Assembly (NCBI RefSeq): GCF_016793285.1
Contig: NZ_JAEUMO010000048.1
Coordinates: forward strand, 1 to 52,566
Length of the DNA stretch: 52,566 bases
Direction of reading: 5' to 3'
Origin: Phenylobacterium sp.
Lineage (GTDB): Bacteria > Pseudomonadota > Alphaproteobacteria > Caulobacterales > Caulobacteraceae
Made by a program: the position numbers and the translations under genes. Each line of letters starts with the position of its first letter. Positions within the stretch are counted from its first letter, which is position 1. Below the pieces are notes generated by a model that saw only the letters and a program-made list of their open reading frames with translations, had not been told where the DNA came from and searched no databases. Of this stretch, positions 1 through 52,566 are shown one piece after another.

Positions 1-1
1 G

Positions 2-1198
2 AACGACGGCGCCATGCACGTCGGCGCGTCGAGCGAGGTGGTCCGCGCCGAGATGAAGGTCGAGATCGCCCTGGTGCTCGACAACACCGGCTCGATGACC
101 GAGGGCAGCAAGCTCGCCGACCTGAAGAAGGCGGCCAAGGATTTCGTCACCAAGATGGAGGAGGCCGCCGGGAAGTCGACCGAACCCGACGCGGTGCGGA
201 TCTCTCTGGTTCCGTTCTCGAACTCGGTGCGGCTGGACGGCACGACCTACCGCAACTCGGTCTGGATCGATCAGAACGGCGACTCGCCGGTCAACGACCA
301 GATCTTCACGACCTCCAGCGGCACCCAGCACGCCAATCGCTTCACGATGCTGAGCAACCTGAGCACCAGTTGGCGTGGATGCGTCGAGATGCGCAAGGCG
401 CCCTACGACGTCCAGGACACGGCCCCCACGACCGGCAACCCGGTGACGCTCTACACGCCGTTCTTCGCGGTGGACGAGCCGGACTCGCGCACCACGGGCT
501 ACGGCGACGACTATGAGAACGACTACGTCTCCGACGGCACGTCGAACAGCAACTGGCGGGTCCGCCAGGGCATGATCACCAAGTATTCGGGCTCGAAGAA
601 GGGCAGCATGTCCACGACCTTCGGCCCCAACAAGGGCTGCGAGCTGCAGAAGCTCATGCGCCTGACGACGGACTTCAGCGGCCTGCGGACCGCGATCACC
701 AACCTGAACGCCGCAGGCAACACCAACATCCCGATCGGCCTGATGTGGGGCTGGAACACGCTGACGCCCTGGGCCCCGTTCTCGGACGGCGTCGCCTACG
801 GCACGGACAAGTACAAGAAGATCATCATCCTGATGACCGACGGCGAGAACACGATGGACTCGCGCGACACCCCCAACAACGGCACCTACGCCGGCACCGG
901 CTACATCTGGCAGGGCCGGGTGCTGCGGGCGAACAACACGCCGCTGCCGCAGGGGGCGAGCAGCAGCGAGCGGACCGCGGCGCTGGATTCCCGCCTGTCG
1001 CTGCTGTGCGAGAACATCAAGGCCAAGGACATCGAGATCTACACGATCCGCGTGGAGGTGAGCTCGGGCACGTCGACGCTCCTCAAGAACTGCGCCACGG
1101 CCGCCGACTATTTCTACGACGTCCACAACTCGACCAACCTCACCGCGGTCTTCCAGAGCATCGCCGGGCAGATCGCCGCCCTGCACCTGTCCCGCTAG
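2..1198 (+). CDS. TadG-like pilus assembly protein with von Willebrand A domain (5' end outside window)
   Basis: The frame is open to the left edge, so the N-terminus, usually a membrane anchor with a TadE-like segment, is missing. What remains is a von Willebrand factor A domain. The metal-binding MIDAS motif DNTGSM lies about 23 residues after the first in-frame ATG (position 14), and a second metal loop, TDGEN, is near position 840. The C-terminus (SIAGQIAALHLSR) is typical of TadG-like proteins of Flp/Tad pilus loci, which are anchored in the inner membrane and face the periplasm. Several cysteines in the large insert between the metal loops would fit a periplasmic fold. The family is clear. 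Whether it belongs to a tad operon cannot be seen because the upstream genes are outside the window. Confidence 0.85.
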   Translation, partial: NDGAMHVGASSEVVRAEMKVEIALVLDNTGSMTEGSKLADLKKAAKDFVTKMEEAAGKSTEPDAVRISLVPFSNSVRLDGTTYRNSVWIDQNGDSPVNDQIFTTSSGTQHANRFTMLSNLSTSWRGCVEMRKAPYDVQDTAPTTGNPVTLYTPFFAVDEPDSRTTGYGDDYENDYVSDGTSNSNWRVRQGMITKYSGSKKGSMSTTFGPNKGCELQKLMRLTTDFSGLRTAITNLNAAGNTNIPIGLMWGWNTLTPWAPFSDGVAYGTDKYKKIIILMTDGENTMDSRDTPNNGTYAGTGYIWQGRVLRANNTPLPQGASSSERTAALDSRLSLLCENIKAKDIEIYTIRVEVSSGTSTLLKNCATAADYFYDVHNSTNLTAVFQSIAGQIAALHLSR

Positions 1199-1271
1199 GG
1201 CGCGTTCATCCCCTGGACGCCGGCGACGGCGGCAGGGCGGCGGTCTCCGGCCCGCCGCCCTGCTTGCGCCG

Positions 1272-1823
1272 TCAGACGGGTTTCAGCGGGCGGTGCAATC
1301 CGGGCCGAGCCACCACCGCAACCAGGTCGCCTGCCCTCACCTCCCCGCCCTGCAGCACCACGGCCATGACGCCGGCCTTTCGGACCGGTTCACCGTCGGG
1401 ACCCCGCGCCAGGCAGGCCGCCATCAGACCGGGGTGCAGGCCTTCGAGCTGGACGCAGGGATTTCGCAGGCCCGTCACCTCGACCAGCGCGGTCTCCCCG
1501 AGCCGCAGGCGGGCGCCGGTCGGCAGTCCCAGGAGGTCGATGCCACGGGTGGTGACGTTCTCGCCCATCAGGCCCGGCGTCAGGCGGAACCCCCTGGCGG
1601 CCAGTTCGTCGTGCAACTCGGCGTGGATCAGGTGGACCTGGCGCAGATTGGGCTGGTGCGGGTTCTGCCGGACACGGCTTCGGTGCTTCACCGTCTCGCC
1701 GAAGTGCGCGTCGCCCTCGACTCCATGGCCGGCGACGAGGCGGATCGCCAACTGGTTCGGCTTGTCGACGCCGTGGCCGGTCTTGCGGCTCACGGCGACG
1801 ACGGTGGCGGCATCCTGGCTCAT
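1272..1823 (-). CDS. MOSC domain-containing protein
   Basis: 183-residue single-domain MOSC protein (molybdenum cofactor sulfurase C-terminal fold). Family signatures are GVEGDAH near residue 35, LMGENVTTRGIDLLGLPTG in the middle, and the conserved cysteine in LRNPCVQLE, where the family is thought to bind a sulfur-bearing or metal group. Stand-alone MOSC proteins of the YiiM type take part in reduction of N-hydroxylated compounds together with molybdenum enzymes. The substrate here cannot be deduced. It is divergent from the TusA-like gene, another sulfur-transfer protein, with about 95 bp between the two starts that should hold both promoters. Confidence 0.85.
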   Translation of the reverse strand: MSQDAATVVAVSRKTGHGVDKPNQLAIRLVAGHGVEGDAHFGETVKHRSRVRQNPHQPNLRQVHLIHAELHDELAARGFRLTPGLMGENVTTRGIDLLGLPTGARLRLGETALVEVTGLRNPCVQLEGLHPGLMAACLARGPDGEPVRKAGVMAVVLQGGEVRAGDLVAVVARPGLHRPLKPV

Positions 1824-1918
1824 CCTGTCCGGATCCTAGACCGCGCCGGGCGGCGGCGTCATCCGCGGCGGCGGGGCTTGGGTTGGGCAAGGCCGCGCGG
1901 CTGGTGTAAGGCCGCGCG

Positions 1919-2149
1919 ATGGGTTCGGACGAGATCGTCGTCGATGCGCGCGGCCACCGCTGTCCGGTGCCGACGCTGCGGCTGCGCCGCGCACTGGAGA
2001 GGGCGCCGGCGGGCGCGCGGGTCCGCCTCCTGGCGGACGACCCCATGGCGCGGATCGACGTGCCGCACTTCGCGGGCCAGGTCGGAGCGGCGGTGGTCGA
2101 GCAATCGGAAGATGGCGGCGCGCTGAGCTTCCTGGTCGCCAAGCCTTAG
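1919..2149 (+). CDS. TusA family sulfurtransferase
   Basis: 76-residue protein with the TusA/SirA fold. The N-terminal CPxP motif (C15-P-V-P18), with the reactive cysteine that carries a persulfide, follows VDARGHR and precedes a helix, as in all TusA-like proteins. TusA proteins pass sulfur from cysteine desulfurase to tRNA thiolation or other sulfur-using pathways. Many stand-alone homologues have no assigned partner. The convergent BrkB gene ends at 2146, so the two stop codons overlap by 4 bp. The neighbouring MOSC gene suggests a sulfur or molybdenum-cofactor role, which is inference. Confidence 0.85.
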   Translation: MGSDEIVVDARGHRCPVPTLRLRRALERAPAGARVRLLADDPMARIDVPHFAGQVGAAVVEQSEDGGALSFLVAKP

Positions 2150-3078
2150 TCGCGCGCCTGCAGGCCGCCGACCTCCGAGGCGAGCGGCACGCGCCGGCGG
2201 TGCAGCGCCAGCTCCACCTCGGTGGCCAGGGCTCCGCCGAAGAAGACGGCGTTCACGTTCCAGCTAAGCCAGATCAGGAAGATCACGACAGTCGCGATCG
2301 AGCCGTAGGTCGCGCCCAGCGCCGCGATCTGCTCCACGTAGATCCCGAGCGCCCAGGAGGCGAAGATGCAGAGCCCCGAGGCCGCCGCGCCGCCGATGAA
2401 GGACGCCCGCCAGTCCACCGGATCGCGCGACATCGCCCAGCGGTAGATGAGCGCCATGGCGAGCGCCATGCCGGCGCTCGCCCAGGTCCACTCGCTGTAG
2501 AGCCAGAGCACGCCGCGCAGGGGGCGGAGGTCCAGGGTCTCGCCCAGGATACGGAACGCGAAGAAGACGACCGACAGCAGGCCCAGCGCGCCGAGGGCCG
2601 CGAACAGCACCGCCAGCGCCAGCAGGTTGAAGCTCAGGAAGCCGCGCTGCCGCTGTTCGTCGTGGATGAACGAGAGGCCCGCCAGCAGCGCCTTGAAGCC
2701 GCGGTGGCTGGCGTAACCGCCGACCAGCAGGGCGATGGTGCTCTGGGTCGAGACGGTGTCGATCGGCGCCCGCGACAGCCGGACCAGTTCGCTCTGGAAG
2801 ATCATTCGCGCCGCTTCCGGCATCACCCGGGCGAGTTGCTCGCCCTGCGCCGCCACCCGTGCCGGGTCGGAGAGCATGCTGTAGAGGCCCATCACGATGG
2901 CGATGGCCGGGAAGATCGCCAGCATCACGAAGAACGAGACGCCGCCCGTGTAGAGCATCACGTCGCGACCCCACATGCGCGACAGCGCCTTGCCGAGCAC
3001 GACCAGGATCACACGCGCTGCGTGGATCGGGTCCAGGTCCCGGGCACGTATCCGGCGGATCATCTCGATCGGGGTCAT
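2146..3078 (-). CDS. YihY/virulence factor BrkB family inner membrane protein
   Basis: 310-residue polytopic membrane protein of the BrkB/YihY family, usually about 300 residues with six or seven membrane helices. The N-terminal half contains the family pattern YTGGVSFFVMLAIFPAIAI, and further hydrophobic blocks end with FLIWLSWNVNAVFFGGALATE. The molecular function of the family is unsettled; its former name 'ribonuclease BN' was a misassignment. I use ATG 3078 (MTPIEM) rather than the upstream in-frame start at 3270, because the extra 64 residues are low-complexity and not family-like. The sequence just upstream of this ATG contains two overlapping inverted repeats, listed separately, that could control its translation. 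Confidence 0.85.
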   Translation of the reverse strand: MTPIEMIRRIRARDLDPIHAARVILVVLGKALSRMWGRDVMLYTGGVSFFVMLAIFPAIAIVMGLYSMLSDPARVAAQGEQLARVMPEAARMIFQSELVRLSRAPIDTVSTQSTIALLVGGYASHRGFKALLAGLSFIHDEQRQRGFLSFNLLALAVLFAALGALGLLSVVFFAFRILGETLDLRPLRGVLWLYSEWTWASAGMALAMALIYRWAMSRDPVDWRASFIGGAAASGLCIFASWALGIYVEQIAALGATYGSIATVVIFLIWLSWNVNAVFFGGALATEVELALHRRRVPLASEVGGLQARD

Positions 3079-3081
3079 GGC

Positions 3082-3166
3082 CGCGCCGTTATCGGTCGAC
3101 TCAGGGTCCGGCAAGTGCAGGCCCCAATGATAACGGCGCGCCACCCGGGTTAGTAGGTGGCGCGCC
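3082..3166 (-). promoter_or_regulatory. Two mutually exclusive inverted repeats in the BrkB leader (candidate translational switch)
   Basis: Read on the minus strand toward the BrkB ATG (3078), the leader holds three segments. The first, GGCGCGCCACC (3166-3156), is perfectly complementary to the second, GGTGGCGCGCC (3145-3135), with a 10-base loop. The 3' part of the second segment, extended to CGCGCCGTTATC (3140-3129), is perfectly complementary to a third segment, GATAACGGCGCG (3093-3082), with a 35-base loop; this ends three bases before the ATG. The middle segment can pair with only one partner at a time, and the second pairing would cover the ribosome binding region. Both repeats are exact. 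The regulatory role is inference; paired DNA operators are the alternative. Confidence 0.5.
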
Positions 3167-3271
3167 GCCGATGGGCGTGTCGTTCCATCCGGACCGTCCG
3201 CCGCTTCGAGGGACGGGAGAGCGCGACGACCGATCCGAGCGCCAAGATGCCGGGACCCGGCTGAACCCAAT

Positions 3272-3310
3272 CTGAACGGCGCTTTCAGGTAACGTGCTGT
3301 TACCGTTCAG
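3272..3310 (-). terminator. Nested inverted repeat downstream of the CoA-transferase gene (possible terminator)
   Basis: CTGAACGG (3272-3279) pairs exactly with CCGTTCAG (3303-3310), and inside it GGTAAC (3288-3293) pairs exactly with GTTACC (3299-3304). The two share the CC at 3303-3304, so the inner and outer stems compete slightly. It begins ten bases past the stop of the minus-strand CoA-transferase gene and lies about 190 bp upstream of the BrkB start. It may end the CoA-transferase transcript, but there is no clear T-run. Confidence 0.4.
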
Positions 3311-3319
3311 CTTACGGCG

Positions 3320-4432
3320 TCACGCCAGGGCGGCGATCTCGACGTCCGAGAAGCCCCAGTCCTTCAGCGCCGCTTCGGTATGCGCGCCGATGGCGGGCGG
3401 CGGGCCCTGGATCTTGCCGGGCGTCGCCGAAAAGCGCGGCGCGGGCGCCGGCTGCACCACGCCGGCGACCTCGACGAAGGTCTCGCGGGCCTTGTTGTGT
3501 GGGTGCTTCGGCGCCTCGTCGAGATCGAGCACGGGGCCGAAGCAGACATCGGTCGCGCCCATGATCGCTGTCCACTCGTCGCGCGTCTTGGTCCTGATGA
3601 CGCTGGCGAGCTTCTCGCGCAGGTCGGGCCAGATCGCGCGGTCGTGCTGACGCTGGAAGTCCGGATCGTCGATGCCGGTCTTCTCCAGCAGCAGCGCGTA
3701 GAACTGCGGCTCGATGGAGCCGATCGAGATCCACTTGCCGTCGCTGCACTCGTAGGTGTCGTAGAAGTGCGCGCCGCCGTCGAGCATGTTGGCGCGGCGC
3801 TCCTCCTTCATGATCCCGGCGGCCTTCATGCCGTAGAACATGGACATCAGGCTGGCGGCGCCGTCGCTCATGGCCACGTCGACCACCTGGCCCTTGCCGG
3901 TCTCGCGCGCCTGGATGACGCCCGCCAGCAGGCCGAAGGCGAGGTAGAGCGCCCCGCCCCCGAAGTCGCCGACGAGGTTCAGCGGCGGAACCGGCTTGTC
4001 CTTGGTGCCGATGGCGTGCAGCGCGCCGGTGATGGCGATGTAGTTCATGTCGTGGCCCGCCGCCTGGCTGTAGGGCCCGGTCTGGCCCCACCCGGTCATG
4101 CGGCCGTAGACGATCTTGGGATTGCGCTTCAGCACCACGTCGGGCCCAAGGCCGAGGCGCTCCATGACGCCGGGGCGGAAGCCTTCGAACAGCACGTCGG
4201 CCTGTTCCACCAGCTTCAGGCAGGCCTCGATGGCGGCCGGCGACTTCAGGTCCAGCGCGATGGAGCGGCGGCCGCGGCCGGTGACGTCGGTGGGCGAGCC
4301 GCGCCCCGGGCCCTTGCGGTCGATCCGGACCACGTCGGCGCCGAGGTCGCTCAGCAGCATGCCGCAGAACGGACCCGGCCCGATGCCGGCGAATTCTACG
4401 ATCTTGAGGCCGGTGAGCGGACCCTGGCGCAT
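3320..4432 (-). CDS. CaiB/BaiF family CoA-transferase, alpha-methylacyl-CoA racemase type
   Basis: 370-residue family III CoA-transferase-fold protein. The N-terminus has the family start ([20 protein letters not shown], then [13 protein letters not shown]), followed by the [19 protein letters not shown] block. The central [20 protein letters not shown] with [14 protein letters not shown] is characteristic of alpha-methylacyl-CoA racemases, which interconvert R and S 2-methylacyl-CoA esters during branched-chain or sterol side-chain breakdown. H and D residues expected in the racemase active site are present in these blocks (GGHDMNY, GAHFYD). I use ATG 4432, not the in-frame start at 4546, because homology begins at once after it. 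It is divergent from the VOC gene. Confidence 0.85.
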
Positions 4433-4544
4433 GCGTGTCTCCCTGGATTTGCGGCGATCTAAGCGCCTTGCCCCTCGGTCAGCCAACATCATAGGCGGCG
4501 CCGGCAGGGAGGCGTAACGTCGGTAGGTCACCGAGGAGACGAGC

Positions 4545-4883
4545 ATGGGAACGCGCCTGACCTACGTCATCAAGTTCGTGGCCGACATGGACGTCGCGGT
4601 CGCCTTCCACCGGGACAGGCTGGGCCTGGCCGTGAAGTTCGCGACTCCGTTCTGGACCGAGATGGCCACCGGCGAGACCACGCTGGCGCTACATCCCGCA
4701 ACGCCCGAAAAGCCCGCCGGCCACGTCGAGGTCGGCTTCGGCGTCGACGACCTCGCCGCCTTCTACGCGGAGAAGAGCGCCGCGGGCCTCACGTTCACCC
4801 AGCCGCCGCGCGAGCAGCACGGCGTGCAGGTTGCAAAGCTACGCGACTGTGAAGGCGCAGAGACCCGCGTGAGTGGGGCCTGA
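4545..4883 (+). CDS. VOC (glyoxalase/dioxygenase fold) family protein
   Basis: 112-residue single vicinal-oxygen-chelate domain made of two beta-alpha-beta-beta-beta units: [18 protein letters not shown], then [19 protein letters not shown], then a C-terminal [17 protein letters not shown] strand. The usual 'DPDGN' near the end is DCEGA here, and the typical metal-binding H/E residues are only partly obvious, so a catalytic role is uncertain. An ATG with an upstream GAGGAGA ribosome binding site fixes the start. It is convergent with the SDR gene that follows. The substrate is unknown. Confidence 0.8.
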
Positions 4884-4897
4884 CGCCGGCTCCGCCT

Positions 4898-5683
4898 CTA
4901 CCCGCCCCCGGGCAGCGACTGGCCGTCGTCGATGGTGATGATCGAGCCGGTGATGGCGCTGGCGGCCGGGCCCACCAGCATCAGGAACGCCTCGTCCAGG
5001 TCGCTCGCGTCCATCAGCCGCCGGCGCGGGAACCCCTTCAGTTGCTTCTGCCCGCCCTCTGTCGGCCACCAGAAGTCGTTGATGCCGGTTTCGATGTAGC
5101 CGGGACACAGCGCGTTGACCGCGATCCCCGGCCGCGCCCACTCGCGCGCCATCGACTTGGTCAGCATCGCCACCGCCGCCTTCGACCCGCAGTAGGCGGA
5201 GAGACCCGGCAGCACGGTGTGACTGGCAATGGAGGCGATGTTCAGGATCCGCCCGGGGATCTTCGCCGCGATCATCCGCCTGGCCGCCTCGCGCGCCGCG
5301 AAGAAGGTCCCACGGACGTTGACGGCGAAGGTCTGGTCGAAGGTTTCGATGGAGACGTCCAGGGCCAGGCCCTCGCCGCCGACTCCCGCGTTGTTCACGA
5401 GGATGCCGACCGGCCCGAGGTCCTCGGCCACCCGGTCCAGCGCCGGCCCGATCGCCTCGGCCTCGGCGACGTCCAGGGCCAGCGCCAGCGCCCTCGCGCC
5501 GCCGGCCCGCAACTCCGCCGCCAGCGCCTCGATCCTGTCCACGCGCCGCGCGGTGAGGGCCACCGCTGCGCCGTTTCTCGCCAGAACGCGCGCGAAATGT
5601 TCGCCCAACCCGCCGCTTGCGCCCGTGACGACCGCTACCTGCCCGCTCAGATCCACAGCGAATTCCCCCTCCACGTGCGACAA
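4898..5683 (-). CDS. SDR family NAD(P)-dependent oxidoreductase
   Basis: 261-residue classical short-chain dehydrogenase. It has the Rossmann motif TGASGGLG near residues 20-27, NNAG in LVNNAGVGG, the catalytic serine in NIASIAS, and the YxxxK pair in AYCGSK. The C-terminus ends with the usual substrate-loop and ITGSIITIDDG pattern. The substrate cannot be read from the sequence. Its nearest functional neighbour is the CoA-transferase/racemase on the same strand, so acyl-CoA or alcohol metabolism is possible. The start is divergent from popA, with about 95 bp between. Confidence 0.85.
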   Translation of the reverse strand: MSHVEGEFAVDLSGQVAVVTGASGGLGEHFARVLARNGAAVALTARRVDRIEALAAELRAGGARALALALDVAEAEAIGPALDRVAEDLGPVGILVNNAGVGGEGLALDVSIETFDQTFAVNVRGTFFAAREAARRMIAAKIPGRILNIASIASHTVLPGLSAYCGSKAAVAMLTKSMAREWARPGIAVNALCPGYIETGINDFWWPTEGGQKQLKGFPRRRLMDASDLDEAFLMLVGPAASAITGSIITIDDGQSLPGGG

Positions 5684-5777
5684 CTAACCCTTCCGCAACC
5701 TGCGATCGGGTATGGGACAACCTTCCGGCCCTGTGATTCCGCACTTAAACAGAACGGGGCTGATGTTGGACGGGGAT

Positions 5778-7109
5778 ATGACGGCAGGGGTCCAAGCGCG
5801 AGTTCTGATCGTCGCGCGAGACGATTCCACCGCCGGCCCCCTCGCTGAGGGGCTGGACCGGCTGGGCTGGCGCACGGTCACCGCGCGCAGCGAAGCTGCG
5901 GCGTGCCTCGCCCTCGCAGACCTGCAGATCCAGGCGGCGATCGTCGACCTGGCGGCGTTCGACGGCGAGATCGAGGGCCTGGCCGGCCGTCTGCGCGCCG
6001 CGTGCGCGCCCCGCCGCCTGCCGGTCATGGCCATGGGCGCTCCCGATCCCTTCCAGAAGGAACGCGGCCTCGACCTCGTGCTGGCCAGCCCGCTGCATCC
6101 GGCCCAGGCGGCCATGCGCCTCGAGACCCTGGTGCGCACCGCCGTCGCCGAGGAGGAGTTCGAGGTCCGCGTCGAGACGTTCTCCGAGCGCGGCCATCTG
6201 CTCGAGGCCCCCGAGAACGATAAGTCGCCTTACCGCGTGCTGGCGATCGGTGAGCCTGCCCCGCAGTTCCTGGCGCTTTCGAACGCCTTGCAACGCAACG
6301 GGGCCGAGGTGACGGGCGCCTTCACGGCCTTCACGGCTTTCGACTATCTGCATGAGAAGGCGTTCGACGCCGTGGTGCTGTGGGCGGGCGACAATCCGCA
6401 CGAGGCGCTCTCGATCGCAGCGGGCCTGCGCCGGAACACCCGCCTCTACCACACGCCCGCCCTGCTCTACATGCGCGCCGACTCTGCCGTGACGGCGTCG
6501 GAAGCCTATCATCGCGGCATTTCCGACGTGGCCTCGCCCGAGACGCCCGAGAACGAGACGGCCCTGCGCGTCGTCGAACTCGCCCGCGCCTACCGCCGCC
6601 AGAAATCGGTGCGCCACGCCCTCGACCAGGCGCGCAGCTCGGGCCTCATGGACGCGGCCACCGGTCTGTTCACCCGCGATCTCTTCGCCAGCCACGTCAT
6701 GCGTCTGGCCAAGAGCGCCAGGGACCGCAACAGGCCGCTGAGCGTCTGCATGCTGAAGGTCTCGGAGAAGGCCGACCTGAAGGCTCCGCGCGCCGGCGGA
6801 TGGGTGGCCCGCGCCGTCCCGCAGATCGGTTCGATGATCGGCCGGCTGGTGCGCGTGGAAGACACCGCCGCCCGTCTCGCGCCGGAGGTCTTCGCCCTGG
6901 CGCTCCCCGCCACGCCGCTCGCGGCGGCCCGCGCGGCGGGCGAGCGGATCGCCGCCGTCATCGGTTGCACCGCCTTCGAGGCCGGCCAGGGCGCCACGCC
7001 GTTCGTCGTCGAATTCGACCTGGGGGTCGCCGAGGTGGCGTCGCCCGAGAACGTGGGCTACGCCCTGGAGCAGGCGGCTGCGATGGCCGCGACGCTGAAG
7101 GCGAGCTGA
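5778..7109 (+). CDS. popA: PopA-like protein: two receiver domains and an inactive GGDEF domain (cell-cycle adaptor)
   Basis: 443 residues: REC-like domain 1 (about 5-125, with D57 in AAIVDLAAF), REC-like domain 2 (about 150-275) and a C-terminal GGDEF domain. The catalytic A-site is destroyed (APEVF at 368-372 where GG[DE]EF is expected), while the allosteric I-site RxxD is kept (RVED, 359-362) at the right spacing. This is the hallmark of Caulobacter PopA, which does not make c-di-GMP but binds it, moves to a cell pole and, with RcdA and CpdR, delivers CtrA to the ClpXP protease. ATG 5778 has GGACGGGG just upstream; ATGs at 5763 and 5712 are alternatives. A GANTC (CcrM) site lies at 5735-5739. 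The stop overlaps the next ATG (TGATG), so the two genes are coupled. Confidence 0.85.
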   Translation: MTAGVQARVLIVARDDSTAGPLAEGLDRLGWRTVTARSEAAACLALADLQIQAAIVDLAAFDGEIEGLAGRLRAACAPRRLPVMAMGAPDPFQKERGLDLVLASPLHPAQAAMRLETLVRTAVAEEEFEVRVETFSERGHLLEAPENDKSPYRVLAIGEPAPQFLALSNALQRNGAEVTGAFTAFTAFDYLHEKAFDAVVLWAGDNPHEALSIAAGLRRNTRLYHTPALLYMRADSAVTASEAYHRGISDVASPETPENETALRVVELARAYRRQKSVRHALDQARSSGLMDAATGLFTRDLFASHVMRLAKSARDRNRPLSVCMLKVSEKADLKAPRAGGWVARAVPQIGSMIGRLVRVEDTAARLAPEVFALALPATPLAAARAAGERIAAVIGCTAFEAGQGATPFVVEFDLGVAEVASPENVGYALEQAAAMAATLKAS

Positions 7110-7630
7110 TGGCTCACATCCCCGCGGGCGGCGGAGCGCCGGCCTACCTCACCTACCTGATCCCCCTGGTGGTGCTCGGGCTCGTGATCCTGCGCAACTC
7201 GCGCGAGCGCCGCATCCGGATCGAGCGGCTCTGGATCGCCCCGGCGATCGTCATGCTGATGACCGTGCTGGCGTTCAGCGCCAATCCGCCGCCGGGCCCC
7301 TTCGGCCTGGGTATGGACATCGTCGCGCTTTCCCTGGGCGGCTTCCTCGGCTGGTGGCGCGCCCGCGCCTCGACCTTCACGATCGACCCGGCGACCCATG
7401 TGATCACGAGCAAGGTGTCGCCGTGGGGCATGCTGCTGATCCTGAGCATCTTCGCCCTGCGCTACGTGCTGCGCAGCGTCATGGCCGGCGGCGCGGCCAC
7501 GGCCATGCATGTGACCGCCGCCGAACTGACCGACAGCTTCCTGCTGCTGGCCGTCGGCGTGGTGTCGGCCCAGCGGATCGAGTGGCTGATCCGCGCCCGC
7601 AAGCTGCTCGCCGAGGCGCGCGCCGCCTGA
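7109..7630 (+). CDS. CcdC-like (DUF1453) integral membrane protein
   Basis: 173-residue membrane protein with five predicted helices at about 13-29, 42-57, 69-82, 106-123 and 139-155. A basic cytoplasmic loop (RNSRERRIRIERLWI) follows helix 1, and a RARASTFTIDPATHVIT segment follows helix 3; both are typical of the CcdC/DUF1453 family, whose biochemical role is unknown. Its ATG overlaps the popA stop codon, so it is very probably translated together with popA. Whether it has a role in PopA localisation is open. Confidence 0.7.
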   Translation: MAHIPAGGGAPAYLTYLIPLVVLGLVILRNSRERRIRIERLWIAPAIVMLMTVLAFSANPPPGPFGLGMDIVALSLGGFLGWWRARASTFTIDPATHVITSKVSPWGMLLILSIFALRYVLRSVMAGGAATAMHVTAAELTDSFLLLAVGVVSAQRIEWLIRARKLLAEARAA

Positions 7631-7634
7631 CGAC

Positions 7635-7991
7635 CTAACGACCGGAGCCCCGAGGCGCCGGCGGCTTCATCGCCTCGTAGGCGCGGCTGCGGTCGGCCAG
7701 CAGATCGCTGCACCGCTTGATCTCGGCGTTGTACTCGTCCGGCCGGATGAGGCGCACCTCGCGCTTGACCGCGTCCGACAGGCTGAAGCCCGGATCGCGG
7801 CCCTCGATCCGGCCCGCGTAGAAGAACACGCCGAACGTGCCCCACTGCTTGTAGGTCTCGTTGCGGGCCATGACGCTCATGGCCAGGACGCAGCGCACGT
7901 CCTGCCGGTTGGCGTCGCGGATCGCGTCGTCGTCGGCCCGCGCGGACGTGGACACAGCGGCGAGCAGGCCCGCCAGGATCAAGCGTTTCAT
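7635..7991 (-). CDS. Small secreted protein, paralogue 1 of three
   Basis: 118 residues with a signal peptide (MKRLILAGLLAAVSTSARA). No known domain recognised. It shares with the next two genes a fixed pattern: DVRC about 10 residues after the cleavage site, an [F/Y]Y.GR block (FFYAGRIEGRDP), and a second cysteine in (K/Q/T)RC near the C-terminus. Two conserved cysteines in an exported protein suggest one disulfide. The start is ATG 7991 because the signal peptide begins there. It is the last gene of a minus-strand run that starts with sdhE-mfd, and the most diverged of the three. Confidence 0.65.
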   Translation of the reverse strand: MKRLILAGLLAAVSTSARADDDAIRDANRQDVRCVLAMSVMARNETYKQWGTFGVFFYAGRIEGRDPGFSLSDAVKREVRLIRPDEYNAEIKRCSDLLADRSRAYEAMKPPAPRGSGR

Positions 7992-8058
7992 TGTTCCAGC
8001 CCCCTGGAGCGTTCCCCAGGGCAGCATGCGCCGAACTCCGTGTCGTCGCCAGCCGGCG

Positions 8059-8511
8059 TTACCGCGGCTCCGCGTCCTTCGGCGGTTCGATGGCCTGAGA
8101 GGAATCCACCTCGTTCGCCGGTCCTGCGGCCTTGGAGGGCTCGCCCGAGGCCGGCGCGGCCGGGTTTTCGCCCGCGAGCTTCTGATCCAGCGCCTGGAAC
8201 TCGGTCTGGTTCTTCTGCAACTCCCCGGCGCAGCGCTGGAATTCGGCCTGCGCGGCGGCGGCGCTGTTCATCGCGCGGCCCTCGCCGACGATGACCGGCT
8301 CGAGCCGCGCGACGGGCCCCCGGGCGGCGAGGCGGCCCATGTAGTAGTGCGCGCCGCGCACCGCCATCTCCCGGGCCTTGGGGTCGCGCGCGGCGAAGCG
8401 CAGGACGAGCATGCAGCGCACGTCGGCCTTGTCCGTGACGGCGTCGGCTGCCGCGGGCGCCGCCGGAAGCGCCACCGCGGCGGCGGCGGCGATCGGGATC
8501 AGGGCGCGCAT
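8059..8511 (-). CDS. Small secreted protein, paralogue 2 of three
   Basis: 150 residues with a signal peptide ending in PAAPAAADA. It carries the shared pattern of the trio: ADVRCMLVLRFAARDPK, then HYYMGRLAARGPVARLEP, then FQRCAGEL. Compared with paralogue 3 it has an extra C-terminal tail rich in P, A, S and E (from about residue 118), probably disordered. Its start (ATG 8511) is 4 bp after the stop of paralogue 3, so these two are surely co-translated. Function unknown. Confidence 0.7.
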   Translation of the reverse strand: MRALIPIAAAAAVALPAAPAAADAVTDKADVRCMLVLRFAARDPKAREMAVRGAHYYMGRLAARGPVARLEPVIVGEGRAMNSAAAAQAEFQRCAGELQKNQTEFQALDQKLAGENPAAPASGEPSKAAGPANEVDSSQAIEPPKDAEPR

Positions 8512-8515
8512 CGGG

Positions 8516-8893
8516 CTACTTCTTCGCCGGCGGCGGCTTGGGCGCCACCGACGCCGCCAGGCGCCTGTTGACGGCCTGCAACTCGCCGCCACGGCCGTTG
8601 AGTTCGCCGCCGCAGCGCGTCAGTTCGACCTGCCCCTGGGCCGGGGTCAGCTTCATCGCCTCGGCCTTGAGCAAGGGTTCCAGCCGCGACACCGGACCTC
8701 GCGCCGACAGGCGCCCCAGGTAGAAGAAGATCCCCTTGGCCGCCTGCTCCGCCTGCTTCGGGTCGCGGCCGACCACCTGGAGGACCATCAGGCAACGGAC
8801 GTCGGCGGAATCGGCTGGGCTCTGCGCGGCGGCGGGCGCGGCCGGCGCGCAAAGGGCCGCGGCGGCGGCGAGGATCAGGGCGGTTCTTTGCAA
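8516..8893 (-). CDS. Small secreted protein, paralogue 3 of three (TTG start)
   Basis: 125 residues, signal peptide LQRTALILAAAAALCAPAAPAAA. No ATG or GTG fits: the signal peptide is preceded directly by a TTG at 8893-8891, with GGAG seven bases upstream, so TTG is taken as the start. It shares DVRCLMVLQVVGRDPK, FFYLGRLSARGPVSRLEP and LTRCGGEL with paralogue 2, and so is the closest copy. It lies 14 bp downstream of mfd. Function unknown; periplasmic location inferred. Confidence 0.65.
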   Translation of the reverse strand: MQRTALILAAAAALCAPAAPAAAQSPADSADVRCLMVLQVVGRDPKQAEQAAKGIFFYLGRLSARGPVSRLEPLLKAEAMKLTPAQGQVELTRCGGELNGRGGELQAVNRRLAASVAPKPPPAKK

Positions 8894-8907
8894 GCGGATA
8901 CTCCTTC

Positions 8908-11900
8908 TCAGGCCGCCAGCCGGGCAAGCTCGGCCAGGACCTTCTCGGCGGCGTCGAGGCGCTGCTTGGGCGTCTCCCACTCGCCCTTCACGACGACCTT
9001 GTTGTCGGGCCGCACGCGCCAGGCGATCTGGTTCCGGGCGACGAACGCGACAAGGTTGCCCGGGTTCTTGAAGAAGTCGTTGCGGAAGCTCACCACCGCG
9101 CCCTTCGGACCCACGTCGATCTTGGCGACGTTGGCCTCGCGGCACAGTCCTTTGATGGCGACGACCTTCAGAAGCTGGTCGGCCTCGGGCGGCAACGGGC
9201 CGAAGCGGTCGATCAGCTCCGCAGCCAGGGCCTCGCGGTCCTGCGCCTTCTCGGCGTCGGAGATGCGGCGGTAGAGCGCCAGCCGCACGTTGAGGTCCGG
9301 CACGTACTCCTCCGGGATGAGGACGGCGGCGCCGGTATTGATCTGCGGCGACCACCCGCGGTCCGGCGCGTCCTCGGCGCCGCCGCGCGCCTTCAACTCG
9401 CCCACCGCATCCTCGAGCATCTGCTGGTAGAGTTCGACGCCGATCTCGCGGATGTGGCCCGACTGCTCCTCGCCCAGCAGGTTGCCGCCGCCGCGCTGGT
9501 CCAGATCGTGGCTGGCGAGCTGGAAGCCGGCGCCCAGGCTGTCCAGCGACTGCAGCACCTTCAAGCGCTTCTCCGCCGACAGGGTGATCTGCTTCTCGGC
9601 CGGCGTGGTCAGGTAGGCATAGGCGCGGGCTTTCGACCGGCCGACGCGGCCTCGAAGCTGATACATCTGCGCCAGGCCGAACATGTCGGCGCGGTGGATG
9701 ACCATGGTGTTGGCGGTCGGGATGTCGAGGCCGCTCTCCACGATCGTGGTCGACAGCAGGACGTCGTAGCGGCCGTCGTAGAAGGCGCTCATCACCTCCT
9801 CGAGCTGGGTCGGCGCCATCTGGCCGTGACCCACCACGAACTTCACCTCGGGGACCTGCTCGCGCAGGAATCGTTCCAGGTCGGGCAGATCGGAGATGCG
9901 CGGCGCCACGAAATAGGCCTGGCCGCCGCGGTACTTTTCCCGCAGCAGGGCCTCGCGGACGACGACCGGGTCCCAGGGCGTGATGTAGGTGCGCACCGCC
10001 AGGCGGTCGACCGGCGGCGTGGCGATGATCGACATCTCCCGGATGCCGCTCAGCGACATCTGCAGCGTCCGCGGGATCGGCGTGGCGGTCAGCGTCAGCA
10101 TATGCACGTCGGCGCGAAGCTCCTTGAGCTTCTCCTTGTGCTTGACGCCGAAGTGCTGCTCCTCGTCGACGATCACGAGGCCCAGGTTCCTGAAGCTGAC
10201 CTGCTTCGAGAGCACGGCGTGGGTGCCGACGACGATCTCCACCTCGCCGCTCGCCAGACCGTCGCGCGTCTCGGCCGCCTCCTTGGCGCTCACCAGGCGC
10301 GAGAGGCGGCGCACACGCACGGGCCAGCCTTCGAAGCGCTCGGTGAAGGTCTTGTAGTGCTGGCGCGCGAGCAGGGTCGTCGGCGCGACCACCGCCACCT
10401 GCTGGCCGCTCATGGCCACGACGAAGGCCGCCCGGAGCGCCACCTCTGTCTTGCCGAAGCCGACGTCGCCGCAGATGAGGCGGTCCATCGGTCGGCCCGC
10501 GCCCAGGTCCTCCAGCACGTCGCCGATGGCGTGGAGCTGGTCGTCCGTCTCCTCGTAGGGGAAGCGGGCGCAGAACTCGTCGAAGAGGCCGCTGGGCGGC
10601 TCGACGGGGTCGGTCTGCTTCATCGCGCGCTCGGCCGCGATGCGGATCAGGCCGTCGGCCATCTCGCGCAGGCGTTCCTTGGCGCGGGCCTTGCGCGCCT
10701 GCCAGGCCGCGCCGCCGAGGCGATCGAGTTGCACGCCCTCGCTGTCGGCGCCGTAGCGTGTCAGCAGGTCGATGTTCTCGACGGGCAGGTAGAGCTTCGC
10801 CTCCCCGCCGTACTGCAGTTCCAGCGTGTCGTGCGGCGCGCCCTGGACATCGAGGGTCTTCAACCCCTCGTAGCGGGCGATGCCGTGGTCGATGTGGACG
10901 ACGAGGTCTCCGGGCGTCAGCGCGGAAGCCTCCGCCAGGAAGTTCGACGCACGCCGGCGCTTGCGCGGCCGCGCGAGCCGGTCGCCCAGGATGTCGGTCT
11001 CCGAGATCACCGCCAGGCTCTCGGTCTCGAATCCGGCGTCCAGCGGCAGAACCACGCGCTGCGGCGTCTTCGGATCGGCCGCGCGGGCGGCGTCCCAGTA
11101 CGCGGCGAGCGGCAGCTTCTTCAGGCCGTGATCGGCCAGCATGTGGCTGAGGCGGTCGGACGAGCCTTCCGACCACGAGGCGAACAGCACCCGCTTGCCT
11201 GCGGCCGCCAGCTTGTCGGCGTGGTCGACGGTCGCCTCGAAGAGGTTGACCGAGTCCAGTTTCCGTTCGGCCGAGAAGTTGCGCCCGGCGCGGGCCCCCA
11301 TGTCGATGACCGCCTCGCCCTCGGCCTCGTTGAAGGCGGAGAACCGGCGGGTCGGCCGCACCCTGAGCTGCTCGTCCCACGCCCCGGCGTCGAGATACAG
11401 GCGCGAAGGCTCGAGCGGACGGTACTGGCCCTTGCGGTCGGCGGCGTTACGGGCGTCGAACGCGTCCTCGATCATCGCGCGCCGTTCGTCGCGGGCGTCG
11501 CGGGCCAGATGGTCCAGCGCCACCGCGGCGCCCGCCGGGAGGTAGTCGAAGAGGGTCGCCATATCCGCGTAGAACAGCGGCAGGTAGTGCTCCATTCCCG
11601 CCCGCCGGCCACCCTCCGAGACGGCCTCGTACAGGGGGTCGCCACCCGGCGCGCCGAACGTCTCGAGATAGCCCGTGCGGAAGCGGCTGATCGCGTCCTT
11701 GTCGAGCAGCGCCTCGCTGACAGGCAGCAGCGAGACCTCCTTCAGTTGACGCGTCGAGCGCTGGGTCTCGGGATCGAAGCCGCGGATGCTCTCCAGGGTG
11801 TCGCCGAACAGGTCCAGGCGCACCGGCTCCTCCGATCCGGGCGGGAAGACGTCGATCACCCCGCCGCGGATGGCGAACTCGCCCTTCTCGGAGACGGTGG

Positions 11901-12384
11901 AGGCCCGGCTATAGCCGTTGACGGCGAAGTAGCGCTCGACCTCGGCGATATCGACGCTGTTGCCGGTCCTGGCCGAATAGCTGCCCCGCTTGATGGCGGC
12001 CTTGGGCGGCACGCGCTGCAACAGCGCCGGCACGGTCGTGACCAGAAGCCGCGGCTTGTCGTCCAGGCCTTCGGCCAGCCGGCAGAGCGTGGCCATGCGC
12101 TGGGCCGCGACGCCCGCCGACGGACCGACGCGGTCGTAAGGCAGGCAGTCCCATGCCGGGAAGGTCAGGACCTCCACCCCCTGGCCGAAGAAGGCGAAGG
12201 CGTCGACGAAGGCCGACAGACGGCCGGCATCCCGCGCCACGAAGACGGAGAGGCCCTTCCGCGCCTTGATGAGGTCGGCCATGACCAGGGCGTCGAAGCC
12301 CTCCGGCGCGCCGACCAGGTCGAGGCGGCCGGGATCGTCGGCCACCCGGCGCATGTTCGCCTGGGGCCGGTTGCCGTCAGCCAT
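8908..12384 (-). CDS. mfd: Transcription-repair coupling factor Mfd
   Basis: 1158 residues, full length for Mfd. The N-terminal UvrB-like module is followed by the RNA polymerase-interacting domain (PGDLVVHIDHGIARYEGL), then a RecG-like superfamily 2 translocase with Walker A GDVGFGKTEVALRA, DEEQHFGVKHKEKLK as motif II, TATPIPRTLQMSLSGIR as motif III, and the VVESGLDIPTANT / QLRGRVGRS helicase motifs. The C-terminal domain that masks UvrA binding closes the protein. It removes RNA polymerase stalled at DNA damage and recruits UvrA. Its ATG (12384) overlaps the sdhE stop by 8 bp. Confidence 0.97.
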   Translation of the reverse strand: MADGNRPQANMRRVADDPGRLDLVGAPEGFDALVMADLIKARKGLSVFVARDAGRLSAFVDAFAFFGQGVEVLTFPAWDCLPYDRVGPSAGVAAQRMATLCRLAEGLDDKPRLLVTTVPALLQRVPPKAAIKRGSYSARTGNSVDIAEVERYFAVNGYSRASTVSEKGEFAIRGGVIDVFPPGSEEPVRLDLFGDTLESIRGFDPETQRSTRQLKEVSLLPVSEALLDKDAISRFRTGYLETFGAPGGDPLYEAVSEGGRRAGMEHYLPLFYADMATLFDYLPAGAAVALDHLARDARDERRAMIEDAFDARNAADRKGQYRPLEPSRLYLDAGAWDEQLRVRPTRRFSAFNEAEGEAVIDMGARAGRNFSAERKLDSVNLFEATVDHADKLAAAGKRVLFASWSEGSSDRLSHMLADHGLKKLPLAAYWDAARAADPKTPQRVVLPLDAGFETESLAVISETDILGDRLARPRKRRRASNFLAEASALTPGDLVVHIDHGIARYEGLKTLDVQGAPHDTLELQYGGEAKLYLPVENIDLLTRYGADSEGVQLDRLGGAAWQARKARAKERLREMADGLIRIAAERAMKQTDPVEPPSGLFDEFCARFPYEETDDQLHAIGDVLEDLGAGRPMDRLICGDVGFGKTEVALRAAFVVAMSGQQVAVVAPTTLLARQHYKTFTERFEGWPVRVRRLSRLVSAKEAAETRDGLASGEVEIVVGTHAVLSKQVSFRNLGLVIVDEEQHFGVKHKEKLKELRADVHMLTLTATPIPRTLQMSLSGIREMSIIATPPVDRLAVRTYITPWDPVVVREALLREKYRGGQAYFVAPRISDLPDLERFLREQVPEVKFVVGHGQMAPTQLEEVMSAFYDGRYDVLLSTTIVESGLDIPTANTMVIHRADMFGLAQMYQLRGRVGRSKARAYAYLTTPAEKQITLSAEKRLKVLQSLDSLGAGFQLASHDLDQRGGGNLLGEEQSGHIREIGVELYQQMLEDAVGELKARGGAEDAPDRGWSPQINTGAAVLIPEEYVPDLNVRLALYRRISDAEKAQDREALAAELIDRFGPLPPEADQLLKVVAIKGLCREANVAKIDVGPKGAVVSFRNDFFKNPGNLVAFVARNQIAWRVRPDNKVVVKGEWETPKQRLDAAEKVLAELARLAA

Positions 12385-12673
12385 GGAGCGAGCCCCCGGG
12401 CCCGGAGACCTTGTAGGCTTCGTCCCGGAAGGCCCTGAGAAGGCTCATCAGAGGCCCCTGGAATTCGGCGGGGGTCTCCTGCCGCTCCAGGATCCAGGCG
12501 TAGACGTCCTGGTCGGGCTGCTCCAGCAGGCGTTCGAACCAGTCGAGCTCGGCTTCGCCGAAGGTCGAGACGTGCTTGTCCGCGAACGGCCCCAGAATGA
12601 GGTCCGCTTCCTTGAAGCCGCGTCGCCAGGCGCGCAGCTTCAGTTTCTTCAGCCGTGCTTCGTCGGTCGTCAT
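12377..12673 (-). CDS. sdhE: FAD assembly factor SdhE
   Basis: 98-residue SdhE/SDHAF2 family protein that helps attach FAD covalently to succinate dehydrogenase flavoprotein SdhA. The defining motif RRGFKEADLILGPFAD (residues 17-32) contains the conserved RGxxE. FxxLLExPDxDxYxWI follows at about 46-61. The start is ATG 12673 with the family-typical short N-terminus; longer upstream readings run antisense into the sulfotransferase and are rejected. Overlap with mfd indicates translational coupling. Confidence 0.93.
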   Translation of the reverse strand: MTTDEARLKKLKLRAWRRGFKEADLILGPFADKHVSTFGEAELDWFERLLEQPDQDVYAWILERQETPAEFQGPLMSLLRAFRDEAYKVSGPGGSLHG

Positions 12674-12760
12674 TCGGGAGTGCGGCATATAGAGCCCGCG
12701 CGGGTGGCGCGCCACCCCGGAACCGCGCGGACTTGCGACACGGTGCGTTCCCCGCCAGTC

Positions 12761-13663
12761 ATGGGGCCGATGCCGCCGCCCAGCCTGCCTCTGCGTCACT
12801 ACCGCAACGCGGTGTTCGACAACGCGCGCTGGGCCGCGTTCCGTCCGCGGGCGGGCGACGTGGTGGTGGTTGCGCCGCCCAAGTGCGGGACGACGTGGAC
12901 GGCCAAGCTCTGCGCGATGCTCCTCCACGACAGCCCGGCCCTGCCCCGCCCGCTCAGCCGCATGGCGCCCTGGCTCGATCTGACGGCGGCCCCGCTGGAC
13001 GGCCTCATCGCGGAGCTGGACGCCGCGCCCGGGCCCAGGCTCATCAAGACCCACACGCCCGGCGACGGACTCCCCTGGTATCCGCAGGTCCGCTACGTCT
13101 TCTGCGGGCGCGACCCGCGCGACGCCTTCCTGTCGATGCTCGATCACGTGCGCAACAGCCGCGATGTGGCGCGAAGCGGCGTACCGCAGGGCGCGCGGCT
13201 CGATCCGAACGCCATCTTTCCGCGCTGGGCCACCGAAGGCGCGTTCCCGTGGATGTACGACGGCGCCCCGTTCCAGTCGGTCGTCTGGTTCACCGAAAGC
13301 TGGTGGGCGTGGCGCGACCTCGCGAACGTCCACTACACCCACTATCGCGACCTCAGCATCGACCTGGACGGCGAGTTGCGCACGCTGGCCGCCTTCCTCG
13401 GCCGCGAGGTCGACGAGGCGCGCTGGCCGGCGTTCCTCGCCGGGGGTTCGTTCGCCGAGATGAAGGCCGCCGCCGACGCGCACGCGCCCGGCGCACATCG
13501 CGGCAACTGGATCCGCAACGCGGACTTCTTCCGCGAAGGCCGCCTCGACGCGTGGCGCGACGCCCTGAACGCCGAAAACCAGGCGCTCTATGAAGCGCTG
13601 AACGGCGCGCGCCTGGAGCCGGCCCTCAAGGCGTGGATGGAGCGCGGCCGAACGGCCGGCTGA
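12761..13663 (+). CDS. Sulfotransferase domain-containing protein
   Basis: 300 residues with the cytosolic sulfotransferase fold. The 5'-phosphosulfate loop PPKCGTTWTAKLCAML lies near residues 40-55 and the 3'-phosphate motif CGRDPRDAFLSMLDH follows about 70 residues later. Such enzymes move sulfate from PAPS to an alcohol or amine acceptor; the acceptor is not predictable. The start could be ATG 12761 or ATG 12770. It stands alone on the plus strand between sdhE and a parvulin-like gene. Confidence 0.85.
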   Translation: MGPMPPPSLPLRHYRNAVFDNARWAAFRPRAGDVVVVAPPKCGTTWTAKLCAMLLHDSPALPRPLSRMAPWLDLTAAPLDGLIAELDAAPGPRLIKTHTPGDGLPWYPQVRYVFCGRDPRDAFLSMLDHVRNSRDVARSGVPQGARLDPNAIFPRWATEGAFPWMYDGAPFQSVVWFTESWWAWRDLANVHYTHYRDLSIDLDGELRTLAAFLGREVDEARWPAFLAGGSFAEMKAAADAHAPGAHRGNWIRNADFFREGRLDAWRDALNAENQALYEALNGARLEPALKAWMERGRTAG

Positions 13664-13666
13664 CGC

Positions 13667-14506
13667 CTACTTCTTGTCGGCCGCCGCGGCCGGCTTCTCG
13701 GGGTCGGCGACGCTGCCGTCGACGTAGGTGACCTTCTTCGCCTTCAGCGCGTCCAGCCGCTCCTTCATCTTCGTCGTCTGGCGCTGGCTGTAGACGATCT
13801 CGCTCGCGACGCGGACCGCGGCCGGTCCCGCCAGGGGCTGCACCTTGCTGTCCCGGACCCGCCCGACGGTGAAGCCGTTCGGCTCCGGCACCACGAAGGG
13901 CTCGCCCGGCTGCAGCCGGCGCAGCGTGGCGGTCAACTGGGGCGCGGCCTGCAGCGTGTCGACCTGACTGACCGAGCGCGTGTAGGCGATCCCACGCTGG
14001 GTCAGCACCGACTCGACGGCCTCCAGCGTCTTGGCGGGCTCCAGGGCCTGGACAAGGGCCGGATCGGCCTTGGTGACCACGTTCAGCCGCTCGATCACAT
14101 AGCCCGTCCGCTCGCCGAACATCTCCGGGTGCGCCTGGATGAACGTCGTGGCGTCGGCGTCGGTCGGCTTGGGGACCGTCGACATCATCGCGCTGCGTTC
14201 GAGGTTCGCCTCATAGGTCTCGATCGCCGCGATCCGCAGGGCCGCCGCCTCCGCCGACTTGTCGAGCTTCTCGGCGCGGGCTTCCTGCGCCAGCAGCTTG
14301 CGCGCGACGATCTGCTCCAGCATCGCCTTGCGGACGGCCGGGTTCGTCGGATCGGCGGCGCCGCTGAGGGTGAGTTCGGCGTCGAGCTGCGCCTTGGTGA
14401 TCTTTTCGGCGCCGACCTTGGCCACCACGTCGCCGCCGGCCCCCGCGCCGCAGCCGGCCATGACCAGGGCGGCCGCCGCCACCGTCATCCACATCCCTGC
14501 ACGCAT
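13667..14506 (-). CDS. EpsD/SurA-like peptidyl-prolyl isomerase lipoprotein
   Basis: 279 residues beginning with a lipoprotein signal peptide (lipobox VMAGC, cysteine about residue 19 from ATG 14506). An N-terminal SurA-like helical region follows (VGAEKITKAQLDAELTL, then RKAMLEQIVARKLLAQEARA). The C-terminal half resembles a PpiC rotamase domain but is weakly conserved (LRRLQPGEPFVVPEPNGFTVGRV). The layout matches the EpsD family of periplasmic folding helpers, normally found in exopolysaccharide loci. No exopolysaccharide genes are nearby, and catalytic residues of parvulin are not obvious, so it may act as a chaperone only. Confidence 0.75.
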   Translation of the reverse strand: MRAGMWMTVAAAALVMAGCGAGAGGDVVAKVGAEKITKAQLDAELTLSGAADPTNPAVRKAMLEQIVARKLLAQEARAEKLDKSAEAAALRIAAIETYEANLERSAMMSTVPKPTDADATTFIQAHPEMFGERTGYVIERLNVVTKADPALVQALEPAKTLEAVESVLTQRGIAYTRSVSQVDTLQAAPQLTATLRRLQPGEPFVVPEPNGFTVGRVRDSKVQPLAGPAAVRVASEIVYSQRQTTKMKERLDALKAKKVTYVDGSVADPEKPAAAADKK

Positions 14507-14590
14507 TGGTCTCTCCACCCCGATTCGCCGCCGGTCGCCCGACTATGCCCCATGATGCGCAGGCTCGCGCCGGAAGGCTATGCTTGCGAG

Positions 14591-16666
14591 ATGCGGCCGG
14601 AGATTCTGTTTTCGCTGTTTGCGCCCGTCACCACCCTGAAGGGGGTGGGGCCGCGGGTCGCGCCGCTGCTGGAGCGCGTGGCGGGCCCGAAGGTGCGCGA
14701 CGTGCTGTGGCTGAAGCCGCATTCGGTCGTGCGGCGCACCCCGGCCGTGCTGTCGGCCGCCCGCGACGGCGAGATCATGACCTTCGAAGTCACCGTCCAG
14801 GATCACCAGAAGCCACGGGTCCACACCCAGCCGTGGCGGATGCAGGTGGCCGACGAGACCGGCCTGATGATGCTGATCTTCTTCGGCCGCTTCGGCGAAG
14901 GGCTCGTGCAGCGCCACCCGGTCGGCGCCAGGCGGATCGTCTCGGGCAAGGTCGACGAGTCGAAGTTCGGCCGCCAGATGGTTCACCCGGACTACATCGT
15001 GGCCCCCGACAAGCGTGACGAGATCCCCGAGCTCGAGGCTGTCTACCCCGCGACCGAGGGGCTGCCGGCACGCAGCGTGCGCACCTTCGTCCTGGAGGCG
15101 CTGGAGAAGGCGCCCGACATGCCTGAGTGGCAGGACCGCGCGTGGCTGGACCGGGAGCGATTCCCGTCGTGGCGCGAGGCGCTGCACGCGCTGCACCATC
15201 CCGAGGGCGAGGCCGATCTCTCCCCGCTCAGCGTCCATCGCCGGCGCCTCGCCTACGACGAGCTGCTGGCGCACCAGTTGGCCATGGCCCAGCGCAAGGC
15301 GGCGCGCCGCCGCGAGCCTGCCGCGCGGATCGGGGCGGGAGACCTGGCGGGCCGCCTCAAGGCCGCCCTCCCCTTCGCCTTCACCGGAGCGCAGGAGCGG
15401 TCGCTGGCAGAGATTCGAGGCGACCTCGGCTCGGGCGAACGCATGAGCCGACTGGTCCAGGGCGACGTGGGGTCGGGCAAGACCGTCGTGGCCATGTGCG
15501 CCATGGCCGACGTCGTGGACAGCGGTGGCCAGAGCGCCCTGATGGCGCCCACCGAAATCCTCGCCCGACAGCACTACGAGACGATCTCGGGGCCGTTGCA
15601 GGCGCACGGCGTGGGCGTGGTCCTCCTCACCGGTCGGGACAAGGGCGCGGCGCGGGCCGAGAAGCTTCGCGCGCTGGCGTCGGGCCACGCGAAGGTGGCG
15701 GTCGGCACCCATGCCCTCTTCCAGGACGACGTCGCCTTCGACAGCCTGCGGCTGGTGGTGATCGACGAGCAGCATCGGTTCGGCGTCGCCGAACGGCAGC
15801 GGCTGCAGGCCAAGGGCGAGGCCACACACCTCATCGCCATGTCCGCCACGCCGATCCCCCGCACGCTGGAGCTCACGATGTACGGCGATCTCGACGTCAG
15901 CCGCATCGACGAGAAGCCGCCGGGCCGCACGCCCGTCGCCACCCGCGCCGTGCCGATGCCGCGCCTCGACGAGATCGTCGGCCGCCTGCGCGACGCCGTC
16001 CGCGGCGGGGCGCAGGCGTTCTGGATCTGCCCGCTGGTCTCGGAGTCCGAGGTGAGCGATCTGGCCGCCGCGGAGATGCGCGCCATCGCCCTGCGGAAAG
16101 CCATCGGCCCGGGCGTGGGCCTCGTCCACGGCAGGATGACCGGCGCCGAGAAGGACGCCGTCATGGCCAACTTCGCCGACAACAAGCTCTCGGTGCTGGT
16201 CGCCACGACGGTCGTCGAGGTGGGCGTGAACGTGCCCAACGCCACCATCATGGTCATCGAACAGGCCGAGCGGTTCGGGCTGGCCCAACTCCACCAGTTG
16301 CGGGGGCGCGTGGGGCGCGGCCGGCGCGAGAGTTCCTGCGTCCTGCTCTACGACCCGCCGCTCACCGAGGCCGCCGAGCAGCGCCTCGACATCCTGCGGC
16401 GCACCGACGACGGCTTCGCCATCGCCGAGAAGGACCTGGAGCTGCGCGGCGGCGGGGATGCGCTGGGCCTGCGCCAGTCCGGCCTGCCGGACTATGTCTT
16501 CGCCGACCCCTTCGTGCATCGCGATCTGATCGCGGCGGCGGGCGACGATGCGCGCCTCGCCATCCAGCGCGACCCCGACCTGGCGACTCCGCGCGGCCAG
16601 GCGCTGAACGTCCTCTCCGAACTCTTCGACTGGAAAGCGGGGCTCGCGCTGCGCGACGCCGGCTGA
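14591..16666 (+). CDS. recG: ATP-dependent DNA helicase RecG
   Basis: 691 residues, full length. It begins with the wedge/OB domain (LKGVGPRVAPLLERV, then YPATEGLPARSVRTFV) and continues with superfamily 2 helicase motifs: FTGAQERSLAEI (Q-like), Walker A GDVGSGKTVVA, DEQHRFGVAERQRL (motif II), SATPIPRTLELTMYGDLD (III), ATTVVEVGVNVPNAT and QLRGRVGRG (V/VI). The C-terminal TRG-type region follows. RecG rewinds stalled replication forks and branch-migrates junctions. ATG 14591 is chosen because RecG homology begins immediately. Confidence 0.96.
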   Translation: MRPEILFSLFAPVTTLKGVGPRVAPLLERVAGPKVRDVLWLKPHSVVRRTPAVLSAARDGEIMTFEVTVQDHQKPRVHTQPWRMQVADETGLMMLIFFGRFGEGLVQRHPVGARRIVSGKVDESKFGRQMVHPDYIVAPDKRDEIPELEAVYPATEGLPARSVRTFVLEALEKAPDMPEWQDRAWLDRERFPSWREALHALHHPEGEADLSPLSVHRRRLAYDELLAHQLAMAQRKAARRREPAARIGAGDLAGRLKAALPFAFTGAQERSLAEIRGDLGSGERMSRLVQGDVGSGKTVVAMCAMADVVDSGGQSALMAPTEILARQHYETISGPLQAHGVGVVLLTGRDKGAARAEKLRALASGHAKVAVGTHALFQDDVAFDSLRLVVIDEQHRFGVAERQRLQAKGEATHLIAMSATPIPRTLELTMYGDLDVSRIDEKPPGRTPVATRAVPMPRLDEIVGRLRDAVRGGAQAFWICPLVSESEVSDLAAAEMRAIALRKAIGPGVGLVHGRMTGAEKDAVMANFADNKLSVLVATTVVEVGVNVPNATIMVIEQAERFGLAQLHQLRGRVGRGRRESSCVLLYDPPLTEAAEQRLDILRRTDDGFAIAEKDLELRGGGDALGLRQSGLPDYVFADPFVHRDLIAAAGDDARLAIQRDPDLATPRGQALNVLSELFDWKAGLALRDAG

Positions 16667-16736
16667 CAGGAATGTCGGATCCGGCGGCGCCGCTTCGACC
16701 TTGGGGGCGGAACACCTGGCCGAAAGGAGCCGTCCC

Positions 16737-17084
16737 ATGAAGTTCATCTGCCTCGTCTATGCCGAGCCGGGCGCCGTCTCGAACCTGCCCGACGCGGAGC
16801 GTGAGGCGCTCGATCGCGACTCGCTCGCCTACGACGAACGGCTCAGCGCGGGCGGACACTTCCTCGCCGCCTCGGCGTTGCAGGGCGTGAAGACCGCCCG
16901 CACCGTGCGCGTGCGCCAGGGCAAGCCGCTCGTCCTCGACGGCCCCTTCGCCGAGACGAAGGAGGTCCTCTGCGGCTTCATCTTCATCGAGGCCGCCGAC
17001 GCCGACGAGGCGATGCGGCTCGCCGAAGGCATCCCGATGGCCCGCGTCGGCACGATCGAGGTGCGCCCCGAGCTGCGGTTCTAG
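16737..17084 (+). CDS. YciI family protein (DGPF domain)
   Basis: 115 residues, the ferredoxin-like YCII/DGPF fold. It starts MKFICLVY, has the family motif DGPFAETKE around residue 61, and ends with CGFIFIEAADADEAMRLA and EVRPEL. Such proteins are often seen next to ECF sigma factors, but none is here. The function is unknown and a small-molecule-processing role is only suspected. AAAGGAG stands a few bases before the ATG at 16737, fixing the start. Confidence 0.85.
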   Translation: MKFICLVYAEPGAVSNLPDAEREALDRDSLAYDERLSAGGHFLAASALQGVKTARTVRVRQGKPLVLDGPFAETKEVLCGFIFIEAADADEAMRLAEGIPMARVGTIEVRPELRF

Positions 17085-17129
17085 CTCGGCCATTCGGCGC
17101 TCAGGTGGGCAAGGCCGGGAAGCCGATGC

Positions 17130-18221
17130 TCAGCCGGCCAGGGCCTTCGCGAGGCCCGCCGTCGACTGCCGTGCGGCGACCAGCGACTGACCCAGCACCA
17201 TGCCCCGCCAGACCTCGTCGTCGCCGTAGAAGGCCGCGCGGACCTGCGCCTTGATCGCCTGGCCTTCGGGGCTCAGCGGATCGCCATGCGCGTGCAGCCA
17301 GTTGTCGGCGCGCAGGGCTTCCAGCACCTGATTGCTCGGCACGACGCCGTACTCCAGCGCGACGCCCGCCGTGCGCGCGTGCGGGACGAGCCGCGGCACG
17401 GCCTCCAGCCAGTCGCCGGCCAGGACCGCCGAGACGGATTGCCCGCCCGACATGCTGGTCACCGCCAGCCCGTGCCAGTCGCGGGCGCGGCGGTACTCTT
17501 CCGACGCCGGATGCGCGCTGGCGATCGGCTCGGCATAGCCCCAGGGGCCGAGGCCGGTGTGGTAGTCGATCACGCCGACGTCGGACGCGGCGCCCAGGCG
17601 CTCGCGGAAGATGGTCTCCAGGGTCCGGCGCGACCACGTGGGCTCATGTCCGCCATAGAAGATGCCGTCGGGGTGGCTGTACTGGCCGCCCGACATGGCC
17701 TGCACCAGGGCTGGGAAGCCATAGGTCTTGGCGTAGTCCAGCAGCGTGGCGCGGCTGGCGGCCTGCGTGGCCTCGCTCCAGTCGGCCGGCTTCACCGCAT
17801 GATGCAGGGCGTCATAGTTCGGGTTCGCCGGCAGCGGCTTCCCGAAGTCCACGAAGTTGCGGTTCAGGTCGACGTTCTCGTGGGTCACCCGCCGGCTCCA
17901 GGCGAAGCCGTAGGGGTTGATGGCGTGGACGATCAGGGCGGCCGCACCCTGCGGCAGGCGCGCGGCCTCGCCGCGCCGGAGCCAGTCGATCTGCGCGCCC
18001 GAACCGCAGTGGCCCTCGACGCCGTGGGTGGCGGAGACCATGACGAGCACGGCCCGGGCGTCCGCAGGCCCGATCCAGGCCACGTCGGTGGCGAGTTCGC
18101 CGCCATCCGGGCCCCTTTCCGGGTGGACGTAGGCCGAGAGCGAGGCCCCTGCCCCATGCGCGGCGGCCAGGAACTTGTCGCGCGCCTCGCCAAAAGTCGC
18201 GCTGAACGGCGAGCCGCTCAA
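17130..18221 (-). CDS. DUF2817 (M14-like metallocarboxypeptidase fold) protein, TTG start
   Basis: 363 residues of the DUF2817 family, which has the M14 zinc carboxypeptidase fold. Likely zinc ligands are in SATHGVEGHCGSG (H and E, about residue 65) and a later VIDYHTGLGPWG histidine; HENVDLNRNF is the usual substrate-binding asparagine/arginine block. No ATG or GTG is available: the family N-terminus begins at a TTG (18221) that overlaps the stop of the upstream reductase gene as TTGA, so coupled translation from TTG is inferred. Substrate unknown. Confidence 0.8.
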   Translation of the reverse strand: MSGSPFSATFGEARDKFLAAAHGAGASLSAYVHPERGPDGGELATDVAWIGPADARAVLVMVSATHGVEGHCGSGAQIDWLRRGEAARLPQGAAALIVHAINPYGFAWSRRVTHENVDLNRNFVDFGKPLPANPNYDALHHAVKPADWSEATQAASRATLLDYAKTYGFPALVQAMSGGQYSHPDGIFYGGHEPTWSRRTLETIFRERLGAASDVGVIDYHTGLGPWGYAEPIASAHPASEEYRRARDWHGLAVTSMSGGQSVSAVLAGDWLEAVPRLVPHARTAGVALEYGVVPSNQVLEALRADNWLHAHGDPLSPEGQAIKAQVRAAFYGDDEVWRGMVLGQSLVAARQSTAGLAKALAG

Positions 18222-19213
18222 ACCCGCACCATCCGCTTGCCGCGGTTGTCGCCGCCCAGGAGGCCGATCAACGCCTGCGGCAGGTTCTCGAACCCGTCCA
18301 CGATGTCCTCCTTCACCCTCAGCTCGCCCGACGTGACCCAGCCCTGCAGGTCGGCCAGCGCCTTTGCGTTCTGCTCCGCGAAGTCCATCACCACGAAGCC
18401 GCGCAGCGTCAGCCGCTTCGTGACGATCAGGCCCGGGATGCCGCGCGGCCCGTGCGGCGGCGGCGCGCCGTCGTACTGCGAGAGCGCGCCGCAGCAGGCG
18501 ATGCGGCCATGGTTCTTCATCGCGAACAGGCAGGCCTCGAACACGTCGCCGCCGGTGTTGTCGAAGAAGACGTCGATGCCCTCCGGTACGGCCGCGCGCA
18601 GTTGGCGCTTGAACTCCGGGCTCCGGTAGTCGACCGCCGCATCGAACCCGAGTTCCTCGGTCAGCCAGCGCCCCTTCTCCTCGCCGCCGGCGATGCCGAC
18701 GACCCGGCAGCCCTTGATCCTGGCGATCTGCCCCACGATCGAGCCCACCGAACCGGCCGCCGCCGAGACCACGACCGTATCGCCCGCCTGGGGCCGCCCG
18801 CACTCCAGGAGGCCGAAGTAGGCGGTGAGCCCCGCGATGCCGTAGACGCTCAGCAGGTGGGTCTCCGGCTTCAGGTCGGGCAACTTCTCCAGCCGCTTGC
18901 CGGGCGCCACGCCGTACTCCTGCCAGCCGATGTCCGCGAACACGAGGTCGCCGGGCTTCAGGTGATCGACGTCGGACTCGACCACCTCCGACAGGGAGCC
19001 GCCGGCCATCACCTGCCCGCCCTCCAGCGCGGAACGATAGGTCGCGCCCTGCATCCAGGCGCGGTTGGCCGCATCGAGGGAGACGTAGCGGGTCTTCAGC
19101 AGCACCTCGCCGGCGCCGGGCTTCGGGACCTCGCCGTTCCTCAGCGCGAAGTGCCCGGGCGAGAGCTTCTCCCCGCCGGGCAGCCGGTCGAGCAAGTACT
19201 GGCGATTGGTCAT
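18218..19213 (-). CDS. NADP-dependent oxidoreductase, CurA/zinc-free medium-chain dehydrogenase type
   Basis: 331 residues without the zinc ligands of alcohol dehydrogenases, matching the prostaglandin reductase/CurA/YncB group of NADPH-dependent double-bond or quinone reductases. Key blocks are SLDAANRAWM, the nucleotide-binding VVVSAAAGSVGSIVGQIAR and FFDNTGGDVFEACL. Substrates of the family are alpha,beta-unsaturated carbonyls. ATG 19213 has GGAGATCGG just upstream; an in-frame start at 19282 is rejected. It sits in the minus-strand run after the DUF3089 gene, with a 31-bp gap. Confidence 0.85.
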   Translation of the reverse strand: MTNRQYLLDRLPGGEKLSPGHFALRNGEVPKPGAGEVLLKTRYVSLDAANRAWMQGATYRSALEGGQVMAGGSLSEVVESDVDHLKPGDLVFADIGWQEYGVAPGKRLEKLPDLKPETHLLSVYGIAGLTAYFGLLECGRPQAGDTVVVSAAAGSVGSIVGQIARIKGCRVVGIAGGEEKGRWLTEELGFDAAVDYRSPEFKRQLRAAVPEGIDVFFDNTGGDVFEACLFAMKNHGRIACCGALSQYDGAPPPHGPRGIPGLIVTKRLTLRGFVVMDFAEQNAKALADLQGWVTSGELRVKEDIVDGFENLPQALIGLLGGDNRGKRMVRV

Positions 19214-19244
19214 CCGATCTCCCTCCGTCTTCGAGGGGATCAAA

Positions 19245-20342
19245 TCACCGCGCGCGCCAGGCCGCCAGCCGCGCTTTCGCATCGGCTTCCAGGTCGGCGT
19301 AGAAGAGGTTGAAGCCCGGCGCCTTGCGTCGGTCGGCCCAACTGCCGCTCTGCTTCAGCGACGAGGACTTGGGCTTCGTCACGTGCAGCACGCCGCCGCC
19401 GCAGTAGGCTGAGACCTGCCGCGCCATGAACGCCGGCCGCGCCCCCCATTCCAGGCCCGTCGCATTGGCGGCGCCCAGATGCAGCCGCGCGGGCGCGGGC
19501 TGATCGGTGACGGCGCCCAGGATCGGGTTCCAGCAGAGCGCCGGCCGCGGCGCGAGGTTGTCCAGGCGGCCGTCGGCGGTCCAGACGAGCGCGCGGTCGA
19601 GCAGGCGCGCGGCGGCGTCGAAGTCCCCCTCGTGGATCGGCGCCCAGGCGGCCAGGCAGCCGGCCTGCCGACGCTCGACGCAGGGGGCGATCGGAGGCGC
19701 GTCCGCGGGGACGACCGTGTCGACCAGGTAGGCGGCCACCAGCCGCCCCTTCAGCACCGGATCGCGCGCCACCTCGTCGGCGAGAAGCCGCGCCGCCAGC
19801 GTGCCGCCCTGCTCCACGCCCACGACGAAGAACGGCCGGCCGCCATTGTCCTGGTCGATGTACCATCTGAAGGCGTCGCGCACGTCGCCGTAGGCGAACT
19901 GCCGCGCCTCGCGGGCGTCTTCCCGCAGCGTCGTCAGCGTGTAGAGGCTGGCCTGGCGATAGCGCGGGGCGAAGACGCGGCCGACGCTGACGAACGGTCC
20001 GACGTAGTTCGGGGCCATCACCTCCTCGAACTGGCGGTTGGCGCGCCGTGCGTCGAGCCGGGCGTTCCAGTTGCGGCCGCCGTCGTAGGTCGTGGGCGCG
20101 ACGAAGAAGACGTCGGCCTCGAGCGGGCTCGGCGCATGGGGGCGCAGATACCAGGCGGCGTCCTTCCCGTAGTCCGGCCCGGGCGGCGGCTCGTAGGTCT
20201 GGAACGGGACTTTCGGATCGAGCGCGGTCGAGACGAGGTCGCCCCAGAACACCGCCACCCCCGTTCCCAGGAACAGCAGCAAGCCCACGAGGCTCGGCAG
20301 CAGCCAGCGCCGGCGTCGCGGAGCGGGCGGCGTCTGCGACAT
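19245..20342 (-). CDS. DUF3089 domain-containing protein, membrane-anchored, nucleophile elbow changed
   Basis: 365 residues: a membrane anchor at about 14-33, then a DUF3089 domain, an alpha/beta-hydrolase relative. Family blocks include ADVFFVAPTTYDGG, APRYRQASLYT and YGDVRDAFRWYI. At the position of the GxSxG nucleophile elbow the sequence reads GVEQGG (175-180), so the expected serine is glutamate (E177). If that alignment is right the classic hydrolase mechanism is lost. It starts 2 bp after the hldD stop, so it belongs to the LPS core operon. Confidence 0.8.
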   Translation of the reverse strand: MSQTPPAPRRRRWLLPSLVGLLLFLGTGVAVFWGDLVSTALDPKVPFQTYEPPPGPDYGKDAAWYLRPHAPSPLEADVFFVAPTTYDGGRNWNARLDARRANRQFEEVMAPNYVGPFVSVGRVFAPRYRQASLYTLTTLREDAREARQFAYGDVRDAFRWYIDQDNGGRPFFVVGVEQGGTLAARLLADEVARDPVLKGRLVAAYLVDTVVPADAPPIAPCVERRQAGCLAAWAPIHEGDFDAAARLLDRALVWTADGRLDNLAPRPALCWNPILGAVTDQPAPARLHLGAANATGLEWGARPAFMARQVSAYCGGGVLHVTKPKSSSLKQSGSWADRRKAPGFNLFYADLEADAKARLAAWRAR

Positions 20343-20344
20343 CG

Positions 20345-21346
20345 TCAGCGGTACGGGTCCGGCTGGCTGAGATAGCGGCCGACGTAGTCGCCGATCCCCT
20401 CCTCCAGCGACGTGAGCGGCGCGCCGTAGCCGGCGGCGGCGAGGCGCTCCATCTTCGCCTCCGTGAAGTACTGATACTTGTCGCGGATGGCCGGCGGCAT
20501 CGGTCCGTACTCGATCCGGGCGTTCTTCCCGGCGGCCTCGAACACCTGGCGCGCCATATCCTCGAAGGCGCGCGCCTGGCCCGAGCCCAGGTTGTAGATG
20601 CCGTTCACCTGCGGGTTGTCGAACAGCCAGCGCGTCACGTCCGCAACGTCGCGGACATAGACGAAATCACGCTTCTGGCCGCCGTCGGGCACGTCCTTGC
20701 GATAGCTCTTGAACAGTTGCACGCCGTGGCCGTCGCGCACCTGCGGCCAGATCTGCGAGGCCACGGACTTCATCGAGAGCTTGTGCTCCTCGTTCGGCCC
20801 GTAGACGTTGAAGAACTTCAGCCCGACCCATTGGGGGGGCGCGTAGTCGCGGCCCGCCTGGCGCACGGCGAAGAGATCGAACAACGCCTTCGACCAGCCG
20901 TAGGTGTTGAGCGGCCGCAACGCCGCCAGCGCCTCGTAGTCGTTGTCGTCGTCGAAGCCGTGCTCGCCCGCGCCGTAGGTGGCCGCGCTGGAGGCGTAGA
21001 CCAGCCTGCGCTGCCGGTCGGCGCACCAGCGGAAGAGGTCGCGGCTGAGCTGGAAGTTGTTCTGCAGGATCTTGTCGGCGTCGGGCTCGGTCGTCGACGA
21101 CACCGCGCCCATGTGGACGACCATCTCGACGTCGCGCCAGCGCTTCTCCAGCCAGTCGAACATGTCGTCGGGATGCACGAAGTCGCCGATCGGAGCCTTG
21201 GCGATATTGCGCCACTTGCCCGTATCGACGCCGTGCAGGCGGTCGCAGACGACGAGGTCCAGGCCGCGATCCTCGGCCAGTCGGGCCACGATGTTCGAGC
21301 CGATGAAGCCCGCGCCGCCGGTCACGAACACGATGCGCCGGGTCAT
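20345..21346 (-). CDS. hldD: ADP-glyceromanno-heptose 6-epimerase
   Basis: 333 residues of the extended SDR family. It shows the NAD(P)-binding GGAGFIGSNIV at the start, YASSAATYG with the catalytic serine/threonine block, and NTYGWSK, which supplies the YxxxK pair. GLKFFNVYGPNEEHK and the RDFVYVRDVADV motif are specific to HldD/RfaD. It converts ADP-D-glycero- to ADP-L-glycero-manno-heptose, the donor of the LPS inner core. Its ATG overlaps the hldE stop by 4 bp (ATGA). Confidence 0.95.
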   Translation of the reverse strand: MTRRIVFVTGGAGFIGSNIVARLAEDRGLDLVVCDRLHGVDTGKWRNIAKAPIGDFVHPDDMFDWLEKRWRDVEMVVHMGAVSSTTEPDADKILQNNFQLSRDLFRWCADRQRRLVYASSAATYGAGEHGFDDDNDYEALAALRPLNTYGWSKALFDLFAVRQAGRDYAPPQWVGLKFFNVYGPNEEHKLSMKSVASQIWPQVRDGHGVQLFKSYRKDVPDGGQKRDFVYVRDVADVTRWLFDNPQVNGIYNLGSGQARAFEDMARQVFEAAGKNARIEYGPMPPAIRDKYQYFTEAKMERLAAAGYGAPLTSLEEGIGDYVGRYLSQPDPYR

Positions 21347-22803
21347 GCGTCAGCTCCTTTCCGGGTCATCCGGGCGATGGCGGCGGTCGTGGAGTAGCCG
21401 TCGACGATCTCGGCCAGCTTCACCTCTCCGCCCCAGGACTTCACGAGATCGCCGCCCACGACCTGGTCCTCGGCATAGTCCGCGCCCTTGATGAGCACGT
21501 CCGGCCGGGCGGCCTCGATCAGCTTCAGCGGGGTCGCCTCGTCGAACGGCGCCACGAGGTCCACGCTGCGCAGACCGGCCAGCACGAGGGCGCGGCTCTC
21601 CAGGTCGTTCACCGGCCGCCCCTCGCCCTTCAACGCACGCACGGAGGCGTCGGCGTTCACGCCCACGATCAGGCGGTCGCACCATGTTCGGGCCTGCGCC
21701 AGGTAGGCCACGTGACCGCGGTGCAGGATGTCGAAGCAGCCGTTGGTGAAGCCCACCTTCAAGCCCTGGCCGCGCCAGCGCGCGACCTCCTCGGCCATGC
21801 GCTGGGGCGTGGCGATCTTGCCCTCGGCCAGCGACGAGTGCTGGGCCAGGACCGCCTCGACCAGCTCGTCGCCGCTGACGGTTGCGGTGCCGGCCTTGCC
21901 GATGGCGACGCCCGACGCCAGTTGCGCGAAGGCGATGGCGGCCTCGACGTCGGCGCCGGCCGCCAGCGACAGGCCCAGCGCCGCGATCGCCGTATCGCCG
22001 GCCCCCGACGCGTCGAACACCTCGCGCGAAACCGTGGGGAAGTGCTTCACCGGCCGGTCGCGAAGGCCCAGGGACATGCCCTTCCCCGCGCGCGTCACCA
22101 GGACCCCCTTCGCGGCCCACAGTTCCAGCGCCCGCCCGATGGCCGCTTCGACCTCGGCGTCGGTCTCGGTGGGAAGCTCGGTGGCGTAGGCGAGTTCGGA
22201 AGCGTTCGGCTTCACCAGGTCCACCTCGCCGTAGCGGGCGAACGAGCGGGCCTTGGAGTCGACGACGACCCGCGCGCCGGTCTCGCGGGCGGCGGCGATC
22301 ACCGCGTCGGTGACCACGCCCTTGCCGTAGTCGGAGATCAGGATCACCCCGGCGCCGCGCGCGGCGTCCTTCAGCGTGCGGATCACCCTCAGCTCGACCT
22401 CGCCGGAGATCGGCCGGACCTCTTCCAGGTCCACGCGCAGCAGTTGCTGGCCGCTGGAGACGAACCGCGTCTTGAGCGTCGTCGGCCGTTCGGCGTCGGT
22501 GACGAGGTAGCCTTCGAGGTCGGCCTCGCCCACCAGGCGCGAGGCGTCGTGGCCTTCGGCGTCGCCGCCGACCAGGCCCACCAGGGCCACCGAGCCGCCC
22601 AGCGCCGCCACGTTGCGCGCCACATTGCCGGCCGCGCCCAGCATCTTCAGCTCGCGCGAGCGCTTCAGGACCGGGATCGGCGCCTCGGGCGAGACACGGC
22701 TCACCGAGCCGTAGACGAACCGGTCCACCATCAGGTCGCCGACGCAGCAGACGCGCTTGCCGGGCAGGTCCGTCAGGAGGCTCTGAAGGGCGGCCAGATC
22801 CAT
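21343..22803 (-). CDS. hldE: Bifunctional heptose-7-phosphate kinase / heptose-1-phosphate adenylyltransferase
   Basis: 486 residues with two modules. The N-terminal ribokinase-type kinase (about 1-320) has GAAGNVARNVAALGG and the ATP-site motif DASGAGDTAIAAL. The C-terminal nucleotidyltransferase has FTNGCFDILHRGHVAYL with the HxGH motif. The enzyme phosphorylates D-glycero-beta-D-manno-heptose 7-phosphate at C1 and later adds AMP. The start is ATG 22803 (MDLAAL); the in-frame ATG at 22839 gives a non-homologous leader. Confidence 0.95.
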   Translation of the reverse strand: MDLAALQSLLTDLPGKRVCCVGDLMVDRFVYGSVSRVSPEAPIPVLKRSRELKMLGAAGNVARNVAALGGSVALVGLVGGDAEGHDASRLVGEADLEGYLVTDAERPTTLKTRFVSSGQQLLRVDLEEVRPISGEVELRVIRTLKDAARGAGVILISDYGKGVVTDAVIAAARETGARVVVDSKARSFARYGEVDLVKPNASELAYATELPTETDAEVEAAIGRALELWAAKGVLVTRAGKGMSLGLRDRPVKHFPTVSREVFDASGAGDTAIAALGLSLAAGADVEAAIAFAQLASGVAIGKAGTATVSGDELVEAVLAQHSSLAEGKIATPQRMAEEVARWRGQGLKVGFTNGCFDILHRGHVAYLAQARTWCDRLIVGVNADASVRALKGEGRPVNDLESRALVLAGLRSVDLVAPFDEATPLKLIEAARPDVLIKGADYAEDQVVGGDLVKSWGGEVKLAEIVDGYSTTAAIARMTRKGADA

Positions 22804-22882
22804 GGCCTGTCCCTTGGGACGCGTTGGCGGGCCGGTCAAGCAGACCCTTCATCCCTCCCGGACAAGCCCGGGGGGACGACGA

Positions 22883-23737
22883 TCAGCGGATATGCAGCTC
22901 CCGCAGCGCCTTGAGCTGGCTCAGCAGCCCCCGCGCCGCGCTGAGGGGCAACGCGCTGGGCCCGTCGCACAGCGCCTGGTCGGGTTCGGGGTGGAACTCC
23001 AGGAACACCGCGTCGGCCCCCGCCGCCACCGCGGCCCTGGCGATCACCGGCACGCCGCTGCGGCGGCCGCCGGTCGAGGCGCCGCCGTTCGAACCTACCT
23101 GCGCGCCCGGCAACTGCACGGCATGGGTGGCGTCGATGCTCACCGGCGCGCCCAGCTCCTGCATGAGCGGGATGCCCAGCATGTCGACCACGAGGTTACC
23201 GTAGCCGAACGAGACGCCGCGCTCGCACAGGATGGTCATGTCCGCGCCCGTCGCCTCGCGAACCTTGTCGAGGATCGAACGGCAGTCCTGCGGGGCCAGG
23301 AACTGCCCCTTCTTGACGTGCAGCAGCCCGCCGGCCGCCCTGGTCGCCCGCGCCGCGGCGATCACCAGGTCGGTCTGGCGGCACAGGAAGGCGGGGATCT
23401 GAACCAGGTCCGCCACCGCCGCGACCGCCGCGGCCTGGGATACCTCGTGCAGGTCGGTGCAGATCGGCACGTTGAGCTCGGCCTTGACGGCCCTCAGCAT
23501 TTCCAGGCCCTCTTCCAGGCCGGGGCCGCGGTAGCTGGCGATGGAAGAGCGGTTCGCCTTGTCGAAGCTCGCCTTGAAGACATAGGGCAGCCCGAGCTCG
23601 CCGGTGACCGCCTTCAGATCGCGCCCCACCTGCAGCGCCAGTTCGAGGTCTTCGAGCACGTTGAGGCCCGCGATGACGACGAGCGGCTGCCCGTCGCCGA
23701 TCGGGAGGTTCCAGCGGTCCAGGGTCAGCATCGCCAT
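22883..23737 (-). CDS. kdsA: 3-deoxy-8-phosphooctulonate (Kdo-8-phosphate) synthase
   Basis: 284 residues of the class I DAHP/KDO8P synthase family. Diagnostic blocks are VFKASFDKANRSS near residue 54, SYRGPGLEEGL, PICTDLHEV, VDLVQIPAFLCRQTDL and SIDATHAVQLPG. It condenses phosphoenolpyruvate with arabinose 5-phosphate, the first committed step to Kdo. It is first in the minus-strand order kdsA, hldE, hldD, DUF3089; the 79-bp gap to hldE may hold a weak internal promoter. Confidence 0.94.
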   Translation of the reverse strand: MAMLTLDRWNLPIGDGQPLVVIAGLNVLEDLELALQVGRDLKAVTGELGLPYVFKASFDKANRSSIASYRGPGLEEGLEMLRAVKAELNVPICTDLHEVSQAAAVAAVADLVQIPAFLCRQTDLVIAAARATRAAGGLLHVKKGQFLAPQDCRSILDKVREATGADMTILCERGVSFGYGNLVVDMLGIPLMQELGAPVSIDATHAVQLPGAQVGSNGGASTGGRRSGVPVIARAAVAAGADAVFLEFHPEPDQALCDGPSALPLSAARGLLSQLKALRELHIR

Positions 23738-23881
23738 GACCGCTCAATGGCCCGACACGCGCATCACCTCAAGTGTCATGCAGGCGCGTCCCTTCGAGCG
23801 TCTTGACCGTATCCAAGGCTCGGTCGAAGTAGCGGGCCCAAACTCGTTGCGACGGTCAGGCGTTGGCGTGAAGGTGTTTGA

Positions 23882-25096
23882 ATGAGCAATGGTTCGCCGG
23901 TGACGGACCTCAGCGGCACACCGATCGTGTTCCGGACCGCGGCGCGGACCATGATCCAGAACTGGATCGTCGGGACGATGACCTTCGTGCTGCCCGATGG
24001 CCGGGAAATCCGGTTGCAGGGCGCCGAGCCCGGCCCGGAGGCGCGCCTGATCGTTCACGACTACGACTTCATCAAGCGCACCATTTCCAACGGCACCATC
24101 GGCTTCGGCGAAGGCTACATGGCCGGCGAGTGGGACACGCCCGACCTCTCGGTCCTGCTGGAAGTGCTGGCCTCGAACTACGCCCGCTTCGAGAAGGTCT
24201 CGTTCGGCACGCCGTTCATGGCGGCGCTGAACATGCTCGAGCACGTCCTGCACCGCAACAACAGCCGCTCGGGCTCGAAGAAGAACATCCACGCCCACTA
24301 CGACCTCGGGAACGCCTTCTACTCGCAGTGGCTGGACCCGACGATGACCTACTCGGCCGCCCGCTTCGAGAAGCCCGGCGAACCGCTTCCCCAAGCCCAG
24401 AAGCGCAAGTACCGCACACTCTGCGAGAGCATGGGCCTGCGCCCCGACCACCATGTCCTCGAGATCGGCTGCGGCTGGGGCGGCTTCGCCGAGTTCGCCG
24501 CCAAGGACGTCGGCGCCAGGGTCACCGCCATCACCATCTCCGAGGCGCAGTACAGGTTCGCTCAGGAGCGGATGTTCCGCGAGGGGCTGAACGAACGCGC
24601 CGAGATCCGCCTGGTCGACTACCGCGACGTGGCCGGCCAGTTCGACCGCGTGGCGTCCATCGAGATGTTCGAGGCCGTGGGCGAGCGCTACTGGCCGACC
24701 TATTTCGACAAGGTGCGCGAGAGCCTGAAGCCCGGCGGTCGCGCCGGCCTGCAGATCATCACCATCCGGGACGAGTACTTCGAACATTACAAGCGCACAC
24801 CGGATTTCATCCAGAAGTACATATTCCCGGGCGGGATGCTGCCCTCGGAAGAGCGCCTGAAGGTCGTCACCGACAACGCCGGCCTCTCCTGGGGCCAGAT
24901 CCACCGCTTCGGCGTCTGCTACGCCGACACCCTGGCCGAGTGGGGCCGCCGGTTCGAGGCGGCGTGGGACGAGATCACCCGCCTGGGCTTCGACGAACGC
25001 TTCCGCAAGCTCTGGCGCTTCTACCTGAGCTACTGCGAGGCCGGCTTCCGCACCCAGCGGACCAACGTCGTGCAGCTCTCGCTCAGCAAAGCTTGA
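23882..25096 (+). CDS. cfa: Cyclopropane-fatty-acyl-phospholipid synthase family methyltransferase
   Basis: 404 residues: N-terminal lipid-binding domain, linker with KKNIHAHYDLGNAFYSQWLDPTMTYS, and a SAM-dependent methyltransferase with motif I EIGCGWGGFAEFAA. IEMFEAVGERYW carries the glutamate that is part of the bicarbonate-binding active site. YIFPGGMLPS and FGVCYADTLAEW are typical of Cfa. It adds a methylene group to unsaturated acyl chains of membrane lipids. The 144-bp gap to divergent kdsA contains no gene; GAAGG eight bases before ATG 23882 is the ribosome binding site. Confidence 0.9.
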   Translation: MSNGSPVTDLSGTPIVFRTAARTMIQNWIVGTMTFVLPDGREIRLQGAEPGPEARLIVHDYDFIKRTISNGTIGFGEGYMAGEWDTPDLSVLLEVLASNYARFEKVSFGTPFMAALNMLEHVLHRNNSRSGSKKNIHAHYDLGNAFYSQWLDPTMTYSAARFEKPGEPLPQAQKRKYRTLCESMGLRPDHHVLEIGCGWGGFAEFAAKDVGARVTAITISEAQYRFAQERMFREGLNERAEIRLVDYRDVAGQFDRVASIEMFEAVGERYWPTYFDKVRESLKPGGRAGLQIITIRDEYFEHYKRTPDFIQKYIFPGGMLPSEERLKVVTDNAGLSWGQIHRFGVCYADTLAEWGRRFEAAWDEITRLGFDERFRKLWRFYLSYCEAGFRTQRTNVVQLSLSKA

Positions 25097-25141
25097 GCCG
25101 ACCCCTGTTCGCCATCGCCTGGCCCCCTTAAGTAGGCAGCC

Positions 25142-26143
25142 ATGCAGATCGCCCGCTCGGTTCTCGACGCCATCGGCAACACCCCACTCATCCGCCTGCG
25201 CCGCGCCAGCGAGACGACCGGGTGCGAGATCCTGGCCAAGGCCGAGTTCATGAACCCCGGCCAGTCCGTGAAGGACCGCGCCGCGCTCTGGATCGTGCGC
25301 GACGCGGAGCAGAAGGGCCTGCTGCGGCCCGGCGGCCGGATCGTCGAGGGCACGGCCGGCAACACGGGCATCGGGCTCGCGATGGTGGGCAAGGCGCTGG
25401 GCTACAGGTCGACCATCGTCATCCCGCGCACCCAGAGCCAGGAGAAGAAGGACGCCATCCGGCTCTACGGCGCCGAGCTCGTCGAGGTGGACGCGGTCCC
25501 CTACGCCAACGAGATGAATTACGTGAAATATTCCGGCCGCCTGGCGGCGGAACTTGATGTGAAGGAGCCCAATGGCGCGGTCTGGGCGAACCAGTTCGAC
25601 AACGTCGCCAACCGCCAGGCCCACGTCGACGGGACCGGTCCGGAGATCTGGGCCCAGACCGACGGCAAGGTCGACGCCTTCGTCAGCGCCATCGGTTCGG
25701 GCGGCACCCTGGCCGGCGTCGCCGAGGCGCTCCGCGCCCGCAAGCCCGACGTGAAGATCGGGCTGGCCGAACCGCACGGCTCCGCGCTCTTCGCCTATTA
25801 CACCGACGGCGAGCTCAAGGCCGAAGGGACCTCGATCAGCGAGGGCATCGGCCAGGGCCGCATCACCGCCAACATCGCCGACCTCGCCATCGACCACGCC
25901 TACCGCATCGACGACGCCGAGATGCTGCTCGCCATCTACGACCTGATGGAGCACGAGGGGCTGGTGATGGGCGGCTCGACCGGAATCAACGTGGCCGGCG
26001 CCATCCGCATGGCCAGGGACCTCGGCCCGGGCCACACCGTCGTCACGGTCCTGTGCGACCACGGTTCGCGCTATCAGTCGAAGATCTTCAACCCGCCGTT
26101 CCTGCGGGAGAAGGGCCTGCCCGTCCCGCCATGGCTGCAGTAG
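25142..26143 (+). CDS. cysK: Cysteine synthase A (O-acetylserine sulfhydrylase)
   Basis: 333 residues of the PLP fold type II family. The Schiff-base lysine is K44 in NPGQSVKDRAA, the substrate loop is EGTAGNTGIGLAM, and the phosphate-binding GSGGTLAGV comes in the second half. It makes cysteine from O-acetylserine and sulfide. The C-terminus is slightly longer than in the enterobacterial enzyme and overlaps the next gene by 13 bp. CysK and a mercaptopyruvate sulfurtransferase in one transcript suggest cysteine synthesis and turnover are co-regulated. Confidence 0.9.
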   Translation: MQIARSVLDAIGNTPLIRLRRASETTGCEILAKAEFMNPGQSVKDRAALWIVRDAEQKGLLRPGGRIVEGTAGNTGIGLAMVGKALGYRSTIVIPRTQSQEKKDAIRLYGAELVEVDAVPYANEMNYVKYSGRLAAELDVKEPNGAVWANQFDNVANRQAHVDGTGPEIWAQTDGKVDAFVSAIGSGGTLAGVAEALRARKPDVKIGLAEPHGSALFAYYTDGELKAEGTSISEGIGQGRITANIADLAIDHAYRIDDAEMLLAIYDLMEHEGLVMGGSTGINVAGAIRMARDLGPGHTVVTVLCDHGSRYQSKIFNPPFLREKGLPVPPWLQ

Positions 26144-26985
26144 ACTCCCCCGAGCCCCCCCTCGCCTCCACCGGATGGCTCGCCGCGCACCTGGGCGATC
26201 CGAACGTCCGGGTGGTCGACGCCACCCTGCCGCTGGTCGGCCAGCCCGGCAGGGGTCGCGACTTCTACGACGCCGGCCATATCCCGGGCGCGGTGTTCTT
26301 CGACATCAACGCCGTCGCCGATCCCGACACCGACCTGCCGCACATGCTCCCCTCGCCGGCCGCGTTCGCGGAGGCCGCGGGCGGACTGGGCCTCGGGCGC
26401 GGACACACCATCGTCTGCTACGACGCCCACGGGCTCTATTCGGCGGCGCGGGTCTGGTGGTCGCTGCGCGCCATGGGCTACCGCGACGTGTTCGTCCTCG
26501 ACGGCGGCCTCAGGAAGTGGCGCGCCGAGGGACGGCCCGTAGAGACCGCAGAGCCGACGCCGGCGCCGGTCGCCGTGCCGCTCGCGTTCGAGCCGGACCT
26601 CGTGGCCGACATCGCCGACATCGAGCAGGCGATCGGCGACCGCTCCGCCGAGATCGTCGACGCCCGCCCGGCCGGCCGCTTCACGGGCGAGACGCCGGAG
26701 CCGCGCGCCAGCCTGCGCTCGGGCCACATGCCGGGGGCCAGGAACGTGCCCTTCACGAACCTCGTCGCCGAGGACGGCACGCTGAAGCCCGCCGACGAAC
26801 TCGCCCGCGCCTTCGCCCGCGTCGATCTCGACAGGCCGATCGTCACGACCTGCGGGTCGGGCGTGACCGCGGCGGTGCTGGCGTTGGCCCTGGCGCGGCT
26901 GGGCCGGTTCGACGTGGCGGTCTATGATGGGTCCTGGACGGAGTGGGGCGGCCGCTCCGACACCGATATCGTCACGGGAGCCTGA
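26131..26985 (+). CDS. sseA: 3-mercaptopyruvate sulfurtransferase (tandem rhodanese)
   Basis: 284 residues with two rhodanese domains (about 10-135 and 155-280). The catalytic cysteine C241 is in TTCGSGVTA; the CGSGVTA loop distinguishes mercaptopyruvate sulfurtransferases from thiosulfate sulfurtransferases. Other signatures are DFYDAGHIPGAVFFDI and SGHMPGARNVPF. It transfers sulfur from 3-mercaptopyruvate to thiols or thioredoxin. The ATG at 26131 lies inside the cysK end. Confidence 0.92.
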   Translation: MAAVDSPEPPLASTGWLAAHLGDPNVRVVDATLPLVGQPGRGRDFYDAGHIPGAVFFDINAVADPDTDLPHMLPSPAAFAEAAGGLGLGRGHTIVCYDAHGLYSAARVWWSLRAMGYRDVFVLDGGLRKWRAEGRPVETAEPTPAPVAVPLAFEPDLVADIADIEQAIGDRSAEIVDARPAGRFTGETPEPRASLRSGHMPGARNVPFTNLVAEDGTLKPADELARAFARVDLDRPIVTTCGSGVTAAVLALALARLGRFDVAVYDGSWTEWGGRSDTDIVTGA

Positions 26986-26988
26986 CCC

Positions 26989-27486
26989 ATCGAGATACGA
27001 CCGGCCCGAGAGGCGGAGCTGCCCGAGATCCCCCGGATCGAACTCTCCGCCGCCCAGAAGTTCGTGGGGTGGGACATCCCGGCCGAGCTGCTGACCGACG
27101 TTGCGCCCGCCGACGCCTATCGCCCGCACCTCAACGCCGGGACGCTCTGGGTCGTGGACGACGGCGGCGCGCCCGTCGCGTTCCTCGCCGGCATGGTCCA
27201 CGGCGAACGCCTCCACGTCGACGAGCTCGATGTCCGCCAGGACCGGCAGGGCGAAGGCCTGGGCCGCCGTCTCCTGGCGCACGCCGCCGACTGGGCGCGC
27301 GGGCGGGGCCTGCGGACCATGAGCCTCACGACCTTCCGCAACATCCCCTGGAACGCGCCGTTCTACGCCTCGGCAGGCTTCCGCGACTGGCCGGAGGACG
27401 AGGCGCCCCCGAGCGTGCGCCAGGCCCTGATGAACGAGCGCGCCCGCGGCCTGAAGGACCGCTGCGCCATGGTGATGGACCTGTAG
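26989..27486 (+). CDS. GNAT family N-acetyltransferase (start codon uncertain)
   Basis: GNAT protein of about 165 residues. The acetyl-CoA loop is QDRQGEGLGRRLL, flanked by LHVDELDVRQ and AADWARGRGLRTMSLTTF. The family's first strand is clearly encoded upstream (IEIRPAREAELPEI from 26989), yet between the sseA stop (26983-26985, in the same frame) and GTG 27064 there is no ATG, GTG or TTG. Either translation begins at the ATC at 26989 or a nearby ATA/CTG, or it begins at GTG 27064 and the protein lacks strand 1 and helix 1. I give the longer form. Substrate unknown. Confidence 0.7.
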   Translation: MEIRPAREAELPEIPRIELSAAQKFVGWDIPAELLTDVAPADAYRPHLNAGTLWVVDDGGAPVAFLAGMVHGERLHVDELDVRQDRQGEGLGRRLLAHAADWARGRGLRTMSLTTFRNIPWNAPFYASAGFRDWPEDEAPPSVRQALMNERARGLKDRCAMVMDL

Positions 27487-27499
27487 GCGGGGGCCGTCC

Positions 27500-28600
27500 T
27501 CAGCGCATCGGCGGGGCGTACATCAGGCCGGGCCTGGGCGCGCTCCAGAGCGCGTTGAGGCCGCGGTCGAGCTGGAGAGCCGAATCGGCGCCCAGGTCCT
27601 TGCGGAAGAGTTCGTGATAGGCGCCGACCTGGCGGATCACCTGGTAGGCCCAGTCGGCCTTCAGCCCCAGCAACGGACCGAGGTCGCCCTCGAGGCCCAG
27701 CAGCCGCCGCGCCTCCGGGTCCGCGACGGTCTCCCGGGCCTGCTCGACCGTCCGCGACGACAGGCCGAGCTCCTCGCCGAGGATCATCGCGTAGACCGAC
27801 CAGCGCACGATGTCGGCCCAGACCGGATCGTTCTGCCGCACGACCGGCCCCAGCGGCTCCTTGGAGATTACGTCGGGCAGGATGACATAGGCGCCGGGGG
27901 CGCCCAGCACCGAGCGCGCCGCCGCGAGCGCCGAGACATCGGAGGTGAAGGCGTCGCACTCGCCGGCCTCGAACTTCTTCCGCGCCTCGGCCTCCGAGCG
28001 CACCAGCAGCGGCTGGAACGTCATGCCGCGCACGCGGAAATAGTCCTCCACGTTCCCGGCGCTGGCCGTGGCGTCCTGCACGCAGATCCTGGCGCCCGAC
28101 AGCTCCTCGGCGCTGCTCAGCCCCAGCGCCTTGGCCACCAGAAAGCCCTGACCGTCGTAGTAGGTGGTCACCGGGAACGTCAGCCCCAGGCCGGCGTCGC
28201 GCGCGAAGGTCTCCGAGGTGTTCCGCGACAGGATGTCGACCCGGCCGCTCTGCAGCGGCCCGAACCGGTCGTTGTTGGGGATCGGCGTGAAGTCGACCTT
28301 GTTCGCGTCCCCCAGCGTGGCGGCCGCGACCGCGCGGCAGATGTCGACATCGAACCCGCGCCACTCGCCGCGGGCGTCCTTCAGCGCGAAGCCCGGGAGG
28401 CCCGGGTGGATCCCGCAGGCGACGCGGCCGCGCCTGCGCACGGCCTCCAGCGTCGCGCTCTTCGCGGCGTGGTAGCCCGGCTGGGTGGCGCCGACCTTCG
28501 CCGGCTGGGCCGGCGCGGGCTCCTTCTCCGCCGGCTTCGGCGCGCCGCATCCTGCGAGGAACGTCCCCACTGCCGCGACCGCCAGGAGGCGCCGGATCAT
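27500..28600 (-). CDS. Amino-acid ABC transporter substrate-binding lipoprotein (AapJ-like)
   Basis: 366 residues with a lipoprotein signal (LAGC lipobox, cysteine about residue 18), then a solute-binding fold: RRGRVACGIHPGLPGFALKD, GFDVDICRAVAAATLGD, TFARDAGLGLTFPVTTYYDGQGF, CVQDATASAGNVEDYF. This matches the general L-amino-acid binding protein AapJ group. No permease or ATPase gene is adjacent, so it is an orphan receptor or uses transporters elsewhere. A proline-rich linker (about 20-40) tethers it to the membrane. ATG 28600 gives the signal peptide. Confidence 0.87.
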   Translation of the reverse strand: MIRRLLAVAAVGTFLAGCGAPKPAEKEPAPAQPAKVGATQPGYHAAKSATLEAVRRRGRVACGIHPGLPGFALKDARGEWRGFDVDICRAVAAATLGDANKVDFTPIPNNDRFGPLQSGRVDILSRNTSETFARDAGLGLTFPVTTYYDGQGFLVAKALGLSSAEELSGARICVQDATASAGNVEDYFRVRGMTFQPLLVRSEAEARKKFEAGECDAFTSDVSALAAARSVLGAPGAYVILPDVISKEPLGPVVRQNDPVWADIVRWSVYAMILGEELGLSSRTVEQARETVADPEARRLLGLEGDLGPLLGLKADWAYQVIRQVGAYHELFRKDLGADSALQLDRGLNALWSAPRPGLMYAPPMR

Positions 28601-28684
28601 CCCTGCTCCTTGAAACGAAGATTGGCTTCGGGCTCTAACTCCCTGCAGCACTTTCGCCAGCGCCGCCAGGACCCGCAACCCCGC

Positions 28685-29854
28685 ATGTCGGACGAGACCC
28701 GCCTGATCCACGCCGGCAAATCGCCGCCGGCGCCGCTGGCCCGGACCGTAGGCCCGCCGATCCAGAAGGGTTCCACGGTCCTGCTGCCCAATGCCGAGGC
28801 GCTCTACGACGACGAGGCCCATCTCACCTACGGACGCGCGGGCCTGGCGGCCCAGGCCTGCCTGCAGGAGGCGCTGGCCGTGCTGGAGGGCGCGGTCGGC
28901 GTGTCGCTCTACCCGTCGGGCATCGCGGCCATCTCGGGCGCGCTGATGGCCGTGCTCGGGGCGGGCGACGAAATCCTCGTCGTCGACAACTGCTACAAGC
29001 CCGTGCGTCGCTTCTGCGACCGCGTCCTGAAGCGCTTCGGCGTGACCGTGCGCTACGTCGATCCCGCGATGCCGCCCGAGACCCTGGTCGGCGACGCCGG
29101 TCCGGCGACGCGGCTGATCCTGCTGGAAAGCCCCGGCTCCCTGTCGTTCGAGATGCAGGATGCGCCGCGGATCGCGGCGCTGGCCCGCGAGCGGAATATC
29201 CTGACGGCCATCGACAACACCTGGGGCGCGGGCCTGACCTTCAAACCGCTGGAGCATGGCATCGACCTCTCGCTCCAGGCGCTGACCAAGTACGTGGGCG
29301 GTCACTCCGACGTCTTCATGGGCTCCGCCGCGGCGCGCGATCCGGCTCTGGTCCGCGCGCTCGCCGACGGCGTGGACAACATGGGCTGGGCCGTCTCGGG
29401 CGAGGACGCCTACGCTATGCTCAGGGGCCTGCGCACCTTGCCGACCCGGATGGCGCGGCATGGCCAGAGCGCGCTCGCCGTCGCCGGCTGGCTGAGCGCA
29501 CAGCCGGAGGTGGCCGCGGTGCTGCACCCCGCGCTGCCCGGCGCGCCGGACCATGAGCTGTGGCGACGCGACTACAAGGGCGCCTGCGGGCTGTTCGGCG
29601 TGGTCCTGAAGCCCGCCCCCGAGGCGGCCGTGAACGCCTTCCTGGACGCCCTGAAGCTCTTCGGGCTCGGCTTCTCGTGGGGGGGCTTCGAGAGCCTGGC
29701 GATCTCCTGCGACGCGCAACTGTCGGTGCGCAGGCATCGCAAAGCCTACGGCGGCCCGCTCATGCGCCTCCACATCGGCCTGGAGGATCCTGCGGACCTG
29801 ATCGCCGACCTCCGCGCCGGTCTCGACGCCTACGCCCGGCTGGCATCGGCGTGA
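28685..29854 (+). CDS. metC: Cystathionine beta-lyase, Cys/Met metabolism PLP enzyme
   Basis: 389 residues of PLP fold type I. The lysine is K202 in LTKYVGGHSDVF. SLYPSGIAAISGALMAVL, TAIDNTWGAGLTFKPLEHG and LGFSWGGFESLA are hallmarks of MetC. It cleaves cystathionine to homocysteine, pyruvate and ammonia. It overlaps the next gene by 4 bp (GTGA) and is divergent from the amino-acid-binding lipoprotein, with about 85 bp between. Confidence 0.9.
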   Translation: MSDETRLIHAGKSPPAPLARTVGPPIQKGSTVLLPNAEALYDDEAHLTYGRAGLAAQACLQEALAVLEGAVGVSLYPSGIAAISGALMAVLGAGDEILVVDNCYKPVRRFCDRVLKRFGVTVRYVDPAMPPETLVGDAGPATRLILLESPGSLSFEMQDAPRIAALARERNILTAIDNTWGAGLTFKPLEHGIDLSLQALTKYVGGHSDVFMGSAAARDPALVRALADGVDNMGWAVSGEDAYAMLRGLRTLPTRMARHGQSALAVAGWLSAQPEVAAVLHPALPGAPDHELWRRDYKGACGLFGVVLKPAPEAAVNAFLDALKLFGLGFSWGGFESLAISCDAQLSVRRHRKAYGGPLMRLHIGLEDPADLIADLRAGLDAYARLASA

Positions 29855-30732
29855 GCGCGCCGCAGGACTGGCTCGGCGCCTTCATGGCCGAAGAGCGCCT
29901 GCCGGACTCGTTCCGGCAGACGTTCGAAGAAGTCTGCTGGCCGCTGGCGGACCGGGCGGTGGACTGGCGGGCCGACTTCGGCCGCACGGCCCTGATCGGC
30001 CTCTGCGGCGCGCAGGGCTCCGGCAAGTCGACGATCGCCGCGGCGACGGCGCGGCTCCTCGCCGAGCGCGGCTTCAATGTCGCCGCGATCTCGCTCGACG
30101 ACTTCTATCTGGGCCGCGAGGCGCGGGGCTGGCTGGCCGGCAAGACGCACCGCCTGCTGCAGGTCCGCGGGCCGCCGGGCACGCACGACGTCGCGCTCGC
30201 GTGCGCGGTGCTGGACCATCTGCGCCAGCCCGGCGCCACGCCCCTGCCCGCCTTCGACAAGGCCACCGACGAGCGCAGGCCCAAGAGTCGATGGCGCGAG
30301 GTCGAGGGCCCGGTCGACATCGTGATCTTCGAGGGCTGGTGCGTCGGCGCGAGGCCCGAGCCCGCCGAGCGGCTGCGGACGCCGCTGAACGCCCTGGAGC
30401 GGCGCGACGACCCTTCCGGCGCGTGGCGCGGCTATGTGAACCGCCAGCTCGCAGAGCCCTACCAGGCGCTGTTCGGGCGGCTCGACCGACTGGTGATGCT
30501 GGCGGCGCCGGGGTTCGAGGTGGTCCGCGGCTGGCGCGCCGAGCAGGAGGCGAAGCTGCGCGCGCGCACCGGCGCCGGCATGAGCGACGCCCAGGTCGGC
30601 CAGTTCGTCCAGCACTACGAGCGGCTGACCCGCTGGATGCTCGAGGAGATGCCGCGCCGCGCCGACTGGACCATCCGCCTCAACGCCGACCGGACGCCGC
30701 GGCCGACGGGTCTCGCGACGCGCGGATCATAG
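29851..30732 (+). CDS. P-loop kinase, D-glycerate 3-kinase-like
   Basis: 293 residues from a GTG start at 29851. Walker A is GAQGSGKST (53-61), SLDDFYL is the acidic second motif, and KTHRLLQVRGPPGTHD with FEGWCVGARP are typical of the plant-type glycerate 3-kinase/Tda10 group related to uridine kinase and pantothenate kinase. Activity is not certain at family level; other small-molecule substrates are possible. Its last 53 bases overlap the convergent pseudouridine synthase gene. Confidence 0.75.
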   Translation: MSAPQDWLGAFMAEERLPDSFRQTFEEVCWPLADRAVDWRADFGRTALIGLCGAQGSGKSTIAAATARLLAERGFNVAAISLDDFYLGREARGWLAGKTHRLLQVRGPPGTHDVALACAVLDHLRQPGATPLPAFDKATDERRPKSRWREVEGPVDIVIFEGWCVGARPEPAERLRTPLNALERRDDPSGAWRGYVNRQLAEPYQALFGRLDRLVMLAAPGFEVVRGWRAEQEAKLRARTGAGMSDAQVGQFVQHYERLTRWMLEEMPRRADWTIRLNADRTPRPTGLATRGS

Positions 30733-31471
30733 CCTCGCGCTCGGCCGCGGTGAGCAGCCGCCACCTGCCTTCCGGCAGGTCGCCGAGCGGGAGCGGCCCG
30801 ATGCGGACACGCACCAGGTCCACGACCCGCAGGCCGACGAGGTCGCACATCCTGCGGATCTGTCGCTTGCGCCCCTCGTTGAGGACGAACCGCAGCGTCT
30901 GGCCCTGGACCACGGTCACCTTCGCAGGCTTGAGCTGGCGCCCGTCCAGCGACAGGCCGTGCCGCAGGCGCGCCAGCTTCGGACCTTCGATCGCGCCCGC
31001 CACCGTCACCAGATACTCCTTGTCCAGCCCGGACTGCGGCCCGATCAACGCCTTGGCCAGAACGCCGTCGTCGGACAGCAGCAGCAGCCCGCGGCTGTCC
31101 TCGTCGAGGCGGCCCAGCGGCGGCAGGCTGGCCCGCGCGTCCGGCGCCACGCCCTCCCCGATCAGCGCCGCCTTCGTCAACAGGCGCACCGCCGGCACAT
31201 GCCCGGGCTCGGGCTGCCCGGACACGTAACCCACGGGCTTGTTCAGCACCGCCGTGAACCCCTCCAGCCGCCCCTCGGCCTTGTCGGTCAGCGTCAGCGT
31301 CTGCCCAGGCAGGATCTTGCGGCCCGCGTCCTCGACCCGCTCGCCGTCGATGTAGACCAGCCCCTCGCCGATCAGCGCCTCGGCCTCGCGCCGCGAACAC
31401 ACCCCGCTCTGCGCCAGCCACCTGTTGACCCGCTGGGGTTCGGGCTCGTCGTAGGTCTTCGTCCAGGCCAT
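30680..31471 (-). CDS. RNA pseudouridine synthase, RsuA/RluB/RluF family
   Basis: 263 residues: N-terminal S4 RNA-binding domain (about 12-60: VNRWLAQSGVCSRREAEALI), then the catalytic domain with GRLDEDSRGLLLLSDDG, in which D123 is the catalytic aspartate. NEGRKRQIRRM is the family's C-terminal signature. It converts uridine to pseudouridine in 23S or 16S rRNA; the exact target (RluB, RluF or RsuA site) cannot be settled. The start is ATG 31471. The 3' end overlaps the glycerate-kinase-like gene tail to tail. Confidence 0.87.
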   Translation of the reverse strand: MAWTKTYDEPEPQRVNRWLAQSGVCSRREAEALIGEGLVYIDGERVEDAGRKILPGQTLTLTDKAEGRLEGFTAVLNKPVGYVSGQPEPGHVPAVRLLTKAALIGEGVAPDARASLPPLGRLDEDSRGLLLLSDDGVLAKALIGPQSGLDKEYLVTVAGAIEGPKLARLRHGLSLDGRQLKPAKVTVVQGQTLRFVLNEGRKRQIRRMCDLVGLRVVDLVRVRIGPLPLGDLPEGRWRLLTAAEREAMIRASRDPSAAASGRR

Positions 31472-31482
31472 GCGGCGCTCGC

Positions 31483-32133
31483 TCAGAACCAGGCGCGAAT
31501 GGGATGGCCGCGCTCGCCCCAGAAGACGAACCATCGACCCGCCGCGCGGACGATCTGCAACTGCTCGTCGGAGGGCGTATCCCGTGGCGCCTTGGCAAGG
31601 CCGAGCCGCGCGAGGAGCCCCTTCTTCGGCGGTTCGCTGCGCGCCGCTCCGGTCGAGACGGCATCGGCCGCGGCGAGGAGCGCCTGTCCGTATGCGACCG
31701 CCTCATCGGGCATCTTGTGATTCCAGGCGTCTTCGATCACCGCGTCGCTGAGGATACTGCGGCAGTCGGAGAGGAACGCGCCTCGAAAGCTCGTCTCATC
31801 GACGCCGTCATAGAGGCCGCCGTGGCTGTACATCGGCACGCCGTCGCACTTCGCCAGTCGCAGCACGTGGTAGCCGTCGAATTCCTTCAACACCGCCGCG
31901 ATCTGATCCTCGCCAACGGCCTTGCGCGCCTCGATCATCCAGGCGTCCGCGGCGGGATCGGCGCCCACGCGAGGGGCCCCGGTGCGCTCGTAGGCAGGAA
32001 TGCTGATCTGGTTGAACCGGGCGACGTCGGCATCGCTGAGGTCCTCGTCGCGAAACGCCCTCTCGGCAAGTCGGCGCCATTCAGCCTCGAAGCCCGGCTT
32101 CGCGCACCCCTCGGGCACAAGATCCAGTCCCAT
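31483..32133 (-). CDS. Hypothetical protein
   Basis: 216 residues, no domain recognised. No signal peptide or membrane segment. Two cysteines (PEGCAKPG, LAKCDGVP) and several aromatic-glycine blocks (MYSHGGLYDGVDETSFRG, VFWGERGHPIRAWF) are visible, and the central part is probably a globular alpha/beta domain. The start is ATG 32133, which is 31 bp after the 3' end of tRNA-Arg on the same strand. It ends 11 bp before the pseudouridine synthase start, so the two are likely co-transcribed. Confidence 0.6.
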   Translation of the reverse strand: MGLDLVPEGCAKPGFEAEWRRLAERAFRDEDLSDADVARFNQISIPAYERTGAPRVGADPAADAWMIEARKAVGEDQIAAVLKEFDGYHVLRLAKCDGVPMYSHGGLYDGVDETSFRGAFLSDCRSILSDAVIEDAWNHKMPDEAVAYGQALLAAADAVSTGAARSEPPKKGLLARLGLAKAPRDTPSDEQLQIVRAAGRWFVFWGERGHPIRAWF

Positions 32134-32163
32134 CGCGTCTCCCTTCGCGGCCGGCCATCGGGT

Positions 32164-32240
32164 TGGCGCGCCCGGCAGGACTCGAACCTGCAACCGTCCG
32201 CTTAGAAGGCGGATGCTCTATCCGGTTGAGCTACGGGCGC
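32164..32240 (-). tRNA. tRNA-Arg (anticodon TCT)
   Basis: Complete cloverleaf on the minus strand. The acceptor stem is GCGCCCG / CGGGCGC, the D-arm has GCTC/GAGC, the anticodon arm TCCGC / GCGGA encloses loop CTTCTAA (anticodon TCT), and the T-arm GCAGG / CCTGC encloses TTCGAGT. The discriminator is G and CCA is encoded (32166-32164). It begins seven bases after the stop codon of the NDUFS4-like gene. Confidence 0.97.
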
Positions 32241-32246
32241 TAAAGC

Positions 32247-32555
32247 TCAGTGCGTCCAGGGGATGCGTCTGCCGAACGCGAAGTTGTCGGCGTAGGCCTT
32301 GATGATGCGCTTGGCCGGCGCCGGGTCGATCAACTGGAAGGCGATGCCGTGCGCCTCGGCGTAGCGGACCGCCTCGTCCTTCGTGTCGAACGACAGCTTC
32401 ACCTGGCTCGACTCGGTGTCGCTGGTGACCGTCCAGCCCATCAGCGGGTCGGGACGGCGCGCGGCGCTGGGCTCGAACTCCAGCAGCCACGTCGCGGCCT
32501 TGGCGCGGCCCGACTGCATGGCGGTCTTCGACGGACGGTAGATGCGCGCGAGCAT
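32247..32555 (-). CDS. ETC complex I subunit (NDUFS4-like)
   Basis: 102 residues of the NADH-ubiquinone oxidoreductase 18 kDa/NDUFS4 family, an accessory subunit of alphaproteobacterial complex I inherited by mitochondria. Signatures are ARIYRPSKTAMQSGRAK at the N-terminus, WLLEFEP, PLMGWTVTSDT, and the C-terminal Y..NF.FGRRIPWTH. The likely start is ATG 32555. It is not in the nuo operon, as is usual in these bacteria. Confidence 0.92.
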   Translation of the reverse strand: MLARIYRPSKTAMQSGRAKAATWLLEFEPSAARRPDPLMGWTVTSDTESSQVKLSFDTKDEAVRYAEAHGIAFQLIDPAPAKRIIKAYADNFAFGRRIPWTH

Positions 32556-32613
32556 GTCTCTCTTCAGACCCCAGTATCTTCGCCGCCGGCGTGGCCGGAT
32601 CTTCTCTGCCGGC

Positions 32614-32641
32614 ATGGCCGGGCGGCTGGATTCGAACCTGC
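32614..32641 (-). other. tRNA T-arm-like fragment (possible tRNA relic or integration scar)
   Basis: On the minus strand GCAGG-TTCGAAT-CCAGC (32641-32625) has the exact T-loop consensus, with a five-base stem containing one A-A mismatch, followed by a CGCCCGG acceptor-like 3' strand and C-CA. No matching 5' acceptor strand, D-arm or anticodon arm was found upstream, so it is not a whole tRNA. It differs from the 3' ends of both intact tRNAs here. It lies between the NDUFS4-like gene and the restriction-modification pair. The rest of 32,556-32,896 shows no gene. Confidence 0.4.
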
Positions 32642-32807
32642 GGGCCCCTTCCTTGAAGCACCGCCGGCCCTGGGTTCCGAGCGCCTTTTTCGCCGAGCGG
32701 CGTCAAAGGGCCTGAAACCAGATCAGCCCCTTAGCAGAGGATTGCAAAACTTCCATAGCCTGGCGGCCCGACGTGCCGGTCAATTCGCGGGGCCGATTGG
32801 CGATGAC

Positions 32808-32830
32808 AAAACGGCGGGCCGTCCGCCGTT
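32808..32830 (-). terminator. Hairpin with T-run on the minus strand
   Basis: AACGGCGG (32810-32817) and CCGCCGTT (32823-32830) form a perfect 8-bp stem with a 5-base loop. Read on the minus strand the stem runs into a short run of T (TTTTG), so it resembles an intrinsic terminator in that direction. It stands 66 bp upstream of the methyltransferase start and could stop antisense transcripts from the convergent nuclease gene. Confidence 0.5.
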
Positions 32831-32896
32831 GATCTTGACCCTCGAATCCTGATCCGGGACATTCATCTTCTGTTCCAGACCAGGAAGCCGCTTCAC

Positions 32897-33745
32897 ATGA
32901 CCGCGCTCGCTCGAACGCCGGTCCTGGACGAGGACGATTCGAACCTCGTCCTCGATCCCCAGGACGTCTTCTCTGCGTTCGACTGGGTCGAAGCCCGTGG
33001 ACTGAGGCCCGAACTCACAATGCTGGATCCCTGGTACAACAAGGGCGTCGGCGGCGTGGTCGATGAGGCGGAGTACGACAGGTTCATCGCCGAACTGCTC
33101 GAGCGGGCCTGCAGAGTGTCGCCGCACGTCTATCTCTGGGGCTTTCCGGAGATCCTCGGTCCGTATGTGCGGTGCATTCCCGGGTCGCACAGACTCGTGG
33201 CCTGGCTCACCTGGTACTACAAGAACAATCCCTCGGTGATCCGGGGCTGGCGCTCGGCCCAGATGACCTGCCTGCACCTGGCCGAGCCCGATGCTCCGAT
33301 GTACCCGCAGCACTTCATCAACGCGGCTCAGAAGCAGCGGCTCGAAGACGGAACCCTTCGCTACATGCCCGGGCCTCCGAGCGTGATCGAAAGCCCGCTG
33401 ATCATCGGGTTCATCGGGAAGAAGGAGCAGACGGGACACCCGGCCCAGAAGCCGGTCGCCGTGTATGACAAGCTCATCCGCATGGTCACGGTCGAATCGG
33501 ACACGATCTTCGACCCGATGTGCGGATCGGGGACGACGGGCGCCGTCGCAAAGATCCGGGGCCGGCGCGCGATCATGAATGACGTGAATCCCGAGTATGC
33601 CGCGATCGCGCAGCGACGACTGGGCGAGGACTACACCGGGTGGGCGGAACGGCTGGACGCGGAGCTCAACAACCGCGAGACGGGCGCCCCGAAGGCGCGG
33701 CGGACCTCTCAGGACCTACCGCCTGACGATATCTCCGTCGGCTAG
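32897..33745 (+). CDS. Site-specific DNA methyltransferase (N4-cytosine/N6-adenine, beta-class order)
   Basis: 282 residues. Catalytic motif IV is DPWYN (44-48), near the N-terminus; the SAM-binding motif I FDPMCGSGTTG (205-215) and the preceding GHPAQKPVAVYDKLI (motif X, about 180-194) are near the C-terminus. This order is that of beta-class N4-C or N6-A methyltransferases; DPWY instead of DPPY fits a variant subgroup. It is convergent with an HNH nuclease and overlaps it by 30 bp, which suggests a restriction-modification pair. Recognition sequence unknown. The C-terminal tail (about 255-282) is not conserved-looking. Confidence 0.87.
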   Translation: MTALARTPVLDEDDSNLVLDPQDVFSAFDWVEARGLRPELTMLDPWYNKGVGGVVDEAEYDRFIAELLERACRVSPHVYLWGFPEILGPYVRCIPGSHRLVAWLTWYYKNNPSVIRGWRSAQMTCLHLAEPDAPMYPQHFINAAQKQRLEDGTLRYMPGPPSVIESPLIIGFIGKKEQTGHPAQKPVAVYDKLIRMVTVESDTIFDPMCGSGTTGAVAKIRGRRAIMNDVNPEYAAIAQRRLGEDYTGWAERLDAELNNRETGAPKARRTSQDLPPDDISVG

Positions 33746-34360
33746 CCGTCTATATCCAAAGTAGTCGAGGAGGAGCTGGAAGGCCGCCTCCTTGTCGCGA
33801 GCTCCGGCCGCCTGGACGATCGCCGTCACGTTCAGCTTTCCGGTGGCGTTGTCCCAGTAGTTCTTCTTCGTGACCTGGTGGCGCCCGCAGAGCGCCTGCC
33901 AGGCATCCGGGTCGTTCGGATCGCTGTTCGGATCGACGGAGTGCGGGCTCTTGTGGTCGGGCGTGAGTTTCACCCTGCCGCCACCGACGGGATCGACGTC
34001 GCCCGCCTGGAGGCCGCATGTCTCTCCCGCCTCGTTCCACTCGCACCGGTCGCCGGCACGCTCCAGGACTGTTCTCCAGGCCCCCGGCGTCGGCCTGACG
34101 CGCCTGGCGGCCGCCTCGCGACGCTCGGCATGCGGCATCATGTATTCCCCCGGACGGAGGTCTGCGGAGTCGCGCGCCGCCCAGATCGTGTAGCCCTCGT
34201 CCGTGCGCAGTTCGGAGAGGCGCTGATGCCAGTTCTCGGGCTCGACGCCTGTCGCCGGGTCCCGACTTGCCGCGATGATGTCCTGACGGGTGAGGACCTT
34301 GCCGATATTCGCCAGGAAGAGCGCCCTGATCCGATCCCGCACTCCCGAACCTCGGGCCAT
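33716..34360 (-). CDS. HNH-type nuclease, probable restriction endonuclease partner
   Basis: 214 residues. The N-terminal half (about 8-85) looks like a winged-helix DNA-binding region (LFLANIGKVLTRQDIIAAS, LSELRTDEGYTIW, ADLRPGEYMM). The C-terminal half is an HNH fold: C106 and C115, then PDH (D135-H136), a mid-loop N, then LCGRH (C158, H161) and N171. The paired cysteines suggest a structural zinc. This architecture is known among type II HNH restriction enzymes. ATG 34360 has GGAGG six bases upstream. Adjacent location to a methyltransferase supports the role; biochemical proof is absent. Confidence 0.75.
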   Translation of the reverse strand: MARGSGVRDRIRALFLANIGKVLTRQDIIAASRDPATGVEPENWHQRLSELRTDEGYTIWAARDSADLRPGEYMMPHAERREAAARRVRPTPGAWRTVLERAGDRCEWNEAGETCGLQAGDVDPVGGGRVKLTPDHKSPHSVDPNSDPNDPDAWQALCGRHQVTKKNYWDNATGKLNVTAIVQAAGARDKEAAFQLLLDYFGYRRLADGDIVRR

Positions 34361-34478
34361 CGGCGCCTCCACCTGGGCGCCTCGCGGTGATCGCGAGTCG
34401 CGCTCGGGATAGTAGCGCCCATCCAGCCATTCGGGCGGTAGCCTGAGTTTGCGGACCCGGCGCCGGCCGCACGCGAAA

Positions 34479-34511
34479 CCACCCCGTCGGGCGCATTGTC
34501 CGACGGGGTGG
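34479..34511 (-). terminator. Intrinsic terminator after tRNA-Pro
   Basis: CCACCCCGTCGG (34479-34490) and CCGACGGGGTGG (34500-34511) form a perfect 12-bp stem with a 9-base loop. On the minus strand the stem begins 22 bases after the tRNA-Pro CCA end and runs into TTTC, as expected for its terminator. It also separates the tRNA from the nuclease gene. Confidence 0.8.
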
Positions 34512-34533
34512 CTGCCGACGCTGGAATAGGTTT

Positions 34534-34610
34534 TGGTCGGGGCGGCAGGATTTGAACCTGCGACCCTCTGCTCCCAAAGCAGATGCGCTACCAGGCTGCG
34601 CTACGCCCCG
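34534..34610 (-). tRNA. tRNA-Pro (anticodon TGG)
   Basis: Cloverleaf on the minus strand. The acceptor is CGGGGCG / CGCCCCG, the D-arm GCGC..GCGC, the anticodon arm TCTGC / GCAGA with loop TTTGGGA (anticodon TGG), and the T-arm GCAGG / CCTGC with TTCAAAT. The discriminator is A, and CCA is encoded at 34536-34534. Confidence 0.97.
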
Positions 34611-34657
34611 AGGGCGCCGGCGGGCCTGCGATATAGCCGTTTCGGGTTTTCCGCAAA

Positions 34658-35080
34658 CTAACCGCGGCGATCCATGAGCTTGAAGAGGCCCGACGCGCGC
34701 ACGACGTCCACGCCGCGGGCGCGGAGCCACCCGTCCGCGAACGCGACGTCCCTGGTGGCGCGGGTCATGCGGGCCTCGCCGATCACCCAGTCGCCCTGCC
34801 GCGCCATGTGCAGGAAGTCGAGCGACAGGTGAATGGTCACGCCCACCCTCTGCGTGCCGTGGCCGACGGCCGAAGCCAGCAGGCCGTCGGTGAAGGCCGA
34901 AAGCATGCCGCCATGCACCAGTCCGAGGCCGTTGGCGTGCCGCGGCAGCGCGAAGAAGGCCTGACTGACCAGTCCCTCGACCGGCGGCTTGTGGAAGTAG
35001 GGCCCGTTCAGGGTCGAGAACGCGCCCCGCCCCTCCGAGCGGACGAACCCCTCGGGCGGCTCCGGGATCGCCTCATCCAC
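34658..35080 (-). CDS. PaaI family hotdog-fold thioesterase
   Basis: 140 residues from a GTG start (35080). The hotdog signature [17 protein letters not shown] is in the middle with the conserved HGG and aspartate/threonine residues, followed by [19 protein letters not shown] and a [17 protein letters not shown] strand. Such enzymes cleave acyl-CoA thioesters; substrate unknown. It overlaps the DUF192 stop by 8 bp and so is third in a cold-shock/DUF192/thioesterase operon on the minus strand. Confidence 0.85.
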
Positions 35081-35594
35081 GCGGCATCGCCCGATGCGTG
35101 ACGCGGTCGCCGGGCAGGAGACCGATCTCGGCGGCGCGGCCCGCCGCCAGTTCCAGCACGTACCTGGCGGGACCCGCGGACGGCGCGCCGCTCTCGTCCA
35201 GCGGCCGGACATTGCGGCTGATCGAGACCACGCGGCCGTTCGCCCCGATGTAGACGATGTCGAGCGGGATGAGCGTGTTGCGCATCCAGAAGACGCGCGG
35301 CGTCTCGGCCCCGAACAGGAAGAGCATGCCGCGGTCGGGCGCCAGGCTCCTGCGGCACATCAGGCCATACTGCTGCTCGCGCGGCGTATCGGCGATCTCG
35401 ACCCGGAAGGTCTTCACGCCCTTGTCGGTGCGGACCGACAACGGCTCCAGCGGCGTGATCTCCGCCTGGCCCTTGCAGTGCTTCGGGTCCATGCGCGGGA
35501 TGTCCTGCGCGAGCGCAGGCGCGGAGAACGCGGAGAAGACGAGCGCTGCTGCGAGCGCGATCAGGCCGCCCCGGGCGGTCGAAGCAATGGACAC
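35073..35594 (-). CDS. DUF192 family exported protein
   Basis: 173 residues from GTG 35594, which has GGAG upstream and begins a signal peptide (ALVFSAFSAPALAQ). The DUF192 core follows: QYGLMCRRSLAPDRGML, FLFGAETPRVFWMRNT, LIPLDIVYIG, and a C-terminal VLELAAGRAAEIGLLPGDRV. The family is a periplasmic/secreted fold of unknown activity, very common next to cold-shock genes in Caulobacterales and other alphaproteobacteria. An upstream ATG at 35657 would add a non-signal leader and overlap cspD, so it is rejected. Confidence 0.87.
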   Translation of the reverse strand: MSIASTARGGLIALAAALVFSAFSAPALAQDIPRMDPKHCKGQAEITPLEPLSVRTDKGVKTFRVEIADTPREQQYGLMCRRSLAPDRGMLFLFGAETPRVFWMRNTLIPLDIVYIGANGRVVSISRNVRPLDESGAPSAGPARYVLELAAGRAAEIGLLPGDRVTHRAMPRG

Positions 35595-35619
35595 GAAGAC
35601 AAACTCCGAAGCGTCAGCG

Positions 35620-36192
35620 TCAGTCGAGGTTAGACGCTTCGATCTCGGCCACAACAAGACCCTTCGGGCCCTCGGCGAACCGCACCATCACGCTGTCGCC
35701 CGGCTGGAGGTCCTCCATGCCCGAGCGGCGCAGGGTCTCGATGTGGACGAAGATGTCGCCGGGCTGGTTGTCGCGCACGACGAAGCCGTAGCCCTTGGCG
35801 CGGTTGAACCACTTCACCTTGGCCTCTTCCAGCGGGCCGGTGGCCTGCAGCGGCCGCCGCGGCGCCCGCGCCGCGAAGTCGGGCCTGCGGGCGGCCTCGG
35901 GCCGGCGCTCCAGCGGCGTGGCGGAGGTCTCGTCGACGAGCACCACCTCGGCGACCTGCCAGCCCTTGGGCCTGCGCACGACGTCGCAGGTGATGAGACT
36001 GCCCTCCAGGCAGCTCTCGCGGCCGGAATTGCGCAGGCTGGTCACATGGAGAAGCACGTCCTTCAGGTCGGTCTGGCTGGGATCGTCCGGCACGATGAAG
36101 CCGTAGCCTTTGCCCGCGTCGAACCACTTCACGCGCCCAGAGATGCGCACGGGTGGCGGCGCATCGATCTGCTCGAATTCGTACCCAGCCAT
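35620..36192 (-). CDS. Cold-shock protein with two CSD domains
   Basis: 190 residues carrying two cold-shock domains, at about 17-85 ([19 protein letters not shown]) and 123-190 ([19 protein letters not shown]), joined by a basic, proline/arginine-rich linker. RNP1 (KGYGF[IV]V) is intact in both, and RNP2-like VLLHV / IFVHI follow. Double-CSD proteins of this type in Caulobacter are stationary-phase rather than cold induced. It binds single-stranded nucleic acid. The DUF192 start lies 25 bp after its stop. Confidence 0.92.
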
Positions 36193-36243
36193 GTGCCCCT
36201 CGGCCCGCTACTCCCCCGTCACTTGGATCAGGGCCTACTATAA

Positions 36244-36262
36244 CACTGTTCTTGTAACAGTG
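36244..36262. repeat. Perfect inverted repeat upstream of the cold-shock gene
   Basis: CACTGTT-CTTGT-AACAGTG, a 7-bp exact inverted repeat with a 5-base spacer, in an AT-richer patch 52 bp upstream of the minus-strand cold-shock start. It could be an operator of that gene, or mark the junction with the integrated element. The 36,193-36,509 gap otherwise shows no gene. Confidence 0.5.
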
Positions 36263-36469
36263 AGGCCGTCAATGGGGATTCGCGCGCGCGATAACTGCGC
36301 ACGGACGCGTGAACACCTGAAGCCGGGGAAGTCGCGTGGCAGTCCCTAGGTCTCCGGGAGCCATACTTCTGGACGTCAAAGCTCGGCACACTTCGCGACG
36401 ATCTTGCCCTCTTTCCCTCGGAGATTGGTAGATTTGCACACACCGCATCCCACTTGACCAAACCGCGCA

Positions 36470-36486
36470 CCACAACCTAGTTGTGG
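36470..36486. repeat. Perfect inverted repeat just upstream of the integrase
   Basis: CCACAAC-CTA-GTTGTGG, a 7-bp exact inverted repeat with a 3-base spacer, 23 bp before the integrase ATG. The size and symmetry fit a dimeric repressor operator or an integrase/att arm site. Confidence 0.55.
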
Positions 36487-36509
36487 GGAAGGACGTAGGA
36501 AATTTGACG

Positions 36510-37805
36510 ATGCCCAAGAAGGTCAGAGAGCTTGCGCCGCTGGAAGTCAGGGCGCTGACAAAGAGCCCAGGGATGCATGCGGTCGGCGGCGTGGCCGGCT
36601 TGCATCTGCTGGTGGGCAAGCTCCCCGAAGGCGAGCCGGATCGCGCCCCTGCGTCCTCGTGGGTGCTGAGGGTGATGGTAGGCGGCAAGCGACGTGACAT
36701 TGGCCTGGGCGGCTTCCCCGATGTGCCGCTGGCCGACGCTCGCCGCAGGGCGCGTGAAGACCGCGAGGCCATCGCCAACGGCCTGAACCCGGCCGCCGAG
36801 CGCAGGAAGGCCAAGGCGGCGCTGCTGGCCAGCGCGGGCCGGCTGCTGACCTTCAAGCAGGCCGCCGAGGATTATCTGGCCGCGCATGAGAAGGGTTGGC
36901 GGAACCCCAAGCACCGGGCCGCCTGGAGCCATACTCTGGAGACGTTCGCCTACCCGGTGCTCGGCAAGCTGGCCTGCGCGGACATTGAGACGACGCATGT
37001 GCTCTCGGTGCTGCGCCCCCTCTGGGGCGTCGGGGACGGCGCCCCCAAGCCTCGTGTCGAGACGGGCAAGCGGCTGCGCCAGCGCATCGAAGCGATCCTG
37101 GACAGCGCAAGAGCGTCCGGGGCGATCAAGTCGCCCTGGGAGAACCCGGCCCGCTGGTCCGGCCACCTGGACCAGTTGCTCGCCAAGCCGCGCAAGCTCG
37201 CTCCCATCGTCCATCGAAAGGCGCTCCCCTTCGACGCGGCGCCCGCCTTCATGGCCCGCCTGAGCGCCGTCGAGGGGATGGGCGCACGGGCGCTCGCGTT
37301 CGCCATCTACACCGCGGCCCGCAGCGGGGAAGTGCGCGGCGCAACCTGGGCAGAGATCGACCTGAAGGCCAAGGTGTGGACGGTGCCGGCGTCGCGCACG
37401 AAACAGGGCCGCGAGCACCGGGTCCCCTTGTCTGACGCGGCCATCGAACTGTTGGACAATGTACCTCGCCTTGCAGACAGCGAATTCGTCTTCCCGGCCG
37501 CCAGCGGCAAGCCGCTCAGCGACATGACGCTCTCCGCTGTCTGCAAGCGGATGGCGGTGCCGGCGGTGCCTCACGGCTTCCGCTCCACCTTCCGCGACTG
37601 GTGCGGCGAGCGCACAGCCTTTGCACGGGACGTTGCCGAGGCCGCTTTGGGCCACGCCGTAGGCAATGAGGTCGAGGCCGCCTATAGGCGCGGCGACGCC
37701 TTGGACAAGCGCCGCAAGCTCATGGAGGCTTGGGCGGCCTTCCTGTCGAAGCCCTTGGCGTCGAAGTCCGACAATGTCACGCCGATGCGCGGGGCGGCGG
37801 CGTGA
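36510..37805 (+). CDS. Tyrosine-type site-specific integrase, P4 type with DUF4102 N-terminus
   Basis: 431 residues. The DUF4102 arm-binding region (about 1-105: LHLLVGK, WVLRVMVGGKRRDIGLGGFP, LADARRRARE) is followed by a core-binding domain (about 112-210) and the catalytic domain. All catalytic residues are visible: R271 in AARSGEVRG, K298 in SRTKQGREHRVPL, H355 and R358 in HGFRSTFRDW, H382 in ALGHAVGN and Y392 in AYRR. It should integrate and, with an excisionase such as the AlpA-like protein, excise the element. The start is ATG 36510 with GGAA upstream; a GTG at 36483 is possible but lies in the inverted repeat. Confidence 0.93.
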   Translation: MPKKVRELAPLEVRALTKSPGMHAVGGVAGLHLLVGKLPEGEPDRAPASSWVLRVMVGGKRRDIGLGGFPDVPLADARRRAREDREAIANGLNPAAERRKAKAALLASAGRLLTFKQAAEDYLAAHEKGWRNPKHRAAWSHTLETFAYPVLGKLACADIETTHVLSVLRPLWGVGDGAPKPRVETGKRLRQRIEAILDSARASGAIKSPWENPARWSGHLDQLLAKPRKLAPIVHRKALPFDAAPAFMARLSAVEGMGARALAFAIYTAARSGEVRGATWAEIDLKAKVWTVPASRTKQGREHRVPLSDAAIELLDNVPRLADSEFVFPAASGKPLSDMTLSAVCKRMAVPAVPHGFRSTFRDWCGERTAFARDVAEAALGHAVGNEVEAAYRRGDALDKRRKLMEAWAAFLSKPLASKSDNVTPMRGAAA

Positions 37806-38413
37806 GCGACGAAGAGCTTGCCCCTGAGGTCATGGAAGCCGCGCTAGGGCTGACTAACAAGCGGCGCGGGTTCCCGATCTATGGCGCTTGGATGTGGATT
37901 GGCGAGAACGAAGGGCCTCACGACGGCGTGCATCTCCACCTCTACGTCACGCGCCGGGTCCGGGCACGAGGCGGCGACATCACGGCTGGCTCAGCCGTCC
38001 ACCTTGAGCTTCGCCGCGAGTTCCAGACTGGTCGGCTCAAAGCGTTCGGCGTGAGCCCCGATGGTTCGCGCATCAACATACCCGCCTCCATCTGGGCCGG
38101 GTACGGCCCGGCAACCGACGATCTCTGGGAGTTGGCGACGTACCGCGACCCCGCCGACTCGACGCGCGAGTACCGGGTGTTCGTCTCCTCGCGTCCGGAT
38201 TGGTGGCCCGGCGAGCAGGACCTGACCACCTGGTGCTCGGATGGCTCGCGCGCCGACAAGGCGGCGCGGGAGAGCCTGAAGGCACGTCGTCGTTCGCCGA
38301 CGGATATGGCGATTTGTAAGGAGCTGTCCGCCATGTGGGCGGAGACCGGGAGCAGCATCAAGGGAGACTGGAAGACAATTCAGACTCTGAGGGCCAGGAT
38401 GCGCCGCAAATAG
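37802..38413 (+). CDS. Hypothetical protein in the integrated element
   Basis: 203 residues from GTG 37802, overlapping the integrase stop (GTGA), so it is coupled to the integrase. No family recognised. The sequence looks globular, with HDGVHLHLYVTRRVRARGG, FGVSPDGSRINIPASIWAGYG and a basic C-terminal helix (TIQTLRARMRRK). No signal peptide or membrane helix. Position right after int is common for element-maintenance genes, but nothing supports a specific role. Confidence 0.6.
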   Translation: MSDEELAPEVMEAALGLTNKRRGFPIYGAWMWIGENEGPHDGVHLHLYVTRRVRARGGDITAGSAVHLELRREFQTGRLKAFGVSPDGSRINIPASIWAGYGPATDDLWELATYRDPADSTREYRVFVSSRPDWWPGEQDLTTWCSDGSRADKAARESLKARRRSPTDMAICKELSAMWAETGSSIKGDWKTIQTLRARMRRK

Positions 38414-38414
38414 T

Positions 38415-38505
38415 GCCAACGTGTTGGCGCAGAACGAGCGTTTCATAACTCGATCAACAGGATAGCCTGCCAACCTCCCGCCAACTCTTCGCGATCCTGT
38501 TGGCG
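38415..38505. repeat. Cluster of GCCAAC/GTTGGC repeats before the AlpA-like gene
   Basis: The hexamer GCCAAC or its complement GTTGGC occurs five times in 90 bp: 38415-38420, 38423-38428 (opposite orientation, 2-bp spacer, making a palindrome), 38469-38474, 38480-38485 and 38499-38504 (opposite). A longer inverted pair, CAACAGGAT (38455-38463) and ATCCTGTTG (38494-38502), surrounds the third and fourth copies. It occupies nearly the whole 140-bp gap and is a strong candidate operator array or origin/excisionase region. Confidence 0.65.
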
Positions 38506-38553
38506 CGCCGAACTCCGCCACACCTCCGAAGCACACAGCAACGGAGGTCAGCT

Positions 38554-38790
38554 ATGGCGACCCGAACGAACACAACCGCGGCCATCCTGGCCGCCTTCGA
38601 CAACCTGCCCGCCTCGGCGTTCGTCAAACGGGACGTGGTCTGCGGCCTCTGGGGCGGCATCTCGCATTTTGAGGTCGACCGCCTGGAGAAGGCCGGCAGA
38701 CTGCCCAAGCGCGTGAAGCTCGGCTCGCGCGTCAACGGCTGGCAGGTGGGCGCGCTGCGCGAGGCCCTCGCCGCTCTGGCCTCCAGCTAG
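38554..38790 (+). CDS. AlpA-like helix-turn-helix protein (putative excisionase/regulator)
   Basis: 78 residues. The AlpA/MerR-like pattern is visible: LPASAFVKRDVVCGLWGGIS (helix 1-turn), HFEVDRLEKAGRLPKRVKLG (recognition helix then the 'G.LPK.VKLG' wing), and VNGWQVGALREALAAL. Homologues of this kind activate integrase expression or act as recombination directionality factors. ACGGAGG before ATG 38554 is a good ribosome binding site. It likely binds the adjacent GCCAAC repeats, which is inference. Confidence 0.75.
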   Translation: MATRTNTTAAILAAFDNLPASAFVKRDVVCGLWGGISHFEVDRLEKAGRLPKRVKLGSRVNGWQVGALREALAALASS

Positions 38791-38802
38791 GAGGCCTGAG
38801 CG

Positions 38803-39261
38803 ATGAACGGCAACGACAAGCACACGGCCCCGCGGGGCCAGGGCCCCTACGAGGTCTATGGTGAGCCCCTCGACCTTGAAGCCGCCACCGCGGCCGGCCT
38901 CTGGGGCGCCCGCTTCGCCGCTGTCGCGATGCGCGCGGGCATCGAGATGGCCGCCAGCCTTCCCCTTCCCGCTCGGGAGGAGGCCGAAGCTCGGCGCATG
39001 GCGGGCTCGCTCACGATCAACCGCGACGCACTCCCGCAGCCGTTCGCGACATTCCCGACAGTGGCCGAGCATGCTTACCGGACGGCCGAGGCGCTGGCGC
39101 GAAAAGCCCGCCAGACGCCCGCGCCGTCGCCTGACCTGCTGCGTGAGGCAGACGATGCCGTGCAGCGGGCCGAGAACCTGGGCCGTCTGACCGCCCTCAT
39201 GGCGCGCGTGACCTTCCTGTCCGTGCGCGCCCAGCGAGACCTCAGAAAGACGAGCCGATGA
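38803..39261 (+). CDS. Hypothetical protein upstream of the primase/helicase
   Basis: 152 residues, mostly alpha-helical and rich in A, E and R (AAGLWGARFAAVAMRAGIEM, AEHAYRTAEALARKARQ, LMARVTFLSVRAQRDL). No known domain. The start lies 12 bp after the AlpA-like stop, and the end overlaps the start of the next gene by 4 bp (ATGA), so it belongs to the replication operon. It may be an accessory replication factor; no direct evidence. Confidence 0.6.
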   Translation: MNGNDKHTAPRGQGPYEVYGEPLDLEAATAAGLWGARFAAVAMRAGIEMAASLPLPAREEAEARRMAGSLTINRDALPQPFATFPTVAEHAYRTAEALARKARQTPAPSPDLLREADDAVQRAENLGRLTALMARVTFLSVRAQRDLRKTSR

Positions 39262-41390
39262 GCGCGCCGTTAGAAGACTCGACCCCGCCGGCGCCGGATC
39301 GCGCCCTGATGCGCCAGCATCTCGCCCTGATCGCGGCCGACGAGGAGCATGGGCTGGTCGAGATCGCCTGGACGGATGCGGACGCCAAGGCCCAGCTCCG
39401 CCACGCCCGGTTGTTTCACGTCTCCGAACTGGACGCTGCGGCGGACTTCGCCGCGGAGCGCAACGCCACGCCCGGCGTCAACGTCTATGTCGGCGCGGCC
39501 TTGCGGCGCGAGGACGCGAACCGTGGCCGTCGCGCCAAGGCGTCCGATGTGATGGGAACGCGCGTGCTCTGGTTCGACGCGGATCACGACGCGAAGGCGA
39601 CAGTCGACAAGGCGATGTCGGGCAGCCCTGCACCTAATGTGCTGGTTAGGACTGGCGCTGTCCCAAGCCTGAGAGTGCATGGCTACTGGCAGCTCCCCGA
39701 GCTGCTCACGGATCATGCGGCGATCACGGGGCAGTTGAAGGCCTTGGTCGCCCACTTGGGCACAGACCCGGCTGTCACCGACCCGCCACGCGTTCTTCGG
39801 ATGGCGGGCAGCGTGACGTGGCCCAAGAAGCCCGGAAGGGTCCCGGAAGTGGTGGGCTATCGGGCGACGACGGCGACGCCCTCAGCGACCTCCCTGGAGT
39901 CGCTTAGAACCCTCTATCCACCCAGCATCGCGGTCGGCAGCGCGGACCCAAGGCGAGAGGCGGCCCCCGCTGCGCCGATCCGTCCGCCCGTGATCGTGAC
40001 GCCGAAGCTGCTGGCCGAACTGCGCGACGCGCTTCGATACATCGAAACGCATGACTACCACACGTGGGAACGCATCGGCGAAGCCCTCAAGACCCTGGGC
40101 GAGGCTGGTTGGGACCTCTGGCACGAGTGGTCGGCCACCTCGGAAGCCTACGAACCCGATGAGGCAGAGAGGAAATGGCAGAGCTTCAAGGCGGAGCGTA
40201 CTGGATACGCCGCCATCTTCGCCGAAGCGCAGCGCCGGGGCTGGCGAAACCCAATGTCGCGACAGGCTCAGATCGAAGCCGGCTCCGACGGCCGGCCCGC
40301 CGTCGCGCCGCTGCGCGCGTCTGACCTCCTGAAGAACCCTCCCCCGTCGCGCCAGTGGATGGTCCGCGACCTGATCCCCGCGAGCCAGGTCACGGAGCTG
40401 CGGGGCGACGGTGGAGGCGGCAAGAGCACGCTCGCCCTCCAGCTCTGCGTCAGCGTCGTGGCCGAAGCGCCATGGCTCGGCATGGCCATCGAGCACGGCG
40501 GCCCCGCCTTCTATCTGGCCAGCGAGGATGACACCGACGAGCTGCACCGACGCCTCAGCGCCATCGCCGGACAGGCCGGCGTGGACCGCACGGCGCTGAA
40601 CGACCTCCACGTCTGGCCGCTGGCGACGGAAGACCCCGCCCTTGCAGCCCCATCGGGACAAGGCATTGGGCAGACGCAACGATGGGCCGAGTTGGTCGAG
40701 CACATCGAGCGCATCCGGCCCGCGCTGGTGGTGCTCGACAGCCGCGCTGACGTGTTCGCGGGCGAAGAGATCAACCGCCAGCAGGTGCGCGCGTTCATTG
40801 GCTGGCTTCGCGAGCTGGCGGTGCGGACAGGCGTTGCCGTGGTGGTGCTCGCGCACCCCTCGCAGTCGGGCAAGTCCGACGGCACGGGCAACAGCGGCTC
40901 GACGCATTGGGGAAACGCCGTCCGCTCCGCCCTCTACCTCAGCGTCGTGAAGGGCCACGACGGCGAGGCCGACACCGGAAAGCGGCAGCTCGCAGTCGTG
41001 AAGTCCAACTATGGACCCGGCGGCATCAGCCTGCGGCTGAGCTGGTCGGCCGGCGCCTTCGTCAACGAGCACGGCGGCGCGGTCCCGCTGAGCGTTGACG
41101 AGGAGCGTCTGCGAGTCGACCGGCTGTTCCTGTCGCTGCTGGACAAGTGCGAGGCCCAGGGCCGCATCGTGAGCGACCGTAGTGGCCCCAACTACGCGCC
41201 GGCCGCCTTCGCGAGGATGCCGGCCGCCGCGGGTGTCACCGCGCCGGGCTTCAAGGTCGCCATGGAGCGGCTGTTCCACGCCAATCGCATCCGTGTGGTT
41301 CGCACCGGCAGACCCTCGAATGGCCGGTGGAAGCTGGAGCGGGTCACCGCAGCGACGGATTTCAACATCGCGCAGCCGGCGGCCGCATGA
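39258..41390 (+). CDS. Primase/RepA-helicase-like AAA ATPase
   Basis: 710 residues. The N-terminal 220 or so resemble a RepB/prim-pol-type primase domain (GTRVLWFDADHDAKA, PRVLRMAGSVTWPKKPG). A PriCT-2-like helical region lies at about 257-325 (ALRYIETHDYHTWERIGEAL, EWSATSEAYEPDEAERKW). A RepA/KaiC-type AAA_25 ATPase follows, with Walker A GDGGGGKSTLA (383-393) and Walker B LVVLDSRADVF near 490, plus GVAVVVLAHPSQSGKSDG. The C-terminal end looks like a winged helix. It is most likely the replication initiator/helicase of the element. Homology at the N-terminus is weak, and primase activity is only suspected. Confidence 0.8.
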   Translation: MSAPLEDSTPPAPDRALMRQHLALIAADEEHGLVEIAWTDADAKAQLRHARLFHVSELDAAADFAAERNATPGVNVYVGAALRREDANRGRRAKASDVMGTRVLWFDADHDAKATVDKAMSGSPAPNVLVRTGAVPSLRVHGYWQLPELLTDHAAITGQLKALVAHLGTDPAVTDPPRVLRMAGSVTWPKKPGRVPEVVGYRATTATPSATSLESLRTLYPPSIAVGSADPRREAAPAAPIRPPVIVTPKLLAELRDALRYIETHDYHTWERIGEALKTLGEAGWDLWHEWSATSEAYEPDEAERKWQSFKAERTGYAAIFAEAQRRGWRNPMSRQAQIEAGSDGRPAVAPLRASDLLKNPPPSRQWMVRDLIPASQVTELRGDGGGGKSTLALQLCVSVVAEAPWLGMAIEHGGPAFYLASEDDTDELHRRLSAIAGQAGVDRTALNDLHVWPLATEDPALAAPSGQGIGQTQRWAELVEHIERIRPALVVLDSRADVFAGEEINRQQVRAFIGWLRELAVRTGVAVVVLAHPSQSGKSDGTGNSGSTHWGNAVRSALYLSVVKGHDGEADTGKRQLAVVKSNYGPGGISLRLSWSAGAFVNEHGGAVPLSVDEERLRVDRLFLSLLDKCEAQGRIVSDRSGPNYAPAAFARMPAAAGVTAPGFKVAMERLFHANRIRVVRTGRPSNGRWKLERVTAATDFNIAQPAAA

Positions 41391-41434
41391 GCCGAGCACG
41401 AGCCTGCCGCTATACGCCAACCGAGTTAGAGGGC

Positions 41435-41475
41435 GCGCCCCCGCAGGGGCGCCAGCCCTATACCGTAGGTATAGG
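41435..41475. repeat. Two hairpin-forming inverted repeats after the primase/helicase gene
   Basis: GCGCCCC-CGCA-GGGGCGC (41435-41452) is a 7-bp stem with a 4-base loop. Six bases later CCTATACC-GTA-GGTATAGG (41457-41475) is an 8-bp exact inverted repeat with a 3-base spacer, unusual in being AT-containing in this GC-rich DNA. The first may be the terminator of the primase/helicase gene, the second a protein-binding site. No gene is seen in 41,391-41,724. Confidence 0.55.
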
Positions 41476-41497
41476 TGTGTTCACGACGCCGGATCGA

Positions 41498-41574
41498 CGG
41501 TGCTCGACGACCGCTCGTACCGGTGCTCGACGCATGATCGACAGGGCACAGAACGCGAACGACGGCTGTTCGAC
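41498..41574 (+). repeat. Iteron-like direct repeats
   Basis: CGGTGCTCGACG occurs at 41498-41509 and again at 41521-41532, and a related CGGCTGTTCGAC at 41563-41574. Spacings are 23 and 42 bp (about two and four helical turns). Sited directly behind a RepA-like helicase gene, they are candidates for replication iterons. Only two copies are exact, so chance is not excluded. Confidence 0.4.
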
Positions 41575-41724
41575 ATGTTCGCCTTTCCGCCGCCACGCAA
41601 TGGGGCGTTTGCAGGATGACATTCACGCACGCCCCCGGTGCGCGGAGGCGAAGCCATGCGACGCGGTACTTGGTTACCTCACGTCCGCGCCCGCTGCGTA
41701 CCTCCGATCAGAGTACCAACCCGA

Positions 41725-42405
41725 TCATGAGGCTTTACCCGATTGTTTCGCAGGAGGTTTCCCCGCGTTTCGACGCAACGGCCTGGGCAGGTTATGGAAG
41801 GCGAACCGCAAGCCGCACATGCCACCCACAGCTACTGCAGCGCCGCCGACGAACGGACCCACGTACTCCACGAACGGGCTCTCCAAGGCCGCGCGCGTCC
41901 CCCATGACGTCAGGGCCCACGCAGCAAGGAAGGCGTAGGCGGGAAGCAGGAGCCGGCGGAACAGCGTGACCATGCTCCAGCCGACAGCGCCTCCTGCCAG
42001 CCACCACTCACGAAGCCGCAGGGTCCCGTCCTTCCACGGCTCCGGCGCAGGCGTCGCTCCAGCCTTCGCTAACTCGGCCTGACGCCACTTCTCCATTTGC
42101 AGCTCTCTCGGGGAGAGCCGCGCTCGCGCAGCCTCCGCACGTTCGGCGGCCCGGATGCGCAGCGCCCTGTAGTAGAGCCAAACCGCGACCACTCCGGCCG
42201 TAAGGCTCAGCGCGAGCCGGATCGTGTCGACCACGACCCGCTCGTACAGCCCGAGACGAAACGTCTCGTAGCCCAAACCGAATAGCCCAATAGCCAGCGC
42301 CAGCGCGCCCACGGCGAGCAAGACGCCTCGCAGCCCGTCCTTCTCCTTGCCGTCACCCTGCCAGAGGTAGCGGAGATACGCGCGACCGCGGCGGTGTTCG
42401 CTCAC
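41725..42405 (-). CDS. Hypothetical membrane protein of the integrated element
   Basis: 226 residues with four likely membrane helices at about 25-46, 62-79, 151-168 and 180-200. A charged, alpha-helical cytoplasmic loop (AAERAEAARARLSPRELQMEKW) sits between helices 2 and 3, and the C-terminal tail is basic. No family recognised. It overlaps the preceding gene by 4 bp (ATGA), so the pair is co-translated. The pair is transcribed toward the primase/helicase gene and divergently from an XRE regulator. Confidence 0.7.
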   Translation of the reverse strand: MSEHRRGRAYLRYLWQGDGKEKDGLRGVLLAVGALALAIGLFGLGYETFRLGLYERVVVDTIRLALSLTAGVVAVWLYYRALRIRAAERAEAARARLSPRELQMEKWRQAELAKAGATPAPEPWKDGTLRLREWWLAGGAVGWSMVTLFRRLLLPAYAFLAAWALTSWGTRAALESPFVEYVGPFVGGAAVAVGGMCGLRFAFHNLPRPLRRNAGKPPAKQSGKAS

Positions 42406-42791
42406 GAGTTGCTCCCAAGCGCCTCGGCAGCCAGCACGCCGTCCAGCAAGGAGGCCCCTGACCCGGGCAGTGCCTCGCGAGCCCTGCCCAACACCTCATC
42501 CGCCTCCTGATCGAGGTAGGTCGCGCAGCTCAGTTGATCGTGGAGGCGTAGGTAGCTCGCCCAATGCCCGAGGATGAAGCCCGTGCCCTCCTGGTCCACC
42601 GGCGGCGAGGTGGCGACCATGTTCATCTGAACGAGCATGAAGAGCGCAGCGACGTCATAGGCGTTGCCGCCCATGCGCCTCATCTGAATTCGCGCCACCC
42701 GCAAGGTGGGCCGCTGCCAGGGCGCGATATCGTAGCCGTACTCGAAGTGCAGAACCGTGGCGGCTCTCGCGTCGTGCCACAAACCAAGCAT
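42402..42791 (-). CDS. Hypothetical protein coupled to a membrane protein
   Basis: 129 residues with no recognised domain. It may be globular and alpha-helical (VAALFMLVQMNMVATSP, HDQLSCATYLDQEADEVLG). Its 3' end overlaps the membrane-protein start by 4 bp, implying a two-gene operon. The start (ATG 42791) is not backed by a strong ribosome binding site. The XRE regulator starts divergently about 110 bp away, with an AT-rich patch (near 42840-42870) between them that may contain both promoters. Confidence 0.6.
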   Translation of the reverse strand: MLGLWHDARAATVLHFEYGYDIAPWQRPTLRVARIQMRRMGGNAYDVAALFMLVQMNMVATSPPVDQEGTGFILGHWASYLRLHDQLSCATYLDQEADEVLGRAREALPGSGASLLDGVLAAEALGSNS

Positions 42792-42900
42792 CGCGTGCGC
42801 GTCCCCCTTCTACCGCGCCGTCGAAGCTACAGGGAAATTCGTCATATGGAATATCGGCATTCAGTTCTCCGCCCCCATCGCGACGGCGGGCCCGAGGACA

Positions 42901-43152
42901 ATGCCGAAGACCATCTTCGAAGGAGCCAACGAGGTGGTGGTCAGCGTCGTGCGCACTGCGCGGGAGGAAGCAGGCCTGACCCAGGCGGAGGTGGCGCGGC
43001 GGATCGGACGGGACCAGAGCCACGTCTCCCTGATCGAACGCTCGCAACGCCGCCTGGACGTGGTGGAGTTCGACAAGATCGCCCGCGCCATCGGCGTCGA
43101 CCCTGTGGACCTCTTCGCGCGCATTGCTCGCCGGCTCGATCCCGGCAGTTGA
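42901..43152 (+). CDS. XRE-family helix-turn-helix regulator
   Basis: 83 residues, a single HTH_3 domain: VVRTAREEAGLTQAEVARRIG, then DQSHVSLIERSQRRLDVVEF and DKIARAIGVDPVDLFARIA. It resembles Cro/CI-type repressors. ATG 42901 (MPKTIFEGANE) is chosen; longer in-frame starts to the left are not family-like. It probably controls the divergent gene pair or the element's cargo. Confidence 0.85.
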   Translation: MPKTIFEGANEVVVSVVRTAREEAGLTQAEVARRIGRDQSHVSLIERSQRRLDVVEFDKIARAIGVDPVDLFARIARRLDPGS

Positions 43153-43163
43153 GAGGCCGCGCG

Positions 43164-43214
43164 GCGCGCCTCCGGTGCTGACCCAATGTCAAGTCGGGAG
43201 CCTCGGAGGCGCGC
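43164..43214. repeat. 11-bp inverted repeat after the XRE gene
   Basis: GCGCGCCTCCG (43164-43174) and CGGAGGCGCGC (43204-43214) are exact complements with a 29-base loop, starting 11 bases after the XRE stop codon. There is no T-run, so a terminator or an RNA structure are both possible. The rest of 43,153-43,519 shows no coding region I can support. Confidence 0.45.
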
Positions 43215-43519
43215 GCCCGGCGAACGCGGCGGCCCGCCACGATGGCGGAGTCGGAACGCCGGGGCCCAGCCGCCGAGGGTAGGACAGAGAGCCCCGGCGC
43301 GTTGCCCGACCCGGCTCACTCCCCGGATCGACTGAAGTGCCGCCCGCGGGCAGCGCAGCTTCGATAGACCCTGAGCGCGCTTCGCGCCAGCTTCCCGCGC
43401 GGACCTGTGGATGAAACGCACCGCTGCCACCGCAGCCGTCGCGAATCATCGTCTAGTGGTTGAGATTGCGTGAAGTGCGTGATCGGCCACGCGGGCTCCA
43501 CCGCGTCGGAGCGACGGTC

Positions 43520-43642
43520 ATGAAGATCGGAAGGAACGCCGGCACGGGCCGGTTTACCCCGGTCAAGACCGCCCAGGACAAGCCCAAGACCCACGTGGTC
43601 GAGACGGTGAAGTCCGGGTCGAAGTCTAAGAAGCGGCGCTAA
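43520..43642 (+). CDS. Small basic protein (40 residues), unknown
   Basis: 40 residues, very basic: GRNAGTGRFTPVKTAQDKPK, then THVVETVKSGSKSKKRR. It matches a common pattern of tiny hypothetical proteins ([DN]A.TGRFVPVK.A...P.TTVVE.VK, then K/R) often seen near toxin-antitoxin or mobile genes in proteobacteria; that is from memory of annotation patterns and their function is unknown. ATG 43520. Confidence 0.55.
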   Translation: MKIGRNAGTGRFTPVKTAQDKPKTHVVETVKSGSKSKKRR

Positions 43643-43841
43643 AGACCGTACACGATTCTCGACGTTGGCTCAGCGATATGCGGCGTGTCGGGAGTGACTG
43701 GAGGGAGAGGCGGCCCACTGCGGCCAAGCAAGAAGAGCCGTCCTCCCCTCCGATTTCACGCTCACGCGCCCGGCTTCTCTGCCCTGCGTTTCCATTGGCA
43801 GGCAAGAGCGTCGAGTGCCAAGGCCGAGAGGCAAGAAGGCC

Positions 43842-45257
43842 ATGGTAAGAGCTTCACCGTCACCGGCGGCCAACCCGGCTGTGCGAGACGAAATCCTCAT
43901 CACGCACGCCAACCCGGAAGACAACGCCGTCGCGCGCTGGCTGGCGGCGCGGCTGACGACAGCGGGCTATCGCGTCTGGGTCGATGTGCAGGAGCTTCGC
44001 GGCGGCGACGACTTCTGGAACGTGATCGAGGACAAGCTCCGCCACCACGTGGTCAAGCAGATCGCGCTGGTGTCGCGTCATGTGCGCAAGCGCGGCGTCC
44101 TGAAAGAACTGGCCCTGGGTGACGGGATCGGGCGCCAGCTCGGCGACGACCAGTTCATCATCCCGATCCGCGTGGACGACGTTCCCTACCTGGAGTTCCC
44201 GACGGAGCTGCTTCGCCTCAACGCGCTGGAGGCATTCCCGAATTGGGCCGGCGCGCTGGCGCCGCTCCTCAAGACCCTGGAGGACGCCGGCGTGCCCCGG
44301 CGCACCGGACCCGACACAGAGTTCCTCGCGTCCCTGGTTGAAGCGCAGCAGCGTGGCAGGCTGACGGTGCTGGAGCGACCTGAGACCCTCCTGACCAACT
44401 GGTTTCAGATCACCGAGATGCCCGAGCTGCTGACCTTCTACGGCTCGGCCGGGCTGTCGACCCAACTGGAGAACTGGCTGGCCAACTCCCAGAAGCCGCA
44501 CCTGAAGTACCTCGGCCTGGCCGGCACGTTCACCGACGTCGGCACCTTCCAGGCCGGTGATGTAGCTCCTCCGAAGCTGGATGGCCGGTTCTGGCTCAGG
44601 CCCGGGGATATCCTCACGAACGGCGAGGTCGCCCCCTTCCCCAATGGAGCCGAGGGCCGGCGTCAGATGGTCAACCTGCTTCGACAGCATTGGGATTTGG
44701 CCATGCACCGGCGCGGCCTGCGCAGGTTTGAGTACGCTAGCGGGGAGATCGGCTGGTTCTTCCCCGATGGCCTCGTGGACGGGCGCGTGAAGCGCACGCT
44801 GGCCAGCGGCAAGAAGGTCGACCGTGCCGTGTCCGGAAAGTTCAAGGACAAGCGCTGGCATCTGGCGCTGATCGGTCGTCCACGCCTGTGGCCCGCGCCC
44901 ATGTTCCGCGTGCATGCGAACATGGTGCTCAGCCTCGACGGCTCAACGCCACTGCCGGGCAAGGAAACTCAGGCGATCCGGCGCCGGCTCACGCGGAGTT
45001 GGTGGAACGACAAGTGGCGCGACCTGCTGCTGGCCGGCCTGGACTGGCTCGCGGAGGGGGAGCCAACTTTCGACCTCGCGGTCGGCCGCGAACGTCTCAA
45101 GCTCAGCACCGCCCCGCTGGAGGTGCCGTTCCCTGTTTCCTATGAGGCGGAGGAGCGGCGGGAGAGCGAGGAAGCCGCTGATGGCGAGATCCTGCTGGGC
45201 GAGGAGCTGGAGACCGACGAAGGCATCGAGCACGAACCGGAGCCCGAAGGCGCATGA
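43842..45257 (+). CDS. SPARTA TIR-APAZ protein (NAD-degrading effector subunit)
   Basis: 471 residues from ATG 43842 (GTG 43815 is an alternative). The N-terminal TIR domain (about 16-150) has ILITHANPEDNAVARWLAAR (the ITHANPED box), GYRVWVDVQELRGGDDFW, IALVSRHV, and RGVLKELALG with E89 as the probable NADase glutamate. FIIPIRVDDVPYLEFP leads into the APAZ region (about 160-450), whose SPARTA-type blocks include DKRWHLALIGRPRLWPAPMF and SWWNDKWRDLLLAGLDWL. In known SPARTA systems this subunit forms a heterodimer with short Argonaute, and invader DNA recognised by a guide triggers NAD+ depletion. It overlaps the Argonaute gene by 4 bp. The acidic C-terminal tail is typical. Confidence 0.92.
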   Translation: MVRASPSPAANPAVRDEILITHANPEDNAVARWLAARLTTAGYRVWVDVQELRGGDDFWNVIEDKLRHHVVKQIALVSRHVRKRGVLKELALGDGIGRQLGDDQFIIPIRVDDVPYLEFPTELLRLNALEAFPNWAGALAPLLKTLEDAGVPRRTGPDTEFLASLVEAQQRGRLTVLERPETLLTNWFQITEMPELLTFYGSAGLSTQLENWLANSQKPHLKYLGLAGTFTDVGTFQAGDVAPPKLDGRFWLRPGDILTNGEVAPFPNGAEGRRQMVNLLRQHWDLAMHRRGLRRFEYASGEIGWFFPDGLVDGRVKRTLASGKKVDRAVSGKFKDKRWHLALIGRPRLWPAPMFRVHANMVLSLDGSTPLPGKETQAIRRRLTRSWWNDKWRDLLLAGLDWLAEGEPTFDLAVGRERLKLSTAPLEVPFPVSYEAEERRESEEAADGEILLGEELETDEGIEHEPEPEGA

Positions 45258-46783
45258 TCCAGAAGGCGATCTACCTGCCGGAACCGACGCTTGCGTTCGG
45301 TCACGGGCAATGTCTCGAAGCGCCCAAGGATGGGCTGTTCCTCTTCGGGCCGTTCGAGGATGCCGGCGGCCGGCACGAGGTGCGGCTCGGCTTCATCGGC
45401 ACCCAAGCCGGCGCGGGTCTCTTGCGAGCATGGCTCGGCAAGCTGCGGGGCTGGATCGGGCCTTCCCTCAACCGGCACGGTGCCGAGACCACCTGGGCGC
45501 CGCCCTGGCCGGGCTTCCAGGCGGTGTTCGGACTCGCTCTGCCGGATCGCCCGATGACGGAAGTCACCCTGGACGGGGTCGAGATCGACTCCGCGATCAA
45601 GCGGTCGAACAGGTCGGACGCGGTGCGCACGACCGTGAAGCTCTACGCCGACGCCATCCGACGCCATCGGACGACAGAAGAGCGGCAACCCGACGTGTGG
45701 GTGGCGGTCATTCCTGACGTGGTCTTCCGGTACGGCCGGCCGGCGGTCGCGGCGCCGCCCAGGGCGGAGCGCACCGCGTCAACGATCATCTCCTCGCGCG
45801 CAGCGAAGGCCTTCTACGAGCGCGGCGATCTGTTTCCCGAGACGATGGCCGACGCCGAGGTCTACCTGTTTGCCAACAACTTCCACCACCAGCTCAAGGC
45901 CGAACTGCTCGGGGACAAGGTGGCCTTGCAGTTGATCCTGGAGCGCACCCTGCAAGATCGCGCGCTCGCCAGCCGTCCTGCCAGCCGGGGCCTTCAGGAC
46001 GAAGCGACCGTCGCCTGGAACTTCGCGACCACCCTCTACTTCAAGATGGACGCCAAGCCGTGGGCGCTCGCCGATGTTCGGCCGGGCGTGTGCTACGTCG
46101 GCCTCGTCTTCAAGAACGACGAAACGCCGGCCGCAAAGGGCGAGGCATGTTGCGCGGCCCAGATGTTCCTCAGCTCGGGCGATGGCCTGGTGTTCCGCGG
46201 CGCCCTTGGCCCTTGGTACTCGGAAGAGAACCGCGAGTACCACCTGTCGTCCAAGGCGGCCGGCGAACTCATGGCCTCGGTCATTGACGGCTACAAAGAC
46301 AAGCACGGGCGAGCCCCGTCTCAGCTCTTCATCCACGGTCGGCATCGCTTCAGCCGCCAGGAGTGGGAGGGCTTCAAGTCCGCTGTGGCGCCCGAGACCA
46401 GCTTGGTAGGTGTGCGCATCCGGCCGGGTGATGAGATGCGGCTATTCCGGCCGGCGGCCTCGACGCCCGTGCTGCGCGGCGCCGCTGTTGCGCTCGATGA
46501 CCGCCAAGCCTTGCTGTGGACGCGCGGCTACATCCCAAGACTGGCGACCTATCCGGGCTTTGAAACGCCGAAGCCATTGAGCGTGGAAGTCACTCACGGA
46601 GACGCCGACCTGGAGCAGGTGCTGGGCGACGTGCTCGCATTGACGAAGGTGAACTACAACGCGTGCGACTTCGCGAGCGGCATTCCGGTGACGCTGCGGT
46701 TCGCGGATCGGGTGGGCGAAATCCTCATGGCCTCACCGCGAACGGCAGAGGCTCCGCCCCTGCCCTTCCGCTACTACATCTGA
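45254..46783 (+). CDS. Short prokaryotic Argonaute (MID-PIWI) of SPARTA type
   Basis: 509 residues, the usual length of a short pAgo. The MID part contains NNFHHQLKAELLGDKVALQL, with H211-H212 and K215 at the position expected for guide 5'-end binding. The PIWI part (about 276-509) has YVGLVFKNDE, SSGDGLVFRGALGPW, ELFIHGRHRF-like QLFIHGRHRFSRQEWEGF, the C-terminal LTKVNYNACDF, IPVTLRFADRVGEILM and ending FRYYI. The PIWI catalytic tetrad (DEDX) is absent, as in all short pAgos, so it senses but does not cut. Its ATG overlaps the TIR-APAZ stop. It is convergent with the DUF499 gene, 13 bp apart. Confidence 0.93.
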   Translation: MIQKAIYLPEPTLAFGHGQCLEAPKDGLFLFGPFEDAGGRHEVRLGFIGTQAGAGLLRAWLGKLRGWIGPSLNRHGAETTWAPPWPGFQAVFGLALPDRPMTEVTLDGVEIDSAIKRSNRSDAVRTTVKLYADAIRRHRTTEERQPDVWVAVIPDVVFRYGRPAVAAPPRAERTASTIISSRAAKAFYERGDLFPETMADAEVYLFANNFHHQLKAELLGDKVALQLILERTLQDRALASRPASRGLQDEATVAWNFATTLYFKMDAKPWALADVRPGVCYVGLVFKNDETPAAKGEACCAAQMFLSSGDGLVFRGALGPWYSEENREYHLSSKAAGELMASVIDGYKDKHGRAPSQLFIHGRHRFSRQEWEGFKSAVAPETSLVGVRIRPGDEMRLFRPAASTPVLRGAAVALDDRQALLWTRGYIPRLATYPGFETPKPLSVEVTHGDADLEQVLGDVLALTKVNYNACDFASGIPVTLRFADRVGEILMASPRTAEAPPLPFRYYI

Positions 46784-46796
46784 CGGGCTTCGCGCC

Positions 46797-49700
46797 CTAA
46801 TCTTCAGCGAAACCGGTGCCTTCCGGGCTGAACTTCAGCGTCTTGGCATTGTCCCGGACGATGGCGGCATCTTCCACGTCGAAGCCGTTGGGCGCTGTCG
46901 CCTCGATTTCCAGGCGCAGGCTCAGCTTGACGCCGTCTGTGCGCAGCAACTCGGCGATCACGTTTTCGAGGATCGGTTGGAGGTCGCGCACCGGGCGCTC
47001 GGCGCTCAGCTCGACGCTGCCGTAGAACCGCCGAAGCGCCCGCGCCACGCCCGGCTTCTCCTCGACCGCGCCTCCGCCGCTTTGCGGCGTTGCAGGGGTG
47101 GTCGGCCCTGTCGCCCCGGTACTCGATCCGCTGCCCTTGAGCTGGGCTTCGGCGACTTCCTTCCGCACCAGCACTGCGTCGGCGTCGAACGAGGGGTTCA
47201 CGACCTTGCCGAAGACGAGGCCGCGGTAGGTCCCGTCGGCGGCGATGCCTTCCGCGTAGGCGAAGTCGGTGAAGACGTCGCGCAGCAGCTCCGTCAGCGC
47301 CTCGCCGAGTACGATATCATCCCGCACCCGCTCAAATCGGACGTACTGGACAAACCAATCGCGAACGGTGGCCAGCGGCACGTGGTCATCTCCGACCGGC
47401 CACGCCTCCTTCAGCCTGTCGGAGAGCGTCTGCCGACCCAGCTTCACCAGGACGCTCTGATCGGTGCTGACCCTATCCCAGACGGCCTGGGCGACCGTCT
47501 TGGAGCCCGGGTTGCGGATCGTCACCTTGTCCAGGGAGAACGGCTCGCCTTCGATCCGGGGAGGCGTCGGCACGATGATGTGCGACCACGCCCGGCGCAC
47601 CGAAGACTCCAGTGCGGCCTGACTGTTGGTGGTCTCCTTGTCGGCCTCCTCACGCTGACTGTCCTTCAGGTCCAGCGAGCGGTCGTCGCGGATCGAGCGC
47701 CAGGCCAACAGCAGCTTCGCGGCCTTGCGCGCCTCTCCTAGGAGGGGCCCGTCCGGAGCCACGAAGATCAGCGTGTTCCGCGCCTGCCGCAGACGGCCGC
47801 CGCCTCGGCGCTTCAGCGCATCTTCCGCCGTCACCATCGCGAGCGGCGGCTCGACCCGGCTATCGAACGTGAAGTTTGGATGCAGCACGATCAGACCGAC
47901 GGCCGTGCTCTCCTCCGCCTCTTCGGGGTTCAGGGAGCAGGTGTGAACCTTGACGAAGCTCCCCCGTGCCCGCTCGTCACGCTTCAGCAGCGAGACGATC
48001 TCGTCGTCCGCCTCGGCGTCGGACTTCTCCTGCGCCTTGGCTTCGGCGAGCTTGCGCAGGGTCGGCTGGGAGCCGAACCAATAGGCGTTGTTCTCGGCGC
48101 GCAGGTGCCCCGACCTGTTCGCCAGCTCTGACAGCGCGTCACCGAAGACCGAGACGTTCTCCCCCGGCCGGGCGCAGGCGAGGCGGACGTCGGCGCCGCT
48201 CATCCCGCCGCGGGCCTCGCCGAGCGGCGCGGTGCCCAGGAACACGCCGCGGGCAGCCCGGGTCGCGATCCGGTCGTTGCCGTAGCGCTGCTTCTCACCG
48301 TCGAGACGGAACGGCTGGGCGCGGTCGCTCTCGACCTCGCCGTCCACGATGGCCGCCCAGGCGGTTCCCTCCAGGGGCTCGATGACAGACCCCCGCACCA
48401 GCGGGTCGCCCAGAGGGATGGAGCCCATCTGGATCAGGGGGTCGTTGGAGCCGCTGATCCAGATGCGGCGCGCGGCTTCGGCGATGAACTTGAGCACGCC
48501 GCGGGTCCGCTGGAAGCGGTCGAGCCCGCCCCACTCCTGCGCGAGCTTGTCGAACAGCATCGGGTGGACCGGGTAGGCCTCCCGCATCAGCTCGCCGTAG
48601 GCGGCTTCGTCCACGCCGGCCGGGAAGTCCTTCTTGTTGTCCCGGTAGTAGCGCCGATAGGCCTCGATGGTCCGGTCGCGTTCCTTCACCCCGGCCTCGT
48701 CCAACTCCTGGAACAGGCGTCGCCGGACGATGGCGTAGGTTTCGGTGCCCTGTGCGGCCTGCCAGGACGATTGCAGGCGGCCGAACAGCTTCTCCAGCCG
48801 CGACAGCGTCTCCTGCCCGCGGTCGCCGCCGGCCTCGTCTTCCGACTCCGGCAGCGAGCCCACGATGAGCGCCTGGGGCACGCGCGCCGCAGCCTCGGTG
48901 AGCGACTGGAAGAACGCGAGGTTCGCGTCGTAGCGCTCCCCGTCGAGCTGCTTCACATAGGCCACGATCTCATCGAGCAGGATGAGGGCCGGCCCGCCCG
49001 CGGCCCGCAGCACCTTCTCCAGCGCCTCGCCGCCGGGGTTGGTGCCCGCCGCCTCCGCGCCAGCGATCAGGGAGAGCCCTTCCTCGCCCGCGAGCCGGTA
49101 GGCCAGATAGCCCCAGATCGTCCGCACCGGCTTGGAGCCGGCGTAGATCAGGGGCACGTCAGGCCCCTTGTCGCTGCCGGAGAACGCGACGGCCTTTGCC
49201 CCCTTCAGACCGGCGGCGTTCCCGATGATCTCGCCCACGCCCTGAAGCGCTGTAGGATCGGTGGCGCGCGCCACGTGCAGCAGCGCCAGCATCGTGTGCG
49301 TCTTGCCGCCGCCGAAGTTCGTCTGCAGGCCGATCACCGAAGGGCCCACGCCTGACGCTAGCCGCGACGAGCCGTTGCGCAGGACCAGCTCCAACCCGCC
49401 TGTCATGTGGGTGGAGCGGAAGAACTCTGCGGGGTCGCCGTACGGTCCAGTGACTTCACCGCGGTCCACGACCGCGAGGTTGGCCGCGAAGTGATCCAGC
49501 GTCAGGCGCCCGGCCGTGATGTCTTCTCTCGGAGGAGCTGTCAGACGCCATGGCTCCAGGGCGCCGACCTTCTGCCCCTCGTTGAAGCCCAAGCCGAGCT
49601 GCTTGGAGACATCGGTGGGCGCTGCGGCACCGGACTTGAGCGTGAGGACGGGCCGCGTTTCCTTGGGCGAGCCGGCTGCGGCTGGCGGAGACGGCGTTGC

Positions 49701-50141
49701 GGTCGGCACCCCCTTTCCGGCCATCTTGCCGATCATGCCGTCAACAAGCGCACGAGCATCCTTCGCGTTATTCGCCTTGATCCCTTCCAGGAGTTCGGCG
49801 GCCCCAAGGAGGGCGCGGAGGGTGACGTCATCCGGAACGTCTGCCCCGCCCGCGGGCGCGTGTGAGTAGGCATTTCGACCTGCGTTGGTCGCGGTCGCGG
49901 CATCGCGGATGTTGTGCCCCAGGCCGCGCGAGAAGACCTCACGCCACTCGTTCTGGAAGAGACGCAGATAGGCCTGCACATCCAGGTTGCCGCCGCGAAC
50001 CGCCCCGTCCGGGAAGTTGGCGTGCTGCCGCCAGTTGGCGCCGTAGTTCGCCTCCAGGGCTCGCTCGACAAAGGTCGGGAGGCTGCCCCCCACCACGTCC
50101 AGCATCTTGCCCAGCCGGGCCTTATTGGTCAGGACGTCCAC
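46797..50141 (-). CDS. DUF499 AAA ATPase with N-terminal Swt1-like HEPN motif
   Basis: 1114 residues from GTG 50141 (GAGGG six bases upstream). N-terminal helical domain (about 15-135) with R89-N90-A91-Y92-S93-H94, the RNxxxH motif of HEPN ribonucleases, in the Swt1-type arrangement (FVERALEANYGANW, then YLRLFQNEWREVF). A proline-rich linker (about 140-170) leads to the ATPase: Walker A NFGGGKTH (275-282, K280) and Walker B ALILLDEIVAYV (385-396). The C-terminal half is the DUF499 region, ending in RLEIEATAPNGFDVED. It starts 11 bp after the DUF1156 stop, so it belongs to that operon. Role as a defence effector is inference from the family pairing. Confidence 0.85.
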   Translation of the reverse strand: MDVLTNKARLGKMLDVVGGSLPTFVERALEANYGANWRQHANFPDGAVRGGNLDVQAYLRLFQNEWREVFSRGLGHNIRDAATATNAGRNAYSHAPAGGADVPDDVTLRALLGAAELLEGIKANNAKDARALVDGMIGKMAGKGVPTATPSPPAAAGSPKETRPVLTLKSGAAAPTDVSKQLGLGFNEGQKVGALEPWRLTAPPREDITAGRLTLDHFAANLAVVDRGEVTGPYGDPAEFFRSTHMTGGLELVLRNGSSRLASGVGPSVIGLQTNFGGGKTHTMLALLHVARATDPTALQGVGEIIGNAAGLKGAKAVAFSGSDKGPDVPLIYAGSKPVRTIWGYLAYRLAGEEGLSLIAGAEAAGTNPGGEALEKVLRAAGGPALILLDEIVAYVKQLDGERYDANLAFFQSLTEAAARVPQALIVGSLPESEDEAGGDRGQETLSRLEKLFGRLQSSWQAAQGTETYAIVRRRLFQELDEAGVKERDRTIEAYRRYYRDNKKDFPAGVDEAAYGELMREAYPVHPMLFDKLAQEWGGLDRFQRTRGVLKFIAEAARRIWISGSNDPLIQMGSIPLGDPLVRGSVIEPLEGTAWAAIVDGEVESDRAQPFRLDGEKQRYGNDRIATRAARGVFLGTAPLGEARGGMSGADVRLACARPGENVSVFGDALSELANRSGHLRAENNAYWFGSQPTLRKLAEAKAQEKSDAEADDEIVSLLKRDERARGSFVKVHTCSLNPEEAEESTAVGLIVLHPNFTFDSRVEPPLAMVTAEDALKRRGGGRLRQARNTLIFVAPDGPLLGEARKAAKLLLAWRSIRDDRSLDLKDSQREEADKETTNSQAALESSVRRAWSHIIVPTPPRIEGEPFSLDKVTIRNPGSKTVAQAVWDRVSTDQSVLVKLGRQTLSDRLKEAWPVGDDHVPLATVRDWFVQYVRFERVRDDIVLGEALTELLRDVFTDFAYAEGIAADGTYRGLVFGKVVNPSFDADAVLVRKEVAEAQLKGSGSSTGATGPTTPATPQSGGGAVEEKPGVARALRRFYGSVELSAERPVRDLQPILENVIAELLRTDGVKLSLRLEIEATAPNGFDVEDAAIVRDNAKTLKFSPEGTGFAED

Positions 50142-50152
50142 CCATTCCCTCG

Positions 50153-52566
50153 TCAGAAGAGTTGTCCCGGAGTTGCCCGATTGAGGGCAGCGATCTCGGC
50201 GATATCGGTGCGGTCCGCCGCTGCTTCGATGGCATCCCACGCTTCGGAGAGCTGCCCCCAGCCGCGGGCCTCTTCGGCCATGCGACGGTCCTCGGCGATG
50301 GCGAAGAGGCGGCCCGTCAACCAATAGACGGCACCCGTCATCTCCCGTCCCTCAGCGAGCAGTGCGCCAGCGGACTCGATACCCCCGCCCTCATTTAAGG
50401 CGCGGTTCATGGCCTGGGCGAGTTCCCAAGCGGTGAGCGTCCGATCCCGGCTCGGTCGCCAGTTCTCCGGCATCTCGCCCCTGCGGAGCAGGCGCGCATC
50501 GCCGCGGTCGGTTATGAGAATGCCTGCCTCCCGAAGACCTCGTTCGGTGAGGTCATAGGACTGCGCCAACTGGATGGCCTTACCCGAGTCAAAGCTGTTC
50601 CATCCGTAGGAGGTGAACCAATCCAGCGCAAACCGGGTCGCCGCATCCAAGTCGCCCGAGTCCGCGTGATCAATTTCCCCCCGGACCTGGTTGATAAGGG
50701 TGATTGCGCGGCTCACGGACATGGTGCTGTCATCGGCCTCTCGCACCCCTGAGAAGCGCGAGAAGACCGCCATGCCCGGGCCCAGGGCTGCCTGCGGAAT
50801 ATCCACCGGGTGCAAACCCGCAGCGCGCATGCGCTCGATTGCCTTTGGCAGCTCCCGTCGCAGTTCGGCCAACAATTCCCGCCGCCCAATGGTCGGGGCA
50901 TCGGAAGCGCGTGTGCGACAGACCAGGACGATGGAAGACGCGAGTGCGTTCGCGCCCTGGGCCCTCATCCGCTCAGCGCTTTCGCTGCGCACTGGCCACG
51001 TACCATCGACCACGAGACCCGCATCGACGACGGCTTGCAGGAATGAAGCCCAGCCGGCGGAAGTCACTCCATCCTGCGACATCTCTGATTGCTTGAAGGC
51101 ATAGTAGATGGCGAGAGGGGCGTCGCTGGATGACGCGTTCCGCATCGCGGTGAGAGCTTGACTCATCCCAAACATGAACTCGCGTTCGGCGCGATCCTTA
51201 GGCGAGAGCCGGTCCCATCCTACCAGTAGCGGATGATCTTCACGGCCGACCCGGCGCGTCATCTCTGCACGATCTGGCGACCTATGAGGAGTGGCGACAA
51301 GTTCACCGGTCTTCGGGGTCTGTAGTCGGCGAAACAACTCTGGCCACACAGCCGAAATGGAACGTCGGAGCCAGACGTAGAAATAGTCAGATAGGTCTGC
51401 GTAACCAATATTATCGTAATAGGGAGGGTCAGTGCTTATTAATACTGGGCGAACAGGGTAGGAATTTGCTGGCGCGTCAAGCTGTAGTATGGTTCCAGCG
51501 CCCATTGCAGGAACTTTCTCCAGTGCATTCGCAACTACGTCTATGCATGTCTCTGATCCAGCGCTCGATTTGGCAAAGTAGTTCGCCTCGCAATAGTCCC
51601 AGACCATAGGAAGCGCCTGGCGTGCCAGCGCTGAGCGAATTGCATTGTCCTTCGGGAGCCATGTCGCACTCGTGCTCCCGTATTCAGCCATTCGGTCAAC
51701 CGAGAACGCCAAGTAGGTCGCTATGGCATCGGCGTAACTCTGTGGCCCATTCCCACCCTCAGCCAACGCCGTGGTGTCGCCACTCAACCCGCGCGCATCC
51801 CATGCAAGCCCTGCGTCCGCGAGTACCTCTGCCCGCAACTCTTCCACCAGGTCCGCAAATGTCGTCAGGCTGACGAGCTGCCGGTCCGTGAACAGATCGC
51901 CGTATGTTGAAAGCCCGTACCCCGGCACCCGAAAGCCAAGCGCCTTCGGGTCGAGCCGAGCCTCCGGCTTCCATGACGCGCAGGCCGAGTGAGCCGTGTG
52001 TTCTTGCGAACTGGTGGGAGACAGATAGATCCTCCCCCGATCGCCCTCCGCGACCACGGCCATTAGGCGATCTCTTAGTTCGCCGGACTTACCCGCCGCT
52101 CGCACCGCGGCCATAGTGATCGGCGCTCCAGTGAGCGCGCAAACGAAACCCGATGTCCCCTTGGTGCCGTCCCTTGCAGTCGCAAGTTCTTCGTTCGTTG
52201 CGCCGCCCTGCCGGACCTCGAACCGCCAGCCGTCGGTAGCCGCATTATCACGCACGACCCGAACAAACGCTTCCTTGCCCGCCTTCGAAGACAGGATGAA
52301 GGATGATGCCAGCGGGACCATTGCACCCCGGGCCGCAGGGTCGGGCGAACGGACTGTTCGACACCAAAGCCATGCGGTAACGGGAGTGGTTCGACCTCCA
52401 GGCAAGGGCGCATCTGGATACAGATGCCCGATGCGCTGTTGCGCTCTCTCGCGCATGCGGCGGCCGTAGTATCGGACGTCGCTCGCAAGCCCTTCAGCTC
52501 CCCGCCAAGGAGGAGCTAGAGGCGACCGAGAAAGGCCAGGCTGCACGGGCGCGTACCCGGCGAACC
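50153..52566 (-). CDS. DUF1156 adenine-specific DNA methyltransferase (5' end outside window)
   Basis: At least 803 residues; the frame is open to the right edge, so the conserved N-terminus is missing. Family markers are GLASDVRYYGRRMRERAQQRIGHLYPD near the cut end (in two halves around residue 25-50 of the visible part), TDPPYYDNIGYADLSDYFYVWL (motif IV, around 51,410-51,435), and SQALTAMRNASSSDAPLAIYYAFK. The short segment where the Zn-ribbon cysteines are usual reads TVRSPDPAARGA, without the cysteines. It should methylate adenine in DNA and partners the DUF499 ATPase. Base composition drops in GC around 51,400-51,600. Confidence 0.87.
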   Translation of the reverse strand, partial: FAGYAPVQPGLSRSPLAPPWRGAEGLASDVRYYGRRMRERAQQRIGHLYPDAPLPGGRTTPVTAWLWCRTVRSPDPAARGAMVPLASSFILSSKAGKEAFVRVVRDNAATDGWRFEVRQGGATNEELATARDGTKGTSGFVCALTGAPITMAAVRAAGKSGELRDRLMAVVAEGDRGRIYLSPTSSQEHTAHSACASWKPEARLDPKALGFRVPGYGLSTYGDLFTDRQLVSLTTFADLVEELRAEVLADAGLAWDARGLSGDTTALAEGGNGPQSYADAIATYLAFSVDRMAEYGSTSATWLPKDNAIRSALARQALPMVWDYCEANYFAKSSAGSETCIDVVANALEKVPAMGAGTILQLDAPANSYPVRPVLISTDPPYYDNIGYADLSDYFYVWLRRSISAVWPELFRRLQTPKTGELVATPHRSPDRAEMTRRVGREDHPLLVGWDRLSPKDRAEREFMFGMSQALTAMRNASSSDAPLAIYYAFKQSEMSQDGVTSAGWASFLQAVVDAGLVVDGTWPVRSESAERMRAQGANALASSIVLVCRTRASDAPTIGRRELLAELRRELPKAIERMRAAGLHPVDIPQAALGPGMAVFSRFSGVREADDSTMSVSRAITLINQVRGEIDHADSGDLDAATRFALDWFTSYGWNSFDSGKAIQLAQSYDLTERGLREAGILITDRGDARLLRRGEMPENWRPSRDRTLTAWELAQAMNRALNEGGGIESAGALLAEGREMTGAVYWLTGRLFAIAEDRRMAEEARGWGQLSEAWDAIEAAADRTDIAEIAALNRATPGQLF

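Follow-up and report, generated by a model that had tools for sequence, protein, structure and literature searches.

A putative HEPN-fused Hma (Type-1 BREX-related) gene pair at the end of a Phenylobacterium contig

The window analyzed here is the whole of contig C127, 52,566 bp from a genome of 271 contigs, and its right edge is therefore an end of the assembly. At this edge lie two minus-strand genes, hmaB upstream of hmaC, and the reading frame of hmaB stays open up to the contig end. Because the contig ends inside this gene, the methyltransferase is present without its first ∼200 residues. The features of the pair are listed below, with the basis for each in parentheses.

46797..50141, minus strand: hmaC, a 1114-aa HEPN-bearing DUF499 (BrxC-like) AAA+ ATPase with a GTG start at 50141 (PADLOC, Pfam, and BrxC model match)
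49779..50108, minus strand: Swt1-like HEPN domain, residues 12-121 of HmaC (Pfam HEPN_Swt1, E 6.5e-12; all-helical model)
49860..49877, minus strand: RNAYSH (RNxxxH), residues 89-94, predicted RNase active site (conservation in aligned ATPases)
48222..49559, minus strand: AAA+/ORC-like ATPase core, residues 195-640, with limits set for the region comparison (alignments; Foldseek matches to BrxC, then ORC2)
49296..49322, minus strand: Walker A region TNFGGGKTH, residues 274-282, including K280 (K280 in 89/89)
48969..48986, minus strand: Walker B LILLDE, residues 386-391 (D390 and E391 in 89/89)
50142..50152, minus strand: 11-bp gap between hmaB and hmaC (ORF coordinates)
50153..52566, minus strand: hmaB, a DNA amino-methyltransferase with 803 codons present and its N-terminal ∼200 residues cut off (PADLOC HmaB; alignment A2)
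51419..51430, minus strand: DPPY motif IV of hmaB, of the N6-adenine/N4-cytosine type (sequence; alignment A2)

Both genes gave strong matches to profiles of the Hma system. The ATPase matches HmaC (PADLOC PDLC00662) over residues 194-1105 with an E value of 2e-205 and Pfam DUF499 over residues 333-639 (E 1.5e-18). The methyltransferase matches HmaB (PADLOC PDLC00660) in two stretches with an E value of 1.3e-238, the best of which aligns residues 19-432 with positions 211-627 of the 967-position profile. Taken together, the locus is almost certainly the hmaB-hmaC end of an Hma operon, now called Type-1 BREX-related (BR), in its HEPN-fused variant. The first-pass annotation had proposed a defense system made of a DNA methyltransferase and a HEPN-bearing DUF499 ATPase, encoded by minus-strand genes 11 bp apart. 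Its main claim is borne out by the two profile matches and by a HEPN_Swt1 match described below, the ORF coordinates agree on the spacing, and the profile search of the operon genes that it had called for is what identified HmaB and HmaC. The residue numbers that it gave (R89, H94, and K280) are correct when counted from the GTG at 50141, as seen in the alignment with relatives.

The same annotation had called the system little-described, which did not survive a look at the literature. In 2013, Anantharaman et al. reported the fusion of Abi2/SWT1-type HEPN and DUF499 AAA+ modules in restriction-modification-like operons that also encode a helicase (PMC3710099). Hma (helicase, methylase, ATPase) was named in 2021 by Payne et al. 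from 1,638 instances in 26 phyla (PMC8565338); the phage tests in the accessible part of that paper concern systems other than Hma. In 2026, Hma was reclassified as a Type-1 BR system found in 2446 taxa, 1370 of which carry the HEPN domain, and a mechanism with the RNase as backup was proposed (PMC12839542). That paper also refers to Liu et al. 2024, according to which the helicase of one system of this type gives phage defense. The operon of COG1743, DUF499, and a SWI2/SNF2-nuclease is noted in PMC7641849, defense genes embedded between Hma genes are mentioned in PMC12111858, and the BR proposal is restated in a BrxC study (PMC13326643). Hma and PADLOC are further mentioned in several other papers, for example PMC10855318, PMC12988326, PMC12629846, and PMC10273834. 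The HEPN-DUF499 architecture and the system as a whole are thus already described, and what the window contributes is a further member, from a divergent clade. In the literature searched, which covered few subscription journals, no study was found that put the HEPN of HmaC to an experimental test, a weak negative, and the same search returned no mechanistic test of an Hma ATPase.

The conservation of the ATPase was examined in an alignment of 89 proteins, consisting of the window, two relatives, six plasmid loci, and 80 genome loci that were the best-scoring of at least 576 confirmed; since these 80 were chosen by score, they are biased to HEPN-bearing proteins. HEPN_Swt1 matches HmaC with 46.2 bits, above its cut-off of 27.5 (E 6.5e-12). 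R89 and H94 of the Rx4-6H catalytic motif occur in all 87 aligned ATPases with letters at these positions, the number being 87 rather than 89 owing to gaps at the motif in L068, where the frame is broken, and in L086, whose contig starts inside the gene. N90 is present in 86 of the 87, the exception being L082 (RHKWAH), and the Walker residues K280, D390, and E391 are kept in 89/89, the window being one of the 89. This degree of conservation argues that the motif is not there by chance. The reading of RNxxxH (89-94) as a HEPN signature in front of an AAA module with good Walker A/B motifs is accordingly upheld at the level of sequence, with HEPN_Swt1 spanning residues 12-121 and K280 and D390-E391 at the expected positions.

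The HEPN domain diverges most among the three regions compared, with a mean identity to the window of 28%; the C-terminal part averages 30% and the AAA core 41%. An alignment of 73 HEPN sequences (A3, which holds 72 of 78 listed HEPN references and the window) has only five invariant columns, D54, F70, R79, R89, and H94 in HmaC numbering. HEPN_Swt1 matches all 73 of these sequences; HEPN_RiboL-PSP matches six and DUF4145, which is treated as HEPN in PMC3710099, matches three. A further alignment, A4, consists of 39 of 75 full-length references and the window. The AlphaFold model of residues 4-140 is all helical with a mean pLDDT of 96.1 and has the motif at the tip of a long helix. When the PDB was searched with this model by Foldseek, no chain reached E ≤ 0.001 and the best 50 of 100 matches included no HEPN; structure comparison thus speaks neither for nor against the fold, and its assignment relies on sequence profiles. 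A sequence search of the PDB with the HEPN profile gave three matches (best E 0.38), and the match to HepS, which aligned over RNxxxH, is too weak to count (E 1.8).

These data also bear on whether the domain cuts RNA. In eukaryotic Swt1, the HEPN domain is described as inactive (PMC3710099), and the HEPN of HmaC could by analogy bind RNA or mediate dimerization without cutting. The Foldseek result, with no solved HEPN in the best 50 of 100 matches, would fit such a role. However, according to the same source the motif is lost in eukaryotic Swt1, whereas R and H are both present in 87/87 of the proteins here, and the bacterial DUF499-fused family is listed there as active. We regard a non-cutting HEPN as improbable, and within the explanation that we favor the domain is likely to be catalytically active.

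The full-length model of HmaC has a mean pLDDT of 84.8. When it was compared to the PDB with Foldseek, the top four matches were all to chains in Acinetobacter BREX structures, namely 9zll (a complex of BrxC, BrxB, and PglZ) and 9zdx (a dimer of BrxC), with E values of 1.6e-5 to 3e-4, and the next was an archaeal ORC2 (E 8.7e-3). Judged from their length, the matched chains of 9zll appear to be BrxC. The matches of the predicted fold independently confirm the published link of DUF499 to BrxC and ORC/Cdc6. Searching PDB sequences with a profile of the ATPase gave four matches, the best to FtsH at E 0.049. In a tree of the AAA core, the window belongs to a 13-member clade (support 100/100) among the 89 and has L020 as its sister (100/100). 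The same 13 group together in the HEPN tree (support 86), where the window and L020 pair at 99. As the two trees agree on this clade, the HEPN domain and the ATPase appear to have moved together. The linker between HEPN and AAA in the window (49560-49766, HmaC residues 126-194) is 70 residues long, as compared to a median of 40 among the 88 other proteins and to 90 in L020; in the window, residues 144-177 within the linker are modeled with low confidence and are probably disordered.

The identity of the putative HmaB rests on its profile match, on an alignment with five full-length relatives, and on a DUF1156 domain in the relative L021 (residues 13-82, E 3.4e-32). According to the alignment, the window lacks an N-terminal stretch of ∼200 residues that holds the DUF1156 region and the DPFxGGG SAM motif I, and it contains DPPYYDN. 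Pfam returned no match on the piece of methyltransferase in the window. Calling it a DUF1156 methyltransferase was therefore right for the family, although the domain itself lies beyond the contig end and outside the window.

The relatives carry a third core gene. In the plasmid loci L014, L015, and L016, the annotated genes run from the helicase through other genes to the DUF1156 methyltransferase and the DUF499 ATPase. Three other plasmid loci vary: L017 has its helicase on the opposite strand; the ATPase of L013 has no annotated methyltransferase beside it; and in L018, a sacsin-like gene precedes the methyltransferase and no helicase is annotated within the stretch examined. Of the 80 genome loci, 71 have the methyltransferase upstream of the ATPase and on its strand, two have it elsewhere, and in seven it was not found. 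A helicase scoring above 100 bits with a profile built from three helicase genes lies upstream in 42 and downstream in one; 37 had no match, of which only five had more than 6.5 kb of sequence upstream of the ATPase and the rest less. Two helicases from the clade of the window match HmaA nearly end to end (1570 and 1606 bits). A complete operon of this clade, in the order hmaA-x-hmaB-hmaC, is that of Aureimonas ureilytica (L021:1670-12282). In all 27 helicases examined, SNF2, Helicase_C, and NOV_C were matched and the PD-(D/E)XK nuclease residues D, E, V, and K (D..EVK) are kept, and R89 and H94 are kept in all 27 adjoining ATPases. The helicase alignment, A5, holds 26 of these 27 near-full-length proteins (L057, near-identical to L055, was left out) and L077.

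Several relatives have other arrangements. Upstream of hmaB, L018:1352-5575, L084:1811-6160, and L098:569-4882 have a sacsin-like gene of ∼1400-1450 aa, whose match to the sacsin domain is weak and near the family cut-off (E 4e-8 to 1e-7); in L084 and L098, the C-terminal end of a helicase precedes it. The first of these ORFs is annotated as "ATPase" and was considered as a helicase, a reading that was rejected in favor of sacsin-like, as it was for the similar ORFs of L084 and L098. In L029:4692-8156, the C-terminal part of a single open frame matches hmaB (profile 591-925); perhaps a deletion has fused hmaB with an embedded gene, or the assembly is wrong here. A weak N-terminal helicase match in the same frame was due to a sacsin-like seed and disappeared with the corrected profile. 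Two members of the clade have HEC-03B matches between hmaB and hmaC (L026:5832-7205, E 1.1e-176; L030:7029-8438, E 1.1e-135). The operons of L061, with the helicase downstream of hmaC, and of L060, with the methyltransferase downstream on the opposite strand, are rearranged.

Within our favored explanation, hmaA, encoding a Snf2 helicase with a C-terminal PD-(D/E)XK nuclease, very likely lies just to the right of the contig end. The expectation of further components on this side is supported by the helicase found upstream in 42/80 relatives. Searches of the rest of the assembly did not recover them. The best HmaA profile match in the assembly has 30 bits, at the level of non-specific helicases, and since the profile also gave matches in 14/14 control genomes, weak helicase matches of this kind mean nothing. 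A search with the helicase of a relative gave no match, the N-terminus of HmaB was not found, and the last 367 bases of the contig occur in the assembly only at their own site. Both protein searches were run without a positive control in this genome, so the absence of hmaA and of the HmaB N-terminus is not proven; that neither was found nonetheless weighs against the favored explanation, and an intact operon at this site stays putative. The locus could then be a decayed remnant that has lost hmaA, for which the non-specific HmaA scores and the lack of any match to the relative's helicase would speak. Against this, hmaC is open over 1114 codons with intact motifs, the piece of hmaB is open to the contig end, and with the contig breaking off within hmaB, an adjoining hmaA would be missing from the sequence in any case. 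We consider decay improbable.

The third gene also weighs against a two-part system, in which methylation would separate self from foreign DNA and the ATPase-RNase alone would respond. The tight coupling of hmaB and hmaC fits such a system, whereas in relatives the pair stands beside a helicase-nuclease (upstream in 42/80), which leaves this reading with very little probability. The candidate of a new two-gene system was rejected on the same ground. The pairing of a modification enzyme with a probable RNase, from which an attack on RNA had been suggested, is supported, and the attack on RNA is a prediction; what that proposal omitted is the third core gene, the Snf2 helicase with its PD-(D/E)XK nuclease, which in relatives is expected to be the effector that destroys DNA.

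Compared to known systems, the window shares with Hma the strong HmaB and HmaC matches and, in its relatives, an upstream HmaA. It differs in that it has no hmaA and in that its match to the PADLOC HmaC profile starts at residue 194, past the HEPN domain. The Hma methylase is given as m5C in PMC8565338, whereas the DPPY motif of the window points to amino-methylation, and PMC12839542 gives N6. With the HEPN-fused Type-1 BR variant, the window has in common an ATPase with DUF499, an N-terminal HEPN, and a BrxC-like fold, a DUF1156-type methyltransferase, and a Snf2 helicase-nuclease, the last seen in its relatives. The differences are that the window ATPase belongs to the divergent 13-member clade and that its own linker is long. 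PMC12839542 describes a C-terminal RRM/ferredoxin-like domain; residues 1035-1114 of the HmaC model form two helices with no assigned strands at a local pLDDT of about 85. The Ava_2192 type of PMC3710099 has the same fusion of an Abi2/Swt1 HEPN to a DUF499 AAA+ module, and its restriction-modification-like operons also encode a fusion of SNF2 helicase and DUF3883; from its description in the accessible part of that paper, sequence divergence is the only difference found from the window ATPase. BREX shares the BrxC fold, which accounts for the four best PDB matches, but pglZ and brx genes are absent from the 15 ORFs scanned between 30.7 and 52.6 kb.

HmaC is patchily carried. Counting the genome of the window, it was found in 8/149 relatives at E 1e-20 and in 14/385 genomes of the class at E 1e-60. 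The class sample was searched with an HmaC profile without HEPN and is free of HEPN bias; a HEPN match is present in 8/14 of its HmaC genomes, with RN...H kept in 8/8, and was not found in the other 6/14, which indicates that the HEPN domain is not essential to the system. The share of 8/14 agrees with the 1370/2446 of PMC12839542. HmaC is also present in 110 of 72,556 plasmid records, and in none of 50,697 phage records (tblastn, E 1e-10). In viral contigs, a pattern search, which detects close relatives only, gave five stretches, none of which was confirmed. This patchy carriage fits a mobile defense gene.

The surroundings of the pair point in the same direction. Over the last 20 kb of the window, GC drops from about 0.70 to 0.64-0.68 and the third-position GC of ORFs, mostly about 0.93, falls to about 0.84. 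This stretch has, in order, an integrase, a PriCT-2/AAA_25 protein, an HTH regulator, TIR-APAZ with a short Argonaute, hmaC, and hmaB, three of which are located as follows.

36483-37805, plus strand: tyrosine-type integrase (profile scan)
39258-41390, plus strand: PriCT-2/AAA_25 primase-like protein (profile scan)
43815-46783, plus strand: TIR-APAZ gene overlapping a short prokaryotic Argonaute (PADLOC, E 2.2e-126 for TIR-APAZ and E 2.1e-193 for Argonaute)

The TIR-APAZ/Argonaute pair, which we take to be SPARTA-like, is convergent with hmaC across a 13-bp gap. The lower-GC stretch looks like an integrated element that carries the Argonaute pair and Hma, and the setting of hmaC-hmaB looks like an accessory defense island. 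At 32897-34372, an N6_N4 methyltransferase (plus strand) and a type II restriction enzyme (minus strand, PDLC03503, E 1.2e-85) converge, flanked by tRNA-Arg (32164-32240) and tRNA-Pro (34534-34610).

As a working explanation, we favor a HEPN-fused Hma system with self marking, DNA destruction by HmaA, and RNA cutting by HEPN as a second step, which as a whole we hold to be somewhat probable. The computation shows which genes these are, how the operon is arranged in relatives, that the motifs are intact and R89 and H94 strictly conserved, and that the ATPase has a BrxC-like fold; self marking, assembly on foreign DNA, gating, and a suicide role we infer largely from published proposals. HmaB would methylate adenine in host sites and so mark self, and HmaC, as a BrxC/ORC-like ATPase, would assemble on unmarked foreign DNA. 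There it would recruit HmaA, which would translocate on the foreign DNA and destroy it. The HEPN domain of HmaC would be a latent RNase restrained by the ATPase; foreign DNA that persists would lead to its release, and RNA would be cut and the cell stopped.

The order of the two effectors could also be reversed. In that case, HmaC and HmaA would sense foreign DNA, the HEPN RNase would cut RNA immediately as the main effector, the response would be abortive from the start, and the helicase-nuclease would be mainly a sensor. Conservation of R89 and H94 in 87/87 despite the fast divergence of the domain argues for regular use, and HEPN is found in 8/14 HmaC genomes of the class. The 6/14 without a HEPN match speak against this reading, as do the nuclease residues of HmaA, kept in 27/27 helicases partnered with HEPN, and the phage defense by the helicase component of one system (Liu et al. 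2024, as cited in PMC12839542). That nuclease sites are kept in both HmaA (27/27) and HEPN (87/87) argues that both are in use. We consider HEPN as main effector unlikely, and within the favored explanation we lean slightly toward HEPN as the second rather than the first effector.

We tentatively suggest, as a possibility short of an even chance, that a BrxC-like ATPase senses how DNA is methylated and thereby gates a HEPN RNase on its own polypeptide chain, so that a single restriction-modification-like system would kill through both DNA (nuclease of HmaA) and RNA (HEPN of HmaC). A methylation-gated HEPN has already been predicted in print, and its demonstration would be new. In the divergent clade with the long HEPN-AAA linker of the window, the wiring could differ from that of other members. 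Hma is widespread (26 phyla in PMC8565338 and 2446 taxa in PMC12839542), hence the relevance of the role that its HEPN domain may play.
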